DNA of 33,983 bases from an uncultured Gammaproteobacteria bacterium (GTDB lineage: Bacteria > Pseudomonadota > Gammaproteobacteria > PS1 > Pseudothioglobaceae), in assembly GCA_902512305.1 (NCBI GenBank), contig CABXIU010000013.1:1-33983 (forward strand), written 5' to 3'. The notes beneath the pieces are model-generated. The model saw nothing but the letters and a program-made list of their open reading frames with translations, was not told where the DNA came from and searched no databases. The position numbers were made by a program, and so were the translations under genes. Each line of letters starts with the position of its first letter. The stretch's first letter is position 1. Of this stretch, positions 1 through 33,983 are shown one piece after another.

Positions 1-1
1 A

Positions 2-370
2 TCAAGCAATCAAAAAGAACAACGTTTTGGTGTTGTGTACCATCTTCTTTCTGTTTCGAATAATCAGAGGTTAAGAGTAAAGGCGCTTCTGTCTTCTGAG
101 AGTTTAATGATTCAATCTGTTACCAAGATTTGGAATTGCGCTGACTGGTTTGAAAGAGAGGCATTTGACTTATTTGGAATTTTATTTGAAAACCATAATG
201 ATCTGAGAAGGATATTGACCGATTATGGTTTTGTTGGATACCCTTTAAGAAAAGATTTCCCATTGATTGGTGAAGTTGAAATGAGATACGACGAGAAATT
301 GCAAAGAGTAGTCTATGAACCGGTCAGTATTGAACCTAACGTTAATGTCCCAAGAGTGATAAGGAAATAA
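2..370 (+). CDS. nuoC: NADH-quinone oxidoreductase subunit C (5'-truncated by window edge)
   Basis: This is the C-terminal part of the 30-kDa subunit of respiratory complex I, which sits in the peripheral arm beside NuoD. The frame is open from base 2, so the GTG at 35 is internal and the true start is upstream. The visible residues carry the NuoC signature: [10 protein letters not shown], then ERE-x-[21 protein letters not shown] and GEVEMRYDE, ending in YEPV. The stop lies 3 bp before nuoD. NuoC and NuoD are separate proteins here, unlike the fused NuoCD of Escherichia coli. Confidence 0.95.
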
Positions 371-373
371 AGT

Positions 374-1627
374 ATGTCTGAGATGAAAAACTACACTCTT
401 AACTTTGGGCCTCAGCACCCAGCTGCCCACGGGGTTTTAAGACTTATTCTTGAGCTAGATGGTGAGGTTGTAGAAAGGGCAGATCCCCACATTGGACTTT
501 TGCATAGAGGTACAGAAAAATTAGCTGAGTCCAAGCCATACAACCAATCAATTGGATATATGGATCGTCTTGATTACGTTTCAATGATGTGTAATGAACA
601 TGCATATGTTATGAGCATTGAAAAAATGCTAGGAATAAAAGTACCCGAGCGCGCTGAATATATTAGGGTAATGTTTGATGAGATTACTCGAATAATGAAT
701 CATTTGATGTGGATTGGGACACATGCTTTAGATGTTGGAGCTATGAGTGTATTTTTGTATGCCTTCCGTGAGCGTGAAAACCTAATTGATTGTTATGAAG
801 CTGTCAGTGGTTCTAGAATGCATGCCACTTATTATAGACCTGGCGGTGTGTATAGAGACTTGCCAAATAAGATGCCACAATATCTTGAATCTAAATTAAG
901 ATCCAAGGAGAAACTTGAGGAAATTAACCATAATCGACAAGGCTCTCTTCTTGATTTTATTGAAGATTTTGCAAATAAATTCCCTGAAAGTATTCAGCAA
1001 TATTCTGACCTACTAACTGACAATAGGATTTGGAAACAAAGACTCGTTAATATTGCGGTTGTTTCTCCAGAAAGAGCTATGCAGCTTGGCTTCACCGGAG
1101 CAATGTTGAGAGGCTCAGGAGTTGAGTGGGATATCCGTAAGAATGAACCCTATTCCGTTTATGACCAATTAGATTTTGAGATACCAGTCGGAGTTACTGG
1201 TGATTGCTATGATCGATATTTGGTTCGAATGGAGGAGATGCGTCAATCAACTCGCATAGTTAATCAATGTGTCGCATGGCTTAAAGCTAATCCTGGGTCT
1301 GTAATGTCTGATGATCACAAAGTTACGCCACCTAATCGTGAAGACATGAAAAGCGATATGGAGTCACTCATTCACCACTTCAAATTATTTACTGAAGGTT
1401 ATTGTTTACCTGAGGGTGAGTCTTATACAGCTGTAGAAGCGCCAAAAGGTGAGTTTGGTGTTTATCTTGTTTCTGATGGTGCCAATAAGCCATACAGAGT
1501 AAAGATCAGGGCACCTGGATTTTCTCATCTCGCAGCAATGGATGAAATGTCAAAGGGACATATGCTATCTGATGTTGTAACCATAATTGGCTCTCAAGAT
1601 ATTGTTTTTGGTGAGGTTGATAGATGA
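374..1627 (+). CDS. nuoD: NADH-quinone oxidoreductase subunit D (49-kDa)
   Basis: This 417-residue subunit forms much of the quinone-reduction chamber of complex I. The N-terminus has the diagnostic [15 protein letters not shown], and His19 and Tyr68 match in spacing the two quinone-headgroup residues known in this family (His38 and Tyr87 in the Thermus subunit). [16 protein letters not shown] and the C-terminal [16 protein letters not shown] are also typical. Length and termini are normal. Its stop overlaps the nuoE start as ATGA, which indicates translational coupling. Confidence 0.97.
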
Positions 1628-2097
1628 TTTCTAATGAAGCAAAAAAAGAAATAGACATCTGGGTCTCTAAATACCCTAAAGGCCGTGAAAGCTCTGCAGT
1701 CATGCAGGCATTAACTATTGTCCAAAAGGAAAATAGCGGAATTTTAAATTCTGATCTCATATATGCAGTTGCCGATTATTTGAAGATGCCAGCAATCAGT
1801 GTTCAGGAAGTTGCAACATTTTATGAAAACTATAATCATAAGCCTGTTGGAAAGCATGTCGTGCGTTTCTGTCACAACATTTCTTGCATGCTTAATGGTT
1901 CTGATGATTTAATCTCATACTTAGAAAATAAGCTGGAAGTTAAAACTGGAGAGGTCACTAAAGATGGATTAGTCAGTGTCAGAAAAGTTGAATGTTTAGG
2001 TGCCTGTGTAGGAGGCCCTATGTGTCAGATTGGCGATCAGTATTACGAGAACTTAACGACTGATAAATTAGATAAGATTTTGGAAGAATTAAAATGA
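1624..2097 (+). CDS. nuoE: NADH-quinone oxidoreductase subunit E (24-kDa)
   Basis: This 157-residue protein has the thioredoxin-like [2Fe-2S] fold that carries cluster N1a beside NuoF. The four ligands are visible as Cys83-x4-Cys88 (CHNISC) and Cys124-x3-Cys128 (CLGAC). An N-terminal helical region with [11 protein letters not shown] precedes the cluster domain, as in the family. It overlaps nuoD upstream and nuoF downstream by 4 bp each, both through ATGA. Confidence 0.96.
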
Positions 2098-3395
2098 ATG
2101 AAGTTTGTTTTAAGAACCTAGGCAAAGAAAATCCAGCAAGTTTTACAACCTATGAGGCGAATGGTGGTTATCAAGTTTGGCGAAAAATTCTTAAAGGGGA
2201 ACTAACGCCCGATGAAATCATTGTAGAATTAAAGACCTCTGGATTAAGAGGTCGCGGTGGCGCTGGTTTTCCAACTGGTTTGAAGTGGAGTTTTATGCCT
2301 CGCAATCAGGAAGTACAGAAATACGTAGTTTGCAATTCAGATGAAGGGGAGCCTGGCACATGTCATGACCGTGATATTCTTAGATACAATCCCCACTCAG
2401 TCATTGAAGGAATGGCAATAGCTGGCTTTGTAATGAATGCAACAGTTGGATATAACTACATTCGCGGTGAATTTATGGAGCCTTATTATCGTTTTGAGGA
2501 GGCTTTGAAAGATGCATATAAAGCTGGCTTGCTTGGAAAAACTCTTCAGGGAAGCCCTATTTCATTTGATTTATACACGCATCTCGGAGCTGGAGCATAT
2601 ATCTGTGGTGAGGAGACAGCGCTGCTTGAATCTCTAGAAGGCAAAAAAGGCCAACCCAGATTTAAGCCGCCTTTCCCAGCTAATGTTGGATTATTTGGTA
2701 AGCCAACGACAATCAATAATACTGAGACCTTTGCTTCGGTTCCTGAAATCCTCTCAAGAGGCGGTCAATGGTTTGCTGATTTAGGTGTCGAGAATTCTGG
2801 TGGAACAAAATGTTTTTCAGTGACGGGCAGTGTCAAACATCCTGCAAATTTTGAAGTTCCTATGGGTACGCCCTTTTCTAAGTTGCTAGAATTAGCTGGA
2901 GGTTTGAAAGAAGGACGGACACTTAAAGCAGTTATACCTGGGGGTTCATCCACACCGGTTCTTACAGCAGAGACCGCAATGAATATGACTATGGACTATG
3001 ACAGCATAGCAAATGCAGGATCAATGCTAGGTGCGGGCTCAGTTATTGTTATGGATGATACAACTTGCATGGTTAAAACTCTAGCGCGTCTTGCACACTT
3101 TTATTATGACGAGTCATGTGGCCAGTGTACTCCTTGCAGAGAGGGTACGGGGTGGCTATACAGAATGCTTCAAAGAATTCTTGATGGAAATGGAAAAAAA
3201 GAAGACTTAGATCTACTCTTGTCTGTCAGTGAGAAAATTGAAGGAAATACAATCTGCGCTCTTGGCGATGCTGCAGCAGCTCCTGTTGTGAGCTTCATTA
3301 ATAATTTTAGAGACGAGTTTGAATACTATATTAAGAACGGTAAAAGCATTATAGAAGGGGAACATAATTTGATTGAGGAAGCGACAAGTGTCTGA
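2094..3395 (+). CDS. nuoF: NADH-quinone oxidoreductase subunit F (51-kDa)
   Basis: This is the NADH-oxidising subunit that binds FMN and cluster N3. Of 433 residues, the glycine-rich [13 protein letters not shown] (50-62) and [15 protein letters not shown] (80-94) form the nucleotide and flavin sites, followed by [19 protein letters not shown]. The [4Fe-4S] ligands are Cys342, Cys345 and Cys348 in [12 protein letters not shown], plus Cys388. Length is typical. Its last 8 bp overlap the GTG start of nuoG. Confidence 0.97.
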
Positions 3396-5634
3396 AATTG
3401 AAATTGAAATTGATGGTAACCTAGTCAAAGCCAAACAGGGTGACTCCATTATCAAGATTGCTGATAGAGAAGGTATAGAAGTGCCTCGTTTTTGCTATCA
3501 CAAAAAACTATCTGTTGCTGCAAACTGCAGAATGTGTTTGGTTGATGTTGAAGGTGCCCCTAAAGCACAACCAGCTTGCTCCACTCCTGTTGCAAACGGT
3601 ATGAAGGTTCATACAAAAAATGATAAGGCTAAGTTTGCACAAAAAGCTGTTATGGAATTTTTACTCATTAATCATCCTCTTGATTGTCCAATTTGTGATC
3701 AAGGTGGAGAGTGTGAGCTCCAAGATGTTGCGATGGAATATGGCTCAGATGTTTCAAAATTTAATGAAGGCAAGAGAATAGTTCCTGATAAAGGTATTGG
3801 TGCGCTCATTCAAACCGATATGACCAGGTGTATTCACTGTACCCGATGTGTTAGATTTGGGGCAGAAGTTGCAGGTATTGTAGAGATGGGCGGCACTGGA
3901 AGAGGTGAAGGTGTAAAAATCGAGCCTTTCTTAACAGAAGGAATTCAGTCAGAGTTGTCAGGAAATATGATAGATGTTTGTCCTGTAGGTGCTCTGACAT
4001 CAAAACCATTCAGGTACGAAGCGAGAACTTGGCAAATGAATGCAGTTCCCAGCGTTGCGCGACATGACTTAGTTGGATCAAATATCATTACTCAGAGTTA
4101 TAGAGGTAAAGTTAAGAGAGTCGTTGCTAGAGATAATGATTCTATAAACGAAACTTGGATATCTGACCGCGACCGTTTTTCTTATGAAGGCTTAAGCCAT
4201 GAAAGTCGTGCGCTAAAACCTAAAGTCAAAATCGATGGTGAGTGGCAAGAAGTTGAGTGGCAAGAAGCCCTTGATTTTACAATTGACGGAATAAAAAATA
4301 ATGCTAAGAATCCAGAGCAGCTTGGGGTTTTAGCATCAAAATATTCTTCATTGGAAGAGTACTTCCTGATGCAAAAATTAGCACGCAGTTTTGGTTCAGA
4401 CAATATAGACTTTCGAATAGATCAATCTGATTTGAGTGACGGGGGTTCATTGGAATCATCTATAACCTTGTCAGAAATTGAATCAATTGATCACGCTTTA
4501 ATTGTTGGTTCGTATACTCGATTAGAGCAGCCAATGATAAACCATCGGATCAGAAAAGCTGTTCTTAATGGTGCTTCAGTTAATACAATTAATAGCAAAC
4601 AGTTTGATTTTAATTTCAACACAGAATTGGATTTATTGTCTGCCCCACAAAAAATATTGTCAACTCTTCATGCTATTCTTAAGTCACTACATTTAAAGAT
4701 AGGGACTGATGTTCCAAAATATTTATCTAAAGTCATCCCAGATGATGTGCACAATAAAATTGCGGATGATTTAATTGCATCAAAAAACGGAGTCATTGTT
4801 TTAGGAGAACATTTAAACAGTAATCCTAGTTCATCTGCAATCACAAACCTTATTTTTCAAATAGCACAGATTACTGATTTAAAAATTGCAAATTTAATGC
4901 TATCAGGAAACTCTCACGCAGCAGAAAGAGTTGGTTTTATGCCTACCAAAAATGGTATGAATGCAATTTCTATGTTCAATGAAAATACCAGGGTATTTAT
5001 GTTGATGGATGTAGATTGCGACTATGACTTTATTAACTTACAGTCAGCTGCAGATTGTTTCAATAATGAAGATGTTTTTGTTGTTTCAATGAGCAGTTTT
5101 GAAAATGAATCGTTACATACTAATGCAAACGTTATTCTGCCAATGGCTTCTTACTATGAAGCCTCAGGCACTCACATCAATTTTGATGGTTTGGTGCAAT
5201 CATTTAGTGCTTCAGTCAAGAGTCCAGGCGACTCTAAACCTGGCTGGAAGATTATCAAAGTTTTAGCAGATTTATTAGAGCTGGAGGGTTTTGATTATAT
5301 TAACTCTACTCAAGTTAAAGATGAGGCACTTCAATCTTCTAAACTGAAATCTAGTTTTGATGATGTTAATGCTGAGATTGATGATTCACAAATTACCACT
5401 CACTGGCAATACGCTCCTTATGCAACTGATAGTGTTAGTAGAAGAGCAAAAGCACTTCAGGAATCCAATATTGGGATGATTAATAGTGCGTTTGTATCAA
5501 AATCGACTGCCAAGAGACTTGATATAAATGGCGATGATCTTTATTTGGGTGTACCAGTTTCCATTACCGATGCAGTTGCCGAAGATTATGTTTTTGTTCA
5601 TACTAATCAGGCCAGAAGGGTCGAGGGGGGCTAG
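3388..5634 (+). CDS. nuoG: NADH-quinone oxidoreductase subunit G (75-kDa)
   Basis: I start this at GTG 3388 (748 residues), inside the nuoF stop region, because GAGG at 3375-3378 is a well-placed ribosome binding site; a TTG at 3373 would add five residues. N-terminal ligands for three clusters are present: Cys36/47/50/64 for [2Fe-2S], His96/Cys100/Cys103/Cys109 for a [4Fe-4S], and Cys148/151/154/198 for another. The rest is a degenerate molybdopterin-oxidoreductase fold. After the third cluster the chain reads [13 protein letters not shown], with no CxxCxxxC, so the extra N7 cluster of E. coli NuoG is absent, as in alphaproteobacterial and mitochondrial homologues. Confidence 0.95.
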
Positions 5635-5637
5635 ATT

Positions 5638-6705
5638 ATGTGGCAATCATTCGTAGACCTTACACACCAATTGATTCCATGGTTTGACGGAGGTCTGGCT
5701 GATATATTGATTATTGTAATTAAAGGATTAGCCCTCATTTTTCCTTTAATCATTATGATGGCCTATATGACCTATGCTGAAAGAAAGGTGATTGGTTTTA
5801 TGCAACTTAGAATTGGGCCTAACCGAGTAGGTCCATTTGGCCTTCTTCAGCCTTTTGCCGATGTTTTTAAAATGTTATTTAAAGAAGTAATTTTCCCATC
5901 GAAGTCGAATATTTATCTATTTTTATTAGCCCCTATTTTAGCATTTGTACCTGCTGTTGCGGTGTGGGCAGTTGTTCCTCTTGGTGAGGATTTTTACATA
6001 GCCAACATTGATGTGAGTCTTCTCTACGTTATGGCAATTGGTTCAGTCGGCGTCTATGGCATTGTTCTTGCCGGATGGGCGTCTAACTCTAAGTACCCAC
6101 TTCTAGGTGCGCTTAGAAGCACAGCTTTACTCATTTCTTATGAATTAGTGATTGGATTTGTTCTTGTAACTGTAGTCATGATTGCCAGTTCAGTAAACCT
6201 TAATACGGTCGTTGAAAGTCAATCAGGGGGAATATTAAACTGGTATTGGATTCCATTATTTCCTATGATGATAGTGTTCTGGATTGGCGCTTTAGTTGAA
6301 ACCAATAGAGCGCCTTTTGATGTTGTCGAGGGTGAGTCTGAGATTGTTGGAGGTACTCATGTTGAGTACTCTGGTATGCCTTTTGCGCTATTTTTTATGG
6401 CTGAATACTTCAATATGATCTTCATGGCATTGCTTGCTGTTCTAATGTTTTTTGGAGGTTGGCATTCTCCATTTGAAGGTATTCCATTTCTTGAAGGTTT
6501 GTTTGAATTTGTTCCAGATTTAATTTGGTTGCTATTCAAAATGAGTTTCTTTTTGTTTTTGTATTTTTGGATACGTGCTTCGTTTCCGAGATTCAGATAT
6601 GATCAAATTATGAGACTATGCTGGAAAGTATTCTTGCCCTTTACTATCGTTTGGATTTTTGTAGTTGCGTTGATGACACAATTAGGCATAGGTCCTTGGT
6701 TTTAA
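5638..6705 (+). CDS. nuoH: NADH-quinone oxidoreductase subunit H
   Basis: This 355-residue membrane subunit links the peripheral arm to the proton-pumping arm and lines the quinone channel. It has the conserved loop TYAERKVIGFMQLRIGPNRVG (split across residues near 42-62), FGLLQPFADVFKM, and ETNRAPFDVVEGESEIVGG with VEYSGMPFALFFMAEY. About eight hydrophobic segments are visible, as expected. A strong GAGGGG lies just upstream, inside the end of nuoG. Confidence 0.97.
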   Translation: MWQSFVDLTHQLIPWFDGGLADILIIVIKGLALIFPLIIMMAYMTYAERKVIGFMQLRIGPNRVGPFGLLQPFADVFKMLFKEVIFPSKSNIYLFLLAPILAFVPAVAVWAVVPLGEDFYIANIDVSLLYVMAIGSVGVYGIVLAGWASNSKYPLLGALRSTALLISYELVIGFVLVTVVMIASSVNLNTVVESQSGGILNWYWIPLFPMMIVFWIGALVETNRAPFDVVEGESEIVGGTHVEYSGMPFALFFMAEYFNMIFMALLAVLMFFGGWHSPFEGIPFLEGLFEFVPDLIWLLFKMSFFLFLYFWIRASFPRFRYDQIMRLCWKVFLPFTIVWIFVVALMTQLGIGPWF

Positions 6706-6717
6706 GGAGATAGAGCT

Positions 6718-7209
6718 ATGATGAAAAAAGTAAAAAAATTAGTGAACGACTTTAGTCTTGGTGAGCTTAGAACAGGCCTTAAGGTAACTAGTAAGGAGTT
6801 TGTTAATAAGAAAATCACAGTTCAATTTCCTGAAGAGAGGACGCCAATTTCACCAAGGTTTAGAGGTCTTCATGCGCTGCGCCGTTACCCAAATGGTGAA
6901 GAGAGATGCATAGCTTGCAAACTTTGTGAAGCGGTTTGTCCAGCAAATGCAATAACAATTGATTCAGAGATGAGAGAGGATGGAACTCGAAGAACAACAC
7001 AATATGATATAGATTTGTTTAAGTGTATTTTTTGTGGTTTCTGTGAAGAAGCTTGTCCTGTTGATGCAATCGTGGAGACTCATATTTTTGATTATGCTTT
7101 TGAATCAAGAGAGGGAAGCGTTATTGACAAAAAAGGCTTATTAGAGATTGGGGATAAAAACGAAAGTGCAATCAATAAGGCAAGAGAAGAAGATTCAAAG
7201 TATAGGTAA
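6718..7209 (+). CDS. nuoI: NADH-quinone oxidoreductase subunit I (2x[4Fe-4S])
   Basis: This 163-residue ferredoxin-like subunit carries clusters N6a and N6b between NuoG and NuoB. The two motifs are Cys64-x2-Cys67-x2-Cys70-x3-Cys74-Pro and Cys103-x2-Cys106-x2-Cys109-x3-Cys113-Pro. The N-terminus is basic and amphipathic. AAGGAG lies 8-13 bp upstream, and the gene opens with two ATG codons (6718 and 6721), either of which is acceptable. Confidence 0.97.
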
Positions 7210-7217
7210 AGGAAGTT

Positions 7218-7832
7218 ATGGAATTTACATCAATTTTATTTTATGTGTTTTCACTCTTTTTTGTTGGCAGCTCCTTTGTGATGATTGTTTCGAGGAATAC
7301 TGCTAAAGCGGCGCTTTGGCTTATCTTGACTTTTTTTAGTGCAGCAAGTCTCTGGCTTCTTCTTGAGGCGGAGTTCTTAGCCATTACACTCATATTAATT
7401 TATGTTGGTGCTGTGATGGTTTTATTTATGTTTGTTATCAAGATGCTTGATACTGATCAATCTACTCTTAGAGCCCAGTTTACTCGCTATCTTCCATTAG
7501 GTATTTTTGTGTCTTTGATTGTGATTGTGCAAATGACTTTGGTTTTAAATGCTGGTCCATTTGACCTTGACACAGTTGGTTTACCAGAACAACATGGAGC
7601 TTCCTACAGCAATATTACTGCAATTGCTCAGCAACTATATACCGTCTACGTTTATCCATTTGAGTTGGCAGCGATTCTATTATTAATTGCTATTATTGCA
7701 GCAATTACTTTGGTTCATAGAACTCAAGTGAAGAGTAAAAAACAGAATATTTCTGAGCAAATTAATGTGCAGGCAAAAGATAGGATGAGGTTTGCTTCAA
7801 TCAAGAAAAATTCAACGAAGGAGTCAAAATGA
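7218..7832 (+). CDS. nuoJ: NADH-quinone oxidoreductase subunit J
   Basis: This 204-residue membrane subunit has about five hydrophobic segments. The family motif around the pi-bulge helix, [17 protein letters not shown], is intact. The C-terminal 35 residues are a basic, polar tail (KSKKQNI onward) that probably lies in the cytoplasm. AGGAAG gives the start, and the stop overlaps nuoK by ATGA. Confidence 0.95.
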
Positions 7833-8134
7833 TAGCACTATCAGATTATTTGATTCTTAGTTCCATAGTTTTTTGTATTGGGCTTGCAGGTATTTTTATT
7901 AATCGAACAAACATCATTATGATTTTGATGTGTGTTGAGTTAATTTTGGCAGCTGTTAATACCAACTTTATTGCTTTCTCTTACTATGGATCTGACCTAT
8001 CTGGACAAATTTTTGTATTCTTTATTTTGACTGTAGCTGCTGCTGAGGTAGCCATTGGTCTTGCGATTTTGACTTTGATGTATAGAAATCGAGGTTCAAT
8101 TGATATCGACGTAACTAACACTTTGAAGGGATAG
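7829..8134 (+). CDS. nuoK: NADH-quinone oxidoreductase subunit K
   Basis: This small (101-residue) three-helix antiporter-related subunit has both conserved membrane glutamates, in [10 protein letters not shown] and [13 protein letters not shown], which belong to the proton pathway in this family. Length is standard. The stop codon shares a base with a possible GTG start of nuoL. Confidence 0.96.
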
Positions 8135-8136
8135 TG

Positions 8137-10098
8137 ATGCTAAATATTTACCTAACCATTGTTCTTGCTCCTCTAATTGGCTCAATAGTCGTTGGACTTG
8201 CAGGGAATAGACTAGGCAGAAAGCTTTCACATTCCATAACAATTTTAGGCGTTGCTATTTCTACCATCTTGTCGCTGTATGTCTTTAATTACCATGTATT
8301 GAATAATGGAGATATCTTTAACCAAAATATCTATACATGGATGCAAATTGGCGGACTCAATATTAGTGTAGGGTTCTTGGTAGATAAGTTAACGTCAGTT
8401 ATGCTTGTTGTTGTCTCATTTGTCTCTCTAATGGTGCACATCTACACCATAGGCTATATGCATGATGACAAGGGATATACTAAGTTTTTTAGTTATATTT
8501 CTTTATTTACATTTGCCATGTTTACTCTTGTAATCTCAAATAACTTTATGCAGTTGTTTTTTGGGTGGGAAGCTGTTGGACTAGTGTCTTATTTATTGAT
8601 TGGTTTTTGGCATCACAAAGAGTCAGCCATTGAGGCAAATTTAAAAGCTTTCCTAGTAAACCGGGTGGGAGACTTTGGATTCCTTTTAGGTATTGCATTT
8701 GTTTTGATGTTTTTTGGTACGCTTGACTATGTTGAAACGTTTAGTCAAACAGATCTAATTATTGGACAAACATTGTTTGGTGGTTTTTCCGCCACAACCA
8801 TTGTTTGTCTTCTCTTGTTTGTTGGGGCAATGGGTAAGTCAGCTCAAGTGCCTTTACATGTCTGGCTTCCAGGATCCATGGAGGGACCAACTCCAATATC
8901 AGCTCTAATTCATGCTGCAACAATGGTTACAGCAGGCATATTTATGGTGTCACGGATGTCACCATTGTTTGAGTTAAGTGATGTTGCACTAACTGTTGTA
9001 ATGGTTATTGGTGCTGTGACAGCATTATTCATGGGGCTTTTAGGTGTCGTTCAAAATGATATTAAAAGAGTGGTAGCATACTCAACTCTTTCACAGCTCG
9101 GTTATATGACAGTTGCACTTGGGGTGAGTGCTTACTCTGTTGCAATATTTCATCTCATGACACATGCATTTTTCAAGGCCTTGCTTTTTTTAGCTGCTGG
9201 ATCAGTGATTGTCGCCCTTCATCATGAGCAAGATATTCGAAAAATGGGTGGACTTAGAAAGAAAATGCCTATCACTTATATCACTTCACTTCTAGGGACA
9301 TTGGCTTTAATTGGCTTTCCTGGTTTTGCTGGCTTTTATTCAAAAGATATGATTATTGAGGCAGTTCATTATTCTGATTTGCCATTTGCTGGATGGGCTT
9401 ACTTTGCTGTTTTGATTGGCGTTTTTATCACGGCTTTTTATAGTTTGCGACTTCTGTTTTTGGTCTTTCATGGCGAATCTAGATTGGATAGTCATACAGA
9501 AGAGCAGCTTCATGAGACAGGCCTATCGATTACGGTTCCACTTGTCCTTCTAGCTATTCCTTCAGTGATCATTGGGTACTTCACTATAGAGCCAATGCTG
9601 TTTGGTGGCTGGCTTGATAATGCTATTGCTATTGACTCTTCACATCATGCTCTTGCAGAACTCAAGGATCATTTTTATTCTGCTTTTGCACTCCTCACTC
9701 ATTCAGTTGCCACTCCACCTTTCTGGATGATGGTTGGCGGAGCAGTTTCGGCATGGGTATTTTGTCTTTATCGAACGGATTGGGCGGATCAGATTCAATC
9801 AAGGTTCAAAAGAACCAATTATGTGCTCAACTCACTTTATGGTTTTGATAGATTAAACGATATTGTCTTTGTCAAAGGCTCTGTAAAGCTTGGAAACCTT
9901 CTCTGGAAGATTTCAGATATGGCTCTTATTGACAAGCTTATTGTAAATGGAAGTGCAAAATTTGCGCGCTATTTAGGTTTAGTAATTAAGCCAGTTCAAA
10001 CTGGCTATGTTTACCATTATGCATTCTTTATGATTGTAAGTCTGATGCTTATATTAGTCTGGGTATTAATTGCTTCAAATTATTCATTTTTTAGTTAG
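8137..10098 (+). CDS. nuoL: NADH-quinone oxidoreductase subunit L
   Basis: This is the distal proton-pumping, Mrp-antiporter-like subunit (653 residues). I prefer ATG 8137 to GTG 8134 because AAGGGA at 8126-8131 is better spaced from it. The antiporter core is intact: FFGWEAVGLVSYLLIG contains the key glutamate, and GAMGKSAQVPLHVWLPGSME contains the key lysine, followed by PTPISALIHAATMVTAGI. A later lysine appears in FHLMTHAFFKALLFL. The C-terminus has the extra hydrophobic segments of the long lateral helix. Confidence 0.96.
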   Translation: MLNIYLTIVLAPLIGSIVVGLAGNRLGRKLSHSITILGVAISTILSLYVFNYHVLNNGDIFNQNIYTWMQIGGLNISVGFLVDKLTSVMLVVVSFVSLMVHIYTIGYMHDDKGYTKFFSYISLFTFAMFTLVISNNFMQLFFGWEAVGLVSYLLIGFWHHKESAIEANLKAFLVNRVGDFGFLLGIAFVLMFFGTLDYVETFSQTDLIIGQTLFGGFSATTIVCLLLFVGAMGKSAQVPLHVWLPGSMEGPTPISALIHAATMVTAGIFMVSRMSPLFELSDVALTVVMVIGAVTALFMGLLGVVQNDIKRVVAYSTLSQLGYMTVALGVSAYSVAIFHLMTHAFFKALLFLAAGSVIVALHHEQDIRKMGGLRKKMPITYITSLLGTLALIGFPGFAGFYSKDMIIEAVHYSDLPFAGWAYFAVLIGVFITAFYSLRLLFLVFHGESRLDSHTEEQLHETGLSITVPLVLLAIPSVIIGYFTIEPMLFGGWLDNAIAIDSSHHALAELKDHFYSAFALLTHSVATPPFWMMVGGAVSAWVFCLYRTDWADQIQSRFKRTNYVLNSLYGFDRLNDIVFVKGSVKLGNLLWKISDMALIDKLIVNGSAKFARYLGLVIKPVQTGYVYHYAFFMIVSLMLILVWVLIASNYSFFS

Positions 10099-10106
10099 GT
10101 AGAGTT

Positions 10107-11654
10107 ATGGATTCATTACTAAGTATTTTGATTTGGCTACCTATCATAGGAGGTAGCTCAGTTCTTTTGATTGGAAACGAGAGAAGTCTAATTGCGAAAT
10201 GGATTAGTGTTGGTATATCAATATTAGTTTTCATTCTGTCTATCAATTTATTTTTAGATTTTGATACCTCAACCTCAGCAATGCAGTTCGTTGAAAAAAC
10301 AAGTTGGATATCACAATTCAATATTTTTTATCATCTTGGTGTCGATGGAATTTCAATGCCTTTGATTATCCTAACCACTTTTTCGACCATATTAGTAATC
10401 ATTGCCGGCTGGGAGGTTATACAAAATAGAGTGGCTGATTATATGGCCGCATTTTTAATAATGGAAGGAATTATTATTGGTGTATTCTCAGCCATGGACT
10501 CCATGCTTTATTATGTTTTTTGGGAGGCAGCACTTATTCCAATGCTATTAATCATTGGCGTCTGGGGTGGTCAAAACAGAGTCTATGCTGCGATTAAGTT
10601 CTTTTTATATACATTTCTGGGGTCAGTATTTATGCTGGTTTCATTGATCTATATGTACAATCTTGGCGACTCATTTGCGATTTCTGATATGCACAGTCTG
10701 CCATTGACACTAGCTCAGCAAAGCTGGATTTTCTGGGCCTTTTTTCTTGCATTTGCTGTTAAAGTTCCAATGTTCCCAGTCCATACATGGCTCCCAGATG
10801 CGCATGTTCAAGCGCCTACAGGAGGCTCTGTGATACTGGCAGCTATTATGTTGAAGATGGGTGGTTATGGATTCTTCAGATTTTCACTACCAATAACGCC
10901 AGATGCATCATCATATTTTGCTTTTGTAGTGATCGTGCTCTCATTGATTGCGATTGTCTATATTGGTTTTGTTGCTCTAGTTCAAAAAGACATGAAGAAA
11001 TTGATTGCCTACTCTTCAATCTCGCATATGGGATTTGTTACTTTGGGTGTATTTGCACTATTTTCAATTATGAAGATGGATTCAAGCGGTGAACTTCTAT
11101 CGATTGCCGGCGCAAGTATAGAGAGTGCTTATCTTGGTCTAGAAGGAGCAATGATTCAAATGGTTTCACATGGCTTTATATCTGCAGCCATGTTCCTAGT
11201 GGTCGGCGTGCTTTATGATCGACTCCATTCAAGAGAAATTTCAACATACGGCGGTGTAGTCAATTCAATGCCTAAATTTACAGGATTTGCGGTTCTATTT
11301 GCTATGGCAAATGCAGGACTTCCTGGAACTTCGGGTTTTGTGGGTGAATTTATGGTCATTCTTGGAGCTTTGCAAGCTAACTTTTGGTATGCATTTTTGG
11401 CCGCAATGACTCTTATAGTTGGAGCAGCATATACGCTCTGGATGGTTAAACGTGTCTTTTGGGGGGCAGTTAATAACCCTGAGGTCAGCACTTTAAGTGA
11501 TATTAATGCGAGAGAGTTTGGCATTTTGGCAATACTTGCTGCTGCGGTATTATGGTTGGGCGTCTATCCACAACCAGTAATTGAAGCAATGCACGTTAGT
11601 ATAGCTAACCTCTTGGAGCAGGCACTTACAACTAAAATACCAGGCATATTATGA
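10107..11654 (+). CDS. nuoM: NADH-quinone oxidoreductase subunit M
   Basis: This 515-residue proton-pumping subunit resembles MrpD. YYVFWEAALIPMLLIIGVWGG carries the conserved glutamate, KVPMFPVHTWLPDAHVQAPT the conserved lysine, and KDMKKLIAYSSISHMGF the central helix motif. NuoM is intermediate in length between NuoK and NuoL, as found. It ends in an ATGA overlap with nuoN. The ribosome binding site is weak (GGTAG). Confidence 0.96.
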   Translation: MDSLLSILIWLPIIGGSSVLLIGNERSLIAKWISVGISILVFILSINLFLDFDTSTSAMQFVEKTSWISQFNIFYHLGVDGISMPLIILTTFSTILVIIAGWEVIQNRVADYMAAFLIMEGIIIGVFSAMDSMLYYVFWEAALIPMLLIIGVWGGQNRVYAAIKFFLYTFLGSVFMLVSLIYMYNLGDSFAISDMHSLPLTLAQQSWIFWAFFLAFAVKVPMFPVHTWLPDAHVQAPTGGSVILAAIMLKMGGYGFFRFSLPITPDASSYFAFVVIVLSLIAIVYIGFVALVQKDMKKLIAYSSISHMGFVTLGVFALFSIMKMDSSGELLSIAGASIESAYLGLEGAMIQMVSHGFISAAMFLVVGVLYDRLHSREISTYGGVVNSMPKFTGFAVLFAMANAGLPGTSGFVGEFMVILGALQANFWYAFLAAMTLIVGAAYTLWMVKRVFWGAVNNPEVSTLSDINAREFGILAILAAAVLWLGVYPQPVIEAMHVSIANLLEQALTTKIPGIL

Positions 11655-13099
11655 TGAATTTTAACTTTAATATCTCAGAGCTAATTTTTGTGATGCCAGA
11701 GCTATTTTTGTTGGCTGCAATCTCCTCTATTCTATTGTTTGACCTTTATATTAAGGAGCAGTTCAAAAAGTTTACTTACCATCTGTCGCAATTAGCTCTT
11801 CTAATTACAGGTTTATTGGCATTTAATTTAATTGGAGAGAGTGCGACCATATTTTCTGGAACGTTCGTGCTCGATACATTGGGATCGACTTTTAAAGTCT
11901 TTATAGCCGGTTTTTCAATTATTGCACTGGTCTATTCAAGACACTATCTGAGTGTTCATGGTCTTTTAAGAAATGAGTATTATATTCTTGCTCTCATGTC
12001 AATCTTAGGGATGCTTGTAATGGTGTCTGGTCATAGCCTTCTAACTTTATATCTTGGCCTAGAAATTATGTCTCTTTCCCTATATGCCCTTATAGCAACA
12101 GCAAGAGATAGAGCTTTTGCAATAGAAGCAGCACTTAAATATTTTGTTCTTGGAGCAATTGCATCTGGTCTCTTATTGTATGGAATGTCAATGATCTATG
12201 GAATAACTGGAAACCTTGATATTGCTCAGATAGCAAGTTTTGCAAGTCTTGTTACATTAGAGCCTCAAGAAACACTGATTTTAAATTTTGGCCTAGTATT
12301 TTTAGTCATTGGTGTCGCATTCAAGCTTGGTGCGGTGCCTTTCCATATGTGGGTTCCAGATGTTTATCAAGGTTCACCAACCTCGGTCACAATGTTTTTA
12401 TCAACGGTTCCAAAGATAGCCGCTGTGGCTCTTTTAGTCCGTCTCTTGATTGATGGCTTAAGTGATTTTCAGCACTATTGGGCGGATCTATTTATGATTC
12501 TCGCCGTTCTCTCAATTGCTGTTGGTTCGCTAGTTGCATTGACTCAAGTCAATATTAAGAGAATGCTTGCATACTCAACAATATCGCATATTGGATTTGT
12601 GCTTCTGGGTTTTGTTACTGGTGTTTTAGAGGGCTATGGCTCAGCAATATTTTATGTATTTGTATACATATTAATGAGTTTAGCTGCCTTCGGATCGATC
12701 ATAGTTTTAAATCGAAGTGGCTTTGAAGCAGACCAAATTTCAGACTTCAGAGGGCTGAGTAAACACTCTCCTTGGTTTGCTCTAATTATGCTTGCTGTTA
12801 TGCTTTCAATGGCAGGAGTGCCTCCATTTATTGGTTTTTACTCAAAACTATTTATTCTGCAACAAGTGGTTTCCGAGGGGTATGTCATTCTCGCTGTCAT
12901 CGCTGTTATTTTTGCAGTTATTAGTGCCTATTACTATTTACAAATTATTAAAACGATGTACTTTGATGATGCTGATAAAGAAATAGTTATTTCAGCACCA
13001 TTAGATCTAAAAGCTGTTTTATCTATAAATGGCGCACTAATTTTAATAATCGGTTTAATTCCTAGCTACTGGATGAATCTATCAGTTTCACTGTTTTAA
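11651..13099 (+). CDS. nuoN: NADH-quinone oxidoreductase subunit N
   Basis: This is the third antiporter-like subunit (482 residues) and the last gene of the complex I operon. GLEIMSLSLYALIA, FKLGAVPFHMWVPDVYQGSP and NIKRMLAYSTISHIGFVLLG are characteristic, with SMAGVPPFIGFYSKLFI near the end. An adjacent ATG at 11654 is a possible alternative start, but 11651 gives the ATGA coupling to nuoM. I see no clear terminator in the 40 bp that follow. Confidence 0.95.
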   Translation: MMNFNFNISELIFVMPELFLLAAISSILLFDLYIKEQFKKFTYHLSQLALLITGLLAFNLIGESATIFSGTFVLDTLGSTFKVFIAGFSIIALVYSRHYLSVHGLLRNEYYILALMSILGMLVMVSGHSLLTLYLGLEIMSLSLYALIATARDRAFAIEAALKYFVLGAIASGLLLYGMSMIYGITGNLDIAQIASFASLVTLEPQETLILNFGLVFLVIGVAFKLGAVPFHMWVPDVYQGSPTSVTMFLSTVPKIAAVALLVRLLIDGLSDFQHYWADLFMILAVLSIAVGSLVALTQVNIKRMLAYSTISHIGFVLLGFVTGVLEGYGSAIFYVFVYILMSLAAFGSIIVLNRSGFEADQISDFRGLSKHSPWFALIMLAVMLSMAGVPPFIGFYSKLFILQQVVSEGYVILAVIAVIFAVISAYYYLQIIKTMYFDDADKEIVISAPLDLKAVLSINGALILIIGLIPSYWMNLSVSLF

Positions 13100-13139
13100 G
13101 TGGCCTAGGCTTGTATTAGTTTTTCTGTAGAATGGCTTT

Positions 13140-13868
13140 ATGATTATTGCGCATCGTGGAGTCTCATTTACTTTACCCGAAAACTCGCTTCCAGCATTTG
13201 AGGCATCTTGGGAGCAGGGTGTTGATGGAATCGAAGGCGATTTCCATCTGACTAAAGATGGCGAAATTGTGTGTATTCATGATGACGATACTGAAAGAGT
13301 TTGCAATACAAAGGCAATCATCCATAATTCAACTCTTCAAGATTTAAAAGAATTAGAGTTAAGCTATAAAGGAGACTCTAATTTCAATCTAAAAATTCCG
13401 ACATTGTTTGAGGTAATCCAGACCGTTCCAAAAGGAAAGAAAATATTCATTGAAATTAAATGTAGCACTGAAATTGTCTCGCCATTGTTGAATCAGCTCT
13501 TAAAATTTGACATGAATTCTGATGAAATAGTGATTATTTCATTTCATTCTGAGGTGATTGAAATGCTAAAGGCTTTAGATCCTAAATACAAAACTCAACT
13601 CCTTTATTCTTGTGAAGAGGATCGAGACATTGATGGATTGATTGACGAAGCTATAAAAATAAAAGCGGATGGAATCTCTACAGATAATGAAAGCTCAAAA
13701 TCATTCCTAGATAAGGTTATTGCCTCAGGCTTAGAGTACCATTCTTGGACCATAGATGATGTGGATGTTGCGTCACAATTAATTCATTGGGGTTCAAGCT
13801 CGATTACTACCAACGATCCTGAGCCTATAATTAAAAAGATTAGATCACAAAGAAAATATATTCCTTGA
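13140..13868 (+). CDS. Glycerophosphodiester phosphodiesterase (UgpQ-like)
   Basis: This 242-residue cytoplasmic protein has a single GDPD TIM-barrel domain and no signal peptide. The family hydrolyses glycerophosphodiesters from phospholipid turnover to sn-glycerol 3-phosphate and an alcohol such as choline or ethanolamine. The catalytic pattern is visible: HRG at 5-7, PEN at 13-15, the metal-binding GIEGDFHLTKDG, and IHDDDTERV with the second histidine, then FIEIK and SWTIDD near the end. Length matches E. coli UgpQ. It follows nuoN by 40 bp and may be read through from that operon. Exact substrate is unknown. Confidence 0.88.
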   Translation: MIIAHRGVSFTLPENSLPAFEASWEQGVDGIEGDFHLTKDGEIVCIHDDDTERVCNTKAIIHNSTLQDLKELELSYKGDSNFNLKIPTLFEVIQTVPKGKKIFIEIKCSTEIVSPLLNQLLKFDMNSDEIVIISFHSEVIEMLKALDPKYKTQLLYSCEEDRDIDGLIDEAIKIKADGISTDNESSKSFLDKVIASGLEYHSWTIDDVDVASQLIHWGSSSITTNDPEPIIKKIRSQRKYIP

Positions 13869-13903
13869 CGGGCACTCTTGAAGAGAATTAAAATGCAGGC
13901 TCT

Positions 13904-13909
13904 TATAAT
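13904..13909 (+). promoter_or_regulatory. Candidate -10 element inside a small inverted repeat
   Basis: A perfect TATAAT lies 21 bp before the GTG start of the permease gene. It sits inside the inverted repeat CAGGCT (13896-13901) / AGCCTG (13922-13927). No good -35 is found at 16-18 bp; the nearest TTGAAG gives a 20-bp spacer. The repeat could instead act as a weak hairpin after the phosphodiesterase gene, but no T-tract follows. Confidence 0.3.
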
Positions 13910-13930
13910 TTTGAGAGTAATAGCCTGACT

Positions 13931-14797
13931 GTGTCTAATATTCAATCGGCAAGTGTTATCACTGCTATATTGGCAGCATTCTTCTTCTCCCTTGCTGCAA
14001 CTGTTGTGCCGTACTTTTATAAGGTTGGTGGAACAGTATTCCTTCTTCTTTCAGTTCGCTATGTGAGCACCTTTTTATTAGCAAGTGTTTTAAATAAGTC
14101 TCCCAAAAAAACTAAAAAAAAATCAACGCATACTAGGCTAATACTTATAAGTATTTTTCAGGCTCTCTTTATTTCCTCGTATATGTATTCAATAAAGTTA
14201 ATTCCACTTAGCCTTGCAGTAGTGGTGATTTATACTTTTCCTATCATTACTTTTTTTGTTAATTCTCTCATCAAAAGTAGATCAATTGATTTTTTATCAG
14301 TAGCAGCTCTTTTAGTCTCATTATTTGGAATTTGGGTTTTGGTCCAGGGCGACTCAAGTGATTGGAATATGTGGGGAGTGTTTTGGGGTTTGGTTGCCTC
14401 ATGTGCTCAAGTCACTGTAAATATTCTATCAAGGCATGAAAGCGTTGAATCGGGCTGGGGTCTCGTTAAATACATTACTATCTTGCCTGCACTGATATTT
14501 GTGTGTATTTATTTTGTTGTTACTTCAGATCCAATCTCTTCTGTATCTTCAGAGATGCTCATGTGGAGTATTCTTTCAGCAATGGGCATGAGTGGGGGGT
14601 TTTATTTTTTCTTTAAATCAATCTCTATTGTCGGTCCAGTAAGAACATCTAATGTAATGTACCTAGAGCCAGTATTCACCATTCTTCTAGGGGTGATGCT
14701 TTTGCAGGATGCACTTGGAATAAATCAATGGATAGGAATGTCTATTATTTTTATTGCTACAATATCACTAGAGCGCTGGGGTAAAAAATATAATTAA
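13931..14797 (+). CDS. EamA/DMT-superfamily permease
   Basis: This 288-residue inner-membrane protein has about ten hydrophobic segments arranged as two EamA repeats (roughly residues 10-140 and 155-285). The family exports or imports small metabolites such as amino acids and their derivatives. The second half carries the typical PVRTSNVMYLEPVFTILLG and ends ISLERWGKK. The start is GTG 13931 with no strong ribosome binding site, so the start is less certain than the frame. A lysine-rich loop between segments 2 and 3 is encoded by A7 and A9 runs near 14105-14122. Placement between lipid-turnover and glycerate genes gives no clear substrate. Confidence 0.85.
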   Translation: MSNIQSASVITAILAAFFFSLAATVVPYFYKVGGTVFLLLSVRYVSTFLLASVLNKSPKKTKKKSTHTRLILISIFQALFISSYMYSIKLIPLSLAVVVIYTFPIITFFVNSLIKSRSIDFLSVAALLVSLFGIWVLVQGDSSDWNMWGVFWGLVASCAQVTVNILSRHESVESGWGLVKYITILPALIFVCIYFVVTSDPISSVSSEMLMWSILSAMGMSGGFYFFFKSISIVGPVRTSNVMYLEPVFTILLGVMLLQDALGINQWIGMSIIFIATISLERWGKKYN

Positions 14798-14856
14798 AAT
14801 TTGTGTTTCCTGCTCTCAGTTGACAAAATTTTGATATATAAGGCGACTTTAATTAA

Positions 14857-15993
14857 ATGAAAATAGTAATTGCACCTGATTCTTTCAAGGAAACGCTCTC
14901 AGCAATTGAAGCGGCATGTGCAATTGAGGCAGGTTTTCAAGAGGTTCTTCCTGAAGCAGAAATCATCAAGATACCAATCGCTGATGGTGGCGAAGGTACA
15001 GTAGATGCAATGGTATCAGCAACAAACGGTAGCTATGTCTATACAGAGGTCGAAGGACCTATGAGAGAGGTTGTAAATGCCAAGTGGGGTATGCTTGGTA
15101 GTTCAAAAACAGCAGTGATAGAGATTGCTGAAGCCTGTGGTTTGCACCTAGTATCTCCAGAGAAAAGAAATCCAATGATTGCTTCAAGTTTTGGAGTGGG
15201 TCAGCTTTTAATAGCCGCACTTGATAAAGGTGCACATCGCATCATCATTGGACTTGGCGGTAGCGCAACTAATGATGGAGGATACGGATTTTTAAGAGCT
15301 TTAGGAGTTCAGTTTATGGATTCTATGGGCAATGTGTTAAATGGTGATTTCGAAAACTTAAGTTTATTATCAGATATCAATCTCAGTCAAATGGATTCTC
15401 GAATAAAGAATGTCTCAATTGAAATTGCTTGTGATGTAGATAATCCATTACTCGGAAATCAAGGGGCTTCTGCGATTTTTGCAGCCCAAAAAGGAGCTAG
15501 TAAAAAAATGATTGTCCAGCTAGAGACCATTATGACTCATTACTCTGAAATCATTTCAAGGAAGTTCAATCATAATATTACAGATCAACCAGGAGCTGGC
15601 GCTGCAGGTGGTTTGGGCTACGCCATTTCTGTATTCATTAATTCGGCACTTAAAAGAGGGATTAATATTGTTCTTGAAACTTTAAACTTTAAACAATATT
15701 TGTTAGATGCTGAACTAGTTGTGACAGGCGAAGGTCGGATTGATAGTCAAAGCGAAAGGGGTAAGGCGCCAATAGGTGTCATAAATTATACGAAGAAATA
15801 TAACTGTAGAATTATTGTTATTGCAGGTTCAGTTGATGACCCAAAAACTTTTATAAAAAAATTCGGTGTTAATAATACGTATAGCATTGTCAATGATGAG
15901 CTTTCGATTAAAAAGGCTCTTGAAAATCCATATGAGAGCCTTAAGGCTGCTTCTAAAACAGCAGCAGAGGATTATAAGAATTCAGTATCCTAA
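14857..15993 (+). CDS. Glycerate 2-kinase (GlxK/GarK family)
   Basis: This 378-residue cytoplasmic kinase belongs to the glycerate kinase type 1 family, which phosphorylates D-glycerate, usually to 2-phosphoglycerate, feeding lower glycolysis. The whole N-terminal signature is present: APDSFKETLSA, then PIADGGEGTVDAM, then GLGGSATNDGG around residues 127-138, and GAGAAGGLGYA in the second domain. Length is normal. It ends 12 bp inside the oppositely oriented hydroxyacid dehydrogenase gene. With that neighbour it would make a route from glyoxylate- or hydroxypyruvate-type ketoacids to central metabolism, which is an inference from context. GlxK versus GarK cannot be decided from the sequence. 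Confidence 0.92.
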   Translation: MKIVIAPDSFKETLSAIEAACAIEAGFQEVLPEAEIIKIPIADGGEGTVDAMVSATNGSYVYTEVEGPMREVVNAKWGMLGSSKTAVIEIAEACGLHLVSPEKRNPMIASSFGVGQLLIAALDKGAHRIIIGLGGSATNDGGYGFLRALGVQFMDSMGNVLNGDFENLSLLSDINLSQMDSRIKNVSIEIACDVDNPLLGNQGASAIFAAQKGASKKMIVQLETIMTHYSEIISRKFNHNITDQPGAGAAGGLGYAISVFINSALKRGINIVLETLNFKQYLLDAELVVTGEGRIDSQSERGKAPIGVINYTKKYNCRIIVIAGSVDDPKTFIKKFGVNNTYSIVNDELSIKKALENPYESLKAASKTAAEDYKNSVS

Positions 15994-17010
15994 TTTAGGG
16001 TCAACTAGATTGTTAAGCTCATCATTCGCAATATATCTTTGCAGATTCATCAGCACCAACTCGAGTGTAAGAGGAATATAAGTATCTCCATCATCTGCAG
16101 AAATATGAGGCATAACCATCAGATTAGGTGTTCTCCATAGGATAGAGTTTGATGGGAGTGGCTCAGGATCAAAAACATCAATAATTGCCGCCTTGATATG
16201 TCCTGAGTTTAGGTTCTCAACGAGAGCATCATAGTCCATTGTGGCAGCTCTTCCGACATTAATGATTCCAACACCAGGCTTCATTAATGATTGACGTCTT
16301 TTATCTAAGAGGTTAAAAGTCTCCTTTGTATTGGGTATTGACATAAATATATAGTCAGCTTTGGGCAGAACTTCATCAAGTTTATCTTGATTAAACATTT
16401 GATCAACATCATCTAAGCTTTTTCCGTGACGACTAACACCGATAATGTTCATACCAAGTAGTTTGCATTTTTGGGCAACCGCGTAACCAATATTTCCAAC
16501 CCCAATAACAAGTAAAGTTTTACCCATGATTGGAGAAGAGTAAAGAGACTCCCAGTAATTATTTTTTTGATTTCCAATTATTTCAGGAATGTGGGTATGA
16601 AGCATTAAAACACTCATCAGGCCAAATTCTCCAGCTTTTGCTGAATGAACTCCTCGATTATTAACAACAGAGACGTTGTCAGGTGCCCAATCCATCGGAC
16701 ATAAATGCTCAACGCCAGCGCCAATAATATGAATCCATTTTAAATCAGGTGCTATTTCAGAGAGATTTTTTGTTGGAAAGTCCCAACAAACAAGAACCTC
16801 AGCTGTTTTCATGGATTCATAGAAGTTATCAAGGTCCCAATCAAAAACAGGATCAATCTTATCTTTTAAATCAGGATAACTTTCAACTGCTTTTTCATAT
16901 CTTTCTTTAGTGATTGCAAATACACTTTCCCCTTCAATTGTTGGAGGGAATGAATCTGGGTTTGCATGATTGCTCTTAAAGTGTACTCTAATTTTTTTAT
17001 GATTCACCAT
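15982..17010 (-). CDS. D-2-hydroxyacid dehydrogenase (hydroxypyruvate/glyoxylate reductase-like)
   Basis: This 342-residue oxidoreductase interconverts a 2-ketoacid and a D-2-hydroxyacid. The Rossmann motif is GVGNIG (170-175). The family catalytic residues are all present: Arg254 in NVGRA, Glu283 in FDPEPLP and His302 in MPHIS. After the second beta strand the chain reads GVSRHGKS, and the basic residues there suggest NADP(H) rather than NAD(H), as in GhrA-type reductases (inference). It starts 11 bp after Rieske A on the same strand, so the two probably form one transcript. The 3' end overlaps the convergent glycerate kinase by 12 bp. Glyoxylate, hydroxypyruvate or a pathway-specific ketoacid are all possible substrates. 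Confidence 0.85.
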   Translation of the reverse strand: MVNHKKIRVHFKSNHANPDSFPPTIEGESVFAITKERYEKAVESYPDLKDKIDPVFDWDLDNFYESMKTAEVLVCWDFPTKNLSEIAPDLKWIHIIGAGVEHLCPMDWAPDNVSVVNNRGVHSAKAGEFGLMSVLMLHTHIPEIIGNQKNNYWESLYSSPIMGKTLLVIGVGNIGYAVAQKCKLLGMNIIGVSRHGKSLDDVDQMFNQDKLDEVLPKADYIFMSIPNTKETFNLLDKRRQSLMKPGVGIINVGRAATMDYDALVENLNSGHIKAAIIDVFDPEPLPSNSILWRTPNLMVMPHISADDGDTYIPLTLELVLMNLQRYIANDELNNLVDPKLGY

Positions 17011-17021
17011 AGCATTTTGGT

Positions 17022-18395
17022 CTATGAATTCTCTCTTGACTGAATTTCTTTTAGTTTATTAGAAACAATTTCAATTCTTTCTTTTTCAGGTTTACCGTCA
17101 ACCTCAAACTGAATTTTAATGAATTCCTGAGCAAGTTTACTAAAGAAACTATCTTCATCTTTATCATTTTTCGGAATATTGATTACTGAGTCGCCTCCAT
17201 AAGTTGGTATTGGGGTTTCTTTAAAATCGGTAACTTTTATTGGCTCTTTTCCATCAGCTAAGCTTTTGATTTGCTCCCTTATTCTTTGACGCATCATTGC
17301 AACGCCTTGGTCACTTGCCAATAGATTTTCGTTTTTGTGAATATTGATTGGGCCCATTCCTTCGCATGCCTCTCTATCTGCTGGAAATCTTTGTCGCTCT
17401 TCATAAGGCCTATCAAATATCTCCCCCTGCTCTATAAGTTCAGGCCCTTCGGGAGTATTGTATTCAAGTGGATCGCCTCGATCGCCAAAATTAGCCCAGG
17501 CATAGCAGATTGTTGTTTCATCATCAATTGGAACTACCCATCTTGTGAATGAACTCCGGCCATAGAGTATTTGTTTGGTTCCATCAGCTTGAAATGCAGC
17601 TCCGGCTTGGGTAAAGTTTGGCAAAACAACTTCATTAATTCTAAACCAAACATTGTTTCCTACCCTTCTGGTATTGCATCCAAGAATCCAACTATCGCGT
17701 TCAACAAATTCGATTTGTCCAACTTCACCAAAGCCTTCAGAGAATTGTTGTCGACTCATGTTTGAGTGAAGAAATGAGGTGTGAATTGGATCAACTATTG
17801 CATCGAGTACCTGAAGCCAGTTGCAATCAAATGGTGCTTTGTAAGGGACCATTTCCATATCATCGAAATTGAGACTATCGTACATGGGGAACTCAGGTTT
17901 TTTTTCCTTAGGTCCTAGATAAGCAAATATAAGTCCTTTAAATTCATATGTTGGATATGCACCCAGCTGAACTTTTTCCTTGATAATTTCTTGAGTATGT
18001 TCTGACTGACCAGGGACTTCTAAAATTTTGCCATCCACATCAAAATGCCAACCGTGATAGCAGCAACTAATTCCAGTAGTTTGACAAATTCCAAACTCAA
18101 GAGAAGCTTGGCGATGTGGGCAGTGCTTGTGAACTAAACCTAGTTGTTTACTTTTATCACGAAATAAAACTAAATCTTCACCTAAAATTTTGATTGCTAC
18201 AGGCAGGTCATCAAGTTCAGATGATATAAAAATTGGATGCCAGTATCTTCGTAAGTACTCTCCGGCTTGAGTGCCTGGACCGATGCGAGTAATTTCCTCA
18301 TCTATTTCTTTGGAATGCTTTAATTCATAGCCTGAAAAGCCATTTAATTCAATCTCTATGTTGTTTTTATGATTATCCAAACCCCTAGACCTCAT
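17022..18395 (-). CDS. Rieske non-heme iron oxygenase, phthalate dioxygenase/LigXa-like alpha subunit (Rieske A)
   Basis: I start at ATG 18395 (457 residues); a TTG at 18422 would add nine residues. The N-terminal IGPGTQAGEYLRRYWHPIF is typical of the phthalate 4,5-dioxygenase/dehydrodivanillate demethylase branch. The Rieske [2Fe-2S] ligands are Cys92-x-His94 and Cys111-x2-His114. The mononuclear iron site shows Asp202-x2-His205-x4-His210 in a DPIHTSFLH segment, so it keeps the usual bridging aspartate. The C-terminal half has the LigXa-type LLASDQGVAMMRQRIREQI. Members act as ring hydroxylases or O-/N-demethylases and need a separate reductase, which is not encoded nearby. It leads an operon with the hydroxyacid dehydrogenase and diverges from Rieske B. 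Substrate unknown. Confidence 0.88.
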   Translation of the reverse strand: MRSRGLDNHKNNIEIELNGFSGYELKHSKEIDEEITRIGPGTQAGEYLRRYWHPIFISSELDDLPVAIKILGEDLVLFRDKSKQLGLVHKHCPHRQASLEFGICQTTGISCCYHGWHFDVDGKILEVPGQSEHTQEIIKEKVQLGAYPTYEFKGLIFAYLGPKEKKPEFPMYDSLNFDDMEMVPYKAPFDCNWLQVLDAIVDPIHTSFLHSNMSRQQFSEGFGEVGQIEFVERDSWILGCNTRRVGNNVWFRINEVVLPNFTQAGAAFQADGTKQILYGRSSFTRWVVPIDDETTICYAWANFGDRGDPLEYNTPEGPELIEQGEIFDRPYEERQRFPADREACEGMGPINIHKNENLLASDQGVAMMRQRIREQIKSLADGKEPIKVTDFKETPIPTYGGDSVINIPKNDKDEDSFFSKLAQEFIKIQFEVDGKPEKERIEIVSNKLKEIQSRENS

Positions 18396-18557
18396 TAATA
18401 AATATGAATTTTTACTGCACAAATAATACCAAATATATTTACATATTAATTAATTTTTAAGTAAAAAATGACTGTATTAGTAATTTATTGTTAAGTATTT
18501 ACTTAATAAGTAATAATTAGGTCTATAATCTCATATCTAAAATATTTAAATTAAAAC
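18396..18557. promoter_or_regulatory. Divergent promoter region between the two Rieske operons
   Basis: This 162-bp, very AT-rich gap must hold promoters for both directions. For the + strand gene a perfect TATAAT lies at 18524-18529, 28 bp before the ATG, with a poor -35 (ACTTAA, 18501-18506, 17-bp spacer), which suggests activator dependence. For the - strand gene only a weak TATTAT at 18423-18428 is visible. The hexamer TAAGTA occurs at 18458, 18492 and 18507, and its reverse complement at 18500. There is no recognisable ribosome binding site before ATG 18558. Confidence 0.6.
18491..18506. promoter_or_regulatory. Candidate operator palindrome TTAAGTA-TT-TACTTAA
   Basis: Two perfect 7-bp arms are separated by 2 bp. 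A further TAAGTA half-site follows directly at 18507-18512 and another lies at 18458-18463. The palindrome covers the -35 position relative to the TATAAT at 18524. This is the expected place for a local transcription factor, and the Lrp/AsnC gene in the downstream operon is the natural candidate (inference). Confidence 0.5.
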
Positions 18558-19658
18558 ATGGATACATCAATTATTAAAAATAATTTGTCTTCATTTAATG
18601 AAAAGAATGATTTGAAACATGGACTTCCTAGTTCGGCCTACACTAGTGAAGAGTTTTTTAATGCTGAGTGTGAAACTGTTTTCTCAAACAATTGGGTATT
18701 TGCTGGTTTTGTTCATGAATTTAATGAGCCTGGAGATGCGATACCTATAACTATTGGTGGGCAACCTATTGTGCTCATTAAAAATTCTAATGGGGAAATA
18801 AACGCGTTTCATAATGTCTGCTCCCATCGTTGTTTAAAGCTAGTAGATGAGCCCTGCAATGTTGGTCCTATGCTTTCATGCCCCTATCATTCATGGACTT
18901 ATAATTTAGATGGGGATCTTTGCGCCACCCCTTTTTTTGGAGGAAGTGAACATCAACCTGAAGGTTTTGATATATCTAAACATGGATTACATTCGGTAAA
19001 AATAGCAATCTGGAATGATTGGATATTTATTAATTTAAATGATGAAGGCCAGGATTTTGAAGAGTATGCAAAGCCCTTAATTAGCAATTTTAAAGATATA
19101 GATTTTCAAAAAGTGACCCCAGTAGCAACCTTAGATTTTGGAAAAATCGCAACGAATTGGAAATTTTTAATGGAAAACTTTATTGAGCCCTACCATGTTC
19201 AGTTTGTTCATAGGACAACTACAAGCCAGCCACTCGAAGATCATTACACAATAGTCGATGGCGTTTGTGTAGGCAGTGCAATTGATTTAGATGAGAGTGA
19301 TCAGGTTGAGGGTAGTCTTTCGGTTAGTTCAAGATACCTGACATTATTTCCTAATTTTATTATTGGTAGGTATTTTCCTGACCAGATTGGAGTTTATTTA
19401 AATGTGCCAGTTGATTCGGGGCATACTCTTCAAAAGAGGGTTATTTATACAACTGATGGGAAAGTTATTTCTGAAAAAAGTCTAGATGAAATTAAGAAAT
19501 TGTGGTGGGATGTTCATAAGGAAGACCATGCAATTTGCGAAAGAATGCAGCTTGGAAGATTATCTTCAGTTTCTAAAGATGGAGGATTGCTCTCTCCTTA
19601 CTGGGAGGATAGCGTGAGAGCATTTCAGCAAATGATTGTAGATTCTGTTACAAAATAA
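18558..19658 (+). CDS. Rieske non-heme iron oxygenase, glycine betaine/carnitine oxygenase-like alpha subunit (Rieske B)
   Basis: This 366-residue oxygenase has the Rieske ligands Cys88-x-His90 (CSHRC) and Cys108-x2-His111 (CPYHSW) and the iron site in MENFIEPYHVQFVH, with His213 and His218. The residue three before His213, normally the bridging aspartate between the two metal centres, is Glu210. A bridging glutamate is known from carnitine oxygenase CntA and related quaternary-amine oxygenases such as GbcA, which release an amine or formaldehyde. By that analogy this enzyme probably attacks an N-methyl or N-alkyl carbon (inference). No ferredoxin reductase subunit is encoded in the window. 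It is the first gene of the long + strand operon; the start lacks a clear ribosome binding site. Confidence 0.87.
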   Translation: MDTSIIKNNLSSFNEKNDLKHGLPSSAYTSEEFFNAECETVFSNNWVFAGFVHEFNEPGDAIPITIGGQPIVLIKNSNGEINAFHNVCSHRCLKLVDEPCNVGPMLSCPYHSWTYNLDGDLCATPFFGGSEHQPEGFDISKHGLHSVKIAIWNDWIFINLNDEGQDFEEYAKPLISNFKDIDFQKVTPVATLDFGKIATNWKFLMENFIEPYHVQFVHRTTTSQPLEDHYTIVDGVCVGSAIDLDESDQVEGSLSVSSRYLTLFPNFIIGRYFPDQIGVYLNVPVDSGHTLQKRVIYTTDGKVISEKSLDEIKKLWWDVHKEDHAICERMQLGRLSSVSKDGGLLSPYWEDSVRAFQQMIVDSVTK

Positions 19659-19679
19659 AATAATTAATGAGGAGTAATT

Positions 19680-20105
19680 ATGACAAATGAAAATTTTAAT
19701 AGTGAGTATAGATTAGCACACACAATGATGAGAGTGCTTGATTTAGATAAATCAATCAAATTTTATTGTGACATATTAGGGATGCACGTTTTAAGAAAAA
19801 CTGATTACCCAGGAGGGCGCTATACAAATGCTTTTGTTGGTTATGGCCCAGAAAGAGAATTTCCAGCATTAGAGTTAACTCATAACTGGGATCAGGAGGT
19901 GCATTATGACAAGGGTAATGGCTGGGGTCATATTTGTATAGAGACTCCAGATGTATATAAAGCAGTTGAAGATCTAGAGGCTAGTGGTGCCAAAATAATA
20001 AGTCCAGCTAAACCAATGAATGCAGGAACACGAATACTTGCCTTTATAGAGGATCCTGATGGCTATGTTGTTGAATTAAATGAAAAACTTGAATTAACTG
20101 AATAA
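19680..20105 (+). CDS. Glyoxalase I-like VOC protein (GloA family)
   Basis: This 141-residue protein is close to bacterial lactoylglutathione lyase along its whole length: HTMMRVLDLDKSIKFY, LGM-x-VLRKT, AFVGYGPE, ALELTHNW, GWGHICIE and AFIEDPDGY. All four expected metal ligands are present: His14, Glu65, His84 and Glu132. Glyoxalase I isomerises the glutathione hemithioacetal of methylglyoxal. Its place two genes into an oxygenase operon suggests either detoxification of a reactive aldehyde made by the pathway or a VOC lyase/isomerase with a new substrate. AGGAG lies 8 bp upstream of the ATG. Confidence 0.82.
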   Translation: MTNENFNSEYRLAHTMMRVLDLDKSIKFYCDILGMHVLRKTDYPGGRYTNAFVGYGPEREFPALELTHNWDQEVHYDKGNGWGHICIETPDVYKAVEDLEASGAKIISPAKPMNAGTRILAFIEDPDGYVVELNEKLELTE

Positions 20106-20111
20106 GGAAAA

Positions 20112-20516
20112 ATGATGAAAGACAATAAACCAAAATTATATAAATTTAGTGAAATTGAGCATCGCCTCCATACTCTTGAACCAGGTAAAAGTTACATTAA
20201 GCCTTTTGTCACTAGTGCAGTCAGCGATACAATGTGTGGCGGACTTAATTTTTTGAATGAAGTATCTGTTCCATGGGAGTTAACATGCGATGAGATTATT
20301 TACTGTATGGAAGGAACATTTAGATTAACTTGTGACGGTGTTGCCTATGAATGCAATCCGGGAGACGTTCTATATATACCAAAGGACAATTCAATTGCTT
20401 ATGAATGTGATGAAAAGTGCATTATTTTTTATGCGGCTTATCCTCATGATTGGAAACAACAAGCAGGTATTACATTTGTTCCTGGGATAGATCCAGAAGA
20501 TATGCCACAAAACTAG
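20112..20516 (+). CDS. EutQ-like cupin-domain protein, cysteine-rich
   Basis: This 134-residue protein is a single cupin resembling the C-terminal domain of the ethanolamine-utilisation protein EutQ: CDEIIYCMEGTFRLTCDG, then CNPGDVLYIPKDNSIAYEC. The classical His-x-His of cupin motif 1 is replaced by Cys59-Asp60-Glu61. Seven cysteines (42, 59, 65, 74, 81, 99, 103) are concentrated in the barrel, which is unusual for a cytosolic cupin. No signal peptide is present. It lies 6 bp after the glyoxalase gene and 9 bp before the regulator, so it is part of the operon. Starts at 20112 and 20115 are both possible. Role unknown. Confidence 0.75.
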   Translation: MMKDNKPKLYKFSEIEHRLHTLEPGKSYIKPFVTSAVSDTMCGGLNFLNEVSVPWELTCDEIIYCMEGTFRLTCDGVAYECNPGDVLYIPKDNSIAYECDEKCIIFYAAYPHDWKQQAGITFVPGIDPEDMPQN

Positions 20517-20525
20517 AGTAATAGT

Positions 20526-21074
20526 ATGAGTAACTCAAGCAGTCGATTAATAAATTTAAATCAAAATAATGATACGAATCACGATTCGAACTCTCGTTTG
20601 CCAACAAGGGATACCCTTAAAGATAAATTAAATCAACAAATCATTGATTTGCTTGAGTTGGATGGGAGATTGCCTTTCAAAGAGATTTCGAATGCTCTTG
20701 ATATCTCAGAGGGCACAGTTAGAAATCGAGTGAACCGTATGAAAGATGCTGGAGTTTTGCAAATCAAAGCACTCGTTGATCGATCAGCAATAAACTATTC
20801 AACTGATTCCATGTTAGGCATCAAGGTTGCATCCAGTTCAAGCCCTAGTAGTGTTGCTAAAAGGCTAGAGAGTTGCAATGAAATAGTATTTATTATGTGG
20901 GTTACTGGTCGATATGACTTACTAGTAGAGATTGCTTCAGAGAGTGACGATACATTAAGTAATTTTCTTGAAGATCATTGTTTTAATAATGATGATATAA
21001 AGGATGTTGAGGTTATGAAAGGTCTATCGACATTTAAAAATCAGTTTTTGTTAAAGTCTCAAGAGAAAATTTGA
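20526..21074 (+). CDS. Lrp/AsnC-family transcriptional regulator
   Basis: This 182-residue protein has an AsnC-type helix-turn-helix at about 35-80 (LLELDGRLPFKEIS and ISEGTVRNRVNRM) and an effector-binding RAM domain at about 97-175 with VTGRYDLLVEI. Family members sense amino acids or related ligands and commonly regulate neighbouring or divergent operons. The first 30 residues are a polar, Asn/Ser-rich extension not usual for the family; a shorter start is not supported by any internal ATG before the winged helix. It sits inside the operon it probably controls, and the palindrome at 18491 is a candidate site. AGAG before the ATG is weak. Confidence 0.88.
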   Translation: MSNSSSRLINLNQNNDTNHDSNSRLPTRDTLKDKLNQQIIDLLELDGRLPFKEISNALDISEGTVRNRVNRMKDAGVLQIKALVDRSAINYSTDSMLGIKVASSSSPSSVAKRLESCNEIVFIMWVTGRYDLLVEIASESDDTLSNFLEDHCFNNDDIKDVEVMKGLSTFKNQFLLKSQEKI

Positions 21075-21104
21075 TATTAATTTGAAAAAATAGAAGGAGA
21101 AAAA

Positions 21105-22523
21105 ATGAGTAAGATTTACCATACAAAAATGGCAGACGCGCTTCCCTCAAAAAAGCGTGTTGCGCAAGAAAAAGCAAGGCTGGAAAAAGCAGGCATTAAA
21201 TATATTCTCTCTTGTTGGATTGATATGCTTGGACTTCCTAAAACTAAGCCAATCCCTTTTGCTGAGTTTGAAGCCTTATGTGCAGGAAAAGGCCCACAAT
21301 TTGCAGTTCATTCGGTTTCATTTGTACCTGAACTCGGACCTAATGATTCCGATCAAATCCCTGTCCCCGATCTAGATAGCTTAATGATATGTCCTTGGGA
21401 TAAGACATGTGTATGGGTTTTTTCTGACCTATGGTGGGAGGGCGAGCCATACAATTTATGTCCTCGACAGACCCTTAAAAGAGCAATTCAAAATGCTGAC
21501 GATGCTGGCTATAAGGCTTATTGTGGAATTGAGCCAGAGTTTATTGCAATGCGTTATGAAAATGGACAGCCTGTAAAAGCGGTTGATGATGACCCATTGC
21601 CAGGAGAAGGACTACGCCCTAGAAGACAGGCTTTTGGGTATGACGTTGAGTACTCAATAGATTCAATGGAGTTCCTTAAAGAATTAATCGACACCATCAA
21701 TGAGTTAGGTTGGGAAATGAAGGATGTTGTGGCTGAGGGCGCTTATTCACAATTTGAATTAGACTTTACTTATACTGATGTTCTACAAATGGCAGATCGA
21801 CTAGTATTCTTAAGAGTATTACTTAAAGAGGTAGCAAAAAAATATGGAATGTTCATCACATTTATGCCAAAGCCAACGATTGGAGACTGGAGATCTGGAG
21901 CACATATTAATTTTAGTATGACCAGTAATAAAGACAATAAAAATATCTTTGAAGGAAAGGGTGGTAAGTTCTCTGAGCAGGCTTATCATGCAGTTGGAGG
22001 GCTCATTAAACATGGCACATCAATTACCGCAATAGCCTGTTCAACGGTTAATTCATACAATGGACTTGTTCCAATTGTGGGCGGATTTGAAGGTGGAGTC
22101 TATACATGGGCTCCGACAACAATGGGCTATGGCGATAACAACCGTTCGTGTATGCTTAGACTTCCTCAAAATCGATTTTGTATAGAAAACCGTGCTGCAG
22201 ATATGTGCATGAATCCATACTTATCGCTTGCAATGACAACTGCTTCAGTTATTGATGGAATGAAAAATAAGATTGATCCAGGCAAGCCTTTGAATATCAA
22301 TTTATATGCTTTAAGTCCTGAAGAGATGGAGGCTTCAAATATCAAATCATTACCTCGTAATCTTTTAGAGGCTATTGAGGCATTAAATGAAGATGATTTT
22401 GCAAGAGAAGTGTTGGGTGATTCAATGCTTCTTCAATTTTTCTCATACAAGAAAGATGAGTGGGATCGATATCATCAAGCGGTTACTGACTGGGAAGTTC
22501 AGGAGTTTTTAAGGCTCTATTAA
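21105..22523 (+). CDS. Divergent glutamine synthetase-fold ligase (GS1)
   Basis: This 472-residue protein is a full-length member of the GlnA/GlnT superfamily, cytoplasmic, with AAGGAG upstream. Metal and ATP-site regions remain recognisable: Glu143 and Glu145 in GIEPEF, Glu211 and Glu218 near AEGAYSQFELDF, His267 in GAHINFS, Arg347 and Arg352 in NNRSCMLRLP, and Glu361-x-Arg363. The canonical NSYKR, whose arginine contacts glutamate in true glutamine synthetase, reads NSYNG (316-320). It is therefore unlikely to be an ordinary glutamine synthetase. A gamma-glutamyl-amine ligase, like the aniline, isopropylamine or putrescine ligases of this superfamily, or a ligase for a different acid, are the main options. 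It lies 30 bp after the regulator and 101 bp before mgsA. Confidence 0.82.
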   Translation: MSKIYHTKMADALPSKKRVAQEKARLEKAGIKYILSCWIDMLGLPKTKPIPFAEFEALCAGKGPQFAVHSVSFVPELGPNDSDQIPVPDLDSLMICPWDKTCVWVFSDLWWEGEPYNLCPRQTLKRAIQNADDAGYKAYCGIEPEFIAMRYENGQPVKAVDDDPLPGEGLRPRRQAFGYDVEYSIDSMEFLKELIDTINELGWEMKDVVAEGAYSQFELDFTYTDVLQMADRLVFLRVLLKEVAKKYGMFITFMPKPTIGDWRSGAHINFSMTSNKDNKNIFEGKGGKFSEQAYHAVGGLIKHGTSITAIACSTVNSYNGLVPIVGGFEGGVYTWAPTTMGYGDNNRSCMLRLPQNRFCIENRAADMCMNPYLSLAMTTASVIDGMKNKIDPGKPLNINLYALSPEEMEASNIKSLPRNLLEAIEALNEDDFAREVLGDSMLLQFFSYKKDEWDRYHQAVTDWEVQEFLRLY

Positions 22524-22578
22524 ATATTAAAATCATTACCAAAAAAGTAGTTCGTTTTTAATTTAGACTATCATTTTT

Positions 22579-22598
22579 TTGAGTTAATTTTAATTCAA
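22579..22598. promoter_or_regulatory. Inverted repeat in the GS1-mgsA gap
   Basis: TTGAGTTAA and TTAATTCAA are 9-bp arms with one mismatch (a G-U pair in RNA) and a 2-bp centre. They lie in the 101-bp gap between GS1 and mgsA, 27 bp before the mgsA ATG. The T-run that follows starts 7 bp later, so this is not a standard terminator. It could be an operator for an internal promoter or an mRNA hairpin that sets expression of the second half of the operon. Confidence 0.35.
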
Positions 22599-22624
22599 AG
22601 ATTACTTTTTTATTTGGAGTAAAT

Positions 22625-23518
22625 ATGTGTGGAATTGTTGGACTTTTTATTAAGAATTCTAAGCTTGAATCTCAACTGGGTGCTTTAGTTGCTCCAATGT
22701 TAAGTGAGATGACTGAGCGTGGACCTGATAGTGCTGGTATGGCTGTGTATCGAGATCCAAACGAAAGAGGTTGTAAAATTACAGTACTTGCTCAGCAGGT
22801 GGATTTTGATTGGGCAAATTTTGAAAAATCGGTGAGCACTAATTTATCTGTTAATAAATTTTTTGTTAATCAGAATCACGCAGTACTTTCATTGGGCTCA
22901 TCCATAAATGAAGTTGAAGATTGGCTCCAGTCAAATTGGGCTGAGTTAAGTGTTACGAGTGCAGGAAGTAATATTGAAATCTTTAAAGGGAAAGGTAATC
23001 CTTCTGACTTTATTGAACAATTTGATATTAAAAGTATGACTGGAACTCATGCTCTAGGGCATACTCGTATGGCAACAGAGAGCGCTATTACAACTGAGCA
23101 TTCGCATCCATTTTCTACGGGGCAAGATTTATGCTTGGTGCATAATGGTTCATTGTCAAATCATAATCGTCTTCGTGAAAAACTAAGACGTGTAGGAGTT
23201 CAATTTAAAACAGATAACGACAGCGAGGTTGCTGCTGGTTATTTGAGCTGGCGTTTAAGTGAAGGCGATGATTTGGATGAAGCGTTGAATCATGCTATAG
23301 AAGATTTAGATGGATTTTATACTTTTGCCATTGGAACTAAAGATGGTTTCGCTGTTATGAGAGATCCGATTGGATGTAAGCCAGCAATTATGGCAGAGAC
23401 TGATGATTGGGCAGCAATGTCCTCAGAGTATCGTGCAATTGCGACTCTGCCAGGGGCTGAAAATGCACGCATTTGGGAGCCAGAACCAACCCAAATTTAT
23501 AGTTGGAAAAGGAGTTAA
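22625..23518 (+). CDS. mgsA: N-methylglutamate synthase subunit A-like class II glutamine amidotransferase
   Basis: This 297-residue protein begins MCGIVGLF, giving the catalytic Cys2 after methionine removal, followed by ERGPDSAGMA, GHTRMATES (145-153), LVHNGSLSNHN and DNDSEVAAGY. These are the glutamine-binding elements of the PurF/GltB amidotransferase family. MgsA/GlxB proteins are free-standing versions that work with GXGXG and FMN subunits. In N-methylglutamate synthase the amino-group donor is methylamine or gamma-glutamylmethylamide, so this domain may cleave a gamma-glutamyl amide. GGAG precedes the ATG. It opens a tight three-gene set; the last two genes encode the partner subunits. 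Confidence 0.87.
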   Translation: MCGIVGLFIKNSKLESQLGALVAPMLSEMTERGPDSAGMAVYRDPNERGCKITVLAQQVDFDWANFEKSVSTNLSVNKFFVNQNHAVLSLGSSINEVEDWLQSNWAELSVTSAGSNIEIFKGKGNPSDFIEQFDIKSMTGTHALGHTRMATESAITTEHSHPFSTGQDLCLVHNGSLSNHNRLREKLRRVGVQFKTDNDSEVAAGYLSWRLSEGDDLDEALNHAIEDLDGFYTFAIGTKDGFAVMRDPIGCKPAIMAETDDWAAMSSEYRAIATLPGAENARIWEPEPTQIYSWKRS

Positions 23519-23520
23519 AT

Positions 23521-24195
23521 ATGACAACAATAGATTTGAAAAAGAATACTATTCGAGAGCTCAATGAAAAATTACAAGGCAGCTCGCCTGGTAAGAAATT
23601 CATTGTTAATAATACTGTTGGTAAACATGCTCTTTCTGTCGGACTTACCAAGGAGATTGATGTGGAGATTAATGGCCATGTTGGTTATTACTGCGCAGGT
23701 ATGAATCAAGAGGCGTCTATAAAAATTAATGGAAATGCTGGTCCAGGCTTGGCAGAAAATATGATGTCTGGTGAAGTTCGTGTTACTGGTAACGCTTCTC
23801 AATATGCGGGCGCTACTGCCCATGGAGGATTGTTGATTATTGAGGGGGATGCGAGTTCACGTTGTGGCATTTCAATGAAAGGAATGAACATTGTTGTTGG
23901 CGGTAATATTGGCCATATGAGTGCATTTATGGCTCAGTCAGGAAACCTAGTGGTGTGTGGCGATGCTGGTGACGCAATGGGAGATTCTATTTACGAGACA
24001 AAGATCTTTGTTCGAGGAAAAGTCAAAAGCCTAGGAACGGATTGTGTTGAAAAAGAAATGAAAAAAGAACATAAGGATGAGTTGGGAAAGCTTTTAGAAA
24101 TGGCAAAAATGAATTACAGTGTAGATGAATTTCGTCGGTATGGATCAGCACGCAAGTTATATAATTTTGATATCGATCAAGTCGATGACTATTAA
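23521..24195 (+). CDS. mgsB: N-methylglutamate synthase subunit B-like GXGXG protein
   Basis: I start at ATG 23521 (224 residues), supported by AGGAG at 23509-23513, rather than at an in-frame TTG 18 bp earlier. The protein is a GXGXG right-handed beta-helix like the C-terminal domain of glutamate synthase: repeated turns such as INGHVGYYCAGM, INGNAGPGLAENM, VTGNASQYAGA, IEGDASSRCG and VVGGNIGHM. The C-terminal 50 residues are helical (VDEFRRYGSARKLYNF). In MgsABC and GlxBCD complexes this subunit bridges the amidotransferase and FMN subunits. It starts 2 bp after mgsA stops. Confidence 0.87.
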   Translation: MTTIDLKKNTIRELNEKLQGSSPGKKFIVNNTVGKHALSVGLTKEIDVEINGHVGYYCAGMNQEASIKINGNAGPGLAENMMSGEVRVTGNASQYAGATAHGGLLIIEGDASSRCGISMKGMNIVVGGNIGHMSAFMAQSGNLVVCGDAGDAMGDSIYETKIFVRGKVKSLGTDCVEKEMKKEHKDELGKLLEMAKMNYSVDEFRRYGSARKLYNFDIDQVDDY

Positions 24196-24207
24196 GGAGA
24201 AAGATTT

Positions 24208-25530
24208 ATGAGTAAAGACAATCCAACATTAATTGAGTCAGCGACTTTTCCTCGACATGTCATTGCTGAAATTCAACGTGCAGCAAAAACAGGCATTTAT
24301 GATATCCGTGGTTTTGGTGCAAAAAGAGAAATACCTACCTTTGATGATTTGGTTTTTTTAGGCGCGTCGACTTCACGTTATCCTCTAGAAGGTTATAGAG
24401 AAAAGTGCACGACTGAAGTCATTCTTGGAAATCGATTTGCAAAAAAGCCAATTCATTTGAAGACTCCAATAACGATTGCAGGTATGAGTTTTGGGTCACT
24501 CTCAGCTCAGGCTAAAGAGTCCTTAGGGCGTGGCGCAACACTTGCGGGAACAAGCACAACAACAGGAGATGGGGGAATGACTTCTGAAGAGAGAGGGCAT
24601 TCTAAAACTCTTGTCTATCAGTACCTTCCTTCTAGATATGGAATGAATCCTGATGACTTAAGAAGAGCAGATGCAATTGAGATTGTTCTTGGGCAAGGTG
24701 CAAAGCCAGGAGGCGGAGGAATGCTTTTAGGTCAAAAGATTTCCCCAAGGGTTGCGCAAATGAGAAATCTACCTGAAGGAATTGATCAGCGTTCAGCCTG
24801 TAGACATCCAGATTGGACCGGTCCTGATGACCTGGAGATAAAAATTCAAGAACTCAGAGAAATCACTAATTGGGAGAAACCAATTTACGTCAAAGTTGGC
24901 GCTACCCGTGTATTTTATGATGTCACACTTGCGGTTAAGGCAGGAGCTGATGTTGTTGTCGTTGATGGAATGCAAGGTGGCACTGCGGCTACTCAAGATG
25001 TATTTATTGAGCATGTAGGGATTCCAACATTGCCAGCGGTTAGAATGGCCGTAGAGGCATTGCATGAAATGGATATGCATCGCAAAGTTCAATTGATAGT
25101 TTCTGGGGGTATTAGAAGTGGCGCTGATGTCGCAAAAGCTCTTGCGCTTGGAGCTGATGCTGTTGCTATTGGAACAGCCGCATTAATAGCTTTAGGCGAT
25201 CAAAGTCCTGAGTTTGATGAAGATTATAAAGCTATTGGATCTGCCGCTGGGTTTTGGGATGACTATCAACAGGGTAATGATCCTGCTGGAATAACCACTC
25301 AAGATCCTGATTTGGCAAAGCGCCTAGATCCTAAATTGGGAGGTCGTCGCTTGGCTAATTATCTCAATGTTTTGACTCTAGAGCTACAAACTTTAGCAAG
25401 AGCTTGTGGCAAAAGTCATGTGCATAATCTTGAACCAGAAGATATGGTAGCATTAACTATGGAGGCTGCAGCAATGGCAGGTGTGCCTTTGGCTGGCACT
25501 GAGTGGATTCCTGGAAAAAATGGAGTTTAA
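24208..25530 (+). CDS. mgsC: N-methylglutamate synthase subunit C-like FMN-binding glutamate synthase domain protein
   Basis: This 440-residue TIM-barrel subunit is homologous to the synthase domain of GltB. ITIAGMSFGSLSAQAKESLG, the GDGGMTSEER region, GAKPGGGGMLLG, YVKVGA, VVDGMQGGTAATQ and VSGGIRSGADVAKALALGA form the FMN site. The C-terminal KSHVHNLEPEDMVALTMEAA is characteristic of MgsC/GlxD. At the position where GltB carries cysteines for a 3Fe-4S cluster the chain reads DQSPEFDEDY onward to NDPAGITTQD, with none. Only three scattered cysteines occur in the whole protein, so it is probably an FMN-only enzyme. In the known pathway it makes N-methylglutamate from methylamine-derived nitrogen and a glutamate-family acceptor. 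AAGGAG precedes the ATG. Confidence 0.88.
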   Translation: MSKDNPTLIESATFPRHVIAEIQRAAKTGIYDIRGFGAKREIPTFDDLVFLGASTSRYPLEGYREKCTTEVILGNRFAKKPIHLKTPITIAGMSFGSLSAQAKESLGRGATLAGTSTTTGDGGMTSEERGHSKTLVYQYLPSRYGMNPDDLRRADAIEIVLGQGAKPGGGGMLLGQKISPRVAQMRNLPEGIDQRSACRHPDWTGPDDLEIKIQELREITNWEKPIYVKVGATRVFYDVTLAVKAGADVVVVDGMQGGTAATQDVFIEHVGIPTLPAVRMAVEALHEMDMHRKVQLIVSGGIRSGADVAKALALGADAVAIGTAALIALGDQSPEFDEDYKAIGSAAGFWDDYQQGNDPAGITTQDPDLAKRLDPKLGGRRLANYLNVLTLELQTLARACGKSHVHNLEPEDMVALTMEAAAMAGVPLAGTEWIPGKNGV

Positions 25531-25570
25531 ATAGGTTTTAATTTTTGAGACTATAAAGATAGGAGTATTT

Positions 25571-26884
25571 ATGGCAACTAAACTTAGTAAAGTAGCTAAA
25601 GAAAAAGGGATTGAGTATTTTCTAATAAGTTTCGTAGATTTATTTGGTAGTTTGCGTTCAAAATTGGTTCCAACTAGAGCCATTGATGACATGCAACAAG
25701 AAGGCGCTGGTTTTGCTGGTTTTGCTGCATGGCTTGATATGACTCCTGCACATCCAGATATGTTCGCTATTCCAGATCCAGATAGTTTGATTCAATTACC
25801 ATGGAAGCCCGAAGTAGGTTGGTTAGCATCTGATTTATGGATGGATGGCAAACCTGTTGAGGCTTCACCGAGAGTTGCATTAAAGAGACAGCTGGAAGAA
25901 GCAGAAAGGCTTGGTTATCGTATGAAGACTGGTGTTGAATGCGAATACCACTTAATTAATGATGATGGAACAGATATTGCAGATGAGAAAGATCAACAAA
26001 GCAAGCCTTGTTATGATCAGCAGGCATTAATGCGTCAATATCCAGTGATTAAGCAAATTTGCGATAGTATGATTGAATTGGGTTGGGGTCCCTATCAGAA
26101 TGATCACGAGGATGCTAATGGCCAATTTGAAATGAACTGGGATTTTGATGATGCACTGACTACTGCGGATCGACAGGTGTTTTTTAAATTTATGGTGAAA
26201 TCGATTGCAGAACTCCATGGGATGCGCGCAACATTTATGCCGAAGCCTTTTACTCATCTAACGGGCAATGGCTGCCACTCCCACCTCTCTATCTGGAGTC
26301 TTGATGGAACTAAAAACTTATTTAATGGTGATAATGATAAAAGAGGTTTGGGATTATCTTCTTTAGCTTATCAATTTTTAGGTGGTATTATGCATAGTGC
26401 TGATAGATTAACAGCAATTTTTAATCCAGCTATTAATAGTTATAAGCGTATTAATGCCCCAAGAACTTTGTCTGGCGCAACATGGTCGCCAAGCTCAATT
26501 ACTTATGGAGGTAACAATCGAACTCATATGATTAGGGTTCCTGACTCTGGAAGATTTGAATTAAGGTTAATGGACGGTGCAGCGAATGCCTATCTTATGC
26601 AAGCTGCTATTCTCGCATGTGGTTTAGATGGTATAGCTGCAAATCGAGACCCTGGTGATCCACTTGATATCAATATGTATGAACTTGGTAAAGATATTGA
26701 GGGCTATAAACAGCTTCCAAAAAACTTGCTAGATGCCTTAAGGCTTCTTGAGGAAAGTGATGTTTTGAGAGAAAGACTTGGTGATAACTTGATTGATGCT
26801 TACATTAAGCTCAAACAAAATCAATGGAATGATTATTCATCGCACTTAAGTCAGTGGGAGCGAGATAATACTCTAGACTGCTAG
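25571..26884 (+). CDS. gmaS: Gamma-glutamylmethylamide synthetase / type III glutamine synthetase-like ligase (GS2)
   Basis: This 437-residue glutamine synthetase-fold ligase has an intact active-site set: Glu123 and Glu125 in GVECEYH, Glu187 in NGQFEMNW, His236 and His238 in GCHSHLS, NSYKR at 289-293, Arg317 and Arg322 in NNRTHMIRVP, and Glu330-x-Arg332 in FELRLMDG. GmaS of indirect methylamine pathways and Rhizobium GlnT share this size and motif pattern and cannot be separated by eye; the mgsABC neighbourhood favours GmaS, which ligates methylamine to glutamate using ATP. The gene follows mgsC by 40 bp with AGGAG before the ATG. It could accept a different primary amine. Confidence refers to the family; the substrate is less sure. 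Confidence 0.82.
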   Translation: MATKLSKVAKEKGIEYFLISFVDLFGSLRSKLVPTRAIDDMQQEGAGFAGFAAWLDMTPAHPDMFAIPDPDSLIQLPWKPEVGWLASDLWMDGKPVEASPRVALKRQLEEAERLGYRMKTGVECEYHLINDDGTDIADEKDQQSKPCYDQQALMRQYPVIKQICDSMIELGWGPYQNDHEDANGQFEMNWDFDDALTTADRQVFFKFMVKSIAELHGMRATFMPKPFTHLTGNGCHSHLSIWSLDGTKNLFNGDNDKRGLGLSSLAYQFLGGIMHSADRLTAIFNPAINSYKRINAPRTLSGATWSPSSITYGGNNRTHMIRVPDSGRFELRLMDGAANAYLMQAAILACGLDGIAANRDPGDPLDINMYELGKDIEGYKQLPKNLLDALRLLEESDVLRERLGDNLIDAYIKLKQNQWNDYSSHLSQWERDNTLDC

Positions 26885-26920
26885 TAAAACAAGTGCCGTT
26901 TAGATAAATAAGATGCTGAA

Positions 26921-27931
26921 ATGGACTACGATAAATTTGAATTAGGCGATGTTTCTCTTCTCTCTGGAGAGGTTTTAAAATCAGCATTCTTGGCATATAA
27001 AACTTATGGCAAATTAGATGCTAGTAAAAGTAATGTGGTTGTCTTGCCTACTTTTTATACCGGTTCACATCAAAGAAATGAGGGTTTTTTTGGACCTGGG
27101 AGGGCTATAGATCCAAGTAAACACTTTGTTGTTTCTATTAACATGTTTGGAAACGGATTTTCATCCTCTCCGAGTAATGCAGAGGCTCCTCAAGATGGCC
27201 CTAGGTTTCCTGATATTTTATTGTGGGATAATATTGCTTGTCAATATCGACTTCTGGTTGAAGAGTTAGGTGTTAAAAAAATTGCACTTGTTGCCGGGTG
27301 GTCGATGGCTGGCTGTCAGGCCTATCAATGGGCTGCACAATATCCTGATTTTGTTGAAGCTATTTTGCCATTCTGCGCCTCTGCAAAAACATCAAAACAT
27401 AACTTTGTATTTCTTGAGGGAGTTAGAGCTGCGCTATGTGCAGATCAGAATTGGAACAATGGTGATTACACCTCTCCTCCAGTCGATGGACTCAAAGCTT
27501 TTGCAAGGGTGTACGCAGGATGGGCATTTTCACAAACTTTTTATCGAGACTCGTTATATAAAACAATTGGTTATGAGTCCTTAGAGGATTTATTAATTGA
27601 TTGGGAAGAAGACCATGCTGAAAATTGGGATGCCAACAACCTTTTATGTAAGCTGAAGACATGGCAGGCTAGTGATATCAGTATTGGCCCACTTTATAAT
27701 GGAAATTTCGAGAAGGCATTAAAATCAATTAAGGCTAAATCTATATTAATACCTTGCACACAGGATTTATATTTTCCTCCTGAAGATAATGCTATTGAGG
27801 CTAGTTATATGAATCACGCTGAATTTCGACCCTTCGATTCGCCATGGGGCCACTGTGCTGCAAACCCTGGCAATGATTCAGAGTTTACAGCAGCCTTGGA
27901 AGAAGGCTTAAGGGATCTTCTTGAAGAATAA
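26921..27931 (+). CDS. MetX-fold alpha/beta hydrolase (homoserine acetyltransferase-like)
   Basis: This 336-residue cytoplasmic protein has the alpha/beta-hydrolase fold of homoserine O-acetyltransferases. The triad is visible as Ser128 in GWSMAG, Asp282 in CTQDLYFPP and His311 in WGHCA. NVVVLPTFYTGSH and ADQNWNNGDY correspond to MetX blocks, but it lacks the usual GGSMGG spelling, so it may hydrolyse or transfer acyl groups from another substrate. It begins 36 bp after gmaS and 14 bp before csaA, so it could be the last enzyme of the amine operon. Cleaving a pathway ester or amide is a possible role, but nothing in the sequence fixes it. The ribosome binding site is weak. Confidence 0.78.
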   Translation: MDYDKFELGDVSLLSGEVLKSAFLAYKTYGKLDASKSNVVVLPTFYTGSHQRNEGFFGPGRAIDPSKHFVVSINMFGNGFSSSPSNAEAPQDGPRFPDILLWDNIACQYRLLVEELGVKKIALVAGWSMAGCQAYQWAAQYPDFVEAILPFCASAKTSKHNFVFLEGVRAALCADQNWNNGDYTSPPVDGLKAFARVYAGWAFSQTFYRDSLYKTIGYESLEDLLIDWEEDHAENWDANNLLCKLKTWQASDISIGPLYNGNFEKALKSIKAKSILIPCTQDLYFPPEDNAIEASYMNHAEFRPFDSPWGHCAANPGNDSEFTAALEEGLRDLLEE

Positions 27932-27945
27932 TTAAAGGTTAAGAT

Positions 27946-28281
27946 ATGACAATTACGTGGAAAGATTTTGAAAAAGTAGATATAAGAGTTGGGACTATTA
28001 TCAAGGTTGAAGATTTTCCAGAAGCTAGAAAGCCTGCCTATATTCTCCATGTTGATTTTGGATCTGAAATAGGGATAAAAAAATCGAGCTCACAAATAAC
28101 TGATCTCTATAACAAGGAACACTTACAAGACAAACAAGTCATGGGAGTTGTTAATTTTTCACCTAAACAGGTTGGACCAATTATGAGTGAGTGTTTGGTA
28201 TTGGGTTTTTATCGTCAAGATGATTCTGTAGTCTTAGCCACTAATGATTTGCCAGTTAGTAATGGTTCTAGACTTCTCTAA
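27946..28281 (+). CDS. csaA: CsaA-like tRNA-binding-domain protein
   Basis: This 111-residue protein matches CsaA from end to end: FEKVDIRVGTIIKVEDFPEARKPAY split over residues 8-32, then VDFGSEIGIKKSSSQIT, QVMGVVNFSPKQVG and SECLVLGFY. The fold is the OB-type tRNA-binding domain also found at the C-terminus of methionyl-tRNA synthetase. CsaA has been linked to chaperone-like and export-related activity in Bacillus, though its main job is unclear. AAAGG lies upstream. It is probably housekeeping and unrelated to the amine genes. Confidence 0.9.
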   Translation: MTITWKDFEKVDIRVGTIIKVEDFPEARKPAYILHVDFGSEIGIKKSSSQITDLYNKEHLQDKQVMGVVNFSPKQVGPIMSECLVLGFYRQDDSVVLATNDLPVSNGSRLL

Positions 28282-28288
28282 GTTGTCG

Positions 28289-28315
28289 ATATAATACTGA
28301 GCACTAATATTATAT
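28289..28315. other. AT-rich inverted repeat between csaA and the ABC transporter genes
   Basis: ATATAATA (28289-28296) and TATTATAT (28308-28315) are perfect 8-bp arms around an 11-nt loop, 30 bp before the ABC ATPase start. The left arm contains TATAAT (28290-28295), but no fitting -35 is visible. It may be part of a promoter or a weak hairpin; there is no GC-rich stem or T-tract to call a terminator. Confidence 0.3.
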
Positions 28316-28344
28316 TAAATTAATAACTTTTCATAAAATAAATA

Positions 28345-29271
28345 ATGAATCCAATCATTTCAATTAAAGATTTAAATAAAATCTACGCAACTGGTTTTAA
28401 TGCGTTAAAAAATGTCAACCTTGAAATTAATAGAGGTGAAATCATAGCCCTTTTAGGACCTAATGGTGCTGGTAAAACAACTCTAATTTCAACAATTTGT
28501 GGAATCGTCTCCCCTACTTCTGGAACGGTTCATGTTGATGGTTTTGATATTATTAGTGATTTTAGAAAAACTCGAGAAATGATAGGACTTGTTCCTCAAG
28601 AGTTGACACTTGGAGCCTTTGAAACTGTCTGGGGAACAGTCAGATTTAGTAGGGGTTTATTTGGGTCAAAGAGAGATGATGATTATATTGAAAAACTTCT
28701 TAAAGACTTGTCTCTCTTTGATAAGAAAGATTCTGAAGTTAGGGCTCTATCAGGCGGGATGAAAAGGCGAGTTTTAATCGCTAAAGCACTTTCACATCAA
28801 CCTAAAATTTTGTTCCTCGATGAACCGACTGCAGGTGTTGATGTAGAGCTTAGAAAAGATATGTGGAAGATTATTCATGATCTTAGCTCTAAAGGAGTAA
28901 CTATTATCTTAACAACGCATTATATTGAGGAGGCTGAAGAGATAGCTAATAGAGTCGGTGTTATGAATAATGGTGAGTTGTTATTAGTTGAAGGAAAAGA
29001 CCAGATAATGGAAAATTTGGGTAAGAAGCAACTTGTCATTGAGCTAAAAGAATCAACAAAAAAAATACCATCCTCTCTAGAAAAATATAATATTGAATTA
29101 AGTCAAAATGGGCTGCAATTAATTTATAACTCTGAAATTAAAGATGGTGAAACTGATATTTCAAATGTTCTCATTGAAATAACAAACTCTGGTTTACTTG
29201 TAAAGGATCTTAAAATAGAGAAAAGCTCTTTAGAGGATATTTTTGTTGATTTAGTTAGGGTGGAATCATGA
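28345..29271 (+). CDS. ABC transporter ATP-binding protein (YadG-like)
   Basis: This 308-residue cytoplasmic ATPase has Walker A GPNGAGKT (38-45), Q-loop Gln85, signature LSGGM (135-139), Walker B ILFLDE (155-160), D-loop GVD and switch His192. Its length and order of blocks ([28 protein letters not shown]) match E. coli YadG of the ABC-2 exporter group. The C-terminal 90 residues form the usual accessory domain. It is coupled to the permease gene by ATGA. The start has no clear ribosome binding site. The exported substrate is unknown. Confidence 0.92.
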
Positions 29272-30029
29272 ATTTTGTAGCAATAAGGATAATCTATTTA
29301 CATGAGATGGGTCGTTTTTGGCAAACTCTTGGACAGAGTATTGCTTCACCAGTTATATCTACTGCATTGTATTTTGTTGTTTTTGGTTCTGCAATAGGAT
29401 CGAGGATTGCTAATATTGAAGGAGTTTCCTATGGTTTATTTATTGTTCCAGGTTTGACGATGCTTTCAGTTCTAACTCAAAGTATTTCTAATGCATCATT
29501 TGGGATTTTCTTTCCAAAGTTTACTGGAACGATTTACGAAATACTTTCTGCCCCAGTTTCATTTTATGAAGTTTTGATTGGATTTGTGGGCGCAGCAGCA
29601 ACGAAATCTTTAATTTTGGCGACAATTATTTTAGCAACGGCTAGTCTTTTTGTAGATTTAAATATTGCACATCCGTTCTGGATGTTGAGTTTTTTGGTGT
29701 TAACTTGTATCGCTTTTAGTTTATTTGGTTTTATTATTGGACTATGGGCTGACAACTTTGAAAAACTTCAAATCATACCTCTTTTGATTATTACACCTCT
29801 CGTATTTCTAGGAGGCAGTTTTTACTCGATTAGTATGTTGCCGGAATTGTGGCAAAAAGTGACTTTATTTAACCCAGTTCTATATCTAGTAAGTGGTTTT
29901 CGTTGGAGTTTTTTTGAAATCTCGGATGTCAGTGTGGGTATTAGTTTAACGATGATTTTTCTTTTTCTAAGTATTTGTATCGGTGTTATTGGCTGGATGT
30001 TTAAAACCGGTTATAGGTTAAAGCAGTAG
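29268..30029 (+). CDS. ABC-2 type permease (YadH-like)
   Basis: This 253-residue integral membrane protein has six hydrophobic segments and the ABC-2 pattern, including the central [21 protein letters not shown] coupling region (about residues 84-104) and the late segment [16 protein letters not shown]. It is the membrane partner of the preceding ATPase, with which it overlaps by 4 bp; two copies of each would form the exporter. The first 15 residues are polar and cytoplasmic. Confidence 0.92.
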
Positions 30030-30047
30030 ACTAGTTTTGGTAATTTT

Positions 30048-30890
30048 ATGATTCAAATTACTGACCTCTTTATCTATCCTGTCAAATCTCTAAAAGGAAT
30101 CGCTTTAGATAACTCTCAGACTGGTCAACGTGGTCTAGAATTTGATCGAGAGTGGATGATAACTGATAATGCGTATAACTTCATTTCTCAGCGTGAGATA
30201 GAGTTAATGACAACAATAGAGACGAAGATTGATTCCAGCTCGTTAATTCTTAGTTCACCTCAAAATAGACGTCTAAAAGTTCCACTTGAGTCTAATAGAA
30301 TCAATAAAGTTAAAGTAATGGTTTGGGATGATTACTGTGACGCATATGATGAAGGTGACGAAGCTTCTAGTTGGCTGACTGAAGCTTTAGGTACGCATAA
30401 AGGGAGCTCACTCAGACTAGTCAGATTTGATCAAAAGGATAAACGTCTGGTGCCAAAAAAATATTTAAATGGTGTCCATGCTGAAAGCGCTTTCTCTGAC
30501 CAGTTTCCATATCTAATAACTTCTTGGGAGTCTCTTAGTAAGCTCAATAATGGCCTTCTTGAAAATAATTCAAAAAAGGTTTCAATGAATCGATTCAGGC
30601 CAAATATTGTGATTAAAGGGTTATCAGATATTGAAAAAATGACTTCATTTAATCTTACATGTGAAAAGGGAGATTATCAATTTGGATTACGCAAACCCTG
30701 TAAGCGCTGCAAAATTACAACTATCAATCAAGAGACTGGGGAAGTAGAGAATCCAAAAGAACCTTTGGCAACTCTTGTAAAGTTAAAAAATAGTGAAGAA
30801 AGTCACGGGGCATTTTTTGGACAAAATGCAATCCTGCTAAGTGATTATGGTGTCTTACGAGTTGGTGACTTTCTTAAACTCAATCGCTAA
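30048..30890 (+). CDS. MOSC-domain molybdenum cofactor sulfur-site protein (YcbX/mARC-like)
   Basis: This 280-residue protein has a MOSC N-terminal beta-barrel domain (about 2-120: LFIYPVKSLKGI and RGLEFDREWMI) and a MOSC domain (about 150-275: FPYLITSW, MNRFRPNIVIKG, LRKPCKRCKITTI). Cys218 is the likely molybdenum ligand, with Cys221 next to it. YcbX and mARC proteins reduce N-hydroxylated compounds. E. coli YcbX has an additional C-terminal [2Fe-2S] ferredoxin domain that is absent here, so electrons must come from a separate partner. It lies 18 bp after the ABC permease; no ribosome binding site is obvious at ATG 30048. Confidence 0.87.
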   Translation: MIQITDLFIYPVKSLKGIALDNSQTGQRGLEFDREWMITDNAYNFISQREIELMTTIETKIDSSSLILSSPQNRRLKVPLESNRINKVKVMVWDDYCDAYDEGDEASSWLTEALGTHKGSSLRLVRFDQKDKRLVPKKYLNGVHAESAFSDQFPYLITSWESLSKLNNGLLENNSKKVSMNRFRPNIVIKGLSDIEKMTSFNLTCEKGDYQFGLRKPCKRCKITTINQETGEVENPKEPLATLVKLKNSEESHGAFFGQNAILLSDYGVLRVGDFLKLNR

Positions 30891-30908
30891 GGCCCGGCGT
30901 GCAGAAAA

Positions 30909-31694
30909 TTAATTCTCTAGTGAAATAGCTCCAAACTTGTTGTTATTTTTCCAAGCATGTCCATAGATGACCTCATAGGTTGCAGGAATCTTGCCATTCT
31001 CACGATAGCTTTCATACATCTCTAACATTTTCTTAAATTTTGTTTTTCCAGTGAGTGATTTAGATCTATTTTCAACGCTTTGAGCACCTATTCCTTTAAG
31101 GTCATGCATTAAATCTAAAACTTTTTCGTAGGTAAGTGTTAATTTTTCCATTTCCATTATAGGGCTTTGAAAACCAGATTGAATCATCTGGTCGCCAATA
31201 TCATGCATATCTGTAAAGTCATTGACATGAACTTCATTGTCAACCACAGACCAGCTTCGTTTTAACTCATTTAGTGTCTCAGGACCAAACGTTGTAAATA
31301 ATACTAGACCCTCTGGTTTTAGAACTCTAATGCACTCATCAAATAGTGTTTTCAGGTCAGGACACCATTGTATCATTAAATTTGAAATAACAAAATCTAC
31401 ACTGCTTGATCTAAAAGGTAGTTGATATGCATCTGCACAAACCTTTAGATTTAGGGAATTCTTTATTAACAGCTGTTGAGCAAAATCTACACAAAATAAA
31501 GTAGAATCTGGAAATAAATTGGCTGTTTTATCACTGATGAAACCCGTTCCAGAACCAAGATCAATAATAGTCTTTGGATTGATTGAAATGACTTTTAGTT
31601 TTTCAGATAATCTAGTAGCAATTTCATTTTGAAGAAAAGCATTTTCATCGTAATTGCTTGAAGCTTTATTAAAGTTTGCTCTTATTTTAGACAT
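30909..31694 (-). CDS. bioC: Malonyl-acyl-carrier protein O-methyltransferase
   Basis: This 261-residue class I SAM-dependent methyltransferase carries DLGSGTG (45-51), ISNLMIQWC, RVLKPEGLVLFTTFGPETL, HDLKGIGAQSV and the terminal TYEVIYGHAW, all typical of BioC. BioC methylates malonyl-ACP so that the fatty acid machinery can build the pimeloyl moiety of biotin. The other biotin genes are not in the window. Its start lies 13 bp inside the end of the ZnuA-like gene, so the two are co-transcribed. Confidence 0.92.
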   Translation of the reverse strand: MSKIRANFNKASSNYDENAFLQNEIATRLSEKLKVISINPKTIIDLGSGTGFISDKTANLFPDSTLFCVDFAQQLLIKNSLNLKVCADAYQLPFRSSSVDFVISNLMIQWCPDLKTLFDECIRVLKPEGLVLFTTFGPETLNELKRSWSVVDNEVHVNDFTDMHDIGDQMIQSGFQSPIMEMEKLTLTYEKVLDLMHDLKGIGAQSVENRSKSLTGKTKFKKMLEMYESYRENGKIPATYEVIYGHAWKNNNKFGAISLEN

Positions 31695-32590
31695 GAGGAA
31701 GTTTGATTTGAAATTCTCTTCATTAACTTAAAATATTGTTCAGGTCCAGGGGTAAATTCTTGGCCTAGTATATCTATCTTAAAGGCTTTCAAATTCAATC
31801 CTTCAGATAAAACCGATATCTGACTTTTTCTAACTTCAGTACCATAAAGCAAGCATGAAACATTTAAATCCTTAATGGTATTTTTTGCAGCAAGAGTTCT
31901 ATTAATGCTCAATCTTGCGCCGTGATAAGGGGTAACTATAACTGGTCTTCCTAGGTTGTAATATTTTTCAAAATATTGAATTGTATCTGAGTAAGCTGCA
32001 TATCGTTTTGTTGAAAAAGGACGTATTTGGGTATTTATTTCAATTTCTAATGCATCAAGTTTTGAATTCAATAAGTTGAAGTTTTTAATATATTTACCTT
32101 CATTAACTGGATCAATATCAGTAAGAAGTGAATTGATATGTCTTGAAATCTTTTTAATATTTTCAATATCAAGCCACAAATGCATATCATTCATCAAAGC
32201 TTCTTGACTTTGCTGTTCTTGATCATCATTGTCATATATTCTATTTGCTCTATATCGGTGAATATTAAGATTACTTAAACTTATGATTTGAAAGTTAGAA
32301 GATTCATCCAAGTTTTTTAATACTTTGCTAAGTCCGATTTCGAATTCATCACTAATTGTAATAACAAGTTGTGCATTCTCAATCATCCTAATTTGTGAGG
32401 GTTTGAGATGAAAAGTATGTGCAGAGTTATTAGATTGAAGAAGAAGCTCAGGCTTTTCAATACCATCCATAAGAGATGAAACTATACTATGAATCGGCTT
32501 AATACTGACAACAACCATGGGCGTTGATTGAGCATAAACACTTTTAATAACAAATATTAAAATTAAACTGAGTAAAAGACGAGATTTCAT
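31682..32590 (-). CDS. ZnuA-like metal ABC transporter substrate-binding protein
   Basis: I start at ATG 32590 (302 residues), supported by GAGG six bases upstream; a TTG 12 bp earlier is unlikely. Residues 1-20 are a signal peptide ending VYA, so the protein is periplasmic. Family features are NNSAHTFHLKPSQ with His58, DMHLWLDIENI with His137 and a long central helix. At the third zinc ligand of E. coli ZnuA (FHDAYGYFEK) the sequence is AYSDTIQYFEK, giving Ser201 instead of histidine. The acidic loop DNDDQEQQSQE replaces the His-rich loop. No ZnuB or ZnuC gene is adjacent. It may bind metal with an altered site or may not import zinc. Confidence 0.83.
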   Translation of the reverse strand: MKSRLLLSLILIFVIKSVYAQSTPMVVVSIKPIHSIVSSLMDGIEKPELLLQSNNSAHTFHLKPSQIRMIENAQLVITISDEFEIGLSKVLKNLDESSNFQIISLSNLNIHRYRANRIYDNDDQEQQSQEALMNDMHLWLDIENIKKISRHINSLLTDIDPVNEGKYIKNFNLLNSKLDALEIEINTQIRPFSTKRYAAYSDTIQYFEKYYNLGRPVIVTPYHGARLSINRTLAAKNTIKDLNVSCLLYGTEVRKSQISVLSEGLNLKAFKIDILGQEFTPGPEQYFKLMKRISNQTSSCLK

Positions 32591-32644
32591 GGCATGCCTC
32601 AAAGTGAAGGTGAATTATACGCTTATTGAGAAATCATCAATTTA

Positions 32645-33610
32645 TTAGTTATTGCAAATAATGATTGCGCGTGTTGGCGCTGGATAGCCTTCAACTGTTA
32701 GTGTTGGGTCAGAAGGATCTAGAAAATCTTCAAGTGAAGCTGGATTATCTCCAATCCATTGAGTTTTTCTTTGTTCTTTAGATGTTGTTTTAGAAATATC
32801 AATCACATTTATATTTGTGTAACCTGCGTCAATAAGCCATGATTTAAGAGTTTCAATACTTGGAAGGCAATATACATTCCTCATATTTGCATATCTTCCT
32901 TTTGGAATGAGTGAGTAGTTTTTTGGTCCTTCTACTATTAATGTTTCCAGTATTAACTCTGATTCAGGAGCCATCATGGCTTTAAGCATACATAGATGTT
33001 CCATATGATTTTTCTGATGATAGAGTACCCCCATAGAAAATACACTCTCAAATACTGGCATAGTAGGCATTTCTTCCAGTCTTAATGGAAGTAGTATTGA
33101 GTTTAAGTTTTGGTTAATTAAATTGTCAATTGCTGCATACTGATAATTAAATAAGAGAAATGGCTCAATTCCAAGTACTTTTTTGGCGCCTTCCAGTGCC
33201 ATTCTAAAGGTGAAATATCCGTTGCCAGCTCCCACATCAAGAACTCTTCTATTTTTCAAAGACGTAATCTTATTTTTAAGCCGTTGCCACTTTAAGTCTC
33301 CCTGCCATTCGCTTTCTAAAATTAAATCATTAAGAATCCATGGGCCTTTTCTCCAGGGTAAAAGCTTAAATAAATTTGATTCAATATGTTCTGAGGTAGT
33401 GCCTATATTTTTTATAGATAAATATGGTTCATTTAAGTCTAATTCACCCTTAGGTAAAGCATTTAGCTCGTCTAATACAACACTCCATTTTGGTACATTA
33501 CCATTATTGATTTTGAATTCTTTGAGGCTTTTTGAAAGGCACTCTTCTTTAAACTGTTGCAGGTGTAAATCATTGAAAAATAACTCAAATTTATCTTCAA
33601 ATAATTTCAT
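32645..33610 (-). CDS. cmoB: tRNA U34 carboxymethyltransferase
   Basis: This 321-residue enzyme transfers a carboxymethyl group from carboxy-S-adenosylmethionine to 5-hydroxyuridine at the wobble position of tRNA, giving cmo5U. The CmoB hallmarks are LLPWRKGPW (83-91), ESEWQGDLKW, the nucleotide motif VLDVGAGNGY (123-132), GIEPFLLFNYQY, MGVLYHQKNH and the C-terminal RKTQWIGDNPASLEDFLDP. Length equals the E. coli protein within two residues. It is separated from the ZnuA-like gene by 54 bp. CmoA, which supplies the cofactor, is not in the window. Confidence 0.95.
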   Translation of the reverse strand: MKLFEDKFELFFNDLHLQQFKEECLSKSLKEFKINNGNVPKWSVVLDELNALPKGELDLNEPYLSIKNIGTTSEHIESNLFKLLPWRKGPWILNDLILESEWQGDLKWQRLKNKITSLKNRRVLDVGAGNGYFTFRMALEGAKKVLGIEPFLLFNYQYAAIDNLINQNLNSILLPLRLEEMPTMPVFESVFSMGVLYHQKNHMEHLCMLKAMMAPESELILETLIVEGPKNYSLIPKGRYANMRNVYCLPSIETLKSWLIDAGYTNINVIDISKTTSKEQRKTQWIGDNPASLEDFLDPSDPTLTVEGYPAPTRAIIICNN

Positions 33611-33697
33611 AAATTAAATCTTTTCCTAAAATACATCTAGTATAAAATAAGTTGTAGATACATATATATGATACTTTTAACCCTTTTGGAGATTGAC
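33611..33697. promoter_or_regulatory. Divergent promoter region between cmoB and the terminal secreted protein
   Basis: This 87-bp AT-rich gap separates two divergent genes. TATGAT at 33667-33672 is a candidate -10 for the + strand gene, and TATACT on the - strand (33644-33639) is a candidate for cmoB. Neither has a convincing -35. TGGAG at 33687-33691 is a good ribosome binding site for GTG 33698. Confidence 0.4.
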
Positions 33698-33983
33698 GTG
33701 ATTAATAAATCAATTAAATTTTTTGCACTTCTGCTTTTGACTCTAAATGTCTTTGCAGGTGGTGATGATAGAGATCAAGTCTATTATGAAAACCTTGATG
33801 AAGAACTAGCTGCCTTTGAAGCTGAGCTTGCTGCTGATCTTGCAGCTCAGAATCTGCAGTCTGAGATAAATAGTGAACAAGAAAGAGCTGCAGCAATAGC
33901 TGCTCGTATGGAACAGCTAGCTATTGAAAAAGAAATAGCTACCCTTGAAGCAGCCCTTGCTGCTGAAGCCGCTGCTGCAGAAA
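33698..33983 (+). CDS. Secreted alanine/glutamate-rich helical protein (3'-truncated by window edge)
   Basis: The frame opens at GTG 33698 with GGAG seven bases upstream and runs off the end after 95 codons. Residues 1-20 (MINKSIKFFALLLLTLNVFA) are a clear signal peptide. An acidic stretch GGDDRDQVYYENLDEE follows, then a long Ala/Glu/Leu-rich segment with AELAADLAAQ, ERAAAIAARMEQLAIEKE and TLEAALAAEAAAAE. The spacing of hydrophobic residues suggests a continuous helix or coiled coil in the periplasm. I do not recognise the family. Low complexity makes similarity searches unreliable. Confidence 0.7.
   Translation, partial: MINKSIKFFALLLLTLNVFAGGDDRDQVYYENLDEELAAFEAELAADLAAQNLQSEINSEQERAAAIAARMEQLAIEKEIATLEAALAAEAAAAE

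Follow-up and report, generated by a model that had tools for sequence, protein, structure and literature searches.

Methylated nitrogen compounds account for much of the labile organic nitrogen of the sea, where relatives of Candidatus Thioglobus are abundant. Indirect methylamine oxidation, as found in Ruegeria pomeroyi, employs gmaS, mgsABC and mgdABCD. The SAR11 cluster glxBCD-glnT-soxBDAG has been proposed as a methylamine route, according to a passage in PMC3160333. Group V Rieske oxygenases, the quaternary-ammonium type, include CntA, GbcA and Stc2; a section of PMC7948474 assigns cation–π binding and electron transfer to Y203 and E205 of CntA. In the aniline and 1-naphthylamine systems a glutamine synthetase (GS)-like ligase is paired with a Rieske oxygenase, and the glutamylating GoaS enzymes have lost the ammonium-site Asp (passages of PMC11335346). 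Work cited in a section of PMC13390433 reports a pathway for homarine in which Mgd has a role; where PMC12817926 takes up homarine, the relevant passage concerns uptake, not genes. The open-licence literature, screened on titles and the beginnings of abstracts, held no description recognized as that of the island presented here.

The stretch of DNA analysed (the window, 33,983 nucleotides) comes from a marine member of the Candidatus Thioglobus/SUP05 group, kin of sulfur-oxidizers, whose genome is 89.6% complete. All genes named in the initial annotation were recovered in place as open frames with the family matches assigned to them. The layout it described was confirmed as well: Rieske A and a D-2-hydroxyacid dehydrogenase (HADH) diverge from a plus-strand run that extends from Rieske B to gmaS. 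The short gaps are also genuine, measuring −16 to 101 bases between plus-strand genes from Rieske B through a hydrolase. This last gene, an alpha/beta hydrolase of the MetX-like family (ABH; 26921–27931, plus strand; NF005757, 434 bits, cut-off 332; PF00561), was absent from the earlier list and is collinear with the run. The gene order is not a product of chance, because it recurs in relatives. There is no clear G+C signature of an island (0.348–0.404 over 15001–27000, 0.336–0.404 over the whole window), and a scan for promoters and terminators gave sites not above shuffled sequence (32 versus a mean of 41.3; 7 versus 8.3). The divergent gap (18423–18557) carries conserved TTACATA and TA(T/A)GTAA-like arms, forming inverted repeats, together with TATAAT in an alignment across 15 loci that have the divergent genes; these motifs are a possible operator for the Lrp/AsnC-family regulator of the run (20526–21074, plus strand; PF13404, PF01037).

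Rieske B (18558–19658, plus strand) resembles the quaternary-ammonium oxygenases of group V, from which its substrate class is predicted. The best PDB match of its profile is CntA, aligned over the full length in one piece, unlike Stc2 and 3n0q. CntA chains also occupy ranks 1–13 among the fold matches of its predicted structure (pLDDT 88), followed by 3vca, 3n0q (titled a putative aromatic-ring dioxygenase) and the stachydrine demethylase entries 4qup and 4qur. Identity to CntA in the fold alignment is approximately 22%. The residue alignment holds 53 rows, two of which do not match the pattern; in all 51 matching rows the place of CntA Y203 is aromatic (46 Phe, 5 Tyr; Phe208 in the window) and that of the bridging E205 is Glu (Glu210). 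None of these 51 rows has the Cys pair seen in CntA and Stc2; Pro and Val stand there instead. A Cys-X-X-Cys pair is common, not universal, among group V Rieske oxygenases. GbcA proper was ruled out for Rieske B (143 bits against a family cut-off of 670), and a mainly aromatic dioxygenase by the fold and profile matches. Downstream lie a glyoxalase I of the lactoylglutathione lyase family (19680–20105, plus strand; TIGR00068, 140 bits, cut-off 120), which is the same-strand neighbour of Rieske B in 42 places across loci, and an EutQ-type cupin (20112–20516, plus strand; PF06249, 62 bits).

Rieske A (17022–18422, minus strand; PF00355, PF19301) is phthalate-dioxygenase-like (LigXa_C). Its nearest PDB sequence is 7fhr, a putative phthalate 4,5-dioxygenase, and its bridging position is Asp in 39 of 39 pattern matches (alignment of 43 rows). 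Of the loci holding Rieske A, 19 of the 20 close ones and all 20 outside ones also have HADH (15982–17010, minus strand; PF02826, 162 bits). No Rieske beta subunit occurs among island frames of at least 90 residues with a Pfam match. The convergent neighbour of HADH, a glycerate kinase (14857–15993, plus strand; TIGR00045, 467 bits, cut-off 168), may or may not belong to the island; it occurs in 16 of the 24 close loci and in none of the 61 outside loci.

GS1 (21105–22523, plus strand; PF00120, 300 bits) is a GS-fold ligase of a separate subfamily. It falls below the curated cut-off of all five models matched and scores 368 bits against TIGR03105 (cut-off 470). At the place of the ammonium-site Asp50 it has Ala, and at that of Arg321, presumably a glutamate-site residue, it has Gly, each in 79 of 79 rows; the Arg is kept in GlnA, PuuA, GmaS and GlnT. 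An ordinary or type III glutamine synthetase was ruled out by the sub-cut-off scores and these two losses. Metal and phosphate residues are conserved at the places checked. At the putative Glu-flap place, taken to be E327 of GS, a Glu aligns in all 79 rows, but the place lies beside an insertion. A passage in PMC11335346 names the Glu-flap glutamate Glu357, and the place so labelled is likewise Glu in 79 of 79 rows. The putative substrate loop holds an invariant Trp-Arg pair. The predicted structure is poor in the pocket loops, with residues 255–264 and 313–337 below pLDDT 50. GS1 and ABH form the commonest adjacent pair (44 places across loci), ABH occurring in 21 of the 24 close loci and in 49 of the 61 outside ones. 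A whole putrescine pathway was ruled out: GS1 reaches 185 bits against a PuuA-type cut-off of 650, and the island genes include no family matches to PuuB, PuuC or PuuD.

Between GS1 and ABH lies a methylamine-capture module on the plus strand. It comprises glxB/mgsA, a class II glutamine amidotransferase subunit (22625–23518; PF13522), glxC/mgsB, a GXGXG subunit (23503–24195; PF01493), glxD/mgsC, an FMN glutamate-synthase-type subunit (24208–25530; PF01645, 308 bits), and gmaS/glnT, a gamma-glutamylmethylamide synthetase homologue (25571–26884; TIGR03105, 670 bits, cut-off 470). The gmaS product matches PDB 7cql, titled GmaS, at 631 bits, and these scores class it as a GmaS-type synthetase of the N-methylglutamate pathway. 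Family matches and identities place MgsABC/GlxBCD in the same pathway. GlxB is 51% and 55% identical to the Rhizobium and Sphingobium proteins, and GlxD is 79–82% identical to those of glnT-linked modules in Rhizobium, a P. aeruginosa plasmid and Sphingobium.

The absence of mgdABCD claimed for the window holds for its contig, where soxB/mgdA has no match, and is only local: two soxBDAG-type clusters on other contigs, C3 and C16, rule out an organism devoid of mgdABCD-like genes. Their SoxB proteins are 72% (C3) and 53% (C16) identical to SoxB of a Sphingobium purU-folD-glxBCD-glnT cluster. Contig C3 also bears folD near the SoxBDAG/MgdABCD-type genes, a second GS and a second mgsABC, whose C subunit is approximately 50% identical to that of the island. 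C3-type SoxB occurs in 20 of 29 genus genomes, one of these copies being partial. Its substrate may be sarcosine as an alternative to N-methylglutamate, a pair that sequence alone does not separate. The suggested search for Rieske reductases yielded one strong match to the GbcB-like model, on C16. PF11927, presumably the dimethylamine monooxygenase family, has no match in the 89.6% complete genome and matched only one of 14 control genomes, so a dimethylamine monooxygenase route from TMAO to methylamine is not evident.

The explanation tentatively preferred, at a little under an even chance, is that the island is catabolic and serves a methylated, probably quaternary, nitrogen compound, as judged from sequence, models and analogy. 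The proposal of a methylated or aromatic nitrogen compound in the initial annotation is upheld as one catabolic island and narrowed in substrate, methylated nitrogen being the likeliest class because Rieske B is CntA-like. The missing Cys pair and the low identity to CntA count against this reading. Rieske B would oxidize a carbon beside a quaternary or N-methyl nitrogen and split the C–N bond in the manner of CntA, yielding a carbonyl fragment and methylamine. The GbcB-like reductase on C16 would be the likeliest electron donor, since it is the only strong match to the reductase model in the genome. Methylamine would be converted by GmaS to gamma-glutamylmethylamide, and this by GlxBCD or the MgsABC of contig C3 to N-methylglutamate. 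The C3 SoxBDAG/MgdABCD-type enzyme could then oxidize N-methylglutamate, freeing glutamate and a C1 unit that would be used by the FolD encoded nearby. The other fragment, a carbonyl or 2-oxoaldehyde, would be processed by the glyoxalase, a hydrolase and HADH. The predicted role of GS1 is to form, at the expense of ATP, an amide with an organic amine, which the hydrolase would split later.

Comparison across loci reveals conserved, tight gene pairs in the predicted island: Rieske A with HADH, Rieske B with the glyoxalase and often the cupin, and GS1 with the hydrolase, plus the Lrp regulator. Outside close relatives the core comes down to GS1 and the hydrolase together with Rieske A or B. Within the Candidatus Thioglobus genus, GmaS is by gene order built into this core, with or without GlxBCD. 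GS1 and gmaS occur together in 21 of 29 genus genomes; five have neither, and three have only one, at a contig end (Fisher p 0.001, a value that ignores kinship). Absence is solid in two of the five (G005 and G012, more than 90% complete). A third, G014, reaches 57% completeness; in G025 and G029 a fragment of Rieske A or B lies at the edge of a contig, so that the island may simply be truncated there. GS1 is also found, approximately 62% identical, on three Rhodobacterales plasmid records, and one of the two inspected gives Anadara broughtonii as its source. The Alisedimentitalea plasmid has guanidino and polyamine genes beside the core, which indicate no firm substrate. The two plasmids also encode sulfonate-type binding proteins, which reach 68 and 74 bits, far below the cut-off of 163.5.

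The proposed linkage of the Rieske genes to mgsABC-gmaS is thus conserved within the genus and nearly absent outside close relatives. Of the two findings named beforehand as jointly telling against a shared pathway, mgd-like genes do exist elsewhere in the genome, and a lack of conserved linkage was not seen, the linkage being kept in the genus. The glxBCD-gmaS genes could be an ordinary methylamine operon inserted between GS1 and the hydrolase, with an unrelated compound as the target of the Rieske core. This is unlikely, and the evidence divides. Only one of 61 outside loci has glxBCD/gmaS near the core, or one of the 28 in which GS1 is flanked by over 6 kb of sequence on each side; at the sister-genus locus L091 the core lacks gmaS and the hydrolase directly follows GS1. 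The rarity among outside loci marks the methylamine module as an add-on, and together with L091 it implies that methylamine release is not required by the core chemistry. Insertion is also favoured by the high GlxD identity to clusters of Rhizobium and Sphingobium, whose displayed stretches have no Rieske genes, and by seven close loci that lack glxBCD, one with a GlxD remnant, and retain glnT/gmaS. Against it, gmaS is present (at E 1e-100) as a single copy in 22 of the 29 genus genomes and in none of the rest, and it shares a contig with GS1 in 20 of the 21 genomes with both; in the other, G024, both lie at contig ends. Its place between GS1 and ABH is kept in the seven close loci that lack glxBCD and also in loci whose Rieske genes have relocated (L092–L096). 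The SAR324 locus L100 also combines the core with methylamine genes, on opposite strands, glxB, glxD and glnT being in short pieces.

Aniline-type logic is a rather unlikely competitor. Here GS1 would couple a primary amine to glutamate, and the resulting gamma-glutamyl amide would be oxidized by the Rieske enzymes and split by ABH, which would replace an amidotransferase-like AtdA2 or PuuD; GmaS/GlxBCD would do no more than recycle small amines. The frequency of the GS1–ABH pair favours it, as does the uniform loss of the ammonium-site Asp with the checked metal and phosphate residues kept, a pattern like that described for GoaS in a passage of PMC11335346. GABA transaminase and SSADH genes flank some loci (nine and eight, respectively, of the 61 outside loci) and could be pointers to other amines; the E. 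coli puu operon likewise combines a GS-like ligase with GABA transaminase. However, loss of the glutamate-site Arg makes glutamate uncertain as a substrate, Rieske B is CntA-like, the amidotransferase present is GlxB and the island frames of at least 90 residues yielded no Rieske beta subunit. About equally doubtful is the suggestion that GS1 represents a new class of GS-fold ligase, with no usual use of ammonia or glutamate, which would work with the MetX-like hydrolase and both Rieske enzymes to activate a betaine-like carboxylate. It is quite improbable that the core (Rieske B, glyoxalase, cupin, GS1, hydrolase and Lrp) is a homarine operon in a new host. The homarine operon homABCDER, reportedly described in 2026, has a name that would fit the five enzymes and one regulator of the core. 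The N-methylglutamate genes within the island and the plasmid-borne GS1 relatives, one with Anadara broughtonii as its source, agree with it, but no step in homarine use is known to us that would require a GS-fold ligase. Moreover, GS1 of the Rhodobacterales type (at E 1e-110) has a match in one of 299 genomes sampled from the phylum, the window's own, and is rarer than expected for a widespread operon. The reported homarine pathway with its Mgd role (work cited in a section of PMC13390433) is a further point in its favour.

Under the preferred methylated-amine reading, the island looks like an undescribed way of using a methylated nitrogen compound. If correct, it would allow Candidatus Thioglobus relatives to convert a quaternary amine to N-methylglutamate and could account for their methylamine where no dimethylamine monooxygenase is evident; Rieske B and GS1 could serve as marker genes for tracking quaternary-amine flux. 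Carboxylate activation by GS1, the hydrolase and two Rieske enzymes would, if true, be a pathway design not known before, spread in marine Proteobacteria and SAR324, and GS1 would widen the known range of the GS fold.

Among described systems, the aniline and 1-naphthylamine dioxygenases (atdA1-A5, npaA1-A5) likewise have a GS-like ligase without the ammonium-site Asp beside Rieske oxygenases. The island differs in its Rieske types, in that no beta subunit of a two-component alpha–beta Rieske oxygenase was found among its frames of at least 90 residues, in the altered glutamate site of GS1 and in a MetX-like hydrolase in place of the AtdA2-like partner. With the Ruegeria pomeroyi and SAR11 methylamine systems it shares gmaS and glxBCD/mgsABC, and the host genome holds soxBDAG/mgd-like genes and folD elsewhere. 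In contrast to those systems, the window genes are embedded in a Rieske/GS1 island with no mgd in the window, and part of the host genus lacks glxBCD yet keeps gmaS. The rhizobial glxA-glxBCD-glnT cluster with soxBDAG and purU has the same glxBCD-glnT order and 79% GlxD identity; it shows no Rieske genes in the stretch available, and its sox genes and purU are adjacent, unlike the window. Rieske B departs from the group V oxygenases CntA, GbcA and Stc2 in lacking the Cys pair, in its low identity to CntA and in falling under the GbcA cut-off, but shares with them the bridging Glu and the aromatic cation–π residue.

The open reading frames listed in the initial annotation are all open, and each gives the expected family match. 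Rieske A (PF00355, LigXa_C) lies on the minus strand and Rieske B (PF00355, PF00848) on the plus strand, divergently arranged with 135 bases between them. The run that starts with Rieske B comprises a glyoxalase I scoring above its curated cut-off, an EutQ-type cupin, an Lrp/AsnC regulator, the glutamine-synthetase-fold protein GS1, the GATase, GXGXG and FMN glutamate-synthase subunits encoded by glxBCD (equivalent to mgsABC), and GmaS/GlnT, above the TIGR03105 cut-off. The last gene, a MetX-like alpha/beta hydrolase at 26921–27931, was absent from the earlier list. Intergenic distances from Rieske B through the hydrolase range from −16 to 101 bases. The gap between the Rieske genes (18423–18557) contains arms resembling TTACATA and TA(T/A)GTAA together with TATAAT, conserved in 15 loci; the arms are a possible candidate for an Lrp operator. 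Genes for glycerate kinase and a D-2-hydroxyacid dehydrogenase (HADH) are convergent with a 12-base overlap (15982–15993), and are adjacent in 15 loci.

The source assembly, in which the window is contig C13, comprises 1.48 Mb and is 89.6% complete. The nearest named GS1 loci are labelled, for example, Candidatus Thioglobus sp. or SUP05 cluster bacterium; from these names and general background, the genus is presumably that of Ca. Thioglobus singularis. Rieske B is found at 69% identity or more in 23 of 29 genomes of the genus, and in one of 54 other searched genomes of the order (G048). At E 1e-100, GS1 is present in 23/29 and gmaS in 22/29 genus genomes, as a single copy each. The linkage of the Rieske genes with gmaS, proposed initially from one genome, is kept within the genus: GS1 and gmaS occur together in 21/29 genomes, and neither in 5/29. 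This co-occurrence gives a Fisher p of 0.001, calculated across related, non-independent genomes with incomplete ones included. The three exceptions carry GS1 alone (G018, G021) or gmaS alone (G032), and in each the lone gene lies close to, or right at, the end of its contig. Among the genomes with neither gene, G005 and G012 are 91% complete and G014 is 57% complete; G025 and G029 show a Rieske A or B fragment where a contig ends, so that the island may be truncated there. For three of these five, the absences are not solid.

Seven close loci retain gmaS and lack glxBCD; gmaS, not glxBCD, is therefore the fixed part. In one of the seven, G013 (contig C29, 3281–3433; L068/L088), a stretch of 51 residues between GS1 and gmaS matches the end of GlxD at 84% identity and looks like a decayed copy. 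The 24 close loci include one from a sister genus, L091 on a G048 contig, which has Rieske B, glyoxalase, cupin, Lrp, GS1 and hydrolase, and in which neither gmaS nor glxBCD was found. Taken with the three uncertain absences, this locus slightly lowers our confidence in the best-supported reading given below and slightly favours its rival, in which glxBCD–gmaS is an add-on to a core of Rieske modules, GS1 and hydrolase that serves an unrelated compound, a rival we consider unlikely. In one branch of the genus (L092, L093, L096), the island shows no Lrp gene; Rieske B, glyoxalase and cupin are located beyond glycerate kinase in L092 and L093, and further away in L096.

Conservation at greater distance was followed through GS1. 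To the best 80 of 87 relatives from a scan of genome contigs were added the window, two complete relatives and two plasmid loci from Rhodobacterales, for a total of 85 loci: 24 close (23 from the genus, plus L091) and 61 outside. Gene families were defined by mechanical clustering. Short contigs are frequent, and 28 of the 61 outside loci extend more than 6 kb on both sides of GS1. The hydrolase is present in 49/61 outside loci, and Rieske A or B in 44/61, with both in 5. HADH accompanies Rieske A in 20/20 loci, and glyoxalase accompanies Rieske B in 18/29. Only one outside locus, L100 of SAR324, has glxBCD/glnT. Among the 28 longer loci the corresponding counts are 20 for the hydrolase, 22 for Rieske A or B, 5 for both, and 1 for glxBCD/glnT. 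In L100, short pieces of glxB, glxD and glnT are present next to the Rieske and GS1 genes, on the strand opposite GS1; these represent broken genes or sequencing errors. Outside neighbours include GABA transaminase (9/61) and SSADH (8/61), the tested member of each scoring above its family cut-off, PhyH-type proteins (11 loci), and a TauD-type protein (3 loci) that scores below cut-off and has TmpA and gamma-butyrobetaine dioxygenase as its closest matches. In L147, L148 and L151 one gene family adjoins the GS1–hydrolase pair; its L151 member is an O-acetylhomoserine sulfhydrylase, and the hydrolase belongs to a MetX-like family.

The scan required exact short peptides, and ADMCMNPY, present in 82 of 85 GS1 rows, is absent from both Rhodobacterales rows; Rhodobacterales carriers would therefore tend to be missed. 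Plasmid records contain GS1 at 60–80% identity in 3 of 72,556 cases. A search of 299 genomes of the phylum with the Rhodobacterales GS1 (E 1e-110) matched the window's own genome alone, which indicates that the core is rare. An agmatinase-like protein of this genome (L018:12554–13552) is 57% identical to one from an Alisedimentitalea plasmid (L051:32264–33253), whose gene is close to GS1. Both fall below agmatinase cut-offs and are encoded near Rieske genes.

Residue roles and numbering in GS1 (Asn264, Arg321, metal and phosphate sites) follow what we take to be the usual assignments. The metal and phosphate residues examined are all retained. Asp50 is replaced by Ala, Asn264 by Trp and Arg321 by Gly in 79/79 rows of more than 440 residues. 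The Arg directly after this Trp is invariant in 40/40 rows; solved synthetases compared have Gly there. Arg321 is retained in E. coli GlnA and PuuA, as well as in GmaS and GlnT, and a portion of PMC11335346 describes loss of Asp50 in glutamylating enzymes. Because Asp50 and Arg321 are replaced, use of ammonia by GS1 appears unlikely, and glutamate may not be held in the usual way. The best fold matches of the GS1 model (pLDDT 75, pocket loops too poor for spatial analysis) are a mixture of glutamine synthetases and GmaS.

The alignment profile of Rieske B has CntA as its top match, in a single continuous alignment. In a single-sequence search, salicylate 5-hydroxylase and other ring hydroxylases outscore CntA over the first ~200 residues, and the CntA alignment spans 15–333. 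Fold matches of the predicted model (pLDDT 88) are CntA chains at ranks 1–13; after these come 3vca, 3n0q and entries for stachydrine demethylase, with salicylate hydroxylase at rank 18. According to sections of PMC7948474, CntA Y203 binds quaternary ammonium by cation–pi interaction and E205 acts in electron transfer. Rieske B has comparable residues at both places: among the 51 pattern-matching rows of 53, the Y203 place holds Phe in 46 and Tyr in 5, and the E205 place holds Glu in 51/51. It differs from CntA in having Pro and Val at the positions of the Cys pair, described in part of PMC10952381 as unique to some group V enzymes. The closest matches of Rieske A are phthalate-type enzymes, and it has the usual bridging Asp in 39/39 pattern matches (43 rows). 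A 40% relative on a Methylibium petroleiphilum plasmid precedes a VanB-type reductase. In the window's own genome, a reductase search with the GbcB model gives one strong match, a protein on contig C16 with 347 bits (cut-off 500); others score 25 and 23.

The initial annotation's statement that mgdABCD is missing from the window stands, as a family search gives no soxB/mgdA match on C13; the genome carries mgdABCD-like genes on other contigs. Two SoxB matches above the family cut-off, one on C16 and one on contig C3, each lie within a soxBDAG-like run read from open reading frames; sequence comparison covered SoxB and SoxA. The C3 SoxB shares 72% identity with SoxB of the plasmid-borne Sphingobium purU-folD-glxBCD-glnT cluster and 69% with that of Rhizobium, compared with 53% and 55% for the C16 SoxB. 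Since the C3 protein is closer to these glx-linked SoxBs, C3 carries the best candidate for MgdA; N-methylglutamate and sarcosine oxidation by SoxBDAG are not separable from sequence. The C3 run is accompanied by a GbcA-like Rieske protein, a TMAO demethylase (above its cut-off), a second glutamine synthetase, a second mgsABC, and putative folD and glycine-betaine-type transporter genes assigned by eye. These stretches (L050:10708–15803, L016:998–17938) are probably a main methylated-amine locus of the genus. Of the 29 genus genomes, at least 26 have the C16-type SoxB and at least 20 the C3-type (one partial); window-type GlxD is found in 16 and C3-type MgsC in 26, with one partial each.

The best-supported reading is that the island acts on a quaternary or N-methyl amine, a tentative choice, possible rather than probable. 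What is observed are gene links, family assignments and residue patterns, from which we infer all of the reactions. Rieske B would cleave the C–N bond of the amine, and GmaS would take up the released methylamine. GlxBCD, or the MgsABC encoded on C3, would then form N-methylglutamate, to be oxidized by the MgdABCD-like enzyme of C3. The carbon fragment would pass to the glyoxalase, the hydrolase and HADH. The genome, at 89.6% completeness, gives no match to PF11927, which we take to be the dimethylamine monooxygenase family.

The methylamine module of the island is of a known kind, as portions of PMC3160333 and PMC5520151 describe it. The wider gene combination, in which a group V Rieske protein, a phthalate-type Rieske protein, an altered ligase, a MetX-like hydrolase and GmaS come together, was not recognised in the literature searched. 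Overlap of the core with homABCDER, the homarine operon reported in 2026, is possible but improbable. Aniline and 1-naphthylamine systems also pair a ligase with Rieske oxygenases, as parts of PMC11335346 describe, and the island has this pairing in common with both.
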